DNA of 64,000 nt, taken from the NCBI RefSeq assembly GCF_016124105.1, contig NZ_JADGMQ010000010.1:62001-126000 (forward strand), given 5' to 3'. The notes beneath the pieces are model-generated. The model was given only the letters and a program-made list of their open reading frames with translations. It did no database searches and was not told where the DNA came from. Below, piece after piece: positions 1-64,000 of this stretch. The first letter of the stretch is position 1; each line of letters begins with the position of its first letter. The stretch comes from Aquamicrobium zhengzhouense. Lineage in GTDB: Bacteria; Pseudomonadota; Alphaproteobacteria; Rhizobiales; Rhizobiaceae. A program made the position numbers and the translations under genes.

Positions 1-249
1 GATGATGTTGCGAAGGTAAGTTCGTGCCGTAGTCGTTGCGGAATCCAGTCCGGCTGCAACCGCCTGCTCGTTACCTGGGACCCAGATTGTCCCGCCCGAG
101 ATCGCCGAAGCCCCGCCAAAATGGGCTTCCTTCTCAAGCATCAGAACGCGAAGACCTTTATGTGCAGCCGTTACTGCAGCTGCAAGGCCACCCGCACCGC
201 TTCCCAGCACGATCAAATCGTAGCTACGCGCCGTTTCAATGCCGCTCAT
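1..249 (-). CDS. FAD-dependent oxidoreductase (fumarate reductase / ketosteroid dehydrogenase type), N-terminal part only
   Basis: Partial gene: reading leftwards from an ATG at 249 the frame is open to the window edge. The N-terminus (MSGIETARSYDLIVLGSGAG...) carries a dinucleotide-binding GSGAGG motif at about residues 17-22, then LEKEAHFGGASAISGG, the pattern of FAD_binding_2 flavoproteins such as fumarate reductase subunits and 3-ketosteroid dehydrogenases. A strong GGGGGAG ribosome site lies just upstream of the ATG. It begins 24 bases after the stop of the next flavoprotein gene and is probably in the same operon with the shikimate-dehydrogenase-like gene. Substrate unknown. Confidence 0.8.
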   Translation of the reverse strand, partial: MSGIETARSYDLIVLGSGAGGLAAAVTAAHKGLRVLMLEKEAHFGGASAISGGTIWVPGNEQAVAAGLDSATTTARTYLRNII

Positions 250-273
250 ATTTGCTCCCCCAAAGGCTCCTCG

Positions 274-1533
274 TCAGATGAGAGCGCCCTGCTCTTTTAG
301 CCGTGCCTGCAAGGTCGCGACATCCAACCCGCCATCGGCTTCCAACGCAGCTGAAATGCCTGCGGCATGGCCAGTGGCAAACGCGGTGCCCATTACTCGG
401 ACCGAGCCATAGGCCTTCGCATCCGCGCCAATCACACGCCCTGCGAGGCGCAAGTTTTCGATTTCGGCTGCTTCAATTGCCCCGGCCCGGATATCGAAGA
501 AGCCCTCGCCACCGACCTCAACGAAGCGCGCGCGCCCTGGCGCTTCATGCACTTCCATCGGCCAGCTTCCGCGAGCAATGCCGTCAGCATGACGAAGGCC
601 TTCCACGACGTCCCGTTCTGTAACGTCAGCGCGTGAGAATGGGCGCCGGGTCTCTCGGATACCGATCTGCGGACCGCTCGAGGCAAGATAAGCCTTCTCG
701 AAGCCGGGATGACGACGCAGAACTTCCAGGTTCGTCCAGGCCAGTTCTCGCGCCTCGAACTCGGCATTCGTCAAGCTTTCGCTGGTGACGCCATCGGTCT
801 CAAGGTCGATCGCCATCCACCACGTCTCGCCTGAGATGGGCAGTGTAACCAGAACGCCGCCATCGGCCCGAAGGATCGGAAGGCGCGCGGTCTTGTTGTG
901 CTCTGCAATCAGCTCGGCCATCAGCTTGCGATCGAAGATCGTACCGTCTTTGACGCCACCAATGCGGATTGGCATTGATGCTGCCTGGACCGCAGACGGC
1001 GATCCGCCCGGCTGGCTGAGCGGGACGCCCGCCAGCGTCGCCAGCGTTGCCTCGCCGCTTGCATCCACAAACGCACCCGCTTCGACCGTGACGATCCCGG
1101 AATGATCAACAATATCGACGCTGCGGATCCGACCATCCGATACGTTCGCGCCGATCAGACGGGAATGCAGACGAACTTCCACATTGTTCTTGCGCGCGAG
1201 CCGGTCAAAGCCAAGCTTTGTGGCTTCCGGGTCAAGCATCACCACCCAGTATCCGCTCTTTGAGACGATGGGTGCGGTGTCCGCCCCGATCGCCGCCAAT
1301 TCCTCGAGCAGCGCCTTTCCTACGCCAAAGACGGTCTGCCGCTGCTCCTGGCCACGCGCATAAAATCCGCAGTAGGCCAGGACGAGCGAGTTGGTCGCCG
1401 CCCCGCCCATGAAACCGTAACGTTCGACCAGAAGCGTGCGCGCTCCCGAACGAGCCGCACCTACCGCTGCAGCGATACCGCCTGCCCCTGCACCGGCAAC
1501 AACCACATCGTAAGTCTCGGTTTTTCTGCTCAT
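274..1533 (-). CDS. FAD-dependent oxidoreductase (FAD_oxidored family)
   Basis: 419 residues from the ATG at 1533; a TTG four codons earlier is less likely. The N-terminus has a Rossmann FAD motif (VVAGAGAGGIAAA, about residues 10-22) followed by LLVERYGFMGGAATNS, the signature of the pfam12831 FAD_oxidored family. Near the C-terminus, GRVIGADAKAYGSVRVMGTAFATGHAAG is the matching distal FAD-binding block. These proteins are soluble flavin oxidoreductases of unsettled substrate, often beside catabolic genes. It lies between the partial flavoprotein gene and the shikimate-dehydrogenase-like gene on the same strand, with short gaps, so co-transcription under the divergent LysR regulator is likely. 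Confidence 0.85.
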   Translation of the reverse strand: MSRKTETYDVVVAGAGAGGIAAAVGAARSGARTLLVERYGFMGGAATNSLVLAYCGFYARGQEQRQTVFGVGKALLEELAAIGADTAPIVSKSGYWVVMLDPEATKLGFDRLARKNNVEVRLHSRLIGANVSDGRIRSVDIVDHSGIVTVEAGAFVDASGEATLATLAGVPLSQPGGSPSAVQAASMPIRIGGVKDGTIFDRKLMAELIAEHNKTARLPILRADGGVLVTLPISGETWWMAIDLETDGVTSESLTNAEFEARELAWTNLEVLRRHPGFEKAYLASSGPQIGIRETRRPFSRADVTERDVVEGLRHADGIARGSWPMEVHEAPGRARFVEVGGEGFFDIRAGAIEAAEIENLRLAGRVIGADAKAYGSVRVMGTAFATGHAAGISAALEADGGLDVATLQARLKEQGALI

Positions 1534-1562
1534 CAACCTATCCAAATCTACATTCCGGCGCG

Positions 1563-2360
1563 CTAGAGCACACCCATATGCCTGCCCAGCAGGCCAAGCT
1601 GCGCGCGCGCCATCTCGGGTCCGGTCTGGATCTTCAGACCACGTGCCTTCGCGGCTTCGAGGAACGGTGTCATCTCCGGAGACGTGACCACGTCGGTCAC
1701 CAAAGCCGTATCCTTGAGCGCCTCTATATGAAGCCGGCCAATCGGAAGTGGGTCGCTCGCCTTCATGCCAAGCGGCGTGGCATTGGCGACCAGGTCATAA
1801 TTACCTATGTCGCCGCAGACGGTTGAGATGTTGGCACCAGGGAAGTCCTCGCGGAGACGCGCGGCCAACTGTTCGCCGCGGGCAACGTCAATCTCGGAGA
1901 TCGCAAGCTCTGCAACTCCTGCCTCACAGAGCGAATAAGCGATTGCGCTTCCCGCTCCGCCGCTACCGACGAGAAGCGCCTTCTTGCCGGCCGGTTCAAA
2001 ACCGTTGTTTTGAAGGGCAGCCAGATAGCCGAGGCCGTCCACCATGTCGGCGACCAGGCGACCGTCCTGCTCACGACGGACCACATTGGCTGCACCAAGC
2101 GCCTTCACCCGCGACGTGACATCGTCAGCCAAGGCAGCGACAGCCTGCTTGTGAGGAATCGTAACTACGAATCCGTCGAGATTATCCCATCGCCGCGCAA
2201 GTTCTACAAAGCCTGCGACTGCTTCTGAAGAAATATCCATCGCAATCATCGCGTGATCACGGTCCATCTCGGCAAAAGCTCTGTTGAAATTTTCTGGAGA
2301 TTTTACCTGCGCAATCGGCGTTCCGATTATCGCTACAAGGCGCGTGCTACCCTTGATCAT
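1563..2360 (-). CDS. Shikimate dehydrogenase-like NAD(P)-dependent oxidoreductase
   Basis: 265 residues. The start at 2360 is chosen because GGAGGA lies 7 bases upstream; the frame is open 30 codons further up but without a ribosome site. The N-terminal substrate domain shows GTPIAQVKSPENFNRAF and VVTIPHK, whose lysine is the expected catalytic residue; the nucleotide domain has LLVGSGGAGSAIA (about residue 125) and NATPLGM. This is the AroE/YdiB fold, but the usual SxSxxHN motif is altered, so it is probably a catabolic or specialised paralogue (quinate, aminoshikimate or unknown substrate) rather than the aromatic pathway enzyme. It stands first in a leftward operon with two flavoproteins, divergent from a LysR regulator. 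Confidence 0.85.
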   Translation of the reverse strand: MIKGSTRLVAIIGTPIAQVKSPENFNRAFAEMDRDHAMIAMDISSEAVAGFVELARRWDNLDGFVVTIPHKQAVAALADDVTSRVKALGAANVVRREQDGRLVADMVDGLGYLAALQNNGFEPAGKKALLVGSGGAGSAIAYSLCEAGVAELAISEIDVARGEQLAARLREDFPGANISTVCGDIGNYDLVANATPLGMKASDPLPIGRLHIEALKDTALVTDVVTSPEMTPFLEAAKARGLKIQTGPEMARAQLGLLGRHMGVL

Positions 2361-2454
2361 GCGCAATTCCTCCACGAGCTTATCAAGCCATGATGCCCAT
2401 CCAGCTATCGCCCATCTTCCACCATCATTTCCAATACGATATGAGGGCACCTAT

Positions 2455-2469
2455 ATAACGTGAAGTTAT
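2455..2469. promoter_or_regulatory. Candidate LysR-type operator (T-N11-A)
   Basis: Perfect interrupted palindrome ATAAC-GTGAA-GTTAT between the divergent shikimate-dehydrogenase-like and LysR genes. It contains the T-N11-A core (T at 2456, A at 2468) typical of LysR-family binding sites. It overlaps the alternative GTG start of the LysR gene at 2460, which favours the downstream ATG at 2496. Confidence 0.6.
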
Positions 2470-2495
2470 CAAGCGAATTGCAGGCGGAAGCGGGA

Positions 2496-3410
2496 ATGGC
2501 ACGGCCAAAGCTCAAAGAACGTCAAATCGAGGTCTTCCGCACGGTCATGGCGACCGGCTCACTGACGGCCGCTGCCCAGCAATTGGGGGTATCCCAGCCC
2601 AGCCTAAGCATGACCATTCGTCGCTTCGAAGACGAATTGTCCACGACGCTGTTTGAACGCATCGGCGGCCGCCTGGTCCCCACTGACGAGGCCAAGCTGA
2701 TCTTTGTCGAGGTAGATCGCGTTTATGGACAGTTCGACCGCCTGTCGGATGCAATCCACGCGATCGCACGGGGCGACAATTCCGTTTTCCGCTTCGGAAC
2801 GACCCCAAGTATTGGGATGCGACTCCTTCCCAAGGCGCTGAGCAAGCTTCGCGGCGACGCGCCATCACGTGTCTTCTATTGTGATTTCCTGCCTCAAAAG
2901 GACATCCGCGATTATCTTCTTTTCGGACAGGGTTCCTGTGTAACGAGCATCGCGCCCGCCGAAGATCCCAACCTCGACTGCACCGTCTTCGCGAAAGGCG
3001 GGCTTTATTGTGTAATGCCAAAAGGCCACCGTCTCGCAGGCGAGAAAATCATTTCACCTAGCGACCTCGAGGGAGAAGTGCTGATCTCCTTCAATCCGAA
3101 CACCACGCATGGGCGTTACATTGACGCAACGTATGCGCGCGCAAACGTAGAGCGCGAGACACACGTCTATGTCCACTTCGTCGAGGCGGCGCTGTCATTC
3201 GTGGCCGAGAATATCGGGGTCGCGATCCTTGACCCGTATTCGGTCCTCGACTGCGAGCGGTCCGGGCTGGTAGCGCGCCCGTTAAAGGACAGCGTTGACG
3301 TACCTGCCTACCTCTATTGGTCGAAATTTCGCCCCCGGTCGAAGGCTACAGACGAACTCGCCGCCGCGCTCGTGGATATGGCTCGTCAAAACGGAATCGA
3401 AACAGCATGA
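2496..3410 (+). CDS. LysR-family transcriptional regulator
   Basis: 304 residues from the ATG at 2496. A GTG at 2460 is also in frame but lies inside the palindrome, and the helix-turn-helix (LKERQIEVFRTVMATGSLTAAAQQLG, then VSQPSLSMTIRRFE) begins only a few residues after the ATG, as is usual for LysR proteins. The rest is the two-lobed co-inducer domain. The gene is divergent from the flavoprotein/dehydrogenase operon, the standard arrangement for a LysR regulator and its target, so it probably controls genes 2360 to 1. The effector is unknown. Confidence 0.9.
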   Translation: MARPKLKERQIEVFRTVMATGSLTAAAQQLGVSQPSLSMTIRRFEDELSTTLFERIGGRLVPTDEAKLIFVEVDRVYGQFDRLSDAIHAIARGDNSVFRFGTTPSIGMRLLPKALSKLRGDAPSRVFYCDFLPQKDIRDYLLFGQGSCVTSIAPAEDPNLDCTVFAKGGLYCVMPKGHRLAGEKIISPSDLEGEVLISFNPNTTHGRYIDATYARANVERETHVYVHFVEAALSFVAENIGVAILDPYSVLDCERSGLVARPLKDSVDVPAYLYWSKFRPRSKATDELAAALVDMARQNGIETA

Positions 3411-3530
3411 AACGCTGATCTCCACGCCTTTCCGCTTCATTCTGGGCCAAACGGTAACCCAAGTTCAACCCTTCGGGTCCAAGGTCATCCGGCCCCCTTC
3501 CCGTGTCCCGTGTCACAAGCTCCGGTTGCC

Positions 3531-5186
3531 ATGATCAATAAGCTCAACGCCCTGCCCCGCTACGCTATTTTCATCAGCCTCGGCATCGTCACCGTGCTGT
3601 TCCTGATCGCTGCTACTGGCGAAATCTGGTGGCTGGTGCCGGCTGCGATCTCCGGTGCCCTCTTCGGCCTCGGGGTCCACGACGTGACCCAGCGCCGCCA
3701 TTCGATCCTGCGCAATTATCCAGTCGTCGGCCATATCCGTTTCGTACTGGAGAATTTTCGGCCGGAGATCCGGCAGTATCTCATCGAAAGCGATCATGAC
3801 GAGATTCCCTTCAGCCGTCAGGCAAGAGCGCTTGTCTATCAGCGCGCGAAGGGTGACGAGGACAAACGGCCATTTGGGACCATCGAAAACGTCTATACGT
3901 CGGGCTATGCCTGGCTGACGCATTCGGCGGTACCGACGCACATCACCGACACTGATTTTCGCATCACCGTTGGCGGGCCAGACTGCAGACAACCGTACCG
4001 TTCCTCCCTTCTCAACATCTCGGCGATGAGCTTCGGTTCGTTGTCAGCAAACGCCATCCTCGCGCTTAACTCGGGTGCGAAGAAGGGCGGGTTTGCACAT
4101 GACACTGGCGAAGGCAGCATCAGCCGCTATCACCGGGCTGGCGGTGGTGACCTGATCTTCCAGGTTGCATCGGGATATTTCGGTTGCCGCAACGACGACG
4201 GGACGTTCTCGCCCGAGCGTTTCCGCGCCTTGGCTGCCGATCCGCAGATCAAGATGATCGAAATCAAGCTGAGCCAGGGAGCGAAGCCGGGTCATGGCGG
4301 GATGCTGCCAGCGGCAAAGATTACGCCCGAGATCGCGGAAGCCCGCGGCATCCCGATGGGCATCGACTGCATATCTCCAGCCGCCCACAGCACCTTCTCC
4401 ACGCCGACCGGGCTGATGGAATTTGTCAGCCAGCTTCGCGAGCTCTCGGACGGCAAACCTGTTGGCTTCAAGCTGTGCATCGGTCACCGCCGCGAATTTA
4501 TGAGTATGGTCAAAGCCATGCTCAAGAGCGGCATCGCTCCCGACTTTATCGTTGTTGATGGTGCAGAGGGAGGAACCGGCGCTGCTCCGGTCGAATTTAC
4601 CAACCGCGTCGGTATGCCTATGCTGGAAGGATTGACCTTCGTCCACAACACCCTCCGCGGAGCCGGATTGCGTGACCGTGTCAAGATTGGCGCGGCAGGC
4701 AAAGTGGTCTCGGCCTTCGACATTGCGCGTGCCATCGCGCTGGGAGCAGACTGGTGCAATGCGGCACGAGGGTTCATGTTTGCCATTGGCTGCATCCAGG
4801 CTCAATCCTGCCACACCAATCGCTGCCCGGTCGGCATCGCTACCCAGGATCCGAACCGGCAGAAGGCGCTCGACACCGGTGACAAGAGCGATCGAGTTGC
4901 GCGTTTCCACAGCAATACAATGAGGGCGCTGGGGGAGATTGCAGGAGCGGCCGGCCTGAGCAACCCAAGCGATTTCATGCCTTATCACTTCATGTTCCGG
5001 CAAACGGATCATGAGTTCCTGGATGGCAACGAAGCCTATCCGTATCTTCCCGAAGGCTTCCTGCTCAGCGAGGATGCGATTCCGGAGCTGGCGGATTGGT
5101 ATAGCCGCTGGGATCGCGCCAATCCGGACAGCTTTGCGCCGCCTGAAATTCCTCACGGGCCTTTTCAGGTCCGCAGCGCGGCCTGA
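3531..5186 (+). CDS. Membrane-anchored FMN-binding glutamate synthase-domain protein
   Basis: 551 residues from the ATG at 3531; a GTG at 3510 is possible and neither has a clear ribosome site. Two hydrophobic helices (about residues 10-55) are followed by the Glu_synthase domain of GltB: SAMSFGSLSANAI, KPGHGGMLPAAKI, VDGAEGGTGAAP and an iron-sulfur-type CIQAQSCHTNRCPVGIATQ block. No glutaminase domain and no GltD are present, so it is not a complete glutamate synthase. Such stand-alone proteins are common in proteobacteria; the reaction is not established. It stands alone, convergent with the acyl-CoA dehydrogenase gene across a terminator-like hairpin. Confidence 0.88.
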   Translation: MINKLNALPRYAIFISLGIVTVLFLIAATGEIWWLVPAAISGALFGLGVHDVTQRRHSILRNYPVVGHIRFVLENFRPEIRQYLIESDHDEIPFSRQARALVYQRAKGDEDKRPFGTIENVYTSGYAWLTHSAVPTHITDTDFRITVGGPDCRQPYRSSLLNISAMSFGSLSANAILALNSGAKKGGFAHDTGEGSISRYHRAGGGDLIFQVASGYFGCRNDDGTFSPERFRALAADPQIKMIEIKLSQGAKPGHGGMLPAAKITPEIAEARGIPMGIDCISPAAHSTFSTPTGLMEFVSQLRELSDGKPVGFKLCIGHRREFMSMVKAMLKSGIAPDFIVVDGAEGGTGAAPVEFTNRVGMPMLEGLTFVHNTLRGAGLRDRVKIGAAGKVVSAFDIARAIALGADWCNAARGFMFAIGCIQAQSCHTNRCPVGIATQDPNRQKALDTGDKSDRVARFHSNTMRALGEIAGAAGLSNPSDFMPYHFMFRQTDHEFLDGNEAYPYLPEGFLLSEDAIPELADWYSRWDRANPDSFAPPEIPHGPFQVRSAA

Positions 5187-5211
5187 GCGGGCGGGGCTGA
5201 CTCTTCAGGTA

Positions 5212-5241
5212 AACTGATCGGGGTTCTGGTTCCGATCAGTT
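5212..5241. terminator. Bidirectional terminator-like hairpin
   Basis: Inverted repeat AACTGATCGG / CCGATCAGTT (10 bp, 10-nt loop) between two convergent genes. No long T-run follows on either strand, so termination strength is uncertain. Confidence 0.5.
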
Positions 5242-5308
5242 CACAAGCCACCCGACCCTACGATCCATCGCCGGGGATTGAGCGCGCCGGCATGAACGTG
5301 TCGCGACC

Positions 5309-6865
5309 TCAGATCCGGATCGACTTGACCTTGGATGCTAGGCGACGCAGTTCTTCGCCATCCGGATGTGCATCGGCTACGTCGGCGATCCGCTGCCAGA
5401 CCGCACGAAGATAAAGCCCTATGGTCTGACCCGCGAAGTCGTGCGCGAGTTCTGCTGGATTGTCGCTCGAAACAATCATCGCACGACGAGCCTGCCACTC
5501 CGCGATAGCCCGCTCAGCCCAGTCACCACCATCTGCCAGCCGCTCGATCAGCGCGATAAAGGCATCTGCGCCTGCCCCGCCCTTCTGCGTCAGGCACCTT
5601 GTTGCAAGCTGAAGGGCATGAATGCCGTTCGCACCTTCATAGATGGCGGTAATGCGAGCATCGCGCCAGCACTGTGACAGCCCATATTCGGTGAGATAGC
5701 CGTATCCGCCAAGGATCTGAATTCCAAGATCAGAAGCCCGGATGCCTGCCTCGGTGCCAAAGATCTTGCAGATCGGCGTCAGGAAATCGATGAGTTCCAC
5801 CGGTGCACCGCGCAGGGACTCCACCAGAGCTACGTGGCTCATCGCGCGTGCGCCGAGCGCAAGAATTCGCTGCTCATCCAGCATGCGGCGCACATCTGCA
5901 TGATCGATAAGATGAGCCGGGCTACGATCGGCGCGACGGCCTTGAACCCGCGTCGCCGCATAGGTCGAAGAGATCGCATGGGCGCGGCTCGCATGAGCAA
6001 CCCCTTGCATCGCAACGTCAATGCGCGCGTGGTTCATCAGAATGAACATGGCCGCGAGCCCCTGCCCCTCAACGCCGACCAGCTCCGCACGGGCATCGTC
6101 AAATCGCATCTGGCAGGTAGGAGAAGCGTGCAGGCCCAGCTTCTCCTCGATCCGCGTGATGGTGACACCGTTGACCTTGCCATCGACATGCGCCGGAACA
6201 AGGAACAGCGACAGCCCCTTCAACCCGGTTTCCATCGGCGCAGTCCGAGCAAGCACCAGATGCAGAATGTTCTCGGACATGTCCTGATCACCGCCCGAGA
6301 TGAAGATCTTTTCGCCGTCGATGCTCCAGCCGGCGGCATCCTGCGTCGCAGCACAGCGGATGCGCGCAAGATCGGAACCGGCCTCCGGCTCCGTCAGGCA
6401 CATGGTCGCCAGATATTCTCCGGAGATCAGGCGAGGGATCCAATTGTCCTGCTGCTCTCGGCTTCCCTGGTGCAGAAGGGTCGAGACAGCACCCGGTACG
6501 AGGCCCGAGACCATCTGAAGCGAGTGGTTCGCGCCCGCGAATATCTCCGTGATCGCCGCTGCAGTCACAGCGTCGACGTTCTGACCGCCAAATTCTTCGG
6601 GCGCGGCGAGGCCGAGCCAGCCATCACCCGAAAGCTTTTGATAAGCTTCGCGGAAGCCGTCCGGCATGATCACACGGCCATTTTCCAGACGGCAACCTTG
6701 CGCATCGCCCAGAGCATTTATCGGTGCGAGCACTTCCGCCGCGAATGCCGAGAAATGCGTGATGATCGCCTCACCGGTCTCGCGATCCCACTCCGCTTCT
6801 TCAGCCCGCGCCACATGGCTTAGTGAAAAGAGAATGTCGTCAATCGGTGCTTCAAAGGGGGTCAT
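5309..6865 (-). CDS. Acyl-CoA dehydrogenase (DmdC/FadE-like long form)
   Basis: 518 residues from the ATG at 6865, preceded by GGAGG at a 9-base distance. The N-terminal extension (FEAPIDDILFSL) and overall plan match the long acyl-CoA dehydrogenases that include 3-methylmercaptopropionyl-CoA dehydrogenase DmdC. Visible blocks are MCLTEPEAGSDL (FAD/substrate loop, about residue 150), LGGYGYLTEYGLSQCWRDARI and IYEGANGIHALQLATR near the C-terminus. It is a soluble flavoprotein that oxidises acyl-CoA to enoyl-CoA and passes electrons to ETF. It is somewhat shorter at the C-terminus than DmdC (about 590 residues). No ligase or hydratase is adjacent, so the substrate cannot be assigned. Confidence 0.88.
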   Translation of the reverse strand: MTPFEAPIDDILFSLSHVARAEEAEWDRETGEAIITHFSAFAAEVLAPINALGDAQGCRLENGRVIMPDGFREAYQKLSGDGWLGLAAPEEFGGQNVDAVTAAAITEIFAGANHSLQMVSGLVPGAVSTLLHQGSREQQDNWIPRLISGEYLATMCLTEPEAGSDLARIRCAATQDAAGWSIDGEKIFISGGDQDMSENILHLVLARTAPMETGLKGLSLFLVPAHVDGKVNGVTITRIEEKLGLHASPTCQMRFDDARAELVGVEGQGLAAMFILMNHARIDVAMQGVAHASRAHAISSTYAATRVQGRRADRSPAHLIDHADVRRMLDEQRILALGARAMSHVALVESLRGAPVELIDFLTPICKIFGTEAGIRASDLGIQILGGYGYLTEYGLSQCWRDARITAIYEGANGIHALQLATRCLTQKGGAGADAFIALIERLADGGDWAERAIAEWQARRAMIVSSDNPAELAHDFAGQTIGLYLRAVWQRIADVADAHPDGEELRRLASKVKSIRI

Positions 6866-7027
6866 GTCGCTCAGCCTCCACTGCGAGTTGCCGGCATCGC
6901 AATGTCGTGCGCGCACGCTTCATCGCCCGACGGACTGAAAGATGCCAACTCGCCTCATCGATACAGCAGCAGATAGTTATGCGCAATAATAGTTTCCTCG
7001 GACACCGATAATTCGGTATCGTCAACT

Positions 7028-7474
7028 TCATGCTCGCTCAGGTAGCGATGGCAGTTCTGAAAACGGATCGAAGCACTCAACACCCAGCGGTTGGAAATGG
7101 CGGATATTTCGCGTCACAACCGTGAGACCCATGACCTTCGCGGTGGCTGCAATCGCAATATCCTCAAAACCCGGCTGATGGGCACGCGCTTCGTCCATAA
7201 TGGCACCAGCCGCCGCCGCGCACCGAACATCGAAGGGCAGGATACGATCCGCATAGATGTATTCGATGCTCGCCCACCAGTCAGAAAGAAGGGCCGACTT
7301 GGTCGTCGCCCCTTCCCGCTTGGCCTTAGCAATGCCAGCCTGCGCCTCCGCGGCAGTGATTACCGAGAGGTAGAGGAACGGGCTCGCTCGATCGAGCCAA
7401 TCGACAAGTTCAGCCGCAGTAGCGCGCTTTGAAGGAGCAAGCGCGGATATAACGTTGGTGTCGAGGAGAAACAT
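7028..7474 (-). CDS. vapC: PIN-domain ribonuclease toxin, VapC family
   Basis: 148 residues from ATG 7474 (FLLDTNVIS follows directly, the normal VapC beginning); a GTG at 7486 is an alternative. The PIN acidic residues are visible: D in LLDTNV, E in TAAEAQAG, D in FEDIAIAATA, and the closing VVTRNIRHF. VapC toxins are metal-dependent RNases that cut tRNA or rRNA when their antitoxin is lost. It lies 45 bases downstream of the Phd-type antitoxin gene on the same strand, the standard antitoxin-first order. By family: type II toxin-antitoxin, here chromosomal, flanked by metabolic genes. Confidence 0.88.
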   Translation of the reverse strand: MFLLDTNVISALAPSKRATAAELVDWLDRASPFLYLSVITAAEAQAGIAKAKREGATTKSALLSDWWASIEYIYADRILPFDVRCAAAAGAIMDEARAHQPGFEDIAIAATAKVMGLTVVTRNIRHFQPLGVECFDPFSELPSLPERA

Positions 7475-7519
7475 GCCTTCAATCACGCTCCGCGCGAAAT
7501 CATCTGGGGCCCGGCAGCG

Positions 7520-7759
7520 CTAGAGGTCGATATCGCGCAAGCCCTCACCACGCGCCGGAAGGTCGCTATCCTCTCCCGGAAAAGCCGCCAGCAATCGCCC
7601 GAGGCTCGGGACCTGCGACAGTTTCTCGTACTCTTCGAAAGACAGGACCACGACTTCCTTGCGACCGTGCCGTGTGATGATTGCCGGGTTTCCGCGCACT
7701 GCCTGGTCAACCACGGCGGAAAACGTCGCCTTGGCGTCCTTTAGCTGGATTTCACGCAT
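7520..7759 (-). CDS. Phd/YefM-family antitoxin
   Basis: 79 residues, MREIQLKDAKATFSAVVDQAV at the start, the conserved Phd/YefM DNA-binding fold, followed by ITRHGRKEVVVLSFEEYEKL. The acidic C-terminus (EGLRDIDL) would wrap the VapC toxin. AGGAGG lies 5 bases before the ATG. The palindrome 7772-7786 sits immediately upstream and is the likely autoregulatory operator. Together with the gene at 7028-7474 this forms a mixed Phd-VapC pair, a common pairing. Confidence 0.9.
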   Translation of the reverse strand: MREIQLKDAKATFSAVVDQAVRGNPAIITRHGRKEVVVLSFEEYEKLSQVPSLGRLLAAFPGEDSDLPARGEGLRDIDL

Positions 7760-7771
7760 GAGCGCCTCCTG

Positions 7772-7786
7772 TGACCACTGTGGTCA
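7772..7786. promoter_or_regulatory. Palindromic operator of the Phd/VapC pair
   Basis: Perfect 15-bp palindrome TGACCAC-T-GTGGTCA between a TATATA (probable -10, plus-strand 7787-7792) and the AGGAGG of the antitoxin gene. Position and symmetry fit autorepression by the Phd antitoxin. Confidence 0.65.
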
Positions 7787-7907
7787 TATATAGAACTGGC
7801 GAGGACGCACCGCAAGACTTCAACGCATCAACGGCATGAATCTTTGGCGCGAAACCGATTCATCCTTTGCGTTGGACAGAGCGCAGGTAAATTTTCACTC
7901 TGCGCAC

Positions 7908-8153
7908 ATGAATATCCCAGCCCCACTTCTCCTTTACCGCCAGGACCCGGCGCGCAATATGGCCCGCTTCTATCATCTGTCGATCGAGCCGACCTTATTC
8001 GGCGAGATTGCACTTGTGCGTGCTTGGGGCAGGATCGGAACGAAGGGCCGCCAGCTTCTCGAGTTTCACGACGATGCCCTTCGAGCGCAGGAGGCATTTG
8101 AAAAGCTCGCGCGCAGGAAGGAAAGACGTGGCTACACAGCCTGCCGCAGATAA
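7908..8153 (+). CDS. WGR domain-containing protein
   Basis: 81 residues from the ATG at 7908; an ATG at 7836 is in frame but its extension looks non-coding and neither has a clear ribosome site. The body is a single WGR domain: LLYRQDPARNMARFYHLSIE, then VRAWGRIGTKGRQLLEF with the name-giving W-G-R, and a helical end. WGR domains bind nucleic acid and occur in PARPs and MolR-type regulators; free-standing bacterial WGR proteins have no settled role. It converges with the TRAP dctP gene. No operon partner is visible. Confidence 0.8.
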   Translation: MNIPAPLLLYRQDPARNMARFYHLSIEPTLFGEIALVRAWGRIGTKGRQLLEFHDDALRAQEAFEKLARRKERRGYTACRR

Positions 8154-8182
8154 CTTCTTGATGCTGACGACGCCACCCAGCG

Positions 8183-9166
8183 TTACAGGTCTTTCAGAGC
8201 CAAGATCTGGCTCATCCCGCCTACCTGATCTGCAAAAAGGTCCCAGACGCCGCGCGCGCCCTTTTCCCACGCACCCCGGTCCTCTGCAGCGTAGAATATT
8301 GCGCCTTCCTTGCTGACCGCTTCGACAGAACTGCGCTCATCCGCTTCCATCAATTCATTGAAGTAGGTTGCCCCCTCGACAGCCGCAGAAGTGAAAACCT
8401 CCTGCTCTTCGCGACTGAGCCGCGACCAGAACTGACTTGAGAAGACCACTGAGCCTGCGGCGTGGATATGAGCTGTTTCCGTCACGTGAGGCACAACTTC
8501 ATGCAGGCGGAAGCCGGCATAGGCTGACTTCGTCAGGTCCATTGCATCAACATGGCCGGTCGAAAGTGCATTGTAGGTTTCGGTGATCGGCAAAGCGATG
8601 GGCAAAGCGCCAAGATCTTCCCACAGCTGCGCGTGAAGCGGGCTCTGGATGATGCGGATACGCTTGCCTTGGACCGATTTTGGCGTCGGCAGCGGTTCCG
8701 TCGAGAGCAGATGCCGCGCACCGTAGTACACGAAGGCTGGGGCGACGATCCCTTGCGCCGCGAGTTGAACCTGCAAGCTCGTTCCCGCGTCCGCGGCCAA
8801 GGCAGCGTTGAGGTGTTCTACGTCGCGGAACAGGAAGGGCAGATCGAACAACTGGGTCTCCGGCACCCATGTGGACAGGTTAGAGAGAGTCGAGAGGCTT
8901 GCTTGGATCGAACCAAGGCGGATTCCCTCCACAACCTGCTTCTCACCCCCCAACGCAGCATTCGGGACGATATTGAAGGCAAACCCGCCCGGCAGTTCCT
9001 TCTCGACAGCATCCGCGATGTGACGCCAGATCAGCGTCTCCGGCTTGTCCTCACCCAGCAAGGAAGCTGCGACGATCGTGGTAGCTGCGTGTGCCCTTCC
9101 GATCACGGCCGGCGCAGCCAGCCCGAGTGCCAGCGAACCGAGAAATTTGCGGCGGCTGTGGTTCAT
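8183..9166 (-). CDS. dctP: TRAP transporter substrate-binding protein DctP
   Basis: 327 residues from ATG 9166 (ribosome site AAGGAA 6 bases before). The signal peptide begins NHSRRKFLGSLALG, a twin-arginine-like pattern, and ends near AHAATT. The mature part shows the DctP fold with the conserved GKRIRIIQSPLHAQLW stretch and EVVPHVTETAHIHA. It binds ligand in the periplasm and passes it to the DctQM subunit encoded 14 bases upstream. It is the last gene of a leftward transcription unit that begins with a TPP riboswitch and thiamine-salvage genes, so a thiamine precursor or related compound is the contextual guess; the sequence itself does not reveal the ligand. Confidence 0.9.
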   Translation of the reverse strand: MNHSRRKFLGSLALGLAAPAVIGRAHAATTIVAASLLGEDKPETLIWRHIADAVEKELPGGFAFNIVPNAALGGEKQVVEGIRLGSIQASLSTLSNLSTWVPETQLFDLPFLFRDVEHLNAALAADAGTSLQVQLAAQGIVAPAFVYYGARHLLSTEPLPTPKSVQGKRIRIIQSPLHAQLWEDLGALPIALPITETYNALSTGHVDAMDLTKSAYAGFRLHEVVPHVTETAHIHAAGSVVFSSQFWSRLSREEQEVFTSAAVEGATYFNELMEADERSSVEAVSKEGAIFYAAEDRGAWEKGARGVWDLFADQVGGMSQILALKDL

Positions 9167-9180
9167 GTGAGTTCCTTTCA

Positions 9181-10968
9181 TCAGAAGATTTTGGGCAGTG
9201 CGACTGCCGCCACGCTGAGGCACAGCAAGGCCAAGAGGAGCGCCAGAAGGTAGGGAAGAACCGCGTAGAACAGGCGGACCGCTGGAAGGTGTGTGGCCGC
9301 GCTCACCACTTGAACCAGAATGCCGACAGGAGGCGTCAGACCACCAATCATCAAATTGACGACGAGAATGACGCCGAAATTTACCCGGTCGATCCCAACT
9401 GCAAGTGCAACTGGAAGGAGAATAGGAGCAAACAGCAAGATTGCAGCGCCGATATCGAGAACAAGGCCGACCACAAGCAGCAGGAGACTGGCTGCCAGCA
9501 TCACCATGTAAGGGTTATCGCCGAGCGAGCGTGCCAGCACAGCGGCTGATGCTGCCACACCGTCGACTGCGATCAGAAAGGCAAGCGGCGATGCAGCACC
9601 GATCAGCATGACGATTGAGGCTGCCTCCGTCGCCGACTGCCGGAATGCCTCGAGAGCGCGTCCAAGGGAACGCTGGGCGAGAAGAACAGCGCCAAGCGTG
9701 TAAAGTGCCGCCATTCCGGCTGCTTCAGTCGGAGTGACAATTCCGAAGCGGATCCCGAGCACGACCAAAAGTGCGAGACCGAACACTGGCAATGCCCGGA
9801 ATGCCAACGTTCTGCGAGGAAGAGGGTCCACGGGCGGAGGCGCGACATTCCCGGACGCCAGGCGAATAGCGATTGCGAGTGCAGCGGCCAAAAACAGCCC
9901 GGCGACCAACCCACCTATCAACAACGGACCAACGGGCAGATTGGTGGCCGTAGCGAGGATGAAAAAGGCGATCGAAGGCGGGATGATGTTGTCGAGCACC
10001 GCGGTAGCCGCAATGATCGCCGCTGCGCGTTCAGGAAGATAACCATTTGCAACCAGCGGCCTCTGGAAAGTCTTGGCGCTGAAGGCCGCATTGGCGATCG
10101 ACGAGCCGGAGATCCCCGAGAACATCACGCTGGTCAGCAAGACGGTCTGCCCGAGCCCCGCCTTGCGCCTCCCAACAAGCGAAGCAGCGAACCTGACAAG
10201 GTCGTCAGCGAGCCCGGAAACGATGAGCAACCCTCCTGCCAGGAGAAAAAATGGAATTGCCAGCAAAAGGTACCGACCGATTCCGCCCAACAGCGAAAGA
10301 GCCAGCGCAGGTTCGACCAACGGACTACCGAAAATCAGCGCGACATGGCCGGCCAGAATGAAAGCGTGAGGCAGCGGCGCAGCTACAATAATCGCCACTC
10401 CAATCAAACATGCCGCAGCCGCGCTGGGTGGAAGGGTGCTGATCGGCTTTCCAAAAGCGACGGTCAAGGCCGGTATCGATGCCAGCAGAAAAACCACAGC
10501 CAGGTAGCGCCAACTCACTTTTTGCGACACGAGCGTCATCAGTCGGATAACAAGTGCGAGGCCGCCGCCTACCGCGAGTGCCGCAGGCCTCAGCCACTCC
10601 CCGATGCCGAGAAGCGGAGAGGTTCCCCCTACCTGCATCGCTGCTTTCACGCCTGACAAGAGAAGCGTCAGGCTTGCGGCCCAGACAATTGCCTCCGCGA
10701 TCACATCTCGGACCAATTGGAATGTCGAGCCTTCGCGCGGGCGGAACAGTTCGATCCGCATCGCCAGGGGGCCTCCCGCGACGAGCGGGAAGCCGAGACA
10801 CGTTAGCAGGACGAGCATCCACACCAGCGATTCCTCAGTCCCGACGTGACCGGTACCGAAGCCATAGCGCATGACGATCGAAGTCGCAGACAGCGCCAGC
10901 ATTGCCAGCAGCGTCAGACCGCACGCATCGGCCAGCATTCTCTGGAGCCGGGTGTGATTGCTCGTCAC
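9181..10968 (-). CDS. TRAP transporter fused small and large permease subunits (DctQM)
   Basis: 595 residues from a GTG at 10968, which has TGAGGA 6 bases upstream; another GTG at 10986 lies inside thiD. About residues 1-165 form a four-helix DctQ domain (RYGFGTGHVGTEESLVWMLV) and the remainder a DctM permease with IGRYLLLAIPFFLLAGGLL, SGISGSSIANAAF and the C-terminal GGLTPPVGILVQVV. TRAP permeases are sodium-driven importers of small acids. The start overlaps or abuts the thiD stop (10977), so translation appears coupled to thiD. That places this porter in the TPP-riboswitch operon, an unusual association. Confidence 0.9.
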   Translation of the reverse strand: MTSNHTRLQRMLADACGLTLLAMLALSATSIVMRYGFGTGHVGTEESLVWMLVLLTCLGFPLVAGGPLAMRIELFRPREGSTFQLVRDVIAEAIVWAASLTLLLSGVKAAMQVGGTSPLLGIGEWLRPAALAVGGGLALVIRLMTLVSQKVSWRYLAVVFLLASIPALTVAFGKPISTLPPSAAAACLIGVAIIVAAPLPHAFILAGHVALIFGSPLVEPALALSLLGGIGRYLLLAIPFFLLAGGLLIVSGLADDLVRFAASLVGRRKAGLGQTVLLTSVMFSGISGSSIANAAFSAKTFQRPLVANGYLPERAAAIIAATAVLDNIIPPSIAFFILATATNLPVGPLLIGGLVAGLFLAAALAIAIRLASGNVAPPPVDPLPRRTLAFRALPVFGLALLVVLGIRFGIVTPTEAAGMAALYTLGAVLLAQRSLGRALEAFRQSATEAASIVMLIGAASPLAFLIAVDGVAASAAVLARSLGDNPYMVMLAASLLLLVVGLVLDIGAAILLFAPILLPVALAVGIDRVNFGVILVVNLMIGGLTPPVGILVQVVSAATHLPAVRLFYAVLPYLLALLLALLCLSVAAVALPKIF

Positions 10969-10976
10969 AGCGATCC

Positions 10977-11774
10977 TCAGTCCCACCAGCGATGGAAGTG
11001 ATGAACGGGACCGCTGCCCTTGCCGACCTTCATATGCTGCGCGGCATCAAGCGCGGAGTGAAGAAACGACTTGGCTTCACGAACCGCATCAATAAGTGAA
11101 AGCCCCCGGGCCAAACCTGCGGTTATCGCTGCCGAAAGTGTGCAGCCTGTTCCATGGGTGTTCCGTGTATCGATCCTCGGAGCAGAAAGCCTGGCAATAT
11201 CTTGCCCGTCAAACAAGATATCGACGCTTTCAGGCCCCGTTCCATGGCCGCCTTTGACCAAGGCCGCCCCGGCTCCCATGTCCACCAGGGCGCGCGCCTG
11301 CACGATCATCTCGTCTTCTGTCCGGGCAACCGGCAGCCCCGTAAGCAACGCCGCCTCGGGAAGATTGGGGGTTACAATCGCCGCTTGCGGCAGAATCTCG
11401 GCTTTCAGCGTGTCGATCGCATCCTCTTGCAGAAGACGATCTCCCGAGGTTGCAACCATGACGGGATCGACAACCGGCCGAAGCCGGTAATGACGCAGCC
11501 GCTGCGCGATCGTGACGATAGTCTCCGCCCTCGAAACCATTCCGATCTTGGCTGCGCCGACATTCATGTCGTCTAAGATTGCATCGATCTGAGCCGCGAT
11601 AATCCCGGACGAGATATCTTCAAGCGCCGTCACACCTTGGGTGTTCTGGGCGGTAATGGCCGTGATGGCGCTGGTGCCGAATACACCCAGCGCAGAGAAG
11701 GTCTTCAAGTCAGCCTGAATGCCGGCCCCGCCACCACTGTCGGAGCCAGCGATCGTTATGGCAATGCACGTCAT
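10977..11774 (-). CDS. thiD: Bifunctional hydroxymethylpyrimidine / hydroxymethylpyrimidine-phosphate kinase
   Basis: 265 residues, full family length. ThiD phosphorylates HMP to HMP-P and HMP-PP for thiamine synthesis in the cytoplasm. The N-terminal IAGSDSGGGAGIQADLKTF is diagnostic; VDPVMVATSGDRLL, TPNLPEA and the anion-hole block NTHGTGCTLSAAI with the catalytic Asp/Gly-Cys region follow. Its ATG overlaps the stop of thiE by four bases and its end abuts the TRAP permease gene. It is probably controlled by the TPP riboswitch at the head of the operon. Confidence 0.96.
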   Translation of the reverse strand: MTCIAITIAGSDSGGGAGIQADLKTFSALGVFGTSAITAITAQNTQGVTALEDISSGIIAAQIDAILDDMNVGAAKIGMVSRAETIVTIAQRLRHYRLRPVVDPVMVATSGDRLLQEDAIDTLKAEILPQAAIVTPNLPEAALLTGLPVARTEDEMIVQARALVDMGAGAALVKGGHGTGPESVDILFDGQDIARLSAPRIDTRNTHGTGCTLSAAITAGLARGLSLIDAVREAKSFLHSALDAAQHMKVGKGSGPVHHFHRWWD

Positions 11775-12433
11775 TTGCCGCGCGCCTCCAGTGCCGCATC
11801 AACGGCGCTGCGCAGTTCGGACGTTGCAACCGCAACATCGGGTGCTCTGAAGATTGACGCAATCGCCGCGACTCCATCGGCACCGGCACGCACGACCTCT
11901 CCAGCACGTTCCGCATCGATGCCGGCAATGGCTCCAAGCGGCATATTGGGGCGAGCCGCGGCAATCCGCTGGCTCAGCGCTGAAAAGCCGTCGATCCCTA
12001 CCGGCGCATCGGCGTTTTTCTTTGACAATGTGTCGAACACCCCGCCGATGCAGGCGTAATCGATCGGCGCTGCGATTGCTGTGTCCGCATCCGCCTCGTT
12101 TTTCACCGTCAGGCCGATGATTGCGTCTGGCCCAAGCAGCCTTCGAGCAATCTCGGGGGCCATGTCATCGCGGCCGATATGTACGCCCTCAACTTCGGCC
12201 GCCAGGGCAACATCAATGCGATCGTTGACGAGGAGCGGAACTCCGGTTCCTGCCAGCGCTTCGCGAATTGCCTTGGCCTGAAGGATCATCTCGCGCGTAG
12301 ATGCGTCCTTGTCGCGATACTGGATGATTGTCGCGCCGTTTCGGGCCGCAATTCCAGCAAGTTCTGCGAGATTTCCAACGTCACGCAGGCTGCCATCAAT
12401 GATCGGGTTCAGCCTGTAATCAACCTTGGTCAT
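11771..12433 (-). CDS. thiE: Thiamine-phosphate synthase
   Basis: 220 residues, TIM-barrel ThiE. It joins HMP-PP and thiazole phosphate to give thiamine phosphate. Visible blocks are IIQYRDKDAS (about residue 36), VPLLVNDRIDVA, EGVHIGRDDM and the phosphate loop GAIAGIDAERAGEVVRAGADGVA. Residue C in DYACIGGVF replaces the more usual DYVGFGPVF style, which is within family variation. It overlaps thiM by 14 bases upstream and thiD by four downstream. Confidence 0.95.
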   Translation of the reverse strand: MTKVDYRLNPIIDGSLRDVGNLAELAGIAARNGATIIQYRDKDASTREMILQAKAIREALAGTGVPLLVNDRIDVALAAEVEGVHIGRDDMAPEIARRLLGPDAIIGLTVKNEADADTAIAAPIDYACIGGVFDTLSKKNADAPVGIDGFSALSQRIAAARPNMPLGAIAGIDAERAGEVVRAGADGVAAIASIFRAPDVAVATSELRSAVDAALEARGK

Positions 12434-13166
12434 GACTAATCCTTGCCCTTTTCAAAATGTCGTCGGGAGAAATTGCGTGCAGCGCATCGAGGAGTGCCGG
12501 TTCGAAGCTGCCTGGCCCACGCGCGTGGTCAGCCGCCAATTCAGACGCCACCCCGAAAGCCAGCAAAGCCGATGCAGCACTAAGGTGCGGATCCTCACCC
12601 AGTGCGAGAAAGGCCGCGATCACGGCACCTGAAAGGCAGCCAGTGCCGGTCACCTTGGCTGTGAGCGGATGGCCGTTCTCAATGGTGATGGATTGTGCCC
12701 CCTTGCGGACGACGTCATGCTTTCCGGTCCGCACACCCACCACATCATCGGACACTTGAAGCAGCCAGAACTCAGCTTCGTTCGCGCGCAGGATGGGCGT
12801 ACCTTCTCGCAGCAATTGCTGTGCGAAGGTGGCTCGCGAAGCAGAGTAGTCGCAATGCGCGGGGTCGAGCACCCATGGGCGGCCAAGCCGTGCAGACGCG
12901 CTGACACCCAAGGTGATCGAGGTTCTGCGCTGACTGTCCAGCGTTCCAAGATTGACGCTAAGAGCATCGGCCTTTTCGACGAATGCCTCCACTTCCTCCG
13001 GTGAAGAGGTCATGGAAGGAATAGCGTCAATCGCTGAAAGGCCGTCCGCGACAAGCTTTTGAACGACAGTGTTCATGAGGCAGTGAACGCGCGGGCGAGT
13101 ATTGCGCACGCGTTCCAGCGCTGCCGCGGCGTGGCGCACAAATTCTGAAGACGTGAGCCCGCTCAT
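12420..13166 (-). CDS. thiM: Hydroxyethylthiazole kinase
   Basis: 248 residues. ThiM phosphorylates the thiazole moiety salvaged from outside or from thiamine breakdown. The ribokinase-like features are VHCLMNTVVQKLVADGLSAIDAIPSM at the N-terminus, ALSVNLGTLD, WVLDPAHCDYS and the ATP/anion-hole block VTGTGCLSGAVIAA with the catalytic cysteine. The usual PAM in the substrate site reads IPSM here. Overlaps with thiY upstream and thiE downstream show tight co-translation in the salvage operon. Confidence 0.95.
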   Translation of the reverse strand: MSGLTSSEFVRHAAAALERVRNTRPRVHCLMNTVVQKLVADGLSAIDAIPSMTSSPEEVEAFVEKADALSVNLGTLDSQRRTSITLGVSASARLGRPWVLDPAHCDYSASRATFAQQLLREGTPILRANEAEFWLLQVSDDVVGVRTGKHDVVRKGAQSITIENGHPLTAKVTGTGCLSGAVIAAFLALGEDPHLSAASALLAFGVASELAADHARGPGSFEPALLDALHAISPDDILKRARISHDQG

Positions 13167-14101
13167 GGCAGCTCCACCGCAATGTCCTCGACTTGAGGCG
13201 CGGCAGGGATCAGCCCGCTTTCAGCCATGAACGCACCGAAGCGTTCGTAGCGTGCATTGTCCAGTGCCGCCGGACGCTTGGCAAAACGTGGCAATGTGTC
13301 GATCCACGCCTGACGGTTGAGCTCATCATCAAGCTCCGGATAGGCGCGGATGAACATCTGCCACGCCTCCTGCGGGTGGTTCGTCAGGTAGATTGCCCCC
13401 TGCTCAACCGCCTCCAGGAAACGCTTCAGCCGATCATCGCTTAACAGATCGGTCCGCGTGACGAAGATGAGTTCGTCGTAGACAGGAACGCCATTCTCCT
13501 CAGGAAAGAACGAGCGGCCCTCATGGCCTTCAAGGCGCATCTGCGTCAGCTCGAAATTTCGAAACCCGCCAATCGTCGCGTCGACCTGACCGGAAAGAAG
13601 CGAAGGAGTCAGCGCAAAGTTGACGTTGACGAGTTCGACGCTGGAGAGGTCGATCCCTGCCCCTCCAAGCATGCGCTTCAGCATCGCGTCCTCAAATCCG
13701 GATACGGAAAAGCCGATGCGCTTCCCCGCCAGATCGGCAAGCTCCTTCACCGGACCATCTGCGAGAACCGTCAGTGTGTTCAGCGGTGTCTCCACCAAGG
13801 TTCCGAAGCGCACGATCGGCACGCCCGCCGCGTGATCGAGGTAGAGGTTCGGCTGATAGTGAACGCCGATTTCGGCCTGCCCCGCACCAACTGCGCGCGG
13901 CACCATGGATGGATCCGCAGGTGGCAGCAGCTCCACATCCAACCCAGCCTTTTCAAACAAGCCAAGTTCTTGCGCAACGACCAGCGGCGCGTGATCGGGG
14001 TTTACAAACCACTCCAGCAACACAGTCAGCTTGTCGTCCGCATACGAGCTCCCCAGAGAGGAGAGGAGCAGCGCGGCGGCTGCAAGGCTTCGACGGATCA
14101 T
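13163..14101 (-). CDS. thiY: ThiY-like thiamine-precursor (NMT1/THI5-like) ABC substrate-binding protein
   Basis: 312 residues with a signal peptide (IRRSLAAAALLLSSLGSSYA). The mature part begins KLTVLLEWFVNPDHAPLVVAQELGLF, the hallmark of NMT1/THI5-like proteins, which bind formylaminopyrimidine (FAMP) or HMP in ThiXYZ systems. GKRIGFSVSGFEDAML and VNVNFALTPSLLSGQVDATIGG are further family blocks. It lies between the permease thiX and thiM under the TPP riboswitch. The matching ATPase (ThiZ) is not in this operon or elsewhere in the window. Confidence 0.88.
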   Translation of the reverse strand: MIRRSLAAAALLLSSLGSSYADDKLTVLLEWFVNPDHAPLVVAQELGLFEKAGLDVELLPPADPSMVPRAVGAGQAEIGVHYQPNLYLDHAAGVPIVRFGTLVETPLNTLTVLADGPVKELADLAGKRIGFSVSGFEDAMLKRMLGGAGIDLSSVELVNVNFALTPSLLSGQVDATIGGFRNFELTQMRLEGHEGRSFFPEENGVPVYDELIFVTRTDLLSDDRLKRFLEAVEQGAIYLTNHPQEAWQMFIRAYPELDDELNRQAWIDTLPRFAKRPAALDNARYERFGAFMAESGLIPAAPQVEDIAVELP

Positions 14102-14131
14102 CTTCTTTACTCCACATGCTCGATAAGAACC

Positions 14132-14875
14132 TCATTGCTCGCGCGACCACGGGACGAGCGCGGGTGCAGCCATGTCGACAGCAGCCCGCAGCAAGAGGGT
14201 TAAGATCGCCACGATTGCCATCGCGGCGAAGACGATGTCGGTTTGCATCCTGGCGTTGGCCTGAACCATTACAAAGCCCAGTCCTGCAGAGGCCCCGACC
14301 CATTCGCCGATGACGGCACCAAGGGGCGCGAGGGGCGCAGCAACTCGCAAACCTGAGACGAGCGAGGGCATTGCCAGCGGAATTCGCACATAGACGAATG
14401 CCTGCCACATCGATGCCTCGGTAAGCGCGGTGGCATCGAGTAGCTCCTGAGGAATTCGTCGAAGCCCGTCTGCAAAGGACGACGCGACGGGAAAGAAAAT
14501 GATGAGCGCCGTCATCACCACCTTCGAGACCAAACCGAAGCCGAACCACAACACCAGCAAAGGTGCGAGAACAAAGACCGGAAACGCCTGCAGGACGAGA
14601 ACGATGGGCCAGACCAGACGTCCCAGGCGAGGAAGTGCGACCACGGTAAGGGCGGTTACAATGCCCGCTCCCGCCCCAGCCAGAAAGCCGATCGCGATCT
14701 CGCTGAGGGTGACGAGCGTATTGGATAGCAACCACTCGCCCTGCCGGTGAGCGGCGGCAAGCACATCCAGGGGCCCGGGCAAAATGTAGCGGGGCGGCGT
14801 CAGCAACCACACAAGGGCTTGCCAGCCGAGCAAAAGCGGCAACAGCGCGCGCGCCAACCGTCCAATACTGCGCAT
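14132..14875 (-). CDS. thiX: ThiX-like ABC transporter permease for thiamine precursors
   Basis: 247 residues, about six membrane helices, of the SsuC/TauC/ThiX permease family. The EAA-type coupling segment is visible as IPQELLDATALTEASMWQAFVYVRIPLAMP (about residues 130-160). It is the first gene after the TPP riboswitch and is followed 30 bases on by its binding protein. By family and context it would import FAMP/HMP. No ATPase gene is linked, so it must borrow one from elsewhere or be driven by an unlinked ThiZ. Confidence 0.87.
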   Translation of the reverse strand: MRSIGRLARALLPLLLGWQALVWLLTPPRYILPGPLDVLAAAHRQGEWLLSNTLVTLSEIAIGFLAGAGAGIVTALTVVALPRLGRLVWPIVLVLQAFPVFVLAPLLVLWFGFGLVSKVVMTALIIFFPVASSFADGLRRIPQELLDATALTEASMWQAFVYVRIPLAMPSLVSGLRVAAPLAPLGAVIGEWVGASAGLGFVMVQANARMQTDIVFAAMAIVAILTLLLRAAVDMAAPALVPWSREQ

Positions 14876-14939
14876 TTTAATCGCTCAGCGATTTGCGCGG
14901 TTTCTCTGGCGTATCTTGTAGTGAGTGAACTGCATTGGC

Positions 14940-14966
14940 GATCTCCCGACTTTCATCACGGAGATC
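14940..14966 (-). promoter_or_regulatory. Leader hairpin between the TPP aptamer and thiX
   Basis: Inverted repeat GATCTCC / GGAGATC (7 bp, 13-nt loop) downstream of the aptamer. A second small palindrome, ATCGCTGAGCGAT (14880-14892), sits just before the thiX start. Either could be part of the expression platform; no terminator-type U-run is seen, which would favour control at translation. Confidence 0.35.
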
Positions 14967-15007
14967 CGGTTTTGCGCGAGGTAATGGGAATTGCGGCCTT
15001 GAGCCAT

Positions 15008-15097
15008 TTTTCCGTTCCTACGCCGGCATGATCCGGATCAGGTTCAAGGGTCCAGCTCACTGCCATCTCAGCGCCGTGCGGCGCTCCCCTCGGAATA
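15008..15097 (-). ncRNA. TPP riboswitch (thi-box)
   Basis: On the minus strand the conserved thi-box elements occur in order: GGGGAGC, GCTGAGATGGC, ACCCTTGAACCTGATC and ATGCCGGCGTAGGAA. A closing P1 stem UUCCG/CGGAA pairs 15091-15095 with 15010-15014. The aptamer binds thiamine pyrophosphate and turns off downstream expression. It starts at the predicted transcription start and precedes thiX by about 130 bases, so the whole thiXYMED-TRAP unit should be TPP-repressed. Confidence 0.95.
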
Positions 15098-15102
15098 CGC
15101 AA

Positions 15103-15131
15103 CAGCTAGTTGGGGTGCCGGGCAAAGTCAA
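15103..15131 (-). promoter_or_regulatory. Promoter of the thiamine-salvage operon
   Basis: TTGACT (plus-strand 15126-15131), a 17-base spacer, then TAGCTG (15103-15108) as a weak -10. The predicted start lies just ahead of the TPP aptamer, as expected. Confidence 0.5.
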
Positions 15132-15219
15132 GCAGCCTTCCCCCGCGGGACAGAACCAGCTACTCACGACCCCAGATTTGGCTGCCGCCTCGGTTTCTTC
15201 CGCTACGAAAGGATAGAGA

Positions 15220-15561
15220 TTGTACGAACCCTCTTCTTCGCGCCTGATCTCGTTCGAACGGTTCGTGTGGCGCGTTGGCAAGCACGTAGGCTGCGTCGTC
15301 GCGATCATGGCACTGTCCGTGCTCGCCGGTTCCGCGGGGTTTGCCTTGATTGAAGGCTACAGCTTTGATGAGGCGATCCTGAGCGCCGCTCACATTCTTG
15401 CGGGTCTGGGCCTGATCCAGTTCCCCGAGACCTACGCCGGGCGCCTGTTTGCCGCGATGTTCGGACTATACGCCAACCTGTTTTTCCTTGCCGCGTTCAG
15501 CGTGATCTTCGCGCCGATCGTGCATCGTATCCTGCATAAGCTGCATCTGGATACGGACTGA
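15220..15561 (+). CDS. Small integral membrane protein of unknown function
   Basis: 113 residues from a TTG with AGGAT about 6 bases upstream; no better ATG exists. There are two strongly hydrophobic helices (about residues 24-45 and 75-100) separated by a re-entrant-looking segment AAHILAGLGLIQFPETYAGRLFA. The layout, helix, short pore-like loop with G-L-G, helix ending in R/H/K residues, recalls the two-helix pore unit of potassium channels, but the TVGYG filter is absent. I do not recognise a named family. It is divergent from the thiamine operon and is followed by a strong hairpin. Confidence 0.6.
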   Translation: MYEPSSSRLISFERFVWRVGKHVGCVVAIMALSVLAGSAGFALIEGYSFDEAILSAAHILAGLGLIQFPETYAGRLFAAMFGLYANLFFLAAFSVIFAPIVHRILHKLHLDTD

Positions 15562-15564
15562 GGA

Positions 15565-15596
15565 AGAGCACCCGCAGCAAGGGGTGCGGGTGCTCT
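15565..15596. terminator. Bidirectional terminator hairpin
   Basis: 12-bp perfect stem AGAGCACCCGCA / TGCGGGTGCTCT with an 8-nt loop, between the convergent membrane-protein gene and fghA. No T-run follows. Confidence 0.65.
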
Positions 15597-15608
15597 GATG
15601 GGCCTGTC

Positions 15609-16442
15609 TTAGCCGAGACGCTCTGCGTGCCAGCGCAGATGGTCGTCCATGAAGGTCGAGATGAAATAGTAAGAGTGGTCGTACCCTTCCTGCATGCGCA
15701 GCGTCAGCTTGATGTCTGTTCCCTTAACGGCTTCCTCAAACAGCCATGGACGTAGCCCCTCATCAAGGAAGCTGTCTGCCTGCCCCTGATCGATCAGAAA
15801 CTCGGGGAAACTTTTTCCATCCTTAACGAGAGCGCAGGCATCATAAGCGCGCCAGTTCGTCTCATCAGCGCCGAGATATCGCTCAAACGCGCCCTTTGAC
15901 CAACCGGCCGTCGACGGCTCAACAATCGGTGCAAACGCCGAGCACGACTTGAACGTGTCAGGGTGCTTCAGCGCGATCGTCATAGCACCATGTCCACCCA
16001 TCGAGTGACCGAAAATGCCCTGCCGGCTCATATCTGCCGGAAATTCCTTTTCGATGAGCGCCGGCAGTTCCTTGGTGATGTAGGAGTACATCCGGTAGTT
16101 CTTGGCGTAGGGCTCCTGCGTCGCGTCGACGTAAAAGCCGGCGCCCTTGCCGAACTGCCAGTTGTCCGCCTCGTCGGCGACGTCGTCGCCACGAGGGCTC
16201 GTGTCGGGGCAAACGATGATCAGCCCCAGCTCTGCCGCCATACGGCGATATTCGCCCTTCTCCATGACGTTTGCATGGGTGCAGGTCAGACCAGACAGGT
16301 ACCAAAGCACCGGAACCTTGCCGTTCTTGGCCTGTGGCGGGACAAACACTGCAAAGGTCATGTCACAGGCGCAGACTTCAGACGTGTGGGTGTAAACGCC
16401 CTGGGTGCCGCCGAAGGATTTTGCTGTGGAAACGGTTTTCAT
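15609..16442 (-). CDS. fghA: S-formylglutathione hydrolase
   Basis: 277 residues, esterase-D family. It hydrolyses S-formylglutathione to formate and glutathione in the cytoplasm, the step after class III alcohol dehydrogenase. The nucleophile motif GHSMGGHGA (serine near residue 148), YLSGLTCTHANVMEKGEYRR, and the late DHSYYF histidine complete the alpha/beta-hydrolase triad. GAGG precedes the ATG at a normal distance. The partner dehydrogenase lies about 850 bases upstream on the same strand, separated by a YaiI-family gene and a pseudogene. Confidence 0.95.
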   Translation of the reverse strand: MKTVSTAKSFGGTQGVYTHTSEVCACDMTFAVFVPPQAKNGKVPVLWYLSGLTCTHANVMEKGEYRRMAAELGLIIVCPDTSPRGDDVADEADNWQFGKGAGFYVDATQEPYAKNYRMYSYITKELPALIEKEFPADMSRQGIFGHSMGGHGAMTIALKHPDTFKSCSAFAPIVEPSTAGWSKGAFERYLGADETNWRAYDACALVKDGKSFPEFLIDQGQADSFLDEGLRPWLFEEAVKGTDIKLTLRMQEGYDHSYYFISTFMDDHLRWHAERLG

Positions 16443-16449
16443 GACTACC

Positions 16450-16825
16450 TCAATTGCTCAGGGTAACTGCTGCGTTGACCGCCGCAGCCACCAGGACGGT
16501 GTTGAAGAAAAAGGAGACGACGCTGTGCACGAGCACGCTGGGCCGTATCTTTGACGACGAGACTTCGATGTCTGACGTCTGCGCGCACATTCCGATTACG
16601 AACGGATAGTAGACGGAATCGGCGCCTCCCGGTGTCGCATGACCTGGGAACTTCAGACCCCGCGTCGAGTGCCCATCGCGCCGATGTCACGATATAGGTT
16701 GCGAAGAAGGCGTTTGAGGCAAGGATCAGAACGTTGAGAGGCGGGACGGCCGCAGCACTTACGCTAGCGGTAACAGCCGCGAGTGTCGCGGCATAGAAGG
16801 GTCCGTGCCTGCCTCTCGTCATCAT
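16450..16825 (-). pseudogene. DUF1345 membrane protein remnant (internal deletion and frameshift)
   Basis: Two pieces of a DUF1345 protein are read in different frames on the minus strand. The N-terminal piece (starting at 16825, GPFYAATLAAV and LILASNAFFATYIVTSA) is followed after about 16650 by a shifted frame giving YYPFVIGMCAQTSDIEVSS and HSVVSFFFNTVLVAAAVN, which are the characteristic C-terminal blocks of the family, ending at a stop at 16450. Intact members have roughly 210 residues, so about 80-100 central residues are missing. The first ATG overlaps the stop of the YaiI-family gene, showing it was once part of that operon. Confidence 0.75.
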
Positions 16826-17280
16826 TCCTTGCTGGATCTCATAGCCCTTCTGACGATCTGATCGAGAGCGGACAGGAATGCTGAACGATCCCGCGCCGAG
16901 AAGCCGGGATTGTATCCCTTGATCTCACCGGTTTCACGCAGATGCTGCTTCAGATCCCGCATCGCAACCGCCATTCCTATCGTGTTCGGCGTAAATGCGC
17001 GGCCTGATGGGCCAAGCACATGCACGCCCTTTTCGATAAGCCTCGCTGCCAACGGAATATCGGCAGTCACGGCTACATCGTTCTCAGCTGCATGATCTAC
17101 GATCCAGTCGTCTGCGGCATCTGCTCCAGCTGGTACCACCACATGGCGCACCATCGGATCGCGAGAGGGCCGCAAACCACCGTTCGACACGAAGGTGACA
17201 ACCAACTGATGACGGGCGGCGACTTTCGCCGCCTCGTCTTTCACCGGACATGCATCCGCATCGATGTAAATAGCGGTCAT
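16822..17280 (-). CDS. YaiI/YqxD family protein (DUF188)
   Basis: 152 residues, full length for the family. The N-terminus IYIDADACPVKDEAAKVA and the later DAADDWIVDHAAENDVAVTADIPLA are diagnostic of DUF188, which has a PIN-like fold with clustered aspartates and is presumed to be a metal-dependent nuclease or phosphoesterase. The C-terminal KGYNPGFSARDRSAFLSALD is also conserved. It lies 8 bases after the alcohol dehydrogenase gene and overlaps the DUF1345 remnant by four bases. Cellular role not established. Confidence 0.92.
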   Translation of the reverse strand: MTAIYIDADACPVKDEAAKVAARHQLVVTFVSNGGLRPSRDPMVRHVVVPAGADAADDWIVDHAAENDVAVTADIPLAARLIEKGVHVLGPSGRAFTPNTIGMAVAMRDLKQHLRETGEIKGYNPGFSARDRSAFLSALDQIVRRAMRSSKE

Positions 17281-17288
17281 TTATCCGA

Positions 17289-18416
17289 TCAGTAGATCAC
17301 CACCGAACGGATCGACTTGCCCGAGTTCATCAGGTCAAAGCCCTTGTTGATGTCTTCCAGCGGCATGGTGTGGGTGATCATCGGATCGATCTGAATCTTG
17401 CCCTCCATGTACCAGTCAACAATCTTCGGAACGTCGGTACGGCCGCGTGCTCCGCCAAATGCTGTGCCCTTCCAGGTACGACCCGTGACCAGCTGGAACG
17501 GACGCGTGGAGATTTCCTGACCAGCACCCGCGACACCGATGACGATCGACTCACCCCAACCACGGTGGGCGCATTCCAACGCCTGGCGCATGACCTTCAC
17601 GTTGCCCGTGCAATCGAAGGTGTAGTCAGCGCCGCCAATCTGATCCGCGCCGCGCTTCGTCATGTTGACGATGTGCTGGACGACGTCTCCATCAATCTCG
17701 GTCGGGTTGACGAAATGGGTCATGCCGAAGCGCTCGCCCCATTCCTTCTTGTCGTTATTGATGTCGACGCCGATGATCATGTCGGCGCCAGCGAGCCTGA
17801 GGCCCTGAATAACGTTAAGACCAATGCCGCCAAGACCAAACACGGCCGCAGTTGCGCCAATCTCGACCTTTGCCGTGTTGAAGACGGCACCGATGCCGGT
17901 CGTCACGCCGCAGCCGATGTAGCAGATCTTGTCAAACGGGGCGTCCGGATTGACCTTGGCCAGGGCGATCTCAGGCAGAACCGTGTGGTTCGCGAAGGTC
18001 GAGCAGCCCATATAGTGGAAGATCTTGTCCTTGCCGATCGAGAAGCGGCTGGTGCCATCGGGCATCAAGCCCTGCCCCTGGGTGGCGCGGATCGCGGTGC
18101 AAAGGTTGGTCTTCTGCGACAGGCACGACGGGCACTGGCGGCACTCTGGAGTATAGAGCGGGATGACGTGGTCACCCTTCTTCAGCGAAGTCACACCCGG
18201 ACCAACGTCGACGACAACGCCTGCGCCCTCATGGCCAAGAATCGCCGGGAAGATACCTTCCGGGTCAGCGCCCGACAGAGTGAATTCGTCTGTATGGCAA
18301 ATGCCGGTCGCCTTGATCTCGACCAGGACCTCGCCCTCGCGCGGACCTTCAAGATCGACTTCCATGATCTCCAGCGGCTTGCCAGCAGCAACGGCAACGG
18401 CGGCACGTGTCTTCAT
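17289..18416 (-). CDS. frmA: S-(hydroxymethyl)glutathione dehydrogenase / class III alcohol dehydrogenase
   Basis: 375 residues from ATG 18416, with GAGGAG upstream. It is a zinc-dependent MDR enzyme that oxidises S-hydroxymethylglutathione with NAD. Seen are the catalytic zinc site ([22 protein letters not shown]), the structural zinc cysteines in [15 protein letters not shown], the catalytic cysteine in [11 protein letters not shown] and the NAD-binding [14 protein letters not shown]. The C-terminal block [14 protein letters not shown] is typical of class III. With fghA it forms the glutathione pathway for formaldehyde removal; the spontaneous first step enzyme Gfa is not in the window. Confidence 0.96.
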
Positions 18417-18545
18417 AATCAACTCCTCGTCCGAAGGGACCGAATCCTGAAATTGGGTTGTCTAAGCCTACCCGCATCGAAGGCAGGTCTGCCATAGCCC
18501 AAAAGTCTACCGACTGTCCAAAGTGGCGACCGGCAGGTGTTAATT

Positions 18546-19655
18546 TCAGATGGAAATGCGATTGCCGTATGAGGCCGCGATCGCGTGAATGACCCGCTCG
18601 AAGTGCAGGGCATCGGCAAATGAGGGATAGGCATCTGCTTTATCCGCTATCGCCCGCAAGAAACTGGCGGCTTCGATCGTTTTCAAATCATTGAAGCCCA
18701 GTTGATGGCCTGGAGCCGGGACGAAATGTCCGTAGGGATCATGAGACGGCCCGGTCAGGATCGTGCGAAAACCCTGCGTGTTGCCGCCGGAGTTCTGGTA
18801 CAGACGTAGTTCGTTCATCCGCTCCTGGTCAAAGCAGATCATGCCTTGCGTGCCATGCACCTCCACGGCCATGTAGTTTTTCCGCCCCCAGGCAGAGCGC
18901 GACGTCGAAAAGACCCCTTGAACTCCGTTGTCAAATTCAAGGATTGCGGAGGCGATATCTTCGTTCTCGACCGGCCTGTGCATCCCGTCCTCAGCTGAAG
19001 GTCGAGTTGCATGAACGGTGCGGACATCGCCGATCACACTGCGAACTTTGCCCATAAGCTCGACCGCCATGCTGATCATATGGCAGCCGAGATCACCCAG
19101 CGCCCCCAGTCCAGCTTCCGCTTTCGTTGCCCGCCATGTCCAGGGCAGGTCCGGGTCTGCCTGATAATCTTCGTCGACAAATCCGCGGAAGTGGATCGGG
19201 CGGCCGATTGCACCCTCCTCGATCAGCTTCCTGACATGCTGGAATGCGGGATTTCGGATGTAATTATAGCCGACTATCGTCTTCCCAGCAGAACCCCGGG
19301 CTGCGGCAGCCATTGCCTCGGCGTCCTCCAACGTGAGTGCCATCGGCTTTTCACAATGGACGTGCTTGCCTGCTTCAAGAGCCGCGATGGCGATCTGGGC
19401 ATGCAGCTTGTTTGGTGTCGTGATACAGACAATGTCGACAGCGGGATCAGAGACGACATTTTGCCAATCATCCGTCACGCGGGCAAAGCCAAACTGGTCG
19501 GCCATCGCCTCTGCCTTGTCCCGCGGCATCTCGCACAAAAGCTCGAGCCGCGGCGTCGGAACATCGCCGAACACCGCCCTCACTGCGCCATAGGCCAGCG
19601 CATGGCATTTTCCCATGAAGCCGGTGCCAATGAGACCAATCCCGACGCTCGCCAC
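18546..19655 (-). CDS. Gfo/Idh/MocA-family oxidoreductase, probable inositol-related dehydrogenase
   Basis: 369 residues from a GTG with GGAGG about 5 bases upstream, 2 bases after the iolG stop. NAD-binding IGLIGTGFMGKCHALAY at the N-terminus, ITTPNKLHAQIA and the catalytic lysine motif HCEKPMAL mark the Gfo/Idh/MocA fold, and the C-terminal part contains GALGDLGCHMISMA. In inositol clusters such second dehydrogenases act on scyllo-inositol or inositol isomers (IolX/IolW types). Its exact substrate is unproven, but translation is evidently coupled to iolG. Confidence 0.88.
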   Translation of the reverse strand: MASVGIGLIGTGFMGKCHALAYGAVRAVFGDVPTPRLELLCEMPRDKAEAMADQFGFARVTDDWQNVVSDPAVDIVCITTPNKLHAQIAIAALEAGKHVHCEKPMALTLEDAEAMAAAARGSAGKTIVGYNYIRNPAFQHVRKLIEEGAIGRPIHFRGFVDEDYQADPDLPWTWRATKAEAGLGALGDLGCHMISMAVELMGKVRSVIGDVRTVHATRPSAEDGMHRPVENEDIASAILEFDNGVQGVFSTSRSAWGRKNYMAVEVHGTQGMICFDQERMNELRLYQNSGGNTQGFRTILTGPSHDPYGHFVPAPGHQLGFNDLKTIEAASFLRAIADKADAYPSFADALHFERVIHAIAASYGNRISI

Positions 19656-19657
19656 CG

Positions 19658-20662
19658 TCAGCCTCCGATTTCCTCGAGCCGCACCGCCCTTCCCTCGTTC
19701 ACAGACTTGAGCGCAGCTTCCGCCAGCAGGAGAGCCGCAAGGCCATCTGCCCCGGATGGTGACGGCTTCTTCCCTGCCTTAACCGAGGCAATGAAAGATG
19801 CGATTTCGGCTGCGTAAGCTTCGGTGTACCGGGTCATGAAAAAGTCGTGCAGCGGCGGCCGCTCGTAACCGGCGCTCGTCGCCACTTCGATGGAAACGGG
19901 ACGTTGATTTTCTGCGGCCACCGAGCCCAACGAGCCATGCACCTCGACACGTTGGTCATAGCCATATGCAGCGCGGCGTGAATTCGAGATGGTGCAGTGC
20001 TTTCCGGAAGCGGTCGCCAGCGTGACAGAAGCACTGTCGAAATCTCCGAGTTCGCCAATTTGCGGATCAACCAGGACGGAGGCGGTGGCAAAGACAGTGT
20101 CCGGCTCTTCGCCGAGGAGAAACCGTGCCATGTCGAAGTCGTGAATGGTCATATCGCGGAAAATGCCGCCAGATGACGTGATGTAATTGGCAGGCGGCGG
20201 CCCTGGGTCGCGCGAGACGATCTGAATCATTTCAACATTACCGATGCGCCCGTCGTCGATCGCGCGGCGCACAGCGCGAAAGTGCGGGTCAAAGCGGCGA
20301 TTGAACCCGATCATCAAGGTTGCGTCGGTCTCCTCCACCGTCTGGAGGCACTGGCGCACGCGCTCAATCGTCAAATCCACGGGCTTCTCGCAGAAGATCG
20401 ACTTCCCGGCCCGTGCAAATTTCTCGATGAGATCAGCGTGCGTATCCGTGGGTGTGCAGATTACCACCGCATCAATATCGCCAGCCGTCTCGATCTCCTC
20501 CACCGTTCTGGCCTCGCCGCCGAACCTGCTGATGATCGCGTCGGCAGCTTCCTTGAATGGATCCGCAACCGCCACAAGAGTCGCGTCTGGATTGGCCGCA
20601 ATGGCTTTCGCATGAACGCGCCCGATACGGCCTGCGCCCAGAAGTGCAAATCTGATGCTCAC
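19658..20662 (-). CDS. iolG: Inositol 2-dehydrogenase
   Basis: 334 residues. The GTG at 20662 is chosen because GGGAGG sits 6-7 bases upstream. It oxidises myo-inositol to 2-keto-myo-inositol with NAD. Blocks seen are FALLGAGRIGRVHAKAI, VICTPTDTHADLIE, FCEKPVDL with the catalytic lysine, GFNRRFDPHF and the active-site MTIHDFDMARFLLGE containing the expected Asp and His. It is divergent from the RpiR-family regulator, and an IolR-type box lies between them at 20733-20746. Confidence 0.93.
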   Translation of the reverse strand: MSIRFALLGAGRIGRVHAKAIAANPDATLVAVADPFKEAADAIISRFGGEARTVEEIETAGDIDAVVICTPTDTHADLIEKFARAGKSIFCEKPVDLTIERVRQCLQTVEETDATLMIGFNRRFDPHFRAVRRAIDDGRIGNVEMIQIVSRDPGPPPANYITSSGGIFRDMTIHDFDMARFLLGEEPDTVFATASVLVDPQIGELGDFDSASVTLATASGKHCTISNSRRAAYGYDQRVEVHGSLGSVAAENQRPVSIEVATSAGYERPPLHDFFMTRYTEAYAAEIASFIASVKAGKKPSPSGADGLAALLLAEAALKSVNEGRAVRLEEIGG

Positions 20663-20732
20663 GATTTCCTCCCTGTTCCTGTCCAACACTGTGCATCATC
20701 GGGGCAATCGATCCCGGCACGCTTGCGCTAAC

Positions 20733-20746
20733 AGAATGAATATTCC
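20733..20746. promoter_or_regulatory. IolR-type operator box 1 (iolG / rpiR intergenic)
   Basis: On the minus strand GGAA-TATTCA-TTCT, matching the GGAA-N6-TTCC pattern I recall for rhizobial IolR. A near-identical copy (GGAA-TATACG-TTCT) lies at 21641-21654. Its place between two divergent inositol genes fits dual control. Confidence 0.6.
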
Positions 20747-20782
20747 AAAATCAGGGAAAGTAGATCATGTCAAGGTACCAGC

Positions 20783-21607
20783 ATGCCGACAGACGGAATC
20801 CCAGCTCCAAGAAACCTCGCCGAATTTGAAGAGCGATTGCGTCGGGTCGGCGGAACCTTGCCGAAGCGGCTCAAGCAGTGCGCCGAATATGTGGCGGCGA
20901 ATCCGGACAAGATCGCCTTCGCCACAGTTGCAGATATAGCTGCGAGAGCACAGGTACCGGCCTCAGCATTGATGCGCTTTTGCCAGGAGATGGGCTTTTC
21001 CGGCTATTCCCAGATGCAAAAGCTCTACCGCGAAGAATATTCGCAAAAGTGGCCCGACTACACGACGCGACTTGCGAGCCTGCGAAATGGCGGCGGCGAG
21101 ACGCCTTCCGGCCTCCTGGCGGAGTTCTCAGAGGCTGGCCGATCCTCCATTGAAAACCTTGCGCGTTCAGTCGATCCGGAGCTTTTGCGCAAGGCGGTGA
21201 CTGTCCTTGCGGGGGCTCGAACGATCCATATTGTCGGACTGCGACGGACCTTTCCCGTTGCAAGCTATCTTGCTTACGCATTCGAGAAGATGAGCATCCC
21301 GGCCATCTTGCACAGCGGTGTCGGGAATTTGACGCAACATCACATGCTTGGCGAAGGCGATGCGCTAATCGCCATCACCTTTGCCCCTTACACGGCTGAC
21401 ACTGTCGCCCTTGCGGAAGCTGCCGCGCAACGCGGTGTGGAAATCGTGGCCATTACGGATCTCCCCACAAGCCCTCTGGCGGCTCTTGATGCGTTGCATT
21501 TGCTTGTATCGGAAATTGACGTCGGAAATTTCCGCGTCCTTGCAGCGACCATGACGCTGGCAATGACCCTGTCAGTCGCAGTGGGGGCGCGGCGCCGGCT
21601 TCTTTAA
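20783..21607 (+). CDS. iolR: RpiR-family transcriptional regulator (IolR-like)
   Basis: 274 residues. The N-terminal helix-turn-helix domain (about residues 15-90; FATVADIAARAQVPASALMRF) is followed by a SIS sugar-phosphate domain (HIVGLRRTFPVASYLAYAFE, then FAPYTADTVALAEAAAQRG). In rhizobia such a protein represses inositol catabolism and is released by a phosphorylated intermediate (2-keto-5-deoxygluconate-6-phosphate in known cases). It lies between iolG and the inositol ABC importer, and the two boxes flank it. The symbol is assigned by context. Confidence 0.88.
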   Translation: MPTDGIPAPRNLAEFEERLRRVGGTLPKRLKQCAEYVAANPDKIAFATVADIAARAQVPASALMRFCQEMGFSGYSQMQKLYREEYSQKWPDYTTRLASLRNGGGETPSGLLAEFSEAGRSSIENLARSVDPELLRKAVTVLAGARTIHIVGLRRTFPVASYLAYAFEKMSIPAILHSGVGNLTQHHMLGEGDALIAITFAPYTADTVALAEAAAQRGVEIVAITDLPTSPLAALDALHLLVSEIDVGNFRVLAATMTLAMTLSVAVGARRRLL

Positions 21608-21640
21608 TATAGAACAACACTATTGCAAATCCCCCAAAAT

Positions 21641-21654
21641 GGAATATACGTTCT
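21641..21654. promoter_or_regulatory. IolR-type operator box 2 (upstream of the inositol import operon)
   Basis: GGAA-TATACG-TTCT, sharing 12 of 14 positions with box 1. It is 72 bases upstream of the binding-protein start at 21727 and so well placed to control the rightward operon from there to iolB. Confidence 0.6.
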
Positions 21655-21726
21655 GCTTACGGTAGTCACGAGAGGACATCGGCAACGATGCGTGGCGGCA
21701 CCCGTGATCTTCAGAGGGAGGAGCAA

Positions 21727-22668
21727 ATGAAAAAGTCCATTCTTACGCTGGCAGCTTCGCTTGCCATCTTTGCCGGCGCTGCGTCGCCTGCTTCGGCCGA
21801 GGGTGAGCGCTTCGTCCTTGTCAGCCACGCGCCTGACAGCGACAGCTGGTGGAACACGATCAAGAACGCCATCAACGTTGCCGGAGAGCAGATGGGCGTG
21901 ACGGTCGAGTACCGCAATCCGCCGACCGGCGACCTTGCAGATATGGCCCGCATCATCGAACAGGCCGCCGCATCGAGCCCCGACGGCATTATCTCTACGA
22001 TTGCCGATTTCGACGTTCTGTCCGGCCCGCTAGGCAACGCTGTGGCCATGGGCATCCCGGTCATCACGATCAATTCTGGCACCGAGGAACAGTCCAAGGA
22101 AATCGGCGCGCTGATGCATGTCGGGCAGCCTGAGAAGGCCGCGGGTTTTGGTGCAGGCGAGAAAGCAAAGGCTGCCGGTGTCACCAAGTTTTTATGCGTC
22201 AATCACTACATCACCAATCCCGCCTCTGTAGAGCGCTGCCAGGGTTATGCTGAAGCACTCGGCGTTGAACTGGGCAACCAGATGATCGACGCAGGCCAGG
22301 ACCCGGCGGAGATCAAGTCGAAGGTGATGGCCTATCTGCAGACCAACCCGGATACTAACGGCATCCTCACGCTTGGACCGACATCCGCTGAGCCTACGAT
22401 CGCCGCCCTCAACGAAAACGGGCAGGCGGGTACCATCCATTTCGGCACCTTTGACATCTCCTCTGAAATTGCTGCTGCCATTAAAAGCGACGTTGTTGCC
22501 TTCGCGATCGACCAGCAGCCATTCCTTCAGGGCTATCTACCCGTCGTGATCCTGACCAATCTCGCGCGTTACGGCGTGGTGCCCGGCAACTCGATTAACT
22601 CCGGCCCGGGCTTCGTGACCAAAGACAATATCGAGCTCGTCGAAAAACACGCCGGCCAATACCGGTAA
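21727..22668 (+). CDS. ibpA: Inositol ABC transporter substrate-binding protein
   Basis: 313 residues from an ATG with GGGAGGAG upstream. A signal peptide (KKSILTLAASLAIFAGAASPASA) leads to a periplasmic-binding-protein type I fold of the RbsB class: FVLVSHAPDSDSWWNTIKNA, then IPVITINSGTEEQ and FGTFDISSEIAAAI. It would deliver inositol to the permease encoded next. It opens the rightward operon of permease, ATPase, iolC, iolD, iolE and iolB. A hairpin in the gap to the permease gene probably keeps binding-protein transcript more abundant. Confidence 0.92.
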   Translation: MKKSILTLAASLAIFAGAASPASAEGERFVLVSHAPDSDSWWNTIKNAINVAGEQMGVTVEYRNPPTGDLADMARIIEQAAASSPDGIISTIADFDVLSGPLGNAVAMGIPVITINSGTEEQSKEIGALMHVGQPEKAAGFGAGEKAKAAGVTKFLCVNHYITNPASVERCQGYAEALGVELGNQMIDAGQDPAEIKSKVMAYLQTNPDTNGILTLGPTSAEPTIAALNENGQAGTIHFGTFDISSEIAAAIKSDVVAFAIDQQPFLQGYLPVVILTNLARYGVVPGNSINSGPGFVTKDNIELVEKHAGQYR

Positions 22669-22678
22669 CGGCTCGCAA

Positions 22679-22705
22679 GGGAGAGGCTCTCGAGCCGCCT
22701 CTCCC
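22679..22705 (+). other. Intercistronic hairpin after the binding-protein gene
   Basis: 9-bp stem GGGAGAGGC / GCCTCTCCC with a 9-nt loop just after the ibpA stop and about 75 bases before the permease gene. Such hairpins often protect the binding-protein transcript from 3' decay and lower expression of the downstream membrane genes. Confidence 0.55.
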
Positions 22706-22781
22706 CCCAATCGTACCCAGTACTCGGCAGAAATGCGCACTTCGCGAGTGACCAGGCACGCCTATTTTCCGGAGATCACTG

Positions 22782-23936
22782 ATGTCAGAGAGCACTCCAC
22801 GATCCCAGACTGTCGCCCCAACAGGCCCGGCAAATCTTGTGAAAGATGAGCGCGTCAAGGAAATGTCCGCGTGGCGCAAATCGCTGGTTCGCCCCGAACT
22901 GGGGGCTATTTGCGGCACCATCCTCGTCTTCTCATTTTTTCTGATCATCGCCCGGGGAACCGGCATGTTCGCGCCGCAGGGCATTCTCAACTGGGGCGTG
23001 GTTTCAGCACAGTTTGCGATTATCGCGGTCGGAGCCTGCCTGCTGATGATCGCCGGCGAGTTCGATTTGTCGGTAGGCTCGATGATTGGCTTCTCTGGTG
23101 TCGTCATCGCGTTGATGTCCGTCACCTGGGGCTATCCCGTGTGGTTTGCGATCATCGTTGCGTTCGCAATCGCAGTCGCGATCGGCGCGCTCAATGGCTA
23201 TCTGGTCATCAAGACCGGGCTGCCTTCCTTCATCGTCACCCTCGCCTTCCTCTATGTGCTTCGCGGTCTGACGATCTACGGATCCATTGCCACAACCCGC
23301 CAGACCATCATCGGTGGCGTTAGCGAGGTTGCAGCAGGAGATCCTATCGCGTGGCTGTTCGGCGGGAAAATCCTCGGCTTCCTCTTCGTTTGGCTGGCCG
23401 ATATCGGTCTCATCGGCAAGTTCGTGGCAGGTCCGCGCGCCGGGCAGCCGGTCATCGAGGGCGTGCCGATGCTCATAGTCTGGGCCTTGGTGTTGATCGC
23501 TTTCGCGCACATTCTTCTCACACGGACACGCTTCGGCAACTGGATCTTTGCATCTGGCGGAGACGCGCAGGCCGCCCGCTACGTCGGTGTCCCGGTGAAC
23601 CGCGTAAAGATCCTGATGTTCATGTTCTCGGCATTCTGCGCGACCGTCTTTGCAACTTGTCAGGTGATGGAGTTCGGCTCTGCCGCAGCCGATCGCGGGC
23701 TCCTCAAGGAGTTTGAAGCCATCATATCCGTTGTCATCGGTGGCGCCCTGCTCACCGGTGGCTACGGCTCGGTCATTGGAGCAGCCCTCGGCGCCCTCAT
23801 CTTCGGAGTTGTCCAGCAAGGCCTGTTCTTTGCCGGTGTGGAGAGTTCACTCTTCCGCGTGTTCCTCGGCGTTATCCTTCTGATGGCCGTCATTTTGAAC
23901 ACCTACATCCGACGCATGATCACGGGAGAGCGTTGA
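22782..23936 (+). CDS. iatP: Inositol ABC transporter permease
   Basis: 384 residues, RbsC-type permease with a cytoplasmic N-terminal stretch of about 50 residues and roughly ten helices. The conserved [20 protein letters not shown] and [19 protein letters not shown] are diagnostic for BPD_transp_2 sugar permeases, as is the coupling region [25 protein letters not shown] precedes the ATG. It sits between the binding protein and the ATPase and ends 1 base before the ATPase start. Confidence 0.92.
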
Positions 23937-23937
23937 A

Positions 23938-24717
23938 ATGACCAAGCCTCTGATCGAGCTCATCGACATCCAGAAGCATTTCGGCCCGGTCATCGCCCTC
24001 GCTGGCGTTTCGGTCTCGGTTCTTCCTGGCGAGTGCCACTGCCTTCTTGGAGACAATGGCGCGGGTAAATCGACTTTCATCAAGACGATGTCAGGCGTCC
24101 ACAAACCCACCAAGGGCAAAATCCTGATCGACGGCGAGGAGGTCACCTTCTCAAGCCCCCGCGACGCGATGGAGGCAGGGGTCGCCACCGTGTACCAGGA
24201 TCTGGCGATGATCCCTCTCATGTCGGTGACGCGGAACTTCTGGATGGGCCGGGAGCCGGTCCGCAAATTTGGCCCGCTTCAACTGTTTGATTTTGACAGG
24301 GCAAATGCCGTCACCCTGGAGGAAATGGCGAAAATGGGCATACGCCTGCGCTCGCCGGATCAGGCGGTCGGAACGCTCTCTGGCGGAGAGCGGCAGACGG
24401 TCGCTATAGCAAGAGCTGTCTATTTCGGCGCTAAGGTCCTGATCCTCGACGAGCCAACTTCGGCACTTGGCGTGCGACAGACCGCCAACGTTCTCGCCAC
24501 CATCGACAAGGTGCGCAAGAACGGGATCGGTATCGTCTTCATCACCCACAATGTGCGCCACGCTATGGCAGTCGGTGACCGTTTTACCGTGCTCAATCGC
24601 GGCCGGACACTTGGAACGGCAAAGCGAGGCGAGATTCAACCGGAAGAATTGCAGGACATGATGGCTGGCGGCCAGGAGCTGGCAGCCCTTGAGGGGTCGC
24701 TGGGCGGAACAGTCTGA
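23938..24717 (+). CDS. iatA: Inositol ABC transporter ATP-binding protein (single ATPase domain)
   Basis: 259 residues, about half the size of two-domain RbsA/MglA proteins, so only one nucleotide-binding domain is encoded; this short form is known from rhizobial sugar importers. Walker A is [10 protein letters not shown], the signature is [15 protein letters not shown], Walker B is [12 protein letters not shown] and the H-loop is FITHN. The ATPase would dimerise to power the permease. Its stop overlaps the ATG of iolC (TGATG), showing translational coupling. Confidence 0.93.
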
Positions 24718-26633
24718 TGAAGAAGCTTGATGTCATAACAATTGGCCGATCCTCCGTCGATCTGTACGGGGCACAGGTCGGCGGCCGATTGGAGGATATG
24801 CGATCCTTCAACAAATATGTTGGCGGCTCTCCGACAAACATGGCGGTTGGCACCGCGCGTCTTGGGCTGAAGTCCGCCCTGATCACGCGGGTCGGCGACG
24901 AACATATGGGCCGCTTCCTGCTCGAACAGCTGGCGGCCGAAGGGGTCGATACACGAGGCATCGTCACCGATCCTGAGCGCCTGACCGCTCTGGTGCTTCT
25001 TGGCATTCGAGATCAGAAGCAGTTTCCACTGATCTTCTATCGCGAAAATTGCGCCGACATGGCGCTGTGCGAAGACGATATCGACCCTGCTTTCATCGGC
25101 TTGGCACGATGCGTCGTCGCGACCGGCACCCATCTGTCTCACCCACGGACCGAAGCTGCCGTCATCAAGGCGCTCCGTCTTGGTCGCGACGCAGGAGCCC
25201 GGACCGCCCTCGATATCGACTACCGACCCAATCTTTGGGGCCTCTCCGGCCACGGTGATGGCGAGAACCGGTTCATTGAATCTGCCGCCGTTACGAAAAA
25301 ACTGCAGTCCACCCTGCATCTCTTCGACTTGATCGTCGGCACGGAAGAAGAGTTCCATATTGCCGGAGGGACGACTGACACCATCGCTGCTTTGCGCGCA
25401 GTGCGGACCGTGTCGGACGCCGTTCTCGTCTGCAAGCGCGGGCCGATGGGGGCGTCTGCCTTTACCGGCGAGATCCCGGACACGCTCGATGAAGGACTGT
25501 CCGGACAGGGCTTCCCCATCGAGGTCTTCAATGTGCTGGGTGCTGGTGATGGCTTCATGTCCGGCCTCCTCAAAGGGTGGCTGGACGGCGAGGATTGGTC
25601 GACCGCGTTGAAATACGCGAACGCGTGCGGCGCCTTTGCAGTCTCGCGCCATGGCTGCGCGCCCGCCTACCCCAGCTGGAACGAACTGCAGTTCTTCTTG
25701 TCGCGAGGGATCAAGAACCCCGCGCTGCGCCTCGATGACGAACTCGAGCAGCGGCATTGGTCAACCACCCGCAAGGGCGCCTGGCCGATCATGCGGGTCT
25801 TCGCATTTGATCACCGTAAGCAGCTGGAGGATCTTGCCGAGGCTGCGGGAGCTTCCCGGGACAAGATCGCTGAGTTCAAGCAATTGTGTCTCGAAGCAGT
25901 TCTTCAGGTTGCCGGCGGCAACGAAGGCTACGGCCTCCTTTGTGACGGGAGGCTGGGAACAGAGGCGCTGTTTCGAGCCGCTGGACAAGGTCTATGGATC
26001 GGCCGGCCGGTAGAAGAACCGGGCTCACGGCCACTGCGTCTCGAGATCGGGCCCGATTTCGGCTCTGACCTCGCCGAATGGCCTTCAGAACACGTCGTCA
26101 AGGTTCTGTGCTTCTACCACCCGGACGATGACGATGCCATGAAGCGCCAGCAGGAAGAGACCGTGCTGCGCGTCGCTGACGCAGCCCGCCGGAACAATCT
26201 TGAATTCCTTTTGGAAGTGATCCCGTCCAAGGTGGGTCCGGTCGATGACAAGATTACCGCGTCGATCATCCAGCGCTTCTACGACCTTGGTGTTTATCCG
26301 GATTGGTGGAAATTGGAGCCGATGACTTCCCAGGCGGCTTGGGCGAATGCGTGCGCCGCCATCGAGCGAAATGATCCGCTCACGCGGGGGATCGTGGTCC
26401 TGGGGCTCGAAGCGGAGGTGGATGCACTCGATGCTTCTTTCCGCCAGGCAGCACGCTTTCCTTTGGTAAAAGGCTTTGCCGTGGGAAGATCGATATTTCA
26501 GGCCGCAGCGAAAAAGTGGCTTGCTGGCAACATCGATGATGCCGCGGCAGTCGCAGAGATGGCTGGCGTTTACGCCGATCTTTGCGCACGTTGGGACCAA
26601 GCGCTTGCCGCAGCTGACAGGGAGGCAGCATGA
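24717..26633 (+). CDS. iolC: Bifunctional 5-dehydro-2-deoxygluconokinase / DUF2090 aldolase-type fusion
   Basis: 638 residues in two parts. Residues 1 to about 320 are a PfkB kinase (ITIGRSSVDLYGAQVGG, and the ATP/anion-hole block NVLGAGDGFMSGLLKG) that phosphorylates 2-deoxy-5-keto-gluconate. Residues about 345-638 are a DUF2090 domain (MRVFAFDHRKQLEDLAEAAG, GIVVLGLEAEVDALDASF), a TIM-barrel domain thought to perform the following aldol cleavage (the IolJ step). The fusion is common in proteobacteria. It overlaps the ATPase upstream and iolD downstream. Confidence 0.94.
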   Translation: MKKLDVITIGRSSVDLYGAQVGGRLEDMRSFNKYVGGSPTNMAVGTARLGLKSALITRVGDEHMGRFLLEQLAAEGVDTRGIVTDPERLTALVLLGIRDQKQFPLIFYRENCADMALCEDDIDPAFIGLARCVVATGTHLSHPRTEAAVIKALRLGRDAGARTALDIDYRPNLWGLSGHGDGENRFIESAAVTKKLQSTLHLFDLIVGTEEEFHIAGGTTDTIAALRAVRTVSDAVLVCKRGPMGASAFTGEIPDTLDEGLSGQGFPIEVFNVLGAGDGFMSGLLKGWLDGEDWSTALKYANACGAFAVSRHGCAPAYPSWNELQFFLSRGIKNPALRLDDELEQRHWSTTRKGAWPIMRVFAFDHRKQLEDLAEAAGASRDKIAEFKQLCLEAVLQVAGGNEGYGLLCDGRLGTEALFRAAGQGLWIGRPVEEPGSRPLRLEIGPDFGSDLAEWPSEHVVKVLCFYHPDDDDAMKRQQEETVLRVADAARRNNLEFLLEVIPSKVGPVDDKITASIIQRFYDLGVYPDWWKLEPMTSQAAWANACAAIERNDPLTRGIVVLGLEAEVDALDASFRQAARFPLVKGFAVGRSIFQAAAKKWLAGNIDDAAAVAEMAGVYADLCARWDQALAAADREAA

Positions 26634-28456
26634 CGACAATCAGACTGACGGCGGCACAGGCGATGGTCCGCTATCTGGCCGCACAGAAGAACGGCGACGG
26701 AGATATGCTGATCCCGGGATGCTGGGCCATCTTCGGCCATGGCAACGTCGCCGGGATTGGTGAAGCGCTGCAGCAGGCCGGCGATACTTTCCCGACCTGG
26801 CGCGGACACAACGAACAGAGCATGGCTCACGCAGCAATTGCCTTTGCCAAAGCCAAGAACCGCGCCCAAGCAATGGCCGTCACCACATCCATTGGTCCCG
26901 GAGCGCTGAACCTTGTGACAGCGGCCGCATTGGCCCACGTCAATCGCCTGCCAGTCCTGTTCATTCCGGGCGATGTGTTTGCCAACCGCGCTCCCGACCC
27001 CGTGCTGCAACAGGTCGAGGATTTTGATGACGGCATCGTCTCGGCCAATGATTGCTTCAAGCCGGTCAGCCGCTATTTCGACCGCATTTCCCGGCCTGAG
27101 CATCTCCTGAGCGCACTTCCCCGCGCGATGCTGACCTTGACAGACCCCGCACGCTGCGGGCCCGTCACCCTCTCCTTCTGCCAGGATGTTCAGGCAGAGG
27201 CCTTTGGCTGGCCTCAGGATTTTTTCGCGGAGAAGATCTGGCATCAGCGCAGGCCCCGGGCAGATAGGGAAGAGCTTGAACAGGCATCGAAGCTTATCCG
27301 AGAGGCAAAGCGCCCGCTCATCATTGCAGGTGGCGGTGTTCTCTACTCCGGTGCAACTGACGCGCTGAAAGCTTTTGCTGAGAAGTATAAGCTTCCTGTT
27401 TCAGAGACGCAGGCCGGAAAATCTGCTCTACCTTGGGATCATCCCCTGAATTTCGGATCTGTTGGCGTCACCGGTTCATCCGCGGCCAACGCAATTGCAA
27501 CTGAAGCCGACCTGGTGATTGGCATCGGCACCCGCTTCCAGGATTTTACGACCGGGTCATGGGCGCTGTTTGCGAACCCGGAACGAAAGGTCGTCGCGAT
27601 CAATATCGAGCCGTTCGATGCGCAAAAGCATGGGGCGTTCGGTGTCGTCGGTGACGCCAGAGCGGTGCTCGAAGAGCTTGATGCACTGCTCGATGGCTAT
27701 GCTGCTGCGCAGGTGAATCCCTCATTGCGTGAGGACTGGCTCGCTGTCGTTGACGAAGCCACGGCCAATCCCGGAGACAATACCCTTCCTTCTGACGCCC
27801 ATGTGATCGGGGCGGTGCAACGCAGCGTCGATGAAAATGCGATCGTACTCTGCGCCGCTGGTGGCTTGCCGGGCGAATTGCACAAGCTTTGGAAGGCCTC
27901 GCGCCCTAACGGCTATCACCTCGAATATGGTTTCTCGACCATGGGGTACGAGATAGCCGGTGGCATCGGCGCGAAGATGGCTCATCCAGACCGGGAGGTC
28001 ATCGTCATGGTGGGCGACGGCTCCTACATGATGATGAACTCGGAACTGGCGACATCGGTCATGCTCGGCCACAAGCTGATCGTCGTTCTGCTCGACAATC
28101 GTGGTTTTGGCTGCATCAACCGGCTCCAGATTGCGACAGGCGGCGAAAGCTTCAACAACCTCCTTGATACTGCACGTCACGTTGCTCCAAGCCAGATCGA
28201 CTTCGTCGCCCACGCTGGGTCGATGGGCGCGATCTCCGAAAAGGTCGGTTCAATATCAGAGCTTGAAGCGGCGTTGCAGCGCGCGAGGAATTCGGAGCGC
28301 AGCCATGTGATCGTCATCGACACCGACCCGATGAAGACCACAGAAGCAGGCGGACATTGGTGGGACGTCGCCGTTCCCGAGGTCTCCGCGCGGCCCGAGG
28401 TCAAAGCTGCCCGCGAGAATTATGAGGCGGCGCTCGTTCGCCGTCAGGCAATTTGA
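26630..28456 (+). CDS. iolD: 3D-(3,5/4)-trihydroxycyclohexane-1,2-dione acylhydrolase (decyclizing)
   Basis: 608 residues, thiamine-pyrophosphate enzyme. It opens the ring of the diketone to 5-deoxy-glucuronate. The N-terminal domain has the E of WRGHNEQSMAHAAIAFAKA; the central domain carries PLIIAGGGVLYSGA; the C-terminal TPP/Mg motif is VMVGDGSYMMMNSEL then LDNRGFGCINRL. It begins inside the end of iolC (ATGA overlap) and is followed by iolE. The dependence on TPP gives a loose metabolic tie to the thiamine-salvage operon. Confidence 0.96.
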   Translation: MTTIRLTAAQAMVRYLAAQKNGDGDMLIPGCWAIFGHGNVAGIGEALQQAGDTFPTWRGHNEQSMAHAAIAFAKAKNRAQAMAVTTSIGPGALNLVTAAALAHVNRLPVLFIPGDVFANRAPDPVLQQVEDFDDGIVSANDCFKPVSRYFDRISRPEHLLSALPRAMLTLTDPARCGPVTLSFCQDVQAEAFGWPQDFFAEKIWHQRRPRADREELEQASKLIREAKRPLIIAGGGVLYSGATDALKAFAEKYKLPVSETQAGKSALPWDHPLNFGSVGVTGSSAANAIATEADLVIGIGTRFQDFTTGSWALFANPERKVVAINIEPFDAQKHGAFGVVGDARAVLEELDALLDGYAAAQVNPSLREDWLAVVDEATANPGDNTLPSDAHVIGAVQRSVDENAIVLCAAGGLPGELHKLWKASRPNGYHLEYGFSTMGYEIAGGIGAKMAHPDREVIVMVGDGSYMMMNSELATSVMLGHKLIVVLLDNRGFGCINRLQIATGGESFNNLLDTARHVAPSQIDFVAHAGSMGAISEKVGSISELEAALQRARNSERSHVIVIDTDPMKTTEAGGHWWDVAVPEVSARPEVKAARENYEAALVRRQAI

Positions 28457-28473
28457 AGGACTGAGAGCCAGAC

Positions 28474-29373
28474 ATGATCCTCTACGGCACCAATCCCATC
28501 GCCTGGTCAAATGACGACGACCAGACCCTTGGCCAGCACATCTCGTTAGGGACCTGTCTTCAACAAGCCAGCGAGATCGGCTTCGACGGCATCGAAAAGG
28601 GCCATAAATTTCCGACCGAGCCAGAGGCATTGAAGGCGGTTTTGGACCCCTACGGGCTGCGCTTCGTCTCGGGCTGGCATTCGCTGAACCTGCTCACGCG
28701 CACGGCAGAAGACGAAAAGCTCGCTATTCAGCCGCATCTGGACCTTCTAAAGGCCATGGGTTCAAGCGTCTGCATCGTCTGCGAATGTTCGAACGCGATC
28801 CATGGCAACGACGCCACCGCCCTCAACCATCGACCCAGGCTTTCCGAAGATCAGTGGCCGGCATTCGCGGCTGCCCTTGAGGAGCTTGCTCGCTATTGCG
28901 AAGACCAGGGCATCAAGCTCGTTTATCATCACCATATGGGCACGATCATCGAGGCTGAAGCCGAAATCGACCGTCTGATGGAGTTGACGGGGCCTTCCAC
29001 CCGTCTGCTACTGGACACCGGCCATGCCTATTTTGGGGGTGGAGATCCGGAGGCACTGGCAAAGCGTCATATGGGCCGCGTTGCACATATTCACGCCAAG
29101 AACGTTCGCGCCGACATCATGGAGCAGGTGCGCAAACAAGGGCTCAGCTTCCTCGAAGGCGTGCGTCGGGGCGTGTTCACCGTTCCAGGCGATCCGGAAG
29201 GCGCGGTCGATTTCGAGCCGGTTCTGAAAGTCGCTGCCGACCACAATTATTCAGGCTGGCTGGTGATCGAAGCAGAGCAAGATCCGGAGGTTCGCGATCC
29301 CGTTACCTACCAGTCAATGGGACTGCGCGCTCTTCGGCAAATGGCCAAGACCACGGGGCTGGACCCTGCCTGA
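28474..29373 (+). CDS. iolE: Myo-inosose-2 dehydratase
   Basis: 299 residues, sugar-isomerase-like TIM barrel. It dehydrates 2-keto-myo-inositol to the diketone used by IolD, with a divalent metal. Visible metal-site blocks are [52 protein letters not shown] and [12 protein letters not shown]. It lies 17 bases after iolD in the same operon, with the start preceded by GAAGGA-type sequence. Confidence 0.95.
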
Positions 29374-29386
29374 CAGGAACATCTGG

Positions 29387-29596
29387 ATGCGCATTCTCGA
29401 CACTGAACACCCATTCTTCCAACCCTTATGGGTGCGCGTCGCAATCGTGATCCTCGCCTTTACCTGGGCAGCATTCGAATTCGCGATGGGTGAAGATCTC
29501 TGGGCGCTTATTTTCGGAGCCATCGGCTCTTTTTGCACTTGGGCCTTGCTCATCAATTACAGGAACTCACACGAAAAGGGCGGACGGGATGGCTGA
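29387..29596 (+). CDS. Small two-helix membrane protein, DUF3329-like, in the inositol operon
   Basis: 69 residues. After a polar start (MRILDTEHPFFQPLW) there are two hydrophobic segments, about residues 16-35 and 38-58, then a charged tail. The pattern fits short DUF3329-type proteins that I recall beside inositol genes in Rhizobiales. It starts 13 bases after iolE and its stop overlaps the iolB start by eight bases, so it is translated as part of the operon. No function is known. Confidence 0.7.
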   Translation: MRILDTEHPFFQPLWVRVAIVILAFTWAAFEFAMGEDLWALIFGAIGSFCTWALLINYRNSHEKGGRDG

Positions 29597-30386
29597 GCTT
29601 CTTGTCAAACCACGCGGATCGAGCGGCAAGATTCATGACATCACGCCCGAAAGCGCGGGGTGGGGCTATGTTGGCTTCGGGCTTTACCGCCTGAAACCGG
29701 GAGAAAAAGCAGCCGAAATAACCGGCGATCGTGAAGTCATCCTCGTGCTGGTTGAGGGCAAGGCCAAGTTGTCTGCGGCGGGCCAGGATTTTGGTCTCAT
29801 GGGTGAACGCATGAGCGTTTTCGAACGCCTCAAGCCGCATTGCCTATACGTCCCGAGCGGCGCGAAATGGCAAGCATTTGCCGAAACCGAATGTACACTC
29901 GCCGTCTGCTCCGCGCCGGGCAAAGGTGGCCGGCCTGCATCGATCATCGCCGACATCGGCTTTGAAGAGCGCGGCAAGGGCGCAAACACACGGTTCATCC
30001 ATCCTATCGCCATGGAAGACAAGGATGTCGCCGACAGCCTTCTTGTCACCGAGGTATTCACGCCTGCCGGAAACTGGTCCTCTTACCCGCCGCACCGGCA
30101 TGATGAGGATGATTATCCCAATATGACGTATCTCGAAGAGACCTACTATCATCGCCTGAACCCCTCACAGGGGTTCGGCGTTCAGCGTGTCTTCACCGAA
30201 GACGGCTCGCTGGATGAGACGATGGCGGTTTCAGATGGCGATGTGGTCCTTGTCCCCAAGGGGCACCATCCATGCGGGGCACCGTACGGCTACGAAATGT
30301 ACTATCTGAACGTGATGGCCGGCCCGCTGCGCAAATGGCGGTTCAAGAACCATCCTGACCATGACTGGATCGTTCACGCGCCATAA
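29589..30386 (+). CDS. iolB: 5-deoxy-glucuronate isomerase
   Basis: 265 residues, bicupin. It converts 5-deoxy-glucuronate to 2-deoxy-5-keto-gluconate for IolC. Visible are the KPRGSSGKIHDITPESAGW N-terminus, the second cupin with TGNWSSYPPHRHD-like metal histidines (seen as SSYPPHRHDEDDY), and the end VLVPKGHHPCGAPYGYEMYYLNVMAG. The start at 29589 overlaps the preceding small gene. The 3' end overlaps the convergent NDH-2 gene by 44 bases. Confidence 0.95.
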   Translation: MAELLVKPRGSSGKIHDITPESAGWGYVGFGLYRLKPGEKAAEITGDREVILVLVEGKAKLSAAGQDFGLMGERMSVFERLKPHCLYVPSGAKWQAFAETECTLAVCSAPGKGGRPASIIADIGFEERGKGANTRFIHPIAMEDKDVADSLLVTEVFTPAGNWSSYPPHRHDEDDYPNMTYLEETYYHRLNPSQGFGVQRVFTEDGSLDETMAVSDGDVVLVPKGHHPCGAPYGYEMYYLNVMAGPLRKWRFKNHPDHDWIVHAP

Positions 30387-31701
30387 CGACCGGGGTTTCA
30401 GACTGCGTAGCGTTTCGCAGGTCTGCAGGGATCGGATAGATCATCCGCGCGCCTCTGTCATAGGTGAGGTAGCGCCATAGCCAGCTGAGGGACACTGACA
30501 TCCTGTTCTGGAAGCCGACCAGCAGGTAGACGTGCACCAGCGCCCATAGCATCCAGGCAACCCAGCCGCTGAAATGTACGCGTTCGCCCTCGAATACGGC
30601 TGCGTGCCGGCCGACGATCGCGGTATTGCCCCGGCTGTTATATTTGAAGTCCGGGACCCGCGTCCCGTTTTTGATCGACGCTGGCAGATGTTTGCCAAGG
30701 TGAGCCCCCTGCTGCTTCGCCACCTGTGCCAGACCTGGCAGCGGCTTACCCTCTTCGTCTACAAGGTGGGCGAGATCGCCTATGACGTAGAGATCATTGT
30801 AGCCGCCCACGGAGAGATCGGGACGGACAATGACCCGCCCATGACGATCAAGCGGGACACCCAGAGCTTTTCCCAAGGGCGATGAACCGACCCCCGCCGC
30901 CCAAAGCGACAAACCGGTTGGCAAGACCTCATCATTGAGAACGACATGGTCGTCGCTGATATGTTTGACCGAGGCGTTTGTGCGAACCTCAACTCCGAGG
31001 CGAAGCAGACGTAGCCGCGCATATTCAGAGAGCGATTCCCTGAAACCGCCAAGCAAGCGAGGCCCGCCCTCGGCCAGTATGATGCGCGCTTCCTGAGGTG
31101 AAATATTTCGGAAATCGCGCACAAGCGTGTGCCGCGATAGCTCCGCAATTGATCCGGCAAGTTCAACGCCAGTGGGGCCACCGCCAATGATGACAAATGT
31201 CATCAATCGACGCCGTTCCTGCGGATCTTCCTCCTGTTCAGCTCGCTCGAAGGCGAGCAAAAGACGCGACCGTATAAGCCGTGCATCCTCAATGGTTTTC
31301 AGGCCGGGCGCGAACTGCGCCCAACTGTCATTGCCGAAGTAGAACGGTACACTTCCCGCCGCGATCACGAGGTGGGAATAGGAGATAGACCTTCCGTCGG
31401 TAAGCTCGACGCGCCTTGCATCCTTGTCCACGCCGATCACTTCGCCATAAACGACCCGAAGAGACGGATAGCGGCGCAAGACCTTGCGAATTGGCTCTGC
31501 GATGTCGGGAGCTGACAGCGCTGCTGTCGCGACCTGATAAAGGAGGGGCTGAAACAGATGATGGTTGTTTCGATCGATCAGGATGACCGGCACGCCGGCT
31601 TCGCCAAGATATTTGGCGGTCTCCAGACCGCCAAAACCGGCTCCAACAATCACGACTGCTTCAGCATCTTCGCGAACTGGATGAGCTACACCCTCATTCA
31701 T
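30343..31701 (-). CDS. ndh: Type II NADH dehydrogenase (NDH-2)
   Basis: 452 residues from ATG 31701 (GGAAGG 9 bases upstream). It is a single-subunit, non-proton-pumping NADH:quinone oxidoreductase at the inner membrane. The first Rossmann motif is VVIVGAGFGGLETAKYL, the quinone-side signature is HHLFQPLLYQVATAALS, the second dinucleotide motif is FVIIGGGPTGVELAGS, and DLYVIGDLAHL is the distal FAD block. A hydrophobic stretch near residues 385-415 would anchor it to the membrane. It converges on iolB with a 44-base overlap and is not obviously part of an operon. Confidence 0.93.
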   Translation of the reverse strand: MNEGVAHPVREDAEAVVIVGAGFGGLETAKYLGEAGVPVILIDRNNHHLFQPLLYQVATAALSAPDIAEPIRKVLRRYPSLRVVYGEVIGVDKDARRVELTDGRSISYSHLVIAAGSVPFYFGNDSWAQFAPGLKTIEDARLIRSRLLLAFERAEQEEDPQERRRLMTFVIIGGGPTGVELAGSIAELSRHTLVRDFRNISPQEARIILAEGGPRLLGGFRESLSEYARLRLLRLGVEVRTNASVKHISDDHVVLNDEVLPTGLSLWAAGVGSSPLGKALGVPLDRHGRVIVRPDLSVGGYNDLYVIGDLAHLVDEEGKPLPGLAQVAKQQGAHLGKHLPASIKNGTRVPDFKYNSRGNTAIVGRHAAVFEGERVHFSGWVAWMLWALVHVYLLVGFQNRMSVSLSWLWRYLTYDRGARMIYPIPADLRNATQSETPVVMARERSSHGQDGS

Positions 31702-31815
31702 GAACCCGCACCTTCCGCATCTGCGAGCGCACAGGCCCACAATATTGACGCTTCTCTTGCCAGGTTCAAGCGGCTGGGAGCGAGATTGTTCCCTACGACA
31801 GGATGTGGTTGCTCC

Positions 31816-32403
31816 TTAAATCTTCAGGAGCTTTGCCAACGAACCCTCGTCAACCAGGCGCTCGGCCATGTCGATCATCGGCTGCAGCGGATAGTGCGCC
31901 GCATTGCCGCGAAGGGCGCGGATGTGGTCGATGGCGGAGGCCAAAGTCGGCCACTGATCCGGAGCCGTCAGGTGCATGTAAAGGCCAAGCACGGTGACCG
32001 AGCGCGAGCGCCCGCCACGGCAATTGACCAGCACGTTGCCATAGCGATGCGCAGGATAATGCGTCTTGCCGGGGCTCGCCTGATTGAGAAGACCATGCAG
32101 CGTAAGCACTGCACCCGCAAGGTAAGAGGCCGGATTGCCGTTGCCATCGATGAGGCCGACATTGGCGCGGCGAACATTCGTGCCGTCGGCAAGCTGCATT
32201 GCCGGCACGATGATGTTGACCGACACGTTCAGCGTCGACGTGATGTTCAGCGCAAGCAGCGTATCTGAATTACAGGCCGCAGCCTGATTGCCGACATAGA
32301 GCATGGCCTTGCGGCCGTCAGCGTGGGTGACTTCGTGCACCGGAACGGCAACGGACTTCTCGTTTTCAGCGACTTCGAGGTCGCTTTCCTGAATGTGGAA
32401 CAT
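31816..32403 (-). CDS. Dual-specificity-type protein or phospho-substrate phosphatase
   Basis: 195 residues. The catalytic Cx5R loop is visible in LVNCRGGRSRSVTVLGLYM (about residue 125), the dual-specificity / protein-tyrosine-phosphatase P-loop, with Asn instead of the usual His before the Cys. The upstream SYLAGAVLTLHGLLNQASP and ALNITSTLNVS fit the same fold. It is the last gene of a five-gene leftward unit (ATPase, binding protein, permease, MBL hydrolase, phosphatase). Given that context it may act on a small imported phosphate compound rather than on proteins; that is inference. Confidence 0.75.
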   Translation of the reverse strand: MFHIQESDLEVAENEKSVAVPVHEVTHADGRKAMLYVGNQAAACNSDTLLALNITSTLNVSVNIIVPAMQLADGTNVRRANVGLIDGNGNPASYLAGAVLTLHGLLNQASPGKTHYPAHRYGNVLVNCRGGRSRSVTVLGLYMHLTAPDQWPTLASAIDHIRALRGNAAHYPLQPMIDMAERLVDEGSLAKLLKI

Positions 32404-32424
32404 ATTACTTCCTTGGAGGGGCGC

Positions 32425-33504
32425 TTAGAGCGCGAGAGGGGATGAGAGAGAGAGCCGAGCGCCAAGCCCGGCAGCCAGATGCGGTGCATCAGCGATCGCA
32501 CCGAAGGCCGGCAAGACGCGTTCCGCGCCGACAGCATCCGCGAGCCAAAGGTTGCAACCGCGCGGTGGATGCACATTCCAGGGCATGCGCGAGGCACGCT
32601 TTTGTTGCAGCAAGATATCGCCAAGCGAGTTTGCGGCGACGTGACCGGTGAGGATGAAGTGACGGCCTTTCGCCTGCACCAGCGAGGGCAGCATACTTTC
32701 GCGATGATCTGCTTCCACAACGACGATCAGCCGGTCGGCTTCCGCTTCAGCCGCACGGCCAAGACGCGGCATAAGCTGCGTCAGAGCTTCGCGCGTCGCA
32801 TCACTGACATGACCTTCGCGGTCGCTAGCCAGCATGCGGATTTCGCTGGCGACGACAGGGCAAACAGCAACCTTTCGGCCAGCTTCGGTCAGACGGAGTG
32901 CAAGTTCGGTTCCTCGCCCCATCTGTGGAACGGGTAGAACCGCACCTGCCGGCGCATCCTTCGCCAAGTCATCGATCTGCTCGGCCAAAGTCTGCGGGCG
33001 ATCGCAATAGCTGACATCGGTGATGACGGCTGCAGCTTTGGGCGGTGTATCGAAGGCAAGGATCGTGGTCTCGCGGCTCCAGTCACCCATGTAAAGAATG
33101 CCGCCATCGTCTGGCGTATGCAGCCACAGACCGCCAATCGCGTGACCCGACCTTCCGACTGTGAACGGAATACCGATGATCTCGACCGCACCAACGAGTT
33201 GCAGCGCATGGCACGCAGCGTCCGGCAGGTTGATGCCTTGCGGCACAAGTCCCCGGAAGGTGGCAGCGCTGGCGTAGACTGGAGGAGAGCCCAGGCTCTC
33301 CCAGAGGTCCATTGAGCCAACATGATCGCCATGCGCATGCGACAGGAAGATCGCGTCGATGCGGCAAAGCTTGGTCGCATCCGGGCGCACGCCGGGCTCT
33401 GGACCTTCACCTAGGTCGAGCAGAATGCGCTTTCCGCGAAGTTCGAGCACGAAAGCGGCCGGCAGCTTGCCATTCAGACCGCTGACACTTGTCAGAACTG
33501 CCAT
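32425..33504 (-). CDS. Metallo-beta-lactamase-fold hydrolase
   Basis: 359 residues. The dinuclear metal site is seen as IFLSHAHGDHVGSMDL (HxHxDH, about residue 60), with a later histidine in GRSGHAIGG and an aspartate in ILYMGDWSRETT. The C-terminal half (VVEADHRESMLPS, HFILTGHVAANSLGDI) resembles the arrangement of exonuclease- or phosphodiesterase-type MBL proteins. It overlaps the ABC permease gene by 13 bases and precedes the phosphatase gene by 21 bases. A phosphodiesterase working on an imported substrate before the phosphatase is plausible, unproven. Confidence 0.85.
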   Translation of the reverse strand: MAVLTSVSGLNGKLPAAFVLELRGKRILLDLGEGPEPGVRPDATKLCRIDAIFLSHAHGDHVGSMDLWESLGSPPVYASAATFRGLVPQGINLPDAACHALQLVGAVEIIGIPFTVGRSGHAIGGLWLHTPDDGGILYMGDWSRETTILAFDTPPKAAAVITDVSYCDRPQTLAEQIDDLAKDAPAGAVLPVPQMGRGTELALRLTEAGRKVAVCPVVASEIRMLASDREGHVSDATREALTQLMPRLGRAAEAEADRLIVVVEADHRESMLPSLVQAKGRHFILTGHVAANSLGDILLQQKRASRMPWNVHPPRGCNLWLADAVGAERVLPAFGAIADAPHLAAGLGARLSLSSPLAL

Positions 33505-35216
33505 GGCAAAACCCTTTCCGGCAGGTAGCGCGAGAACATGCTGGTGATGAGCATGATCGCGAGGATGCCGAGCACCATGAGGCAGCCCACCGCTGCGGCC
33601 AGCGTCGATGCGCCACCATCTTCGAGGAAGATGATCATCGGGCCGAGCGTGCGAGCCGAGGACGAGATCAGCATGATCGACGTCTGGATCTCGTTGATTG
33701 CGCTCATGAAGACGAGGATGGCACTTGCCGTTGCCGCAGGTGCGACCAGCGGGAAGATGATCTCGACCATGCGGCGGCCCCAGCTCGCGCCAGCAACCTG
33801 CGCTGCTTCTTCAAGGTTGCGATCGATCTGCTGATAGCCCGAAAGGACTGGCCGCAGTGCAAGCGCGAAGAAGCCGGCGACATAGGCGATGAGGATGATC
33901 CAGGCTGTGCCGTAGAGCGAGACGTCGAAGATCGGCAGCGGACGCAGGAAGATCAGGATCAGCGCGACACCCAGCGACACGCCCGGCAATGCATAGGCTG
34001 CGTCAGTGCAGAATTGCAGCACGCGCACCAGCGGTCCCTTGCGCCAGGTCAGGAAGTAGCCGAGCAGAACGGCGATCACGGTCAAGATCACGACGCTGAC
34101 GGACGTCAGCCACAGCGACGTCTTGAGCGCATCCCGCAGGATCGGCTGGTTGAACAAAGCTGCAGTGTAGTTCTTGAGCGTAAAAGTTTCGGCCGAAAGC
34201 GAGAGGCCGAAAGCTGGCACCAGCGAGGTTTGCACGAGAGCCGAGAGCGGCAGGAGCAGCGAGACGATCATGTAGCCCCAAAGGAGGCTCATGACCGGCC
34301 ATGTGTATACGCCGAGCGCGACGGTCAGCCGATTGGTGCCAAGATCAATTCGCGTGTCAGCGCGGCTTGCAGCCCAGTTGGCCATCAGAACGGCCGTGAC
34401 GGTCAGCGCGACGAGCACGATCGACAGCATCGCCATGTTCGGCAGTGCCGAGGGCCCGATATTGTTCACCTGCTGATAGATCTGCGTCATCAGCGTCGGG
34501 ACGCGGCCCGGAATGCCCAGCATGGCCTGAATGCCGAAATTGCCAATGGCGGAGACAAAGGAGAGGCTCGCTGCGGCGAGAATGCCGCCACGCGCCAGAG
34601 GCAAAAGGACGGTGAAGACGGTTCGCGCAGGGCTCGCACCAGCCGCACGTGCAGCCTCAGCGAGGTTAAGCGGCAGACGGCGAAGGCTTGCCTGCAGCGA
34701 CAGGTAGACCAGCGGCGCATTATAGACGCCAAGCAGGAGAACCATGCCCGTCATGGAATAGAGCGGATGCCTGCTGCCGGGCTCCATTGCCATTCCCAGC
34801 ATGCCAAGCACAGGGCTCGACGGGGAGAAGGCTTGAATCCACGCCATGGCAGTGACCTGCGGCGGGATCATGAGCGGCAGGACGAAGGCGAATACGAGAG
34901 CCGACTTGTGCTTCAGGTCGGTGAAGACCATCACGACGGCGAACACGACACCGATGACCAGCGAGGCGATGGTCGACAAGGTCGCGATGATCAGCGTGTT
35001 GACGAGAGCGGCGCTGGTCTGGGGTCGCGAGAACAGCTTGGTCAGGCGCTCAACCGCAAAGCCATCGCCATCGAACAGCGCTGAAAGCGCGAGGCGACCG
35101 AGCGGCGCGACGGCAATTGTGCCGACCAGAAGCGTGAGGAGCACGAGGACAGCGTTCTGACCGGTGAACCGGGAGAAGACTGACAGCGCCACCTCTCGGT
35201 GGCGCTGCGCAGGCAT
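33492..35216 (-). CDS. ABC transporter permease, double-domain (FbpB/AfuB/PhnU-V type)
   Basis: 574 residues from ATG 35216; the frame is open about 110 codons further up, but that part lies on the binding-protein gene in another frame and is not credible. There are two homologous BPD_transp_1 halves, each with a coupling loop: NLAEAARAAGASPARTVFTVLLPLA (first half) and NLEEAAQVAGASWGRRMVEIIFPL (second half). This is the fused permease of iron, sugar-phosphate or phosphonate-type importers. A 10-bp hairpin covers codons 4-11. It overlaps the MBL gene downstream. Confidence 0.92.
   Translation of the reverse strand: MPAQRHREVALSVFSRFTGQNAVLVLLTLLVGTIAVAPLGRLALSALFDGDGFAVERLTKLFSRPQTSAALVNTLIIATLSTIASLVIGVVFAVVMVFTDLKHKSALVFAFVLPLMIPPQVTAMAWIQAFSPSSPVLGMLGMAMEPGSRHPLYSMTGMVLLLGVYNAPLVYLSLQASLRRLPLNLAEAARAAGASPARTVFTVLLPLARGGILAAASLSFVSAIGNFGIQAMLGIPGRVPTLMTQIYQQVNNIGPSALPNMAMLSIVLVALTVTAVLMANWAASRADTRIDLGTNRLTVALGVYTWPVMSLLWGYMIVSLLLPLSALVQTSLVPAFGLSLSAETFTLKNYTAALFNQPILRDALKTSLWLTSVSVVILTVIAVLLGYFLTWRKGPLVRVLQFCTDAAYALPGVSLGVALILIFLRPLPIFDVSLYGTAWIILIAYVAGFFALALRPVLSGYQQIDRNLEEAAQVAGASWGRRMVEIIFPLVAPAATASAILVFMSAINEIQTSIMLISSSARTLGPMIIFLEDGGASTLAAAVGCLMVLGILAIMLITSMFSRYLPERVLPWQF
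35184..35207 (-). other. Strong hairpin at the beginning of the permease gene
   Basis: Perfect 10-bp stem CAGCGCCACC / GGTGGCGCTG with a 4-nt GAGA loop (a GNRA tetraloop), located 32 bases after the binding-protein stop and inside the first codons of the permease. It probably limits permease translation or protects the upstream message. Confidence 0.6.
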
Positions 35217-35238
35217 GGAAGCAGATAAGGGCAAGGGA

Positions 35239-36210
35239 TTAACCGCCGAAAATGTCGATGAACTTCGCCCGCTCGACTTCGTCGGCAGCGACGGCTGCGT
35301 CGGCGTCGAGAGGCATGAGCTTGATTTCGGACAGCGACGGCATGCCCTCAGGAGCGGCAACGCCTTCCAGAACCGGGATGTAGCCCTGCGAGGCAGCCAG
35401 TTCCTGACCTTCCTTCGAGAGAACGAAGGCGACAAATGCCTTCGCGGCTTCAGCCTTCTCGGTGCCGTTGACGATGGCGACCGGCTCGGCGAAGTAGCTT
35501 GCGCCTTCGGCCGGGTAGACGAACTCAACCGGCGAGCCGGCACGCTTGGCGCGCAGAACGTCGGCGTCGATGTTGATGCCGTACTTCATCTGGCCGCCAG
35601 CGACTGCCTTCAGGACTGGGCCGTTGCCGCCTTCAGGTGCAATGTCGAGCTCAGCAAGACGTTCGTAGTAGGACCAGCCCAGCTTCTCGTCCTGAAGCAC
35701 CGAGTGCATGTGAACGAGGGCAGCGCCCGAATAAAGCGGGCTAGGAGCCGCGATCTGGCCGGCGTTCTCGTCAACCAACAGCTCGGCGTAGCTCGTCACC
35801 GGCTTCGCGTTCTGCGTGTTGTAGACAATACCCGTGGTCGACAGCTTGGTGCCGAAGAAGGTGAAGTCCTTGTCGTAGACCTGGCTATTGACGCCTTCGA
35901 CCGGCGCTTCCGGCCATGGCAGAAGGACCCCGTCACGCTTGAGCATGCCCAGATTGATCGGATCAGCGATCAGCAGGATGTCGGCCTTGATGCCGCCAGC
36001 TTCCCGCTCGGCGCTCATGATGTTCATCAGCTGCGAGGTGCCGTTACGGGTCCACTCGACCTTGATGTCGGGGTGCTTGGCGTGGAAGGCGTCGACGGTC
36101 TGCTGCGCCACTTCCGGCGACTGCGAGGTGTACAGCATCAGCGTGGTCTCCGCGTGAAGCGCGGACGACCCCAGAAGAAGCGCGAAAACGGTGGAGGTGA
36201 TCAGACGCAT
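35239..36210 (-). CDS. ABC transporter substrate-binding protein (AfuA/FbpA/PhnS type)
   Basis: 323 residues with a signal peptide (RLITSTVFALLLGSSALHA). The mature start TTLMLYTSQSPEVAQQTVDAF and KADILLIADPINLGMLKRDG are the pattern of type II binding proteins that take up Fe3+, sugar phosphates (AfuA) or 2-aminoethylphosphonate. The paired tyrosines of ferric-binding FbpA are not evident near residue 225 (YPAEGASYFAEP), so a phosphorylated organic ligand is at least as likely as iron. It overlaps the ATPase gene by 10 bases. Confidence 0.88.
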   Translation of the reverse strand: MRLITSTVFALLLGSSALHAETTLMLYTSQSPEVAQQTVDAFHAKHPDIKVEWTRNGTSQLMNIMSAEREAGGIKADILLIADPINLGMLKRDGVLLPWPEAPVEGVNSQVYDKDFTFFGTKLSTTGIVYNTQNAKPVTSYAELLVDENAGQIAAPSPLYSGAALVHMHSVLQDEKLGWSYYERLAELDIAPEGGNGPVLKAVAGGQMKYGINIDADVLRAKRAGSPVEFVYPAEGASYFAEPVAIVNGTEKAEAAKAFVAFVLSKEGQELAASQGYIPVLEGVAAPEGMPSLSEIKLMPLDADAAVAADEVERAKFIDIFGG

Positions 36211-37355
36211 TGGAACACTTTCTTTTGGTCTGTTGGGGAGGATTGATTGGTTTTGGTGAAGTCGAACTGCGTTCCCTGACCTTCAGGGAGAAGCCAAAGG
36301 TCATCGAACGCGACCCGGGCGTCTTCGCCGGGTTGAGGCAGCGATCCACCGTGATCCGGCAGGTCAATTGTGTAGGTCAGCGAAGGATCGGCATGCGGTC
36401 GGATCTCGAACGACCAGCGGCCACCTCGGTAAACCCGGCTTGTGATGACGACATCCAGCCCGTTCGCCTCGTTCGGACCGCTGAGGCGAAGATTGCTCGG
36501 ATGACAGGTCGCGATTGCCATAGGCACGGGTCCCTGCGCCGCCTCAGCCCGCAGAGCAACCTCGACACCCAGGAGCGTGGCCCGAACCCGGCCGGCATGT
36601 TCCGGGCGAACATTTTCAACCGGGAACAGAAGCCCGTCACCGATGAACGACGCGACAGTCGCGCTCGCAGGCTCCCGGTAAAGCTGGCGAGGGCTGGCGC
36701 ATTGCAGGATGCGACCTTTGTCCATGACCGCGACACGATCCGCCAGCGCCATTGCCTCGGACTGGTCATGGGTGATGTAAACAAGCGTTGCCCCGCTTTC
36801 GCGATGGAAACGTCGGAATTCTTCCTCCATCGTCGCGCGCAGATGCACGTCAAGGTTAGCAAGCGGCTCATCAAGCAGAACAAGATTGTTGCGGGCTGCC
36901 AGGCAGCGAGCGAGCGCGACGCGCTGACGTTGCCCCCCCGAGAGATCTGCGGGGCGCCGCTCTGCAAAGGCGGCCAGATCCACGGTCGCGAGCGCCTCAC
37001 CAACGCGCTCCTCGCGAATGGGCCGCGGCAGACGCGCCACCTTTAACGCGTAGCCGACATTTTCGGCGACCGACATGTGCGGCCACAGTGCGTAGTTCTG
37101 GAAGACGATGCCAACGCCACGCTTTTCTGGCGGCACCATAAGGCCGTGAGCTGCGACAGTCTGATCGCCAAGCTGAACTTCACCCGCGCTCGGCGCTTCG
37201 AAACCCGCAAGCACGCGCAGCAGCGTTGTCTTTCCGCAGCCTGAAGGGCCAAGAACCGCCAGGAACTCACCTGAATTGATTTTCAGGTTGATGTTCTGCA
37301 GCACGGGGGTCCTACCGTACGACTTGCTTACATCCAGCAGGCTTGCACTTGTCAT
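36201..37355 (-). CDS. ABC transporter ATP-binding protein (PotA/FbpC/AfuC type)
   Basis: 384 residues. Walker A LGPSGCGKTTLL, Q-loop FQNYALWPH, signature LSGGQRQRVALARCL, Walker B LVLLDEPLANLD and H-loop YITHDQ are all present. The C-terminal about 120 residues form a TOBE regulatory domain (MAIATCHPSNLRLSG). It is the first gene of the unit ATPase, binding protein, permease, MBL hydrolase, phosphatase. A possible Pho box lies about 70 bases upstream. Confidence 0.92.
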   Translation of the reverse strand: MTSASLLDVSKSYGRTPVLQNINLKINSGEFLAVLGPSGCGKTTLLRVLAGFEAPSAGEVQLGDQTVAAHGLMVPPEKRGVGIVFQNYALWPHMSVAENVGYALKVARLPRPIREERVGEALATVDLAAFAERRPADLSGGQRQRVALARCLAARNNLVLLDEPLANLDVHLRATMEEEFRRFHRESGATLVYITHDQSEAMALADRVAVMDKGRILQCASPRQLYREPASATVASFIGDGLLFPVENVRPEHAGRVRATLLGVEVALRAEAAQGPVPMAIATCHPSNLRLSGPNEANGLDVVITSRVYRGGRWSFEIRPHADPSLTYTIDLPDHGGSLPQPGEDARVAFDDLWLLPEGQGTQFDFTKTNQSSPTDQKKVFQCV

Positions 37356-37423
37356 AAATCTTCACCCGACATTTCGTCTGGGCGAGGAAATGACGGGCTT
37401 TGATGACAACTGCGTAACGGTAC

Positions 37424-37441
37424 GATTGAAGTTTTACGACA
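37424..37441 (-). promoter_or_regulatory. Possible Pho box upstream of the ABC/MBL/phosphatase operon
   Basis: On the minus strand TTGTCGT-AAAA-CTTCAAT, 13 of 18 matches by eye to CTGTCAT-AAAA-CTGTCAT with the correct 11-base repeat spacing. It is about 70 bases upstream of the ATPase ATG. The second half is weak, so this is only a candidate. Confidence 0.3.
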
Positions 37442-37526
37442 ATCCTCAGCGGGAAGCGCGCATGGGTGTGATCGCAGCCGCCACCGGCATCAAGCTGCGA
37501 CGTGTAGCTGCGCGCGGCGCGGCGCC

Positions 37527-38402
37527 CTATTGCGCCCAGATGTCGCCGCGCAAGAGATAGTCACGCGTGGTCCTGTCGATCGGATAGGTCAGGACGCCAT
37601 CACGACCGAACCATTTGTCGTAAAGCTGCATATAATCGCCCCGGTAGTCTCCAAGACCGCGAAGCAGGTCAACGATGATCGCATTGATGAAGTCGCGCCA
37701 TGCGCTGTCGTCTTGCGGCAGGATACATGCCATCGCCTCGCTTCCAAGAGGCTCGATCCTCGGAAGGAGGACGACGCTCTGGTCGGGCGTCAACTGTCTG
37801 GACAAACCCAGCAGGATAATGCCCACATTGGCCACACCATCGATCTCTCCCTTTCGCAGGGCATCGAAAGCTTGGTCCATCGAGGCATAAGTGCGTGTCT
37901 CCACCCCCGGCAGAGCGTCTGTAAGGATCTGGCCGGTAGTCGTGCCCTGGGCAATCCCGATGATCATGTCCTTAAGCGCCGGCTTTTCTTTCAGGGTCTC
38001 TCGAAAAGCCAGAACGCGTGTTCCATCACGGAAAAACGGGATCGAGAAATCAACGACGGCCTCACGCTCCCATGTCGGGGTAGCGATCTCGCAAACGATG
38101 TCGAGTTGTCTCTCCTCGATCATCTTGATCCGATTGCTCGGCGTTACGACCGTAAGCTCCAGTTCGATAGGCCGGCCGTGCTTTGCCTCAACGGCAGCAC
38201 GGATGCGCTCAAGCAAATCCACTGAAAAGCCGGCGGGTCGCTGAGTTTCGTCCATGAAACCAAATGGAGCGGCATCCACTCTGGTACCTGCGCGCAAGAC
38301 CCCTGAATCGCCAAGACGAGCCAATACGTCAGCACCGGCGACGTTAGGCAAAAAGGTCGTCAGCATCCCACCTACGAGTGCCGCGAATTTCAGTTTTCTC
38401 AC
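37527..38402 (-). CDS. Amino-acid-type (family 3) extracellular solute-binding protein
   Basis: 291 residues from a GTG at 38402, preferred because GGGGG lies upstream and the product then starts with a proper signal peptide (RKLKFAALVGGMLTTFLPNVAGA); an ATG at 38450 is in frame. The mature part is a family 3 binding protein: VLRAGTRVDAAPFGFMDETQ, GFSVDLLERI, DIVCEIATPTWEREAVVDFS. It would bind an amino acid or similar ligand in the periplasm. It is divergent, 95 bases away, from the binding protein-permease fusion, suggesting joint control and possibly a second ligand input to the same complex. Confidence 0.85.
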   Translation of the reverse strand: MRKLKFAALVGGMLTTFLPNVAGADVLARLGDSGVLRAGTRVDAAPFGFMDETQRPAGFSVDLLERIRAAVEAKHGRPIELELTVVTPSNRIKMIEERQLDIVCEIATPTWEREAVVDFSIPFFRDGTRVLAFRETLKEKPALKDMIIGIAQGTTTGQILTDALPGVETRTYASMDQAFDALRKGEIDGVANVGIILLGLSRQLTPDQSVVLLPRIEPLGSEAMACILPQDDSAWRDFINAIIVDLLRGLGDYRGDYMQLYDKWFGRDGVLTYPIDRTTRDYLLRGDIWAQ

Positions 38403-38497
38403 CTGCGCCCCCAAAATCAGATCATTCCAGCGTGCCGTATAAGTGTTCATAAATCCCTATCCGATACTGTACCCCTCAATATCGGCGGGGCGCTGAG

Positions 38498-40054
38498 TTG
38501 CTAAAAAGAAATATCATTTTTGGGCTCATTTTGATGATCCCGTTGCTGGCATCCCCGAGCGCTCGGGCAGATGACCTCGCTCCTGTCCTGCAGACCGGTG
38601 AACTGGTCGTTGGTGTAAAAGCCGACTATCGCCCCTTCGGGTATCGCGACATGGAGGGGGAGCTTGCGGGTTTCGAGGTCGACGTTGCCAAGCGAGTTGC
38701 ACAGCTGCTTGGAGTAAATCTCCGCCTGATCGCCGTTACGAGCTCCGACCGCCTTCAAAAGCTTGCGTCCGGCGAAATCGATGTCCTCATCGCAACCCTT
38801 GGTGACACGATCGACCGCCGCCGCCTCGTTCGCATGATCGAGCCCGGCTATTACGGTGGCGGTGCCAGCGTACTGTTGGAAGAGGCGAGCCCCATACGCA
38901 GTTGGGATGACCTCAAGGGTCGCGAACTTTGCGCAGTGCAGGGTGCGTTGTGGAACCGGTTGGCAGCGACCCGCCTTCTCGCCGAAATCAAGGCATTCGG
39001 CTCGGTGCGTGACGCAGAGCTTGCTCTCCGCGATAAAAGCTGCGCCGGCTGGCTCTACGATGAGGCAGCCATCATGCATCTTCTTGGCAGAGCGGAATGG
39101 TCAGGCTTCCGGATGCTCCCCCCGCAATTCGTCGCGCCATGGGCGATAGCGGTCGCAAATGACGGTCCCCTTGCCACCTTCCTCGACGAGACAGTCGCAA
39201 TGCTTTTGCGGGAGGGGTGGCTCACGCAGTTGGAGAAGACGTGGAACCTACCTCCCTCATCTTACCTGGAGCAGGCCGAACAACGCTGGACCCAGCGGGA
39301 CGCAAACGGCAACTGGCTCTGTCGGCAAGACGAAAATGGCAAATGGCCAGTCGAATGCCGGGACCTGGATTTGATCGAGGCTCAGGACTTGCGTGGGATC
39401 GGCACCGCATTCGTTATGTTGCGGGATCAATTCGGCCTTGACCTTACCCCGTTTTACGACCCTTTCAGCCGGGCCGGATTCTTGAAAGCGCTCGCGACGA
39501 CGATCCTGCTCGCGGTTGCCGCGGTGCTCGGCAGCCTGTTGTTCGGGATAGTGGGCGGCAAAATGCTACAGAGCGAGAAGCGTCTTATTCGTTCCCCTGC
39601 GCAGATGCTGGCCACGTTGTTCCGCATGACCCCCCCGCTGCTGCAACTCTACCTTGTCTTTTTCGGGATTGGCGGCCTGCTCGCCGCCCATGGAGTGACC
39701 TTGAACGCACTTTGGGTCGCGGTGCTGATCCTCTCCCTTTACGCTGGTGCGTCTAATGCGATCGCCATCTCGGAAGCTTCTGCTGCGATTTCAATCCGCG
39801 CGGAGGACCGGGCCAGGAAGGTAGCAAGGCTGGCATACCCGACGGTGATGGGCAGTTGCATAAACATTGTGAAGGCAACAGCCATGGCAAGCGCCATTGC
39901 GGTCGGTGAACTCTTACACGCCAGCACGGCGATCATCGCAGATTACGGCAATGTTGCCGTCATGATGAACATACTGCTCGGCTGCTATGTCGCGCTCGTT
40001 CTGGCAGTCGTTTATGCCTTCGGGCAGGTCGAGAAGAGGCTGCTCGCGCGATGA
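38498..40054 (+). CDS. Fused amino-acid-type substrate-binding protein and ABC permease
   Basis: 518 residues from a TTG followed by a clear signal peptide (LKRNIIFGLILMIPLLASPSARA). Residues about 30-250 are a family 3 binding domain (ELVVGVKADYRPFGYRDMEG, GFEVDVAKRVAQLLG). A linker with WLCRQDENGKWPVECRD, two W/C-bearing DxNGxW units, leads to a HisM-like permease (about 325-518). The permease coupling loop is degenerate: EASAAISIRAEDRARKVARLAYP lacks the usual EAA-x3-G. The stop overlaps the next permease gene, and no HisP-type ATPase is present. With the following RsbW- and RsbU-like genes it may serve as a sensor rather than a transporter. Confidence 0.85.
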   Translation: MLKRNIIFGLILMIPLLASPSARADDLAPVLQTGELVVGVKADYRPFGYRDMEGELAGFEVDVAKRVAQLLGVNLRLIAVTSSDRLQKLASGEIDVLIATLGDTIDRRRLVRMIEPGYYGGGASVLLEEASPIRSWDDLKGRELCAVQGALWNRLAATRLLAEIKAFGSVRDAELALRDKSCAGWLYDEAAIMHLLGRAEWSGFRMLPPQFVAPWAIAVANDGPLATFLDETVAMLLREGWLTQLEKTWNLPPSSYLEQAEQRWTQRDANGNWLCRQDENGKWPVECRDLDLIEAQDLRGIGTAFVMLRDQFGLDLTPFYDPFSRAGFLKALATTILLAVAAVLGSLLFGIVGGKMLQSEKRLIRSPAQMLATLFRMTPPLLQLYLVFFGIGGLLAAHGVTLNALWVAVLILSLYAGASNAIAISEASAAISIRAEDRARKVARLAYPTVMGSCINIVKATAMASAIAVGELLHASTAIIADYGNVAVMMNILLGCYVALVLAVVYAFGQVEKRLLAR

Positions 40055-40734
40055 CGAACGCAGAAGCCGCCGAAATGCTGTTCGTCTGGACGCCGTTCCT
40101 GGCCCAAGGCTTCGCATGGAATATCGTCATCTCTCTGGCAGCCATGGCAATCGGAACTCCTATTGGCATCTTCCTTGCACAGCTCCGCCTATCCGGTTCA
40201 CGCGCCGCATCCTGGCTTACCGCAATGGCTCGCCTGCCTCCTACATTCGTTTTGCTCTTCTATTTCGCCTATTTGCTGCCTGGTGAGTTCGCATTTGGCA
40301 ATCTCAAGGTCGAAGTCCCGGCCTGGCTAAAGGCCTCGCTGGCGCTTTCTGTGGCGGTTGTAGGCTTTGTTTCTGACAACGCTCAACCTTGCATCCGCCA
40401 TCTGCGTCGGGGAGAGCGCCTCGAGGCGCTGTACTTCATTCCGGCATGGACGACCTACTTCCTGATCATCGTGATGGCTTCTTCGACTGCGTCTGTGATC
40501 GGAGTGCCGGAACTCGTAAATCGTGCGAACACGGTGATTGCGGCCGCAGGAGAACACGCGGCAACACTTTGGGTCTACAGCTACGCAATGCTGTGGTTTC
40601 TTGGATTTTGCCTGCCACTATCGTGGCTGATGAACTGGCTTAGGGTCGGCCTTGCAGCTCAAGGCAACAACGTTGACCCAAGCGGAGCAAACGTCAAAGT
40701 TGCCGTTAGGGCAGATGGGAGGGCGGATCAATGA
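40051..40734 (+). CDS. Amino-acid-type ABC permease subunit (degenerate coupling loop)
   Basis: 227 residues, HisM/GlnP-like, four to five helices. The segment GERLEALYFIPAWTTYFLIIVMASSTASVIG takes the place of the EAA loop and following helix, but lacks the expected conserved glycine. It overlaps the fused binding protein-permease by four bases (ATGA) and the RsbW-like gene by four bases. The two permease halves would make a heterodimeric membrane core. No ATPase is encoded in the cluster. Confidence 0.83.
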   Translation: MTNAEAAEMLFVWTPFLAQGFAWNIVISLAAMAIGTPIGIFLAQLRLSGSRAASWLTAMARLPPTFVLLFYFAYLLPGEFAFGNLKVEVPAWLKASLALSVAVVGFVSDNAQPCIRHLRRGERLEALYFIPAWTTYFLIIVMASSTASVIGVPELVNRANTVIAAAGEHAATLWVYSYAMLWFLGFCLPLSWLMNWLRVGLAAQGNNVDPSGANVKVAVRADGRADQ

Positions 40735-41168
40735 CAGGTACCGACACTTCCGAGGAGCGATTTGAAGTTGAACCTCGGCTTGAATCGATCGCCCTCATCC
40801 AGGATGCGATTGAAGACGCTGCGCAGGGCGCCCTGGATACGCGCCGCCTTTTTCAGCTCAACATGTCGGTAGAGGAGCTGGTCACCAATGTCGTGCGCCA
40901 CAGTGGAACTGCCGACCCGGTCGGCGTGGTGATCCGCAAGGGACCAGGCCACATCTCGGTTGAGATTGTCGATCACGGGGTGGCATTCGATCCGTTCAAG
41001 CAAGCGCCCAAGCCCGCGATAGACGCCGAACTCGATCAGCGCCCTGTAGGCGGTCTTGGCGTGCACCTTGTCCAGGTCATGCTTGATAAGGTGGAATACC
41101 GCCGCGAGAGCGAGCGAAACCACGTCATCCTCACCATGAACACGCAGACGGGCGGGACCGGCACATGA
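40731..41168 (+). CDS. RsbW-like ATP-binding protein (HATPase_c_2, anti-sigma-type serine kinase)
   Basis: 145 residues. The GHKL ATP site is visible: N box LNMSVEELVTNVVRHSG (about residues 43-58), G1 box EIVDHGVAFDPF and G2 box PVGGLGVHLVQVMLDKVEY. Such proteins bind a sigma or effector protein and phosphorylate a STAS antagonist. It overlaps the ABC permease upstream and the PP2C phosphatase downstream by four bases each, and the STAS gene is convergent at the end of the phosphatase gene, completing a partner-switching triad. Confidence 0.9.
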   Translation: MTGTDTSEERFEVEPRLESIALIQDAIEDAAQGALDTRRLFQLNMSVEELVTNVVRHSGTADPVGVVIRKGPGHISVEIVDHGVAFDPFKQAPKPAIDAELDQRPVGGLGVHLVQVMLDKVEYRRESERNHVILTMNTQTGGTGT

Positions 41169-43150
41169 CGCTCACAAGACGCCTTATCTTCATGGTCGCC
41201 GCATGCATAACAATGGCGGTCATTACCCTGAGCCTTGTTTTCGGCTGGCTCGGACGCTCCGCGCTTATCGAACAGGCCTCATCACAGGCTCAGACTGTTG
41301 CGCGGATCGTCGCTGAAAGCGCGCGTTTGACCGAGATTTCGCTGGAGGAAATGCAGCAGGTTATCTCCAACGATCTGTCGAATCTTGCCTTTGCCGTCTC
41401 ACGCGTTCCCGCGCCTGAGAAACAGGGGCACGGTACCCTGCTTGCGGAGATTGCAGCACGGGGAAATCTACCGGCCCTCTGGATAGTGGACGAAGATCTG
41501 CAGATCGTGGCCAGCTCTGTCGGCGATTACAAGGCGGTCGTGAACGGCGAAAGCCTTCCGGCGGGCCTGTCAAAGCCTGCGCTTGAAGCCCTGGCTCAGG
41601 GTGGCCGCTTCACCTTGCCGCTGGGTGGTTCAGCTGATGGCGCGCAATTCGTCGGGGTACGCATCGAAGGTGGCGGCGCAATTATTGCTGGCCAGTCCAT
41701 GGAGATTTTGGAGACCGTCCGGACGGTGAACAGTCTGCCCGTGCTCCTTGGCGCGTTGCTGAACCAGAACGAAATGCAATCGATCATCGTCTTCGATGAT
41801 GATCAGAAGATGCTCGCCTCGGTCGGCGAGGATGTGCAGGACAGCCAGGCCAAGGGGCTTGCCGCAGCCGCACTCGTCGCCACTGCCCCTCGTCTCGATA
41901 TCTCTGCCGATCGCGTATTCGTTGCGGCACCCATCCTCGACACCGCCGGAATCGCAATCGGCTCCACCGTCATTTCGCAATCGCGAAATCGCCTCAACCA
42001 GATGCTCTTCGACTATCTGGTGTATGGGCTGGGCACTATCGGGCTGGTGCTTGCAGGGGGCATTGGAGCCGCCGCTGTCTTCGCGAGCCGGATCGCACGC
42101 CCTGTTGCCGAAATGACGAGGGCCGCCAGAGAAATGGATGGCCGCAAGTTCAAGCCGGAGAGCCTAGATAGCCTCGCCTGCACCCCGGACGAGCTGGGGG
42201 TTCTCGCCCGTGTATTCCAGAACATGGCGATCGAAGTTCAGGCGCGCGAAGAACATCTTGAATCACAGGTACGCGCGCGCACTGCCGAGCTTCACCAAAA
42301 GAACCTCCTGCTTGAAGAAACGCAACGCCGGGTCGAGGCTGAACTTGATGCTGCGCGGACATTGCAAGCGGCAATTCTTCCGCAGGACCTGCCTGATCAT
42401 CCAGCCTATGTCGGCAAGGCCACCATGGTTCCAGCAAGGGAGTTGGGCGGCGACTTTTATGATTTCTTCATGATCAACGAGCGAGATTTGGGCATCGTGA
42501 TCGCCGACGTTTCGGGCAAAGGCGTGCCTGCCGCGTTCTTCATGGCGATCTCCCGCACGATCCTCCAGGCTTGTGCGCGCGATTCCATCTCCGCTGGCGA
42601 ATGCCTGGGCGCTGCAAATGACGCACTGTGCGCGCAAAACCCGATGGACCTGTTTGTCACAACCTTCTACGGCATCCTCAACACCGAGACAGGTGTCCTG
42701 ACCTACGCCAATGGTGGGCACAATCCACCCATGATAGTCCGCCGCGGCGATGGAAGCGTTGCGGATCTCCCCCGCACGGGCGGCATTGCCCTCGGCGTCT
42801 TCCCCGGAGCAAAATACAAGCAGGCCAGCGTCAACCTCAGCGAGGGCGATACCCTCTTCCTCTACACCGACGGCATATCGGAAGCGATGGATTCAGCAGG
42901 CAAGGAATTTACCGAGGAAAGGCTCCGGGCAGCGCTGCAAACTGCAGACCGCGTAAGCGTCGATCGTGTGCTGGACGACGTGACATCAGCAGTTGAGACG
43001 TTCGTAGGCGGAGCCGAGCAATCCGACGACATTACTTGCCTGGTCGTGCGCTACAATGGAACGCAGCGCACGGATGGCGACAACGGATCAGATGGCAGCG
43101 AGAGCGGCCTCGCGGTCGTCCGCAGTCTCGAGAATGCTGAGGAAGCCTGA
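41165..43150 (+). CDS. Membrane-bound SpoIIE/RsbU-type PP2C phosphatase with periplasmic sensor and HAMP
   Basis: 661 residues. Helix 1 is about residues 6-28, a periplasmic sensor region runs to about 285, helix 2 is about 285-312, then a HAMP region (SRIARPVAEMTRAAREMDG), a coiled coil (about 355-395) and a PP2C domain (about 405-635). Metal residues are in ELGGDFYDFF, VIADVSGKGVPAAFFMA, YANGGHNPP, LYTDGISEAMD and SDDITCLVVRY. It would dephosphorylate the STAS protein when the periplasmic part receives a signal. It overlaps the RsbW-like gene, and its 3' end overlaps the convergent STAS gene by 63 bases. Confidence 0.92.
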   Translation: MTLTRRLIFMVAACITMAVITLSLVFGWLGRSALIEQASSQAQTVARIVAESARLTEISLEEMQQVISNDLSNLAFAVSRVPAPEKQGHGTLLAEIAARGNLPALWIVDEDLQIVASSVGDYKAVVNGESLPAGLSKPALEALAQGGRFTLPLGGSADGAQFVGVRIEGGGAIIAGQSMEILETVRTVNSLPVLLGALLNQNEMQSIIVFDDDQKMLASVGEDVQDSQAKGLAAAALVATAPRLDISADRVFVAAPILDTAGIAIGSTVISQSRNRLNQMLFDYLVYGLGTIGLVLAGGIGAAAVFASRIARPVAEMTRAAREMDGRKFKPESLDSLACTPDELGVLARVFQNMAIEVQAREEHLESQVRARTAELHQKNLLLEETQRRVEAELDAARTLQAAILPQDLPDHPAYVGKATMVPARELGGDFYDFFMINERDLGIVIADVSGKGVPAAFFMAISRTILQACARDSISAGECLGAANDALCAQNPMDLFVTTFYGILNTETGVLTYANGGHNPPMIVRRGDGSVADLPRTGGIALGVFPGAKYKQASVNLSEGDTLFLYTDGISEAMDSAGKEFTEERLRAALQTADRVSVDRVLDDVTSAVETFVGGAEQSDDITCLVVRYNGTQRTDGDNGSDGSESGLAVVRSLENAEEA

Positions 43151-43414
43151 GATATCGAAGACGTCGCGAATGTGCGGCTGCAAGCCTGACAGAACAAACC
43201 TGCCGCCTTCGCGTTGAAGTTTCTTCGCAACGACTAATACGACCCGCAACCCAGCACTCGATATATAATCCAGAGAACTGGCGTCCATCACCACGTTTGC
43301 GCTTTCGATATTCTCGAAAATTTCCTTTTCAACCGCAGCAGCATTGGTGCTGTCCAATCGCCCGTTAAGGTGAATCACGACAGCTTTTTCTGTCTTATCG
43401 AATTTTATGCTCAT
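43088..43414 (-). CDS. STAS-domain anti-anti-sigma factor-like protein
   Basis: 108 residues, a single STAS domain. It shows VVIHLNGRLDSTNAAAVEKEI and the phosphorylation block MDASSLDYISSAGLRVVL, with the target serine expected in ISSAG (about residue 54). By family it is phosphorylated by the RsbW-like kinase and dephosphorylated by the PP2C protein. It is convergent with, and overlaps by 63 bases, the PP2C gene, so it has its own promoter to the right. No sigma factor is encoded nearby, so the final target may not be a sigma factor. Confidence 0.92.
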   Translation of the reverse strand: MSIKFDKTEKAVVIHLNGRLDSTNAAAVEKEIFENIESANVVMDASSLDYISSAGLRVVLVVAKKLQREGGRFVLSGLQPHIRDVFDISGFLSILETADDREAALAAI

Positions 43415-43637
43415 GAACGTTCTCGCTGTTGCGGTTGCGGGCCCGGAAATTAGGATGGAAAGGTAAATATTTTAGCGGCCGCAACGCAACACTTACCAGA
43501 ACATTAGATAATGATAATATACACCTTACACGGCCGACCTTTATGCAGTTAGATATAGAGCTTGTTCATATTTTTCGTGCAAATGTCTTGCTGAGTTTCA
43601 GGAACGATCACATTCCACGGGTCTCTGGTTCAGCGCC

Positions 43638-43668
43638 CGGGCCCCGCATTCACATTGGGAGGGGCCCG
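43638..43668 (+). promoter_or_regulatory. Hairpin covering the ribosome site of the carbonic anhydrase gene
   Basis: 8-bp perfect stem CGGGCCCC (43638-43645) / GGGGCCCG (43661-43668), loop 15 nt. The 3' arm ends one base before the ATG (43670) and takes in part of the GGGAGGGG ribosome site, so folding would hinder initiation. Confidence 0.5.
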
Positions 43669-43669
43669 A

Positions 43670-44365
43670 ATGACAGATCACCATCAGCCCGGTTGCGGTT
43701 GCCGCGACATCAACCACCTCGTTGAAGGTGTAAAGACGTTCAAAAGCACCAATTACGGCCAAGAACTCGACATGATGCGCAAGCTCGTCGAAGAAGGTCA
43801 GTCTCCAGCCACGCTGATTATTTCTTGCTCAGATAGCCGTGTAGATCCTGCGTTGCTGACCGGCGCAAAACCCGGAGAGCTGTTTACTGTCCGTAACGTC
43901 GCCAATCTCGTGCCACCCTATGCACCGGGTGCATCTCTGCATGGGACCGGCGCCGCTATTGAATACGCCGTGCGCGATCTCAAGGTCGACCACATCGTCG
44001 TCCTGGGACATGCGCATTGTGGAGGCATCAAGGCGCTGATCGCCGGCGCCGCGGGCAATCGCATGGAACGCGACTTTATCAATGACTGGATGGATATTGC
44101 CCTGGATGCGACCGAGCTGAAGGTGAACGATCCGACTGCCGAGTCCGGCCGCCGCACTGTCACGCTGGAATGGCTGCAGCACAACACCTTTCTGGTCGAG
44201 CGCTCCGCGATCATGAACTCCATCCGAAACCTCATGAGCTATCCCTGGCTGCGTGACCGCGTGGAGACAGGAACGCTGCAGCTTCACGGATGGTGGTTTG
44301 ACCTGGAGACCGGAGATCTCTGGAAAACGCAGCCCGGTGGCGATCAACTTATGCCAGTCCTTTAA
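43670..44365 (+). CDS. Beta-carbonic anhydrase
   Basis: 231 residues from ATG 43670 (GGGAGGGG upstream). It interconverts CO2 and bicarbonate. Zinc ligands are seen in ISCSDSRVDP (Cys and Asp, about residues 47-50) and in VLGHAHCGGI (His and Cys, about residues 107-110). FTVRNVANLVPPYAP is a further family block. The gap before it (43415-43669) is A+T-rich around 43495-43560 and probably carries its promoter. The NCS2-like permease gene follows after 20 bases, implying a joint role, for instance anion supply. Confidence 0.94.
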   Translation: MTDHHQPGCGCRDINHLVEGVKTFKSTNYGQELDMMRKLVEEGQSPATLIISCSDSRVDPALLTGAKPGELFTVRNVANLVPPYAPGASLHGTGAAIEYAVRDLKVDHIVVLGHAHCGGIKALIAGAAGNRMERDFINDWMDIALDATELKVNDPTAESGRRTVTLEWLQHNTFLVERSAIMNSIRNLMSYPWLRDRVETGTLQLHGWWFDLETGDLWKTQPGGDQLMPVL

Positions 44366-44385
44366 TTTTCTGACGAGGCAGAACC

Positions 44386-46098
44386 GTGCGTCGTCCGGAA
44401 GCAATTATATACTGGACCAATGAGGTCCCCCCAGCCCGCATTGCATTCGGGCTGGCACTGCAGCAGGCCGCCTTCCTGGGCGCCCTCCTCGCGGTGCCCT
44501 CGCTGATTGGGCGAGAGCTCGGCCTGAACCATGAGCAGCTTCTGGCGCTCGTCGGCTGCGGCTTGATTTATTCGGCAGTTGCACTCCTGTTGCAGGCGTT
44601 TGGACGTTTCGGCATCGGGGCCGGGATATTCCTGCCCGTGCAGGGCACCACCTCTGTGCTACCACTCCTTCTCCTGGCCGGCTCAACGGTGGGGCTTGGG
44701 GGTGGTTTCGGCATGTTCGCTGTCAGCGGACTGTCCATGATCGCCTTCTCGTTCCTGATCAGACGTTTGAGAACCATCTTCACGGTCGAGGTCGCGGGCC
44801 TTGCCATGCTGCTCATCGGCGCGGGCATCGGCATGATCGGCCTGAGGTTGATTTTCAGCCTTGATGACACCGAGAGCACGTCCCCACTCGAGTTTACTGT
44901 CGCGGCCATCACGCTTTCTGTGATGATCATCTGCAATGTCTGGGTAAAAAGCCGGCTCCGACTGTTCGCGACAATGACGGGTCTTGGTGTCGGGCTGGTT
45001 CTCAGCTGGATATTCGGCCTCCTGACACCTCAAGATGTGCTCGTCTTCCATCAAGCGAGTTGGCTCGAATTTCCTGACATCCAGCAATTTGGCTGGCAAT
45101 TCGACGCCGATCTTCTCGTGCCGGCAATCATTACGGGCTTTTCCCTGTCCCTGACATCGATGGGTGTTCAGATCACCGCGCAGCGTTTTATGGATGCCGA
45201 CTTTTCGCATCCGGACTTCCAGTCCATCGGGCGGGGTGTACGTGCTGAGGGACTGGCGCAGATATTCGCCTCTCTGATCAATGCCCTGCCGATGTCGGCA
45301 AGTGGTGGGGCAGCGAGTTTGGCTCTGGCATCAGGCTGTACGAGCCGTTACCTCGCGCCATGGACCGCAGCTTTACTGCTTATGATCGCGATCTGCCCAA
45401 AGTTCATCGTGGCATGGCTTATCCTGCCCGGAGAAGTTCTGGGAGCGCTGTTCCTGTTCTTGTCGTCCTTCGCCGTCATTGGCGGCATGCAGATGATCGG
45501 CTCACGGATGCTAGATAATCGGCGAACGCTCGCCATCGGCATCCCCTTGCTGATCTTCCTTGCCTATGGCGACGTCCGGATTGGTCTTGAAAGCCTCCTC
45601 TCTGCAGCCCGCTATTTCGACTTCTCCTCTTTCGCGCTCTCTCTGACGACGGCCGTCCTCCTCCAGGCGATTTTCCGTATCGGCGTTGGACGACGAACCC
45701 GTGAGGTGTTTCAGGTCGCAGATACACATTTCGATGAGATGCGAAATTTCATCGAGGGACAGGGCAAGGTTTGGGGTGCGCGGCACCAGTCCGTAAAACG
45801 GGCGGAACTTGCCTCATGGCAAGCCCTTGAACTTTTGATGGACAACGCTCTTCTGGCACCGGACGCCAAGACGGTTGAACTGGAAACGCGTCTGGATGAA
45901 CACAACCTCGCAATCATCATGCGTTATCAAGGCGTTCTGCCGGAGATCTCCAATCGGCGTCCAAGCCCCGAGGAGATGATTGAGGACGAGCATGCTCCTC
46001 AGCGGATGGCAGGCTATCTCATTCACCGGCTGGCAGACCAGGTGCGTACACGCAAGGACGGTGAGCACGCTGAGCTGCGCCTCACCTTCCGGGATTGA
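44386..46098 (+). CDS. SLC23/NCS2-like permease with C-terminal RsbW-like (HATPase) domain
   Basis: 570 residues from a GTG with GAGG upstream. Residues 1 to about 440 form 12 or so helices of a NCS2-like (xanthine/uracil permease superfamily) carrier: QQAAFLGALLAVPSLIGRE, GAGIFLPVQGTTSVLPLL and SLTSMGVQITAQRFMDAD. The soluble tail (about 455-570) reads like a degenerate anti-sigma kinase domain: ELASWQALELLMDNALLA in place of the N box and QRMAGYLIHRLADQV in place of the G2 lid. It lies 20 bases after the carbonic anhydrase gene. A permease directly carrying a partner-switching-type domain is unusual. Substrate unknown. Confidence 0.8.
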   Translation: MRRPEAIIYWTNEVPPARIAFGLALQQAAFLGALLAVPSLIGRELGLNHEQLLALVGCGLIYSAVALLLQAFGRFGIGAGIFLPVQGTTSVLPLLLLAGSTVGLGGGFGMFAVSGLSMIAFSFLIRRLRTIFTVEVAGLAMLLIGAGIGMIGLRLIFSLDDTESTSPLEFTVAAITLSVMIICNVWVKSRLRLFATMTGLGVGLVLSWIFGLLTPQDVLVFHQASWLEFPDIQQFGWQFDADLLVPAIITGFSLSLTSMGVQITAQRFMDADFSHPDFQSIGRGVRAEGLAQIFASLINALPMSASGGAASLALASGCTSRYLAPWTAALLLMIAICPKFIVAWLILPGEVLGALFLFLSSFAVIGGMQMIGSRMLDNRRTLAIGIPLLIFLAYGDVRIGLESLLSAARYFDFSSFALSLTTAVLLQAIFRIGVGRRTREVFQVADTHFDEMRNFIEGQGKVWGARHQSVKRAELASWQALELLMDNALLAPDAKTVELETRLDEHNLAIIMRYQGVLPEISNRRPSPEEMIEDEHAPQRMAGYLIHRLADQVRTRKDGEHAELRLTFRD

Positions 46099-46103
46099 GC
46101 GTC

Positions 46104-46997
46104 ATGGCAAAATCGCAACCCCGGCGGACGAGCGGAACGGAGGCGCCCGAACATCACGACGCGACCATGCGAGAGGCGCGCACTCCCCCTCCTGGACTAA
46201 GTGGTGTCGGAGTCACAGCGTTGATAGCGAAAAGCTATGACCGATACTTCAGTTCCGGTCTTTACCACTCACGTTATCCGCGCCCCAATCGACGAACTTT
46301 GCGCCTGATCGAGCGCCTCGTTCCACATGGGGGACGTCTCCTCGACTACGGCGCTGGCGAAGGTCGCTACGGCCTCGCCGTTGCGCAGTCACGTGCGGCA
46401 AAGGTGGTCGCGGTCGACATCAGCGAGACAGCACGCCATGCTCTTGCCGCTCAAATAGATCGGGCCAAGCTTTCCGATCAGTTCAAAATCTGCAGCCCCG
46501 GAGACGCCGTCTATCAGGAGGAAGTGGTTCTTGCAGGCAACTTCGATGTAGTCCTGTTTGCGTTCGGAGTTTTAGGACATATTGCAGGACGAGAGAGGCG
46601 AGTTGCGCTGCTTCGCGGATTGCTCCCTTCACTCGCGCCAGACGGCCGGCTGGTGTTGGGCCTGCCCAACAAACGACGGCGGTTCCGCAACGAACAAGCC
46701 GCAATGGTTCAGTCAAGCCGCCCACCTGATTTTGAGGAAGGCGACCTTTACTACCACCGCTACAGCGAGGAAGGCAGCGTCGAGCTTTTCTATCACCTGT
46801 TCGATCGCCAGGAGGTTATTCGCGATCTGACAGATGCTGGCTATGAAATAGAGCATCTAACGGGTGAAAGCCTGCTCCCTGAAACAGCGGTAACGAGGTA
46901 CAAAAGTCTCGGCTGTCTCGACGACGCTTGCAGCAGCGTCCTGCCGTCGGATTGGAGCTACGGATTTCTCGTCAGCGCCAAAATCGCAGGTGCTTAG
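46104..46997 (+). CDS. Class I SAM-dependent methyltransferase
   Basis: 297 residues from the ATG at 46104, six bases after the permease stop. The SAM site is LLDYGAGEGRYGLAVAQS (motif I, about residues 78-95), VVAVDISETARHALAAQ, and FDVVLFAFGVLGHI (motif II). A roughly 60-residue charged N-terminal part precedes it (SYDRYFSSGLYHSRYPRPNR). It is on the same strand as the carbonic anhydrase and permease genes and probably co-transcribed. The acceptor is not predictable. Confidence 0.85.
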   Translation: MAKSQPRRTSGTEAPEHHDATMREARTPPPGLSGVGVTALIAKSYDRYFSSGLYHSRYPRPNRRTLRLIERLVPHGGRLLDYGAGEGRYGLAVAQSRAAKVVAVDISETARHALAAQIDRAKLSDQFKICSPGDAVYQEEVVLAGNFDVVLFAFGVLGHIAGRERRVALLRGLLPSLAPDGRLVLGLPNKRRRFRNEQAAMVQSSRPPDFEEGDLYYHRYSEEGSVELFYHLFDRQEVIRDLTDAGYEIEHLTGESLLPETAVTRYKSLGCLDDACSSVLPSDWSYGFLVSAKIAGA

Positions 46998-47025
46998 TTG
47001 GAAGATTTGGGCGCGGACGTTCTAA

Positions 47026-48237
47026 CTAAGCCCCGGCTTCAACTTGATCCGTCCGGATCAAAAGCATGACCAGGGTGCCTCCTGACAGGAGAACAGCTGC
47101 AAAACCCCACGAGACCATCTCATAATTACCGGTGTAGTCATAAAGATATCCGGCAGCCATCGGCGCCACCATGGTCGCTGGTACCTGCATCAGCATGAGG
47201 CTTCCCTGAATCGTGGCGAATTTGCTCTCACCGAACAATTTGCTGCATAGAACAAGAACCAGAAGAGTTGGTGCGCCAGCAGCAACGCCCATCGCGCCAA
47301 TCAGCGTGATCAGGCTCAAAAGACCAGGCTCCCAAGCAAAGCTCGCAATCGCCAGTGCTTCAAGAACCAGCAACAGTCCAAGCACGATCGGCAATATCCT
47401 CGTCGCGAATTTATCGGCGACATAGCCACTGAGTATCCGCACCGGGATTGACAGCAAGATCATGAGCCCAAACAGGCTACCAGCCGAAGTGGCGGCCAGC
47501 CCATGGTCCGTCATGATCGAAACAAGGTGTACCGATAATCCGGTCGTCACCCCGGCTTGCGCAGCAAGGGCAAGGCCGATCACCCAGAAGTTGCGATCTC
47601 GCAGTACGCTTCTTTGAACCGGGACCGCGTCGGTCAGTGCCGGTCCTATGCTGGTGGTTTGGATGTTCTGCTCACGGAACCAGACGAGTGGCACAGCTAC
47701 CATCGCAAGCAGTACGAAGCCCCAGACAATGCTCGTCTGACGCCAGCCTACGGTATCCCCCATGTAGGAAACAATCGGAACGACAAACGTCGATACCACG
47801 GCCGCGATTGAGAAGCGGATGGCAAGCGCCATGCCCCGTCGCTCTGACAGCGTGGTCACCACCAGCTTGTCAAGCGTAACGGTAAATCCAATCGCCGTTC
47901 CGATCGAGAAGACTACCGACCAGGCAATGTAGAGCTCGAACTCGTTACGAACGAACCCAAGCAGCAGCAGCCCGATCGCCGCGACGATGATACCAACAAT
48001 CGAGATCCAGCGCGTGCCCCAGCGGTCCGTTGCACGCCCGACCAGTGGCGAGGCGAGACCCGACACGAGGCGGCCAAGGCCTATCGCCGTCGATACGGCC
48101 CCTCGCCCGGTATCAAGATCTACGGCCAGCGGCTTCAGGAGGGCCGAGACGGCAAACGCTCCAAAGCCGTGGCCAAGACCGGTGAGCACGCCGGTTGCCG
48201 AAACGACAATCCAGCGTGCCCTTGCCGTTGCTGTCAC
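47026..48237 (-). CDS. MFS transporter (monocarboxylate/OFA-like)
   Basis: 403 residues from a GTG at 48237 that overlaps the dctM stop (GTGA); the open frame extends upstream but within dctM. There are twelve predicted helices in two halves, with GRATDRWGTRWISIVG and GYVADKFATRILPIVLG as the loop 2-3 and 8-9 MFS signatures, and FGAFAVSALLKPLAVDL recalling the monocarboxylate/oxalate group. It is the last gene of the leftward CoA-transferase/TRAP unit, so it may export or import the same organic acid. Confidence 0.85.
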   Translation of the reverse strand: MTATARARWIVVSATGVLTGLGHGFGAFAVSALLKPLAVDLDTGRGAVSTAIGLGRLVSGLASPLVGRATDRWGTRWISIVGIIVAAIGLLLLGFVRNEFELYIAWSVVFSIGTAIGFTVTLDKLVVTTLSERRGMALAIRFSIAAVVSTFVVPIVSYMGDTVGWRQTSIVWGFVLLAMVAVPLVWFREQNIQTTSIGPALTDAVPVQRSVLRDRNFWVIGLALAAQAGVTTGLSVHLVSIMTDHGLAATSAGSLFGLMILLSIPVRILSGYVADKFATRILPIVLGLLLVLEALAIASFAWEPGLLSLITLIGAMGVAAGAPTLLVLVLCSKLFGESKFATIQGSLMLMQVPATMVAPMAAGYLYDYTGNYEMVSWGFAAVLLSGGTLVMLLIRTDQVEAGA

Positions 48238-49529
48238 AGATAAGGCAACCAGAGCGACAGAGCCGGGAAGATCAAGAGCAATGCGACGTGTATAATGTCC
48301 ATGCACACGAACGGCAGCGCACCCTTGAACATCGTCGTCAACGGCACATCCTTCGCAACACCGGAAAGGATGAAGATACTCATCCCGACCGGCGGTGTGA
48401 TCAGAGCGATCTCCGTCATGCGAACCACAAGAACGCCAAACAAGATCGCATCAAATCCCAGAGACGTGACCAATGGGAAAAACAGCGGGATCGTCAACGT
48501 CATCATTGCCGATGCGTCCAGCACCATTCCTAAAAGGAAATAAACGCCAAGGATTAGCAGCATCACGCCCATCGGCGACAAGCCACTTTCAGTGACCATA
48601 TTGACGATGTGAAGCGGGATCGTGCTCGCAGTCACGAAGCTGTTGAACACCATCGCGCCAAACAGGATACCGAAGATCATACCGGTCGTCTTCAGCGTCG
48701 CGTAGATGGCATCCTTAAAACTTGCGATGGTAAGGCGTCCGCGAACCGCCGAAATGATGATTGCACCCAAAGCGCCGATGGCACCAGCTTCAGTCGGCGT
48801 GAAATAGCCGAGGACAATCCCTCCCATCACGAGACCGAAAAGAGCGATCACCTCGCCGGTCTTCGAAAAGCTACGCAGTTTCTCCGACCAAGAATATTTT
48901 GGTCCGCGTGGCCCGGCGTTGGGATTGATGCGGCACCAGATCGCGATCATCGCAATATACAGGATTGCGAGCGTGATGCCCGGCATGATGCCTGCGGCAA
49001 ACAGCTTGCCGATCGATGTCTCGGTCAGAATACCATAGATGATGAACATACCGCTTGGCGGGATCAGCGACCCGAAGCCGCCTCCAGCGACGATCGAGCC
49101 CGATGCAAGCGACAAATTGTACTTATGCTTGCGCATTTCTGGCAGAGCGACGAGACCCATCGTAGCCGTGGTGGCGAGGCTCGACGCGTTCACAGAGGAA
49201 AAGCCGGCAGACGCGCCAATCGTCGCCATGGCAAGTCCGCCTCGCCTGCGGCCTACCCATTTGGCCGCGAAATCGTACATGTCTTTGCCAAGTCCCGCGG
49301 CGAAAAGCAGATGCGCCATAAACAGGAACAGCGGGATCGTTCCAATCGCGAGGTTTGTCGCGAGATTGTAGGTCGTTACACCGATCCTGACGATTGCGGC
49401 ATCAAAACTGACGAGAAGTGCGAAGCCACCGAAGCCGATCAGTCCCATGGCGAAACCAATGGGCATACCGAGCGCAATGACTGTGAAAAGCAGAGCGAGC
49501 CCCGCAAAGCCAATGGTAACGGAGGTCAT
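48234..49529 (-). CDS. dctM: TRAP transporter large permease subunit DctM
   Basis: 431 residues, standard DctM size. GMPIGFAMGLIGFGGFALL at the N-terminus, IGTIPLFLFMAHLLFAAGL, a GFSSVNASSLATTATMG segment and the C-terminal EIALITPPVGMSIFILSGV are typical. It forms the sodium-driven importer together with DctQ (49526-50044) and DctP (50107-51120). It overlaps dctQ and the MFS gene by four bases each. Confidence 0.94.
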   Translation of the reverse strand: MTSVTIGFAGLALLFTVIALGMPIGFAMGLIGFGGFALLVSFDAAIVRIGVTTYNLATNLAIGTIPLFLFMAHLLFAAGLGKDMYDFAAKWVGRRRGGLAMATIGASAGFSSVNASSLATTATMGLVALPEMRKHKYNLSLASGSIVAGGGFGSLIPPSGMFIIYGILTETSIGKLFAAGIMPGITLAILYIAMIAIWCRINPNAGPRGPKYSWSEKLRSFSKTGEVIALFGLVMGGIVLGYFTPTEAGAIGALGAIIISAVRGRLTIASFKDAIYATLKTTGMIFGILFGAMVFNSFVTASTIPLHIVNMVTESGLSPMGVMLLILGVYFLLGMVLDASAMMTLTIPLFFPLVTSLGFDAILFGVLVVRMTEIALITPPVGMSIFILSGVAKDVPLTTMFKGALPFVCMDIIHVALLLIFPALSLWLPYL

Positions 49530-50044
49530 GTCTGTTTTTCCGGCGTGTGATTTTCCTCTTCAAGCTTCATGCCACGCAGGAGCTTGTAACCCTGCCAGAG
49601 GATAACAATGATTAGAAGGATCATGGCGGCGGCCATCGCCCATCGGAACGGCGCCACAGGCACATTAATGATTGGCGACAATTCGCCTTGTGCGCCTTTG
49701 CGGATCGCCTCCCGGAGCGTCGCCCATGCAACCGCCACCCAGAAGAGCGAGCCGATCATCAGCATGATGCCATGCAGAGCTGATCGAATTCGCTGGTTCT
49801 TGATGCGGTCCACGAGAAGCACGACACGCGTATGCTCGTTCTTCACCGCGGCGTAAGCCAGAGAAAGGCTGACTGCTGGGATGAGGAGAAGTTCGGATAG
49901 CGAGTAAGTACCGGGAAAAGCGATATGGAGCGCACGGAATACGACCGTCACGACTGTCAGCGCCATTAGCGACAGGATCGCCAGCACACCGACGACACCC
50001 ACGGCCTCGCAAATTCGCTTTAAAAAAGTATCGATAAACTGCAT
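49526..50044 (-). CDS. dctQ: TRAP transporter small permease subunit DctQ
   Basis: 172 residues, four hydrophobic helices (ILSLMALTVVTVVFRAL, SLSELLLIPAVSLSLAYAAV and two later ones). The charged loop KNEHTRVVLLVDRIKNQR is characteristic of the family. It is separated from dctP by a 16-bp perfect hairpin and overlaps dctM by four bases. Confidence 0.92.
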   Translation of the reverse strand: MQFIDTFLKRICEAVGVVGVLAILSLMALTVVTVVFRALHIAFPGTYSLSELLLIPAVSLSLAYAAVKNEHTRVVLLVDRIKNQRIRSALHGIMLMIGSLFWVAVAWATLREAIRKGAQGELSPIINVPVAPFRWAMAAAMILLIIVILWQGYKLLRGMKLEEENHTPEKQT

Positions 50045-50062
50045 GACAGCCCCCAGCTGTTC

Positions 50063-50100
50063 GGTGCTCCTCCGCGCCTTGTCTGGCGCGGAGGAGCACC
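50063..50100 (-). other. Strong intercistronic hairpin between dctP and dctQ
   Basis: Perfect 16-bp stem GGTGCTCCTCCGCGCC / GGCGCGGAGGAGCACC with a 6-nt loop. There is no U-run and dctQ follows at once, so it is more likely an mRNA-stabilising or attenuating element than a full terminator. Confidence 0.7.
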
Positions 50101-50106
50101 GGATTG

Positions 50107-51120
50107 CTACTTGTTCAAGGCAGCGCGGATCTTGTCGTGGATCTCGGTACCGGGGATGCCCTTTGCATCAAGCTGCTTAGCGGTTTCGCGCGCAGCAGGC
50201 TCAAACGCTTTCGCATATTCTGCGATCACCGCGGGGTCGACGGCATTGAACTGAACTCCGTGCTGCACGCCGTATTCGCGCCCGGCATCCTCAGACTCCT
50301 GGGCGTAGTCGAAGGTCGCTTTCGTCCACCAGTCGATATTGTCTTCAAACACCTTCTGGATGTCTTCCGGCAGCTTGGCCCATGCATTCGCGTTGATTGC
50401 GCGGGACGGATAAGCACCGCGGCTGTGGGGCAGCTCCGAGTAGTATTTGACCACTTCAGCGAAGCTGAGAGACTTGAGGGCTTCATAAGGAGCGATAACG
50501 CCATCAAGAACTCCGCGCTGCAGCGACGGGTAGGTGTCGGTCATCGGCATGGTCACGCCTTCTGCCCCGTGAGCGGTCAGCGCGCCAATGAAGTCTACCG
50601 CCGAACGGATGCGCAGGCCCTGAAGATCTGCGAGCTGGTTAAGCGCCTTGTCGCGAAGCATCAGGTGCATCGGCGTGCCGACATTGTAGCCAAGCACCTT
50701 CGCGCCTTCGAGTTCCTCCGCAAATTGCGGGTACTCGTCCCAGAGCTTTTTGTAGACCTCAAGGACCTCAAGCGCGTCATCGTAACCGTAGAAGAACTGC
50801 GGGGTCAGGCGGCTCAGGTCGTAGCCAGAGCTCGCATAAATCGGCGCGATGTAAGAGATGTCAGCAACGCCGGCATTGAGTTCGTCAATGCCCTCTCGGC
50901 TGTTGATGAGCGAGCCGCCCCAGAATGCCGTGATGTTGACGCGGCCGTCGGTCTGCTCATGGATCCGCTTGATCCATTCCTCGTCAGCCCGCCCATAGGG
51001 ATGGGTTGGCGTATAGGTGGTCGAAAAAGTGAGCTCGATTTCAGCTGCCACCACCGTTCCCGAAGAAAGACCGAGGCCCGCTGCTGCAAGCAGTGCAATA
51101 GTCCATTTTCTAATAGTCAT
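50107..51120 (-). CDS. dctP: TRAP transporter substrate-binding protein DctP
   Basis: 337 residues from ATG 51120 (GGGAGGAA 4 bases upstream). A signal peptide (TIRKWTIALLAAAGLGLSSG to VVAAE) precedes a DctP fold: IELTFSTTYTPTHPYGRADEEW, GLRIRSAVDFIGALTAHGAEGVTMPMTDTYPSLQ, where the R of LRIRS binds ligand carboxylate in the family, and GVLDGVIAPYEALKS. The neighbouring CoA-transferases suggest an organic acid ligand, perhaps a 2-hydroxy acid. Confidence 0.92.
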   Translation of the reverse strand: MTIRKWTIALLAAAGLGLSSGTVVAAEIELTFSTTYTPTHPYGRADEEWIKRIHEQTDGRVNITAFWGGSLINSREGIDELNAGVADISYIAPIYASSGYDLSRLTPQFFYGYDDALEVLEVYKKLWDEYPQFAEELEGAKVLGYNVGTPMHLMLRDKALNQLADLQGLRIRSAVDFIGALTAHGAEGVTMPMTDTYPSLQRGVLDGVIAPYEALKSLSFAEVVKYYSELPHSRGAYPSRAINANAWAKLPEDIQKVFEDNIDWWTKATFDYAQESEDAGREYGVQHGVQFNAVDPAVIAEYAKAFEPAARETAKQLDAKGIPGTEIHDKIRAALNK

Positions 51121-51167
51121 GGGTTCCTCCCGCTTTAGATGCAGTTCCGCCCGGGCCTCCGACCCGG

Positions 51168-52334
51168 TCATTCAGATGGTATGAGTGCTTCCAAAAGGTG
51201 TGCCTCCAATGTCAGACCTGCCAGAATTTCCTTGGTGTCCGCGCCCGGCGCGCGGCCGAGGTTGCGAATCTCGGTGCCGCCGCCAAGGCGTACAGGCTGG
51301 CCGATCTGACGGACAACACGTCCTGTAGCGGTCTTGCGCTCCACGACCATCCCTCGTGCACGGTTGTGTGGATCATTCAGAGCTTCAGCCACCTCATAGA
51401 CGGGTGCGAATTGGGTTCCCGCAGCGCCAAGTATCTCGAGCCACTCGTCCCTGTCCTTCGTGACAAAGATCTCCTCAAGCGCCGCGCGAATGGCGGGCCG
51501 CTGCTCCACCCTATTCTGCAACGGGATGAAATCAGGTCGGCCGACGGTCTCGCAGAAACGTTGCCAGAACCTGGGCTCCATATCCGTGGTGCAGATGAAA
51601 AGCCCGTCGCGCGTCTTCCAAAGACCTGTGTCCGCGCGCCGGGCGCCCCGAGGCGGTATCTTCGAAACATCGGGATGGCGAGACAGGACATTTACCAGAA
51701 GCGACATTGCACAATCACTCATTGCAACGTCGACATGCTGCCCTTCACCTGTTGCAGTCCGCTGATGCAAAGCCGCAAGAGTGGCGAATGCCGCATGGGT
51801 ACCGGTGATGACGTCGGCGGCGGGGATGCCGGAAAAGGAGGGGGCCTCCGGATCTTCGCCAACACGCGACAAGACCCCGGCAATGGAAAGCGCGATAGGG
51901 TCATGTCCCGGCTTGTCGCGATAGGGACCACTCTGTCCGCACAATGTAAGGCTTGTGAAGATAAGCTTCGGATTTACCTCCCTGAGGGAAGCGTAGCCGA
52001 GCCCGACCTTGTCGAGCACACCCGGGCGGTAATCTTCAACGACAATATCGGCTGTTGCGACCAAAGCTTTGATCGCAAGTTGGGCCTTTTCATCGCCTAT
52101 ATCGAGCACGACTGACCGCTTATTGCGGGCAAGGATGTCATTCTCCCGCAGTGCGTCGCGTTCCTCCCGAGACAGACGGTCCCAACCGAAGACCTTCGCC
52201 TGCTTCTCAAGCTCGCGCGGGTTCTCGATCCGGATTACCTCCGCGCCCATATCTGCAAGCAGCCAGGTGCAATATGGGCCTGGCAGAAACTTGGAGAAAT
52301 CTATGACGCGACAGCCTTCAAGCGGTGCGGACAT
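51168..52334 (-). CDS. CaiB/BaiF (family III) CoA-transferase
   Basis: 388 residues from ATG 52334, sharing its first base with the upstream gene's TAA stop. Family blocks are CRVIDFSKFLPGPYCTWLLADMGAEVIRIE at the N-terminus and FTSLTLCGQSGPYRDKPGHDPIALSIAGVL, where the aspartate is the expected catalytic residue. Enzymes of this family move CoA between carboxylic acids through an aspartyl-CoA anhydride/thioester. It is the third of three consecutive CoA-transferase genes, 47 bases before dctP. Confidence 0.92.
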   Translation of the reverse strand: MSAPLEGCRVIDFSKFLPGPYCTWLLADMGAEVIRIENPRELEKQAKVFGWDRLSREERDALRENDILARNKRSVVLDIGDEKAQLAIKALVATADIVVEDYRPGVLDKVGLGYASLREVNPKLIFTSLTLCGQSGPYRDKPGHDPIALSIAGVLSRVGEDPEAPSFSGIPAADVITGTHAAFATLAALHQRTATGEGQHVDVAMSDCAMSLLVNVLSRHPDVSKIPPRGARRADTGLWKTRDGLFICTTDMEPRFWQRFCETVGRPDFIPLQNRVEQRPAIRAALEEIFVTKDRDEWLEILGAAGTQFAPVYEVAEALNDPHNRARGMVVERKTATGRVVRQIGQPVRLGGGTEIRNLGRAPGADTKEILAGLTLEAHLLEALIPSE

Positions 52335-53428
52335 TACGCGCTCCATCGCTTGAACGAGGCAGACGGGATCGGAGCGCTGAAGTTTCGAGATGGCGTTGCA
52401 TTAGCAGGCGTCTGAAAGAGTGGCCCGGGCAATCGCTTTGTCTCCCCGGTGGTCTCATCCGAGATATCCACGAACAAGCCGCGCTCCCTGAGATGTTCGC
52501 TCTCGCGCACCTCTTCGGGTCCGTAGACCACAGAAAGCCCCCAGCCGCGCTCCAGCGACCACTTTCCGAGTTCTTCGCGGGTGTGGTCAGCAAAGAAACG
52601 CTCCACCACGCCTTGCCAGCGCTCGATTGTTTCCTGAGGCGTGTCCGCGACGAGGGTGTTGTCCCAATCGATTGACAGGAGCTCCCCAGCAGCACCGCAT
52701 TCATTCATTACAGCGACGACCGCGCGCATCATGGAGGGGTTGTCGATCATCGACCAGGTGACATAGCCATCCTTGCACGGCCAGATTTGCCGTACGCCCG
52801 ATTTGCCACGCACCAGCATGTTGCCCATGCGCCGCCCGATCCGGCCCGTCCATTCGTACATGATGGCTTCACGGTAGTTGGAGAGCGTTGCGCTCTGGAA
52901 AGCCGAAACGTCGATATTTTGGCCTTTGCCCGTACGTCTACGTGCCTGCAGCGCAAGAAGCGCAGCTGTTGCCGCCTGGATTCCAGTCAGAGCGTAAACC
53001 TGCTCCCCGGGGAAGCGCAGCGGCGGCTGGGATGGCTCTCCCGTCACATGAGCAAGGCCCGAAAGCGCGAAAAGTGTGAGGTCGGTCGCCGGCTTGTCTG
53101 CGTATGGTCCGTGTACACTGAACGGCGCTACCCGGACATAGATCACCTTGTCCGAACCGGATACGGCAGATGCGAGGTCGAACCGGTCGCCCTTCCGCTG
53201 TCCATCAAGAACAATATCAGCGTCACGCGAGAGGTTGCGGATAGCTTCTGGGTCATCCGCCGACAGACCCGTCTTGCCATGATGCCAGGCGAGCTGACGT
53301 GCGTGGTCACGGTTCTCGTCCACAACGACGGTGACAACATCAGCACCAAGCTCAGCCAGAATGCGACCACCGAAGTCGGTCAAACCGTCCGCCACCTCAA
53401 GGACGCGGACGCCTTCAAGCATCTTCAT
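52334..53428 (-). CDS. CaiB/BaiF (family III) CoA-transferase
   Basis: 364 residues. The N-terminus VRVLEVADGLTDFGGRILAELGADVVTV departs from the usual GP-containing loop, but VRVAPFSVHGPYADKPATDLTLFALSGL has the expected catalytic aspartate, and FPGEQVYALTGIQAATAALLAL is typical. It overlaps the gene above by four bases and the gene below by one, so the three transferases are probably translated together and may form mixed oligomers. Confidence 0.9.
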   Translation of the reverse strand: MKMLEGVRVLEVADGLTDFGGRILAELGADVVTVVVDENRDHARQLAWHHGKTGLSADDPEAIRNLSRDADIVLDGQRKGDRFDLASAVSGSDKVIYVRVAPFSVHGPYADKPATDLTLFALSGLAHVTGEPSQPPLRFPGEQVYALTGIQAATAALLALQARRRTGKGQNIDVSAFQSATLSNYREAIMYEWTGRIGRRMGNMLVRGKSGVRQIWPCKDGYVTWSMIDNPSMMRAVVAVMNECGAAGELLSIDWDNTLVADTPQETIERWQGVVERFFADHTREELGKWSLERGWGLSVVYGPEEVRESEHLRERGLFVDISDETTGETKRLPGPLFQTPANATPSRNFSAPIPSASFKRWSA

Positions 53429-54567
53429 GCCAGTGCTCCTTCCGCCTGCAGCTGCTCAAGCTTGGCGCGATCCAGCCCAAGCGTTCCGGCAAACACATCC
53501 TGATTATGCTCGCCGAGAAGCGGCGCGCGGGTAACCTGCCATGGAGTCTCCGCCATCTTGTAGGGCGGTGTCGGCATCATCGAAACCCCAAGCACCGGAT
53601 GCTCAAGCTTCACGAAATGGTCGCCGGCCCGGAGCTCCGGATTTTCAAATACATCCTTGCCATCCAGAACGGGTCCAGCCGGCACCCCTACCGATGTCAG
53701 CTTTTCAAACAAATCGAACTTGTTTTCCAAAGCGGTGCGCTCTGAAATCTCCGCTGGATCGAGCGCCCCATCCTTGAGCCCAAGGGCGCTGCGAAGGCTT
53801 TCCGCCTGCTCTTCGGTTTCCACTGCGATAGCGATCCACTGATCATCACCCGCCGTCGGAAACACTCCGTGCAGGAGATAACTCTCGTCCTCGTTACCGG
53901 TCTTCCTGATCTCGTCCTGCGCGTAGATGTCGGCGATGACGTGCACCATCGGTTCTATTTGTGAGATGTCGAGATGCTGGCCTTCGCCGGTCCGCTCCTT
54001 GTGTTCCAGCGCTGCCAGGATCGCCACAGTCGCAAACATCGGCGCCACGACATCACCGTAGGCGAGCGGCGGCATGTGGGGCAGCTGACCTTCATCACCG
54101 GTCAGCCAGGCATGGCCGGAATGCGCTGCCGCGCTGTTGCCGTAACCGCGAAAACCCGCCATCGGCCCCGTCCGGCCAGCCACAGAAACGCTTGCCAGAA
54201 TGATGTCCGGCTTGATTTCACGCAGCTTTTCGTAGCCAAGGCCGATCCGTTCCATGAAGCCTGGGCCGAAATTTTCGACCACTACATCCGCCCAAGCTAC
54301 AAGCTTCTTTGCAATTTCGATTCCGCGAGGATCGGACAGATTGATCGTGACACTCTTCTTGGAGGTGTTGGTCTGCGCGAAAAACGCAGAGCCGTCATAG
54401 TCCTTGGAATTGCCCGCAAAGGGGGGCGACATTCGACCGAGGTCGAGACGCTTGGCCGATTCGATCTTGATGACCTCAGCGCCGTTGTCCGCGAGATCCT
54501 TGGTGGAGCGGGGACCCGCCCCCACCCAGGAAAAGTCGGCAATCTTCAAGCCGTCCAGAGCGCCCAC
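53425..54567 (-). CDS. CaiB/BaiF CoA-transferase-family protein apparently lacking the catalytic aspartate
   Basis: 380 residues from a GTG with GGGAGG upstream. The fold is clear (LKIADFSWVGAGPRSTKDLADNGAEVIKIES, VVENFGPGFMERIGLGYEKL). In the active-site stretch, GFRGYGNSAAAHSGHAWLTG aligns a glycine where the neighbours have D (compare GHDPIALSIAG). In two-component CoA-transferases such as BbsEF one subunit lacks this residue, so this may be the non-catalytic partner of the gene at 52334 or 51168. It opens the unit controlled by the operator at 54626-54640. Confidence 0.88.
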   Translation of the reverse strand: MGALDGLKIADFSWVGAGPRSTKDLADNGAEVIKIESAKRLDLGRMSPPFAGNSKDYDGSAFFAQTNTSKKSVTINLSDPRGIEIAKKLVAWADVVVENFGPGFMERIGLGYEKLREIKPDIILASVSVAGRTGPMAGFRGYGNSAAAHSGHAWLTGDEGQLPHMPPLAYGDVVAPMFATVAILAALEHKERTGEGQHLDISQIEPMVHVIADIYAQDEIRKTGNEDESYLLHGVFPTAGDDQWIAIAVETEEQAESLRSALGLKDGALDPAEISERTALENKFDLFEKLTSVGVPAGPVLDGKDVFENPELRAGDHFVKLEHPVLGVSMMPTPPYKMAETPWQVTRAPLLGEHNQDVFAGTLGLDRAKLEQLQAEGALA

Positions 54568-54619
54568 TATCTACCTCCCACATTCAACCGCCAGCTTGAG
54601 GCCAGTCTCGTTTGCAACA

Positions 54620-54648
54620 ATGTTGGTTCACAATGTGAACTATGTCAA
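54620..54648 (-). promoter_or_regulatory. Promoter with MarR-type operator, upstream of the CoA-transferase/TRAP unit
   Basis: Minus strand: TTGACA (54643-54648), 17-base spacer filled by the operator GTTCAC-N3-GTGAAC (54626-54640), then CAACAT (54620-54625). It lies about 60 bases upstream of the GTG at 54567 and overlaps the end of the dehydratase gene. Confidence 0.7.
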
Positions 54649-55916
54649 TTTTTTTCCGCAAGCACGTCATCGAGTACGGGCGTGACTTTTGCGACCATGG
54701 CATCCCGATCCCATTGGCGAGGATCAACCATGTCAGACCACACCTCGATGACCCTCACGCCGGCCTCTTCCAGTGCCTGCTTGGCATAAAGAGACCCGTG
54801 GCCCGAAAATCTGTCATGCTCCGGAATGAGCATCAGCGCGACGTCGATGCGGTACCTACGCGCCTGCTCAACCATCCAGGCATTGATCCATGGGGGCTGG
54901 TGCAATTGTTCATTCATCGCAGATACCCGCGCTGCGAGGGTGCGCAGTGGATCGCCTTTATCCTCGCGAATGTAGCCGTCGGCTGCAAAGGGCAGATACA
55001 TTGACCAGGCAAAGACTGCGCCGTGGCTTTCCTCGAAGGCGGAATAAAAGCCGGTATCGAACCAAAGCCCAGCTCCGATCCACATCATGCGGATACGCTC
55101 GTCCGGAACGACGGCAACACCCTTTTGCACGCGCTCCGTGAGTTCATCTCGAAAGCGTTTTGCGTGCGATATCGCCCAGTCTGAACCGCGGTGCCATTGG
55201 GGAATCATGACGTTCGGCATCTGCTCGGAGATGCGGATCGGACAGCGAGGAGCTTGTGCAATCAATGCGCTTGCTTCTTCGAAAATCCGCTCCTGCTCGT
55301 TGATCGCCTCCATGTAAGAGGCAAACGAACTGCGGTCGAACGTCCGTCCGGTGATCTCTTCAAGCTGAGCGATCAGCACCTCAAACTCGGCGACCATCAG
55401 GTCCAGGCGGTCAGAACCGTAAAGCGTCTCCCAATCATCTCGGGCAAGGCGCCACCAGTCAGGCTGAGGGTCAGGAACTGCGGGTGACGACAAAAGCGCC
55501 AACGGCGCGCCGGTCCGTTCCGCCCAAAGCGAGAATATCTTCTGATGGTCATCCGCGCTCTGGCGCGCGCACAGGATAGAGGGCGTCGGCAGCCCTCCCC
55601 ATGGCTGGCGCGACGTGTCGCCTTCAAGCTCTGCGATCAAAGGGAGGCTGGAATAGCGAGCCAGGCGCTCATGGAAGCCACGACTTTCCATGTAATCGAA
55701 GTAGAATTCGGAAAGCTGCTTCGCCGCAATGATCGCTGACCACCATTGGTTGGTAACGATGGGCATACCCATGTGGTGAAACAATTCGTGCGGGGTATCG
55801 GCGTTCACAAAGGCATAGCTTTTGCCCGACGTGATATCGCGCCGCAGCCCTTTGGCCCACTCGCGCTGATAGTCAGTGGCTGCGCGGGAGCATTCGAGAG
55901 GTAAATATTCACTCAT
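54645..55916 (-). CDS. 2-hydroxyacyl-CoA dehydratase family subunit
   Basis: 423 residues from ATG 55916, overlapping the stop of the next subunit gene (ATGA). It belongs to the HgdA/HgdB-BcrB/BcrC-like family (FldB/FldC, lactoyl-CoA dehydratase): SGKSYAFVNADTPHELFHHMGMP, a possible iron-sulfur cysteine in PTPSILCARQSADDHQKIF, and late MMWIGAGLWFDTGFYSAFEES. These enzymes bind [4Fe-4S] and remove water from (R)-2-hydroxyacyl-CoA by a radical route, needing an ATP-driven activator (HgdC type) that is not present in the window. Confidence 0.85.
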   Translation of the reverse strand: MSEYLPLECSRAATDYQREWAKGLRRDITSGKSYAFVNADTPHELFHHMGMPIVTNQWWSAIIAAKQLSEFYFDYMESRGFHERLARYSSLPLIAELEGDTSRQPWGGLPTPSILCARQSADDHQKIFSLWAERTGAPLALLSSPAVPDPQPDWWRLARDDWETLYGSDRLDLMVAEFEVLIAQLEEITGRTFDRSSFASYMEAINEQERIFEEASALIAQAPRCPIRISEQMPNVMIPQWHRGSDWAISHAKRFRDELTERVQKGVAVVPDERIRMMWIGAGLWFDTGFYSAFEESHGAVFAWSMYLPFAADGYIREDKGDPLRTLAARVSAMNEQLHQPPWINAWMVEQARRYRIDVALMLIPEHDRFSGHGSLYAKQALEEAGVRVIEVWSDMVDPRQWDRDAMVAKVTPVLDDVLAEKN

Positions 55917-57055
55917 TGACGTGCTCCCAGCGCCGCTGAAATAGCCGCTGCCGCGTCTGCAAGCCATGCCTCGTCGGGCTCTGGATCGCGGAAGCCAAGA
56001 TTGACGAATGCGGTGCCGCGCGATGAGAACGCCTCGGCGAGCGCAGGCACCTCCCAGCCGATTGTGTCATCAGTCTGCGCGAGCTGGCAGATGACGACAT
56101 CGCAGCCTGCATTCGCCGTAGCTTCAAGAATTGCCTGTCGATAGGCTTCGCTGGGCACGATCCTGTGGCAGGACCTATCTGCTGCGGTTGATACCAGCAG
56201 CTCATCGAGATCTTTTGCATCCCCGAAGTTCCCCGGCCACACGTCGCCCCAGGGCTGCAGATCACATGTGACCACCCCTAGGCGGTCGAACATGTCGTAG
56301 GTTTTGAGGCTGAGCAGCGGTGAGCCAATGACTCCGATGCGGGGTCGCCCGGCCGCAGGCGTCTTCTCAATGAGAGACAAGGCAGCATTGAGAAGTTCGC
56401 CATGTTTGGGGGCCGGCATGAAGCGGCCCGCATTTCTCAGACGCAAAGCTTGGGCGGCGGGCACCCCCTGCTCGCGAGCTTCGGACAGTTTCACCAAGGA
56501 CGCTGCACGCATCTTTTCATCTGCTATAGCTGCAGAGATCTGCGCGGGCCCTGGACGTCGCAGCCCAATCGCTTCGAAAAAGCCGAACAGCTTGTCAGCC
56601 TGAACCCTATTGAAGTGGCGGGTGGGCTCGGTATCCGTGTGGACAAGGTTCCAGAGGAACAGCGGCGGAACTGCAGAGTTGGCGCGGCCCTGTCTGACCC
56701 ACTCAATTGCATACTGGTAGGCGATTAGCGCTGGCGCGTCGTCTCGGGCGAAGATGATGCCCTGCAGATCTGCAAACTCACCACGGGAAAAGCGGTTCAG
56801 GAACGTGCTGACCGATGCATCCAGAAACGGTTCGATAACCACATCGATCGGCGAGCCTCCCCCGGTAGTGACCTCCGCCAACTCGACATGCACAGCGCAG
56901 GCGCCCGCAGCTTCGACAAGCGCGGTCGGCATCCCATTGCCAAAGATGCCGACGCGCGTCCGTTCGCCGGTGAGGTAACGGTCGCGCTGCGCAAAGGCAG
57001 TTTCAAGCTCGGCTCGCGCAGCGTCGGATGCGCTGGAAGCGTCAATTTTCGGCAT
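55913..57055 (-). CDS. 2-hydroxyacyl-CoA dehydratase family subunit (second component)
   Basis: 380 residues from ATG 57055, with GGGAGGG 4-5 bases upstream. VGIFGNGMPTALVEAAGACAVHVELA is the family N-terminus with a conserved cysteine; further cysteines lie in GVVTCDLQPWGD, TAADRSCHRIVPS and GCDVVICQLAQTDDTIGWEVP. It forms the first gene of a two-gene unit under the operator at 57073-57087. Together with the CoA-transferases it suggests activation and dehydration of a 2-hydroxy acid. An alternative is a reductase of the benzoyl-CoA reductase branch. Confidence 0.85.
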   Translation of the reverse strand: MPKIDASSASDAARAELETAFAQRDRYLTGERTRVGIFGNGMPTALVEAAGACAVHVELAEVTTGGGSPIDVVIEPFLDASVSTFLNRFSRGEFADLQGIIFARDDAPALIAYQYAIEWVRQGRANSAVPPLFLWNLVHTDTEPTRHFNRVQADKLFGFFEAIGLRRPGPAQISAAIADEKMRAASLVKLSEAREQGVPAAQALRLRNAGRFMPAPKHGELLNAALSLIEKTPAAGRPRIGVIGSPLLSLKTYDMFDRLGVVTCDLQPWGDVWPGNFGDAKDLDELLVSTAADRSCHRIVPSEAYRQAILEATANAGCDVVICQLAQTDDTIGWEVPALAEAFSSRGTAFVNLGFRDPEPDEAWLADAAAAISAALGARQ

Positions 57056-57072
57056 GTACCCTCCCAAATATG

Positions 57073-57106
57073 GTTCATCTTATGAACTATTCGAAGAGGT
57101 CGTCAA
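57073..57106 (-). promoter_or_regulatory. Promoter with MarR-type operator, upstream of the dehydratase genes
   Basis: Minus strand: TTGACG (57101-57106), 17-base spacer, ATAAGA (57078-57083). The operator GTTCAT-N3-ATGAAC (57073-57087) covers the -10 region, so bound MarR should block RNA polymerase. It is shared with the divergent marR gene. Confidence 0.7.
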
Positions 57107-57176
57107 GAGGCTTTGAATGTTTGACACCCCTCCCCCTCACCGCTACTCAGTTCGGCAAAAGTGGAGGGACGCGGGT

Positions 57177-57698
57177 ATGAATGATGCCGCACAAAGCGAC
57201 AGGACGGGCAGTGTGGAGCTCGGGCCGCTGCGGGAAAATCTTCCCTTTCTGACCCGCGCGATCCGCGCCTACATCCGTGGCGAAAACACTGAATTCTATG
57301 CGGAATTCCAGGCCGAGCAGGGTGAGATCGCAATCCTGTGCCTGATAGGCCTGAACCCCTCGATCTCTCAAAACGATCTCGCAGCGACGCTCGTTTTCAA
57401 GAAGTCGGCCATCACCAAGCTGGTGAAGGAACTCGAAGCCCGCGGTGTCATCAGGCGCAGCAAGAACGACCACGACAAGCGCTTCAATACGCTCGAGCTC
57501 ACCGAGAAGGGACAGGCCCGTTATGAGCGTTTTCGCGAGCGGGTCGCACTCCAGCATGAAGCGTTTCTGGAGCCGTTCAGCCAGAAGGAGCGGGAAGAGT
57601 TTTTCTCTTATCTGAACCGGCTGCACGCCCATCTTGAAGAGCGGCATGCACTTCGCACCGGAATCCCGACGTCCATATCTGGATCCTCTGACGACTGA
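57177..57698 (+). CDS. MarR-family transcriptional regulator
   Basis: 173 residues from ATG 57177 (GGAGGG about 9 bases upstream); the frame is open further but without support. Winged helix: LNPSISQNDLAATLVFKKSAITKLVKEL (recognition helix) and the wing ARGVIRRSKNDHDKRFNTLELTEKG. It lies between the dehydratase genes and a plus-strand CoA-transferase gene. Near-identical palindromes precede all three neighbouring transcription units, so it is the likely repressor of the whole 47-59 kb locus, released by the acid or its CoA thioester. Confidence 0.93.
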   Translation: MNDAAQSDRTGSVELGPLRENLPFLTRAIRAYIRGENTEFYAEFQAEQGEIAILCLIGLNPSISQNDLAATLVFKKSAITKLVKELEARGVIRRSKNDHDKRFNTLELTEKGQARYERFRERVALQHEAFLEPFSQKEREEFFSYLNRLHAHLEERHALRTGIPTSISGSSDD

Positions 57699-57703
57699 AC
57701 GCC

Positions 57704-57740
57704 TTGACAGCCCTCGTCATAATTAGTTCACTAAGTGAAC
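57704..57740 (+). promoter_or_regulatory. Promoter with MarR-type operator, upstream of the plus-strand CoA-transferase gene
   Basis: TTGACA (57704-57709), then the operator GTTCAC-N3-GTGAAC (57726-57740) beginning 16 bases on, on top of the expected -10 position. It lies 19 bases before the TTG start at 57760. Confidence 0.7.
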
Positions 57741-57759
57741 GAATATGGAGGAGATCGTC

Positions 57760-58926
57760 TTGGCACAGCCGCTTGCCGGAGTCCGCATCGCCGACTTCAG
57801 CCACGTCATCGCAGGACCGCTTGCAACACATTTTCTTTGTCTGCTGGGGGCAGAGGTCATCAAGATCGAGCCACCCACCGGCGACGTGTTACGCAATTAC
57901 ACGCAGCGAAAAGAACTGCGCGGTATGGCCGAACCGTTCATCGGCGCGAATGCCGGAAAAAAATCGATTGTCCTCGATCTCAAGAGCCAGGAAGGGCAAG
58001 CTGCAGCCCGTAAATTGATCGCATCTTCCGATATCCTAGTCGAGAATTTCCGTCCCGGTGTCATTGATCGCCTGGGGCTCGGCTATGAGAGCCTGAAAGA
58101 CGAGAACCCTTCCCTCATCTTCTGCTCCATATCTGGCTATGGCCAGAGTGGCCCGATGCGTGATTATCCCGCGATTGACCAGATAATCCAGAGCGTGTCT
58201 GGCCTGATGGGTCTTTCGGGCGAACCGGACAGTGCGCCGATGCGCGTTGGCTTCCCCATCGTCGACACCTATAGCGCGCTTCTGGCGGCCTTCGCGATCC
58301 AGTCGGCCTATATCCAGCGTGAGCGGGACCCGGAACGAAGGGGCCAATATATCGACATGTCGATGCTAGACGCGTCCATCGTCATGATGGCCTCGGTCTT
58401 CAACCCGCTCATGATTTCCGATCAGGAACCGCGCCGGACCGGAAATCGTGGCTTTTCCCTCGCCCCAACCGCTGACACGTTCGACACTGCGGAAGGGGCA
58501 ATCACGATCGGTGCCGTGCAGCAAAATCAATACGAACGGCTTTGCAACGCACTTGAAAGGGGTGACCTGCTGCTGGACCCAAGATTCGCGACCCCGGATG
58601 CTCGTATGGCGCATGATGTCGAGCTTCAAGCCGAACTAGTAGGAGCATTCAAGTCGAAAACGGCGATGGAATGGGAAGAGATCCTGGCATTAGCCGGTGT
58701 TCCGGCCGGTGCCGTACGACCTGTCAGACAGGTACTTGACCTGCCTCAGATCGCTGATCGCGGGTTGATGCTGGATGTCGACGTGCCTCATCAGGATCTG
58801 AAGAAAGCAACCATCCTCAATGCCGGCTTCCGCTTCGAGCGAGATGGTCCAGGGGTCAGCGCTCCCCCACCCAAACTTGGTGAGCACACCGACGAAATCC
58901 TGCGGGAACTAGAAGGTAGAACCTGA
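57760..58926 (+). CDS. CaiB/BaiF (family III) CoA-transferase
   Basis: 388 residues from a TTG at 57760, favoured because GGAGGAG lies 8 bases upstream; an ATG at 57745 has no ribosome site. VRIADFSHVIAGPLATHFLCLLGAEVIKIEPP is the N-terminal signature and GQSGPMRDYPAIDQIIQSVSGL has the catalytic aspartate. YIDMSMLDASIVMMAS is also conserved. It is the fourth family III transferase in the locus and the closest to canonical single-subunit enzymes. It has its own MarR-type operator and is followed by a hairpin. Confidence 0.92.
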   Translation: MAQPLAGVRIADFSHVIAGPLATHFLCLLGAEVIKIEPPTGDVLRNYTQRKELRGMAEPFIGANAGKKSIVLDLKSQEGQAAARKLIASSDILVENFRPGVIDRLGLGYESLKDENPSLIFCSISGYGQSGPMRDYPAIDQIIQSVSGLMGLSGEPDSAPMRVGFPIVDTYSALLAAFAIQSAYIQRERDPERRGQYIDMSMLDASIVMMASVFNPLMISDQEPRRTGNRGFSLAPTADTFDTAEGAITIGAVQQNQYERLCNALERGDLLLDPRFATPDARMAHDVELQAELVGAFKSKTAMEWEEILALAGVPAGAVRPVRQVLDLPQIADRGLMLDVDVPHQDLKKATILNAGFRFERDGPGVSAPPPKLGEHTDEILRELEGRT

Positions 58927-59281
58927 CCTCTCCCTGGAGCGTCTGACCCTGCTCCTCTGAAGCTCCTGCCGCAGCCACAGGCAGGAGCCGTGTGCGCAAC
59001 ATTTCTTCGCACGAGCGGTGGTTTGTCGATCCGGCCCGTGGTCGCTTTGATGATGACCCGACAACTATACCTTTTTGATGAGGTCCGGCGCATCTGATCG
59101 ACCAGAAGTGTGCCTGACACCCTCGACTGGCTCTGTATGCCGCTGGCCGTGGCTATGTCATGAATTTCTGCCTGTCCCTCGGTGGCATCTTCTGGACAAG
59201 CGGACATTTTCCGATGGCAGATGCCTACAGGTTCCTGGCGAGTGGCAGATTTCACCTGCGCTCATCTTTTGGAGTCGTCGA
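58927..59281. other. Intergenic stretch without a convincing gene
   Basis: 355 bases between the CoA-transferase and the acyl carrier protein genes. It holds one hairpin (58962-58988). The open frames crossing it have no recognisable domain or ribosome site. The promoter of the acyl carrier protein operon is presumably here but I cannot point to it. Confidence 0.5.
58962..58988 (+). terminator. Hairpin downstream of the CoA-transferase gene
   Basis: 9-bp stem GCTCCTGCC / GGCAGGAGC with a 9-nt loop, 36 bases after the stop codon. No T-run follows, so a Rho-independent terminator is possible but weak. Confidence 0.5.
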
Positions 59282-59539
59282 ATGAATGCGGATATCAGGG
59301 AGCGGCTGCGCCGCGTCTTATCTGAAATGCTCGTTGCGCGCGGCCATACTGGCGTCATCGATGACGGGGAATCCCTGTTCATCAACGGCCACCTCGACTC
59401 CCTCGCTGGCACAGAAGTCATGCTGATGCTTGAATCCGACTTCAATGTGGACTTCTCCGATCCCGAATTCGAGATTGATGCCCTGGATACCATCGATGGC
59501 ATCGCGACAATTGCGGAACGTGCGGCCGCCCGCGTCTGA
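59282..59539 (+). CDS. Acyl carrier protein
   Basis: 85 residues. The phosphopantetheine site is GHLDSLAGTEVMLML with Ser at about residue 40, and the flanking DDGESLFINGHL and DALDTIDGIATIAER match PP-binding proteins. It is not the fatty-acid-synthesis AcpP, whose DSLDxVEL motif differs. It stands 30 bases before an AMP ligase gene, and the two probably act together, the ligase loading an acyl or aminoacyl group onto the carrier. Confidence 0.9.
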   Translation: MNADIRERLRRVLSEMLVARGHTGVIDDGESLFINGHLDSLAGTEVMLMLESDFNVDFSDPEFEIDALDTIDGIATIAERAAARV

Positions 59540-59569
59540 TTTGAGTCAAGGGTGGGGAGCACGCCCTTT

Positions 59570-61087
59570 ATGCATTCTCCCGGAAGTCCTTACCTCCTGC
59601 ATCATCTTCTGGCACAGTGCCCGGGCCGTGCTAGCGAGCCGGCGATCGTTGATCGTGCCCGCCACTTCACCTTTGGCGATCTGTCCAACCTGGCCGCATC
59701 TTATGCATCGACGCTGAGGTCGCTCGGCCTGCAAAGTGGCGATCGCGTTGGAATATTTCTGCCCAAGTCGATAGAGGAGTGCGCCGCAATCTTCGCGGTC
59801 AGCATCGCTGGTGGCGTCTTTGTGCCAATCAATTCCAATCTGCGCCCCATACAGGTCCGGCACATCATCGATGATTGCGATGCGCGCTTCCTGATCACCA
59901 ACGAGAAGGGCTGGGAGGAAACGGGCGAAATACCGGGCGTCTCGTTTCTCGACGCCGCTCGAGCGCACGTCGCGGATGAAGCCACCACAAGTTGTGACCG
60001 GATTGGTGAAGATCTCGCAGCCCTGCTCTACACCTCAGGTTCGACCGGATCGCCGAAGGGGGTGATGCTCAGCCATCGAAATCTGGTTGCAGGCACACGG
60101 ATCGTCCGTACCTATCTTCGGATCAATTCATCAGACCGGATCCTTTCGGTTCTTCCCTTCAGTTTTGACTACGGCCTGAACCAATTGCTTACGTCCGTTG
60201 AGCAAGGCGCGACGCTGATCCTGTGCCAGTTCCAGTTCGGTGACGAGATCGTCAAGGCGCTTGATGAACATCAGATCACCGGCCTGGCGGGCGTGCCAGC
60301 GATCTGGGCGTTGTTGACGAGACTGGCCCCGCGACTGCGCAACACACCGCTACCGCATCTGCGCTACATCACAAATTCCGGCGGTGCGGTACCCACCGAA
60401 ACAGTCAAACGGTTGAGGGAACTTCTGCCGCAAACGCGCATCTTCCTTATGTACGGCCTAACCGAAGCCTTCCGCTCGACCTACCTTCCACCCGATGAAT
60501 TGGACAGAAGGCCGAACTCCATCGGACGAGCGATACCTGAAACACAGGTGTTCGCTGTACGGGATGATGGTCAACGCACGAAGCCGGGCGAGCCGGGGAT
60601 CTTGATCCACCGTGGCCCGACCGTTTCTCTCGGCTACTGGAACCGCCCCGAAGCTACTGCCGCAGTGCTCCGCCCTAACCCGCTGTTACCCCAGCATGCG
60701 GGAGCTGACACCGTCTGCTACTCGGGCGATCTTGTCACCGAAGATGAGGACGGCTTCTTCTATTTCGTCGGCAGACGCGATGCCATGATCAAGTCATCCG
60801 GATATCGCATCAGTTCGACCGAGGTGGAGGAAGCGCTCATGGCGAGCGGAGCGTTCCGCCAGGTCGCCGTGATCGGCAAGCCGGACCCTTTTCTGGGGCA
60901 GGTTGTCCACGCAGTCGCCGTGCCCATGGGCGAGGACAATGATATTTCCAAGGTTCTCGCATCAGCCGCTGGTCGCCTCGCACCTTACATGATGCCCCGC
61001 GAAATCGAACTTGTTCCGGCACTCCCGATCACGCCCAACGGAAAGGTCGACTATCTCGCTTTGACCAAGGAGCGATCAGGTGGCTGA
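59570..61087 (+). CDS. AMP-dependent acyl/aminoacyl ligase (exosortase/EPS-cluster type)
   Basis: 505 residues from ATG 59570; a GTG at 59552 is an alternative. The P-loop is LLYTSGSTGSPKGVMLSHRN (about residues 150-170), with MYGLTEAFRSTY, YSGDLVTEDEDGFFYFVGRRD and the C-terminal lysine motif PNGKVDY. It adenylates a carboxylate and passes it to CoA or, here, the adjacent carrier protein. Similar ligase-decarboxylase pairs occur in exosortase-associated exopolysaccharide clusters. It overlaps the decarboxylase gene by eight bases. Confidence 0.9.
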   Translation: MHSPGSPYLLHHLLAQCPGRASEPAIVDRARHFTFGDLSNLAASYASTLRSLGLQSGDRVGIFLPKSIEECAAIFAVSIAGGVFVPINSNLRPIQVRHIIDDCDARFLITNEKGWEETGEIPGVSFLDAARAHVADEATTSCDRIGEDLAALLYTSGSTGSPKGVMLSHRNLVAGTRIVRTYLRINSSDRILSVLPFSFDYGLNQLLTSVEQGATLILCQFQFGDEIVKALDEHQITGLAGVPAIWALLTRLAPRLRNTPLPHLRYITNSGGAVPTETVKRLRELLPQTRIFLMYGLTEAFRSTYLPPDELDRRPNSIGRAIPETQVFAVRDDGQRTKPGEPGILIHRGPTVSLGYWNRPEATAAVLRPNPLLPQHAGADTVCYSGDLVTEDEDGFFYFVGRRDAMIKSSGYRISSTEVEEALMASGAFRQVAVIGKPDPFLGQVVHAVAVPMGEDNDISKVLASAAGRLAPYMMPREIELVPALPITPNGKVDYLALTKERSGG

Positions 61088-62405
61088 AGCTGTGCGCAAG
61101 TTGGCCTCAGAGCTCATCTCTGAAAACTTCTCGGTCATTTCCGATACGCTCCACATCGGAGGCATGAGCGTCGAAGATCTTGCACGCCGTTTCGGGACAC
61201 CGTTGTTCCTCTATGACGCTGGCATTTTACGCGCCAGGCTTGCAGAACTTCGATCGGCACTCGGCGGCTTTGCCGACATCTTCTACTCCGTGAAGGCAAA
61301 TCCAAACCAGGAAATCCTCCGCTGCTTTGTTCAGGAAGGCACTGGGCTGGAAATTGCTTCGGGAGCAGAATATCTGCGCGCCCGTGCCGCAGGATGCCCA
61401 TCCGAGCGCATCTTTTTTGCTGGACCGGCGAAATCCGACGCGGAACTACAACTCGTTCTCGCAGAGGGGATCGGGGAGATACACGTCGAGAGCTTCGAGG
61501 AAATCGAACGCCTGGATATTCTCGCGCGCATGGCGGGTCGCCGCGCGCATATCGGACTGAGGATCAACCCGGAAGCATCCGCGCAGGGCGGCGCCATGCG
61601 CATGGGCGGACGCGCCGCTCCCTTTGGCTTTGACGAAGAAACTCTTCCCGAAGTCTTGGAGGCAATAGGGAAACGTTCCTCGCTGCTGCTGCAAGGTCTC
61701 CACCTTTATTCCGGGACACAAATTCTTGATGCCGGAACGCTCGCAAAGCAGTGGCGTCACGGTCTTGACGTTGCCAGACGCGTGGTAGCCAGTCTTGGCC
61801 GCCCGTTGCAGACACTTGATCTCGGCGGCGGCCTCGGGATCCCCTATTTCTCCAACGATCGAGCGCTATGTCTGGAGACGCTGAAGGATCATGTTGCCCA
61901 ACTACGCCATGAGGTCGCCCAATCCTCCGAGCTGACAGGCATGTCGATCGTCATCGAGCCTGGCCGCTACTTGATCGGGCCCGCAGGTATCTATGTCTGC
62001 AGTGTGCAATCGTGGAAGATATCGCGCGGAACCACGTTCGTCGTCACCGATGGCGGTATGCATCACCACCTCGCCGCCAGTGGAAATCTCGGCCAGTTCG
62101 TCAAGCGGGATTATCCGATCACGTCAGCTGCAAACCTCTCTGCCAGCGAACTCACGCAGTGCAGTGTGGTAGGCCCACTTTGCACTCCGCTTGACACATT
62201 GGGCCGAGACGTGGCGCTGCCGAAGATGCGGCGCGGTGATCTCGTCGTGGTGCTTCAATCTGGAGCGTACGCATTGTCGGCCAGCCCAACCGGGTTCTTG
62301 AGCCACCCAACCCCCGCCGAGGTGATGTTGGACCAAGGCGCTGCACGCGAAATTCGCTCCCCGGGGACGTTCAGCCAACCATTAAGTCAGCTTCCCTTGG
62401 GATGA
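61080..62405 (+). CDS. PLP-dependent decarboxylase (ornithine/diaminopimelate decarboxylase fold III)
   Basis: 441 residues from a GTG inside the end of the ligase gene. The PLP lysine is in IFYSVKANPNQEIL (about residue 67); HLYSGTQ, LDLGGGLGIPYF (phosphate-binding glycine loop), IEPGRYLIGPAG and the active-site VVGPLCTPLDTLG with Cys and Asp, followed by QSGAYALSASPTGF, are all present. It belongs with the decarboxylases paired with AMP ligases in exosortase/EPS clusters. The substrate may be free or carrier-bound. Confidence 0.92.
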   Translation: MAEAVRKLASELISENFSVISDTLHIGGMSVEDLARRFGTPLFLYDAGILRARLAELRSALGGFADIFYSVKANPNQEILRCFVQEGTGLEIASGAEYLRARAAGCPSERIFFAGPAKSDAELQLVLAEGIGEIHVESFEEIERLDILARMAGRRAHIGLRINPEASAQGGAMRMGGRAAPFGFDEETLPEVLEAIGKRSSLLLQGLHLYSGTQILDAGTLAKQWRHGLDVARRVVASLGRPLQTLDLGGGLGIPYFSNDRALCLETLKDHVAQLRHEVAQSSELTGMSIVIEPGRYLIGPAGIYVCSVQSWKISRGTTFVVTDGGMHHHLAASGNLGQFVKRDYPITSAANLSASELTQCSVVGPLCTPLDTLGRDVALPKMRRGDLVVVLQSGAYALSASPTGFLSHPTPAEVMLDQGAAREIRSPGTFSQPLSQLPLG

Positions 62406-62530
62406 AGCAGCGGCTTGGTAGCGTTGCTCCGATCAAAGCCCATCCTCCGTAATGGGTACGCTCAGTCAATTGCGAACCGTACTCCCCGTGCCGTAAAAAA
62501 CCAATTGGCGAACCAACGGCGGATGATGAA

Positions 62531-63364
62531 ATGGATACGGCAATCGATAAGCCCGCCGACCCTGCTCAGCGAACTGCTCACGTGAATATACGCGAGATCG
62601 GGGCAAAGGATCTCGACGCAATCCATGAATTGCTCTGTGAGGGTTTCCCACGGCGTACACCCGAATATTGGCGGTCAGCAATCCAATGCCTTTCGGAGCG
62701 GGCATTGGTGCCGGAATGTCCTCGCTACGGATATTTGCTCGAGGCTGACCGCCAACCGCAGGGCGTCTTGCTGGTGCTTAACGCCATCGTCGACTCATCA
62801 ATCCGCAGCAATCTATCCAGCTGGTATGTCAGACAGCCCTTTCGCTTCTTGGCCACGCGTATGGTTCAGGTAGCGACCCGACCGAACGGAGGTGTCTACC
62901 TGGATCTTTCCCCCGCAGCGAAAGTGCTGCCGATCGTCAAGGCTCTTGGATTCAAGCCGTATTCGGATGGGACCTTGTTCTTCACCCCGCGCCTCTTACT
63001 CTCCTCCGCGCCCGGTGCACGCGTGACGGATTGGTGCAAGGAGGGCAACTGCGACGGCTTCTATCTTGAAGATCGCCTCGGTCGAATAAAGGTTCTCTAC
63101 CGTATCAAAACTCTCAAGAAAGCGATCCCCGCTGCCCGCTTCGTCTACGGCGATCCAAAAAGGCTCAGTGCTGCAGGTGGAGCCGTCGCGCGGGCCTTGC
63201 TAAAAAAAGGCATCCCGCTTGCCATGGCCGACGCACCCGTCGGGTTTGTCCCCCCGCGTGGGATTATTCACATGCCACAGCATGAAATCAGATACAGCAA
63301 GCACGGGATCCCGCCTAAGGTAGGCGATCTGCGCGAAAGCGAAATTGCTTTGTTCGGCCCATAG
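62531..63364 (+). CDS. GNAT-like acyltransferase family protein of an exopolysaccharide-type cluster
   Basis: 277 residues. The N-terminal third resembles a GNAT fold (VNIREIGAKDLDAIHELLCEGFP, YGYLLEADRQPQGVLLVLN); a clear acetyl-CoA pyrophosphate loop is not obvious. I do not recognise the C-terminal half, which has positively charged KVLYRIKTLKKAIP and a histidine-bearing IIHMPQHEIRYSKHGIPP. It lies 125 bases after the decarboxylase gene and converges at 4 bases with the deacetylase gene. Probably it acts on the product or polymer of this cluster. Confidence 0.6.
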   Translation: MDTAIDKPADPAQRTAHVNIREIGAKDLDAIHELLCEGFPRRTPEYWRSAIQCLSERALVPECPRYGYLLEADRQPQGVLLVLNAIVDSSIRSNLSSWYVRQPFRFLATRMVQVATRPNGGVYLDLSPAAKVLPIVKALGFKPYSDGTLFFTPRLLLSSAPGARVTDWCKEGNCDGFYLEDRLGRIKVLYRIKTLKKAIPAARFVYGDPKRLSAAGGAVARALLKKGIPLAMADAPVGFVPPRGIIHMPQHEIRYSKHGIPPKVGDLRESEIALFGP

Positions 63365-63367
63365 GAA

Positions 63368-64000
63368 TCAGAGACGCTTCTTGATTTCACCCTTGATGCG
63401 CCGCTTGAGGCTCTGGAAAATGCCCTCCGGATCGAACAGAGCCCGCATCTCCCCGGGAGACATATCGCGGCGTAGTGAAGTCCTGGCGATCGGCCAAGCG
63501 CGTTCTCGCGCGGTGCCACCGTCACTGCTGTAGATACGCTCGAAGCCCGCCCGCCGCGCCTCCGCGAGGACCCTGCGGTTATATCCGCCAAAGGGCAGCC
63601 CCGCAGCGGTTACACACTGCCCGGTCAGATCCTGGAGCCGCTGCTGCGGAGCATGAATCTCCTCAACCAGCTGATCCTCGCGTAGCCGCTTCCAGTCTCG
63701 GTGCGCGTGTCCATGGGAACCGATCGTGTGGCCCATGGCCATGAGATCGAAAAGAGCGGAGCGATCCAGCGATCCTCTTTGTCCGATCCGATCTGTAAGA
63801 ACAAATATTTGCGTGCTGAAGCCCATCTCCGCAAGATGTGGGCCAGCAATTGTTGCATCGGACATATTGCTGTCGTCGATGGTGAACTGACAGGCGACCT
63901 TGTCGCGCATTGATGCGGCGATGCTCACAATGTCGCGAAACTGTTCGACAGAAAGCCAATAACGCGCTTCCCCAGGCTCAAGCTGCCTATCCGGCGTGCC
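63368..64000 (-). CDS. Polysaccharide deacetylase (partial, runs off the window)
   Basis: At least 210 residues; the frame is open to the right-hand edge, with WLSVEQFRDIVSIAASM still in the coding pattern, so the start lies beyond 64000. The NodB-fold blocks are QFTIDDSNMSDATIAGPHLAEMG (metal Asp region), TIGSHGHAHRDW (metal His-x3-His) and GLPFGGYNRRVLAEARRAGF. It would remove N- or O-acetyl groups from an exported glycan or lipid-linked sugar. It converges with the acyltransferase-like gene. Confidence 0.88.
   Translation of the reverse strand, partial: GTPDRQLEPGEARYWLSVEQFRDIVSIAASMRDKVACQFTIDDSNMSDATIAGPHLAEMGFSTQIFVLTDRIGQRGSLDRSALFDLMAMGHTIGSHGHAHRDWKRLREDQLVEEIHAPQQRLQDLTGQCVTAAGLPFGGYNRRVLAEARRAGFERIYSSDGGTARERAWPIARTSLRRDMSPGEMRALFDPEGIFQSLKRRIKGEIKKRL

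What the first reader, a model, noticed from the sequence alone, without database searches (positions are those of the whole stretch)
37527..43414. ATPase-less ABC transporter parts wired to a partner-switching module: a candidate new sensory system
A binding protein, a binding protein-permease fusion and a second permease are present, but there is no HisP-type ATPase. In its place, overlapped by four bases, stands an RsbW-like GHKL kinase, then an RsbU/SpoIIE phosphatase with a periplasmic sensor and HAMP, and a convergent STAS protein. Both permease coupling loops look degenerate. The simplest reading is that the ABC-type complex has been turned into a ligand sensor: the GHKL protein could dock on the membrane core where the ATPase normally sits, and ligand state would set STAS phosphorylation. 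No sigma factor is linked, so the output may be another process, perhaps the adjoining carbonic anhydrase/permease pair.
Basis: partly seen in the sequence, partly recalled or inferred. Interest (0 to 1): 0.82.

Follow-up and report, generated by a model that had tools for sequence, protein, structure and literature searches.

The report
ABC importer turned into kinase-coupled receptor
In this bacterium and its relatives, the membrane half of a nutrient pump has lost its motor and the loops that hold the motor, and is tied instead to a signalling kinase, sometimes in one protein, so it probably senses a nutrient rather than importing it.

Summary
At 37527-43414: a family-3 binding protein, a binding protein-permease fusion, a second permease, an RsbW-like GHKL kinase, a SpoIIE phosphatase and a convergent STAS protein; no HisP-type ATPase. 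Three results support conversion of the ABC core. (1) The coupling loop of the second permease is 37 residues in 15 of 15 short-loop relatives, 57 in all permeases measured at ATPase-bearing loci; the fused permease is cut to 39-48 in 16 of 16. (2) In 6 of 16 such loci the second permease and RsbW are one unbroken frame, a natural permease-kinase fusion. (3) The sister lineage keeps intact loops and an ATPase next to RsbW, a plausible intermediate. Selection is purifying. Two corrections: the ATPase docking helices are what was deleted, so the kinase is more likely tethered by the permease tail; and RsbW is not universal: two relatives from another class have none detectable in the genome, and none is linked in a Vibrio, while a methyltransferase is linked in 16 of 19 loci, as often as SpoIIE. 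Ligand and output are unknown.

The parts
37527..38450 (-). SBP1: family-3 periplasmic binding protein, divergent from the operon
   Evidence: PF00497 E 2.8e-22; GrrP orphan-SBP model 132 bits, below its cut-off of 190; a homologue (41-76% identity) beside the operon in 17 of 19 loci, the window included
38498..40054 (+). SBP-permease fusion; coupling-loop stretch 41 residues instead of 57
   Evidence: PF00497 E 3.4e-24, TIGR01726 47.9 bits; loop; dN/dS 0.07-0.12 in five pairs
39743..39865 (+). shortened coupling-loop stretch of the fused permease (41 codons between anchors)
40051..40734 (+). perm2: second permease; coupling-loop stretch 37 residues instead of 57
   Evidence: TIGR01726 36.8 bits, under the cut-off of 42.2; loop; dN/dS 0.06-0.09 in five pairs
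40357..40467 (+). shortened coupling-loop stretch of perm2 (37 codons between anchors; 20 residues with the EAA/coupling helix absent)
40731..41168 (+). RsbW/SpoIIAB-like GHKL serine kinase
   Evidence: PF13581 E 2e-20; N-box Asn, G1 Asp and G2 Gly present in the alignment (motif names recalled); fused to perm2 in six relatives
41165..43150 (+). SpoIIE-type PP2C phosphatase with N-terminal membrane/periplasmic region and HAMP
   Evidence: PF07228 E 9.5e-52, PF00672 2e-5; the Asp residues of the four catalytic motifs kept in 15 of 15 aligned sequences
43088..43414 (-). STAS anti-anti-sigma-like protein with conserved Ser (SSAGL)
   Evidence: PF01740 E 1.1e-19, TIGR00377 79.5 bits; SSAGL in 14 of 14 STAS rows
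43655..44365 (+). beta-carbonic anhydrase, linked in only 3 of 19 loci
   Evidence: PF00484 E 5.8e-46; linkage
44386..46098 (+). NCS2 (nucleobase-type) permease with degenerate RsbW-fold C-terminal domain (residues about 436-570)
   Evidence: PF00860 E 5.9e-35; model; Foldseek to UapA/UraA and to anti-sigma factor UsfX; hhalign to RsbW 75.6% probability
46095..46997 (+). MT: class I SAM methyltransferase
   Evidence: Methyltransf_23 E 4.6e-11; linked in 16 of 19 loci and in a Vibrio locus

Best explanation
This is an ABC importer of the polar amino acid type whose membrane core has been converted into a receptor. SHOWN: no ATPase is linked; the cytoplasmic stretches that should carry the coupling helices are cut by 20 residues (perm2) and 9-18 residues (fused permease); the kinase gene follows perm2 directly or is fused to it in most short-loop loci; phosphatase and STAS keep their catalytic or acceptor motifs; the proteins are under purifying selection. 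INFERRED: a small ligand, probably amino-acid-like, is bound by the periplasmic SBP1 and by the SBP tethered to the permease. The docked state moves the two permeases, and this changes the activity or accessibility of the RsbW kinase held by the C-terminal tail of perm2 at the inner face of the membrane. RsbW phosphorylates the STAS protein; SpoIIE, with its own periplasmic region and HAMP, removes the phosphate. The pool of unphosphorylated STAS is the output and switches partners. The partner is unknown: candidates are the degenerate RsbW-like domain of the NCS2 permease, the methyltransferase, or an unlinked protein such as a sigma factor. The route was probably stepwise: importer; importer linked to partner switching (still seen in one lineage); loss of ATPase and coupling loops; permease-kinase fusion.
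For: Loop length between fixed anchors: 57 in 58 of 58 permeases of 29 comparison loci (28 distinct: L077 is the same place as L033) and in 6 of 6 permeases of the ATPase-bearing sister lineage; 37 in 15 of 15 short-loop perm2 (L066 left out, its contig ends inside perm2); 39-48 in 16 of 16 short-loop fused permeases. An EAA-type pattern of mine is found in 58/58, 5/6, 0/15 and 0/16. Pfam control: PF00528 matches 5 of 5 loop-intact permeases, 0 of 5 short-loop ones. Own-genome control: the 8 other permeases over the TIGR01726 cut-off keep 56 residues in an alignment where the window's two have 36 and 40. Fusion: perm2 and RsbW in one unbroken frame in L040, L085, L086, L087, L088 and L089, among them isolates of Kaistia and Zavarzinia and a single-contig genome, G225; the model of one such chain matches both RsbW/SpoIIAB and an amino acid ABC transporter chain. 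Sister lineage: ATPase next to RsbW, with STAS, SpoIIE and MT; its sequence shows Walker A, signature and Walker B (motif names recalled). A tree with the coupling-loop columns left out groups all short-loop loci (UFBoot 87 as printed, midpoint root) as sister to it. Purifying selection. The SBP domain of the fusion keeps, at the places recalled as typical of amino acid binding, Arg in 19 of 19 and Asp in 18 of 19.
Against: RsbW is not universal among short-loop permeases: G806 and G911 have no match in the whole genome at E<=1e-5, none was found in 17.4 kb around the Vibrio locus, and in G443 and G555 it is not next to perm2. So RsbW cannot be required for whatever these permeases do everywhere. 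In 4 of the 6 fused proteins the G1-box Asp of RsbW is Tyr, so ATP binding there is doubtful. ABC ATPases of another type (FbpC-like, 37-44% identical to the window's own) lie a few kb from the operon in L040 and L087-L089; I did not identify their own permeases, so a partnership there is excluded only by the short loops. For G582 the absence of an ATPase cannot be seen (contig end). SpoIIE has its own periplasmic region and could be the only sensor. Ligand, effect on the kinase and output are untested; no complex was modelled, and the linker of the fusion model is of low confidence. A leak or ATP-independent transport is not excluded.
Confidence: 0.66

Rival explanations
1. ATP-independent transporter or channel: the permeases still let the ligand through (facilitated or ion-coupled), and the partner-switching module regulates that flow.
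For: Both permeases are conserved under purifying selection; short-loop relatives exist without RsbW, so some function other than controlling RsbW must exist there; an NCS2 permease is linked in 9 of 19 loci.
Against: No precedent is known to me for a type I importer core working without its ATPase; fusion to a kinase and the linked phosphatase (16 of 19) and STAS (14 of 19) genes point to signalling.
Confidence: 0.15
2. A working importer that borrows an ATPase encoded elsewhere.
For: The genome holds 72 ABC ATPase matches at E<=1e-20, and one SBP-permease pair with an intact loop on contig 26 has no ATPase match in the 16 kb read, so sharing may occur; FbpC-like ATPases lie near the operon in the window and in some relatives.
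Against: Both coupling loops are cut in all short-loop loci and intact at ATPase-bearing loci; the four best HisP-type ATPases sit with their own permeases.
Confidence: 0.04
3. Ordinary sigma-factor partner switching: RsbW is the anti-sigma factor of an unlinked sigma factor, SpoIIE is the only sensor, and the ABC part is a membrane anchor or a neighbour.
For: RsbW, SpoIIE and STAS keep the standard motifs; in Rhodobacter capsulatus the rbaVW pair also has no sigma gene nearby (PMC3999984, passages read); the genome has 7 Sigma70_r2 matches above cut-off.
Against: Does not explain the loop deletions, the permease-kinase fusion or the sister lineage with its ATPase. The sigma-output half of this rival is compatible with the best explanation.
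Confidence: 0.11
4. A decaying transporter operon.
For: Loss of ATPase and of loop residues would fit the first steps of decay.
Against: dN/dS 0.06-0.12 for both permeases in five genome pairs, exact 37-residue loop in 15 of 15, conservation across orders and in another class.
Confidence: 0.01

Closest known systems
Polar amino acid ABC importers (HisQMP/ArtQMP type; TIGR01726 permeases; structure 4yms)
   Same: SBP family 3, two HEQRo-type permeases, gene order SBP-permease-permease; Foldseek match of the fusion model to 4yms chain C
   Different: no ATPase linked, coupling loops deleted, SBP fused to permease, kinase in the ATPase's gene position
RsbU/RsbV/RsbW and SpoIIE/SpoIIAA/SpoIIAB partner switching
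   Same: GHKL kinase, STAS protein with SSAGL serine, PP2C phosphatase, motifs conserved
   Different: no linked sigma factor; kinase tied or fused to an ABC-type permease
SiaABCD of Pseudomonas (SiaA-type phosphatase; cluster recalled)
   Same: SpoIIE-HAMP phosphatase with periplasmic region; SiaA model 101.5 bits, far below its cut-off of 700
   Different: no GGDEF-domain match among the nine proteins from 37527 to 46997; receptor-like ABC core present
RbaVWY of Rhodobacter capsulatus (PMC3999984)
   Same: alphaproteobacterial partner switching without a linked sigma gene (passages read)
   Different: the words transporter and permease do not occur in the paper's main text; its phosphatase has a REC domain
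Slr1861/Ssr1600-SigC of Synechocystis (PMC12329169, abstract and outline read)
   Same: partner switching tied to an environmental nutrient, inorganic carbon
   Different: sigma factor output known; no ABC core mentioned in the abstract
Transporters that act as co-sensors (for example PstSCAB-PhoR, BceAB-BceS; recalled, not tested)
   Same: ABC transporter complex conveys ligand state to a kinase
   Different: those keep a working ATPase

Membership tests
Polar amino acid ABC importer | HEQRo-type permease domain | tested here: met
   SBP-permease 47.9 bits over the cut-off of 42.2; perm2 36.8 bits, under it; genome scan 52.8 and 39.3 bits; PF00528 not matched by either
Polar amino acid ABC importer | cognate HisP-type ATPase | tested here: not met
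   none linked; the four best matches sit with their own permeases
Polar amino acid ABC importer | EAA loop/coupling helix in each permease | tested here: not met
   0 of 15 and 0 of 16 against 58 of 58 comparison permeases
Polar amino acid ABC importer | family-3 SBP | tested here: met
   two SBP_bac_3 domains
Polar amino acid ABC importer | ATP-driven uptake | not testable with these tools
   needs an assay
RsbW/STAS/SpoIIE partner switching | GHKL kinase with N-box, G1 and G2 motifs | tested here: met
   met in the window; 4 of 14 aligned RsbW, all fused, have Tyr for the G1 Asp
RsbW/STAS/SpoIIE partner switching | STAS protein with phosphorylatable Ser | tested here: met
   SSAGL in 14 of 14 rows
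RsbW/STAS/SpoIIE partner switching | PP2C phosphatase with metal-binding Asp | tested here: met
   motif Asp residues in 15 of 15 aligned; the first Gly of one motif replaced in L065
RsbW/STAS/SpoIIE partner switching | binding partner released by STAS (sigma factor or other) | tested here: inconclusive
   no Sigma70_r2 match on the contig; partner unknown
RsbW/STAS/SpoIIE partner switching | phosphorylation cycle | not testable with these tools
   needs a kinase assay
SiaABCD | diguanylate cyclase SiaD in the cluster | tested here: not met
   no GGDEF match among the nine proteins from 37527 to 46997
NCS2 transporters (44386-46098) | Xan_ur_permease domain and fold | tested here: met
   PF00860 E 5.9e-35; UapA/UraA matches

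The most novel reading that the evidence does not exclude
A new class of bacterial receptors derived from ABC importers: ATPase and coupling helices removed, substrate-binding protein fused outside and a signalling enzyme tied or fused inside, with exchangeable outputs (RsbW kinase in many alphaproteobacteria, something else in another class and in Vibrio), a methyltransferase that stays linked even where no RsbW is found, and possibly direct control of a second transporter through a pseudo-kinase domain that has the fold of the kinase's own family.
Probability: 0.5. Interest if true: 0.92.

Novelty: new variant of a known kind. Interest (0 to 1): 0.82.

Why it matters
If true, a primary transporter core was rebuilt into a receptor by removing the parts that bind its motor and attaching a kinase, with a living intermediate (sister lineage with ATPase and kinase side by side) and an end state (fusion protein). 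It would give a clean test of how a substrate-loaded binding protein signals through an ABC membrane domain without ATP hydrolysis, and would name a direct membrane input for partner switching in bacteria where no sigma factor is linked to it.

Tried and rejected
Importer with shared ATPase: made unlikely by the loop measurements. Decay: rejected on dN/dS; the window/L083 pair there has dS 1.5-3.4, near saturation, so the four closer pairs carry the argument. In one search two SBP1 rows (L085/L086 and window/L083) compared non-orthologous binding proteins (33% and 27% identity) and are not used. Carbonic anhydrase as general output: weak, 3 of 19 loci. NCS2 permease as the dedicated output: not settled. 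Kinase docking at the old ATPase site: not favoured. Extra flanks of G443, G806, G911 and G430 (L130-L133) gave no match to ten local profiles of operon and comparison families.

Literature: ten searches listed no paper whose title or abstract start describes an ATPase-less ABC core linked or fused to RsbW; the library holds only open-licence PMC papers and no preprints. Papers opened: PMC3999984 (passages), PMC3223731 (passages), PMC12329169 (abstract and outline); the rest were seen as listings.

Plasmid records gave no closer member (20 records, all under 60% identity); a Vibrio member came from there. Phage, viral and E. coli collections were not searched. Nothing outside about 33-48 kb of the window was studied.
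Full report
WHAT IS THERE. Next to them are a carbonic anhydrase, an NCS2-type permease and a methyltransferase (MT) whose frame, from its first start codon, overlaps the NCS2 gene by 4 bases. Nothing between 37527 and 46997 is an ABC ATPase; the neighbouring ATPase frame at 36201-37355 lies in a run with its own binding-protein-like and permease-like frames (read by eye).

THE OPERON IS CONSERVED. In a sample of 297 genomes of the order, 6 including the window's own have a perm2 of at least 58% identity, and the five others have SBP-permease, perm2, RsbW and SpoIIE in order. At E<=1e-40, 8 of 385 genomes of the class and 3 of 398 of the phylum, its own included each time, have an unbroken full-length SBP-permease. 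Named members are Aquamicrobium, Corticibacterium, Zavarzinia (two), Bosea, Kaistia, Mesorhizobium sp. BR1-1-16 and Oryzicola. Of the 16, RsbW is a separate gene next to perm2 in 5, fused to perm2 in 6, not next to perm2 in 2 (G443, G555), out of sight at a contig end in 1 (G582, where ATPase absence cannot be seen either), and absent from the genome at E<=1e-5 in 2 (G806, G911). The 24 next nearest perm2 relatives given as loci (L015-L038; 28-34% identity by tblastn) have an ABC ATPase directly after perm2 in 24 of 24. Linkage over the 19 loci, plus G430: SpoIIE 16, MT 16, RsbW 15, STAS 14, NCS2 9, carbonic anhydrase 3.

THE COUPLING LOOPS ARE DELETED. Between two anchors in the membrane helices, perm2 has 37 residues in 15 of 15 short-loop loci (G582 dropped, incomplete); the ATPase-bearing sister lineage has 57 in 3 of 3 and the comparison permeases 57 in 58 of 58 (29 loci, 28 distinct). 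The fused permease has 39-48 in 16 of 16, against 57 in 3 of 3. An EAA-type pattern of my own making is present in 58 of 58 comparison permeases, 5 of 6 of the sister lineage and 0 of 31 short-loop ones. In the window's own genome the 8 other permeases above the TIGR01726 cut-off measure 56 where the window's two measure 36 and 40 (one column shorter by choice of anchor). The general permease model PF00528 matched 5 of 5 loop-intact permeases that I gave it and 0 of 5 short-loop ones. A Vibrio member has 30 and 35 residues. That EAA/coupling helices are where the ATPase binds is established knowledge, recalled.

PERMEASE-KINASE FUSION. In L040, L085, L086, L087, L088 and L089 the perm2 frame runs without a stop into RsbW (aligned for five of them). 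The predicted chain (mean pLDDT 66, linker low) matches RsbW and SpoIIAB structures (TM by target up to 0.87) and an amino acid ABC transporter chain (4yms_C, TM by target 0.67). Positive residues after the last helix put the tail in the cytoplasm (inference from sequence).

ORDER OF EVENTS. In G611 the run is STAS, SpoIIE, MT, SBP1, SBP-permease, perm2, ATPase, RsbW on one strand. In G530 and G430 the ATPase also stands next to RsbW, in a STAS-SpoIIE-MT-ATPase-RsbW block apart from the permeases, in G430 by several kb. The three ATPase sequences show Walker A, signature and Walker B. A tree of both permeases with the coupling-loop columns left out puts all short-loop loci in one clade (UFBoot 87 as printed after midpoint rooting), sister to this lineage. 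The fusion occurs in two subclades, so it arose twice or was split.

IS IT ALIVE. dN/dS for SBP-permease and perm2 is 0.06-0.12 in five pairs, one of them near saturation in dS. STAS Ser and the phosphatase Asp residues are conserved. The G1 Asp of RsbW is kept in 10 of 14 and is Tyr in 4, all in one fused subclade; kinase activity there is doubtful, which counts against a uniform mechanism.

WHAT GOES AGAINST A SIMPLE STORY. G806, G911 and the Vibrio show short-loop permeases without detectable or linked RsbW. In Vibrio the next gene encodes a protein with a dCache-like region (36 bits, under the cut-off of 45). MT is linked in 16 of 19 loci, as often as SpoIIE, and stays linked in G806 and Vibrio, where no RsbW was found; it could be an effector or make the signal, and nothing here decides. 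FbpC-like ATPases lie a few kb away in L040 and L087-L089, and their permeases were not identified. SpoIIE has its own periplasmic part.

OUTPUT. The genome has one SpoIIE, one RsbW-like gene well above the rest (73 bits; the next of nine matches 39) and one short STAS frame among four, and no Sigma70_r2 match on this contig. The NCS2 permease ends in a domain with the secondary structure order of RsbW, matched by Foldseek to the anti-sigma factor UsfX (8jzt_B, 8ih8_D; E 9e-5, TM by target 0.73-0.74; that the aligned part is the C-terminal domain is inferred from lengths) and by hhalign to the operon's RsbW (75.6%). Its nucleotide-binding motifs are not kept by eye, so it may be a docking domain for STAS. 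A single-protein search found the domain in 10 of 372 class genomes, all in NCS2 frames where read; 7 of the 10 gave no full-length SBP-permease match, so this link is a lead only.

VERDICT. The sensor reading is the best explanation (0.66); the exact docking idea is replaced by a tether. The parts are known kinds; the arrangement was not found in ten searches of an open-licence library (listed in Tried and rejected).

Noticed in passing
window 44386-46098; L145-L153: A subfamily of NCS2 permeases carries a degenerate RsbW/anti-sigma-fold C-terminal domain; found in 10 of 372 class genomes, 7 of them without a full-length SBP-permease match. Fold supported.
   Followed up: partly
L142:7012-12249 (Vibrio sp. 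THAF191d plasmid pTHAF191d_b): MT, short-loop SBP-permease and perm2 with no ATPase or RsbW match in the 17.4 kb read, followed by a gene with a dCache-like region and a C-terminal part that looks to me like a Cys-loop-type channel (recalled likeness, not tested).
   Followed up: partly
L129:7433-9470 (own genome, contig 26): Binding protein and permease with intact loop but no ABC ATPase match in the 16 kb read.
   Followed up: partly
L067:119-5913 (G555): RsbW, STAS, GPP34, ammonium transporter, a second STAS and type III glutamine synthetase close to the short-loop operon.
   Followed up: no
L085:15189-20271 (Zavarzinia MAG): Two NCS2-type permeases, a methyltransferase and a carbonic anhydrase in one row beside the operon.
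   Followed up: no
L135:3282-6324 (G443): STAS, a Pkinase-domain protein and RsbW in a row, on another contig than this genome's SBP-permease operon.
   Followed up: no
window 38498-40054 and homologues: The linker between SBP and permease holds a conserved motif with two Cys in 19 of 19 aligned sequences, possibly a disulfide.
   Followed up: no
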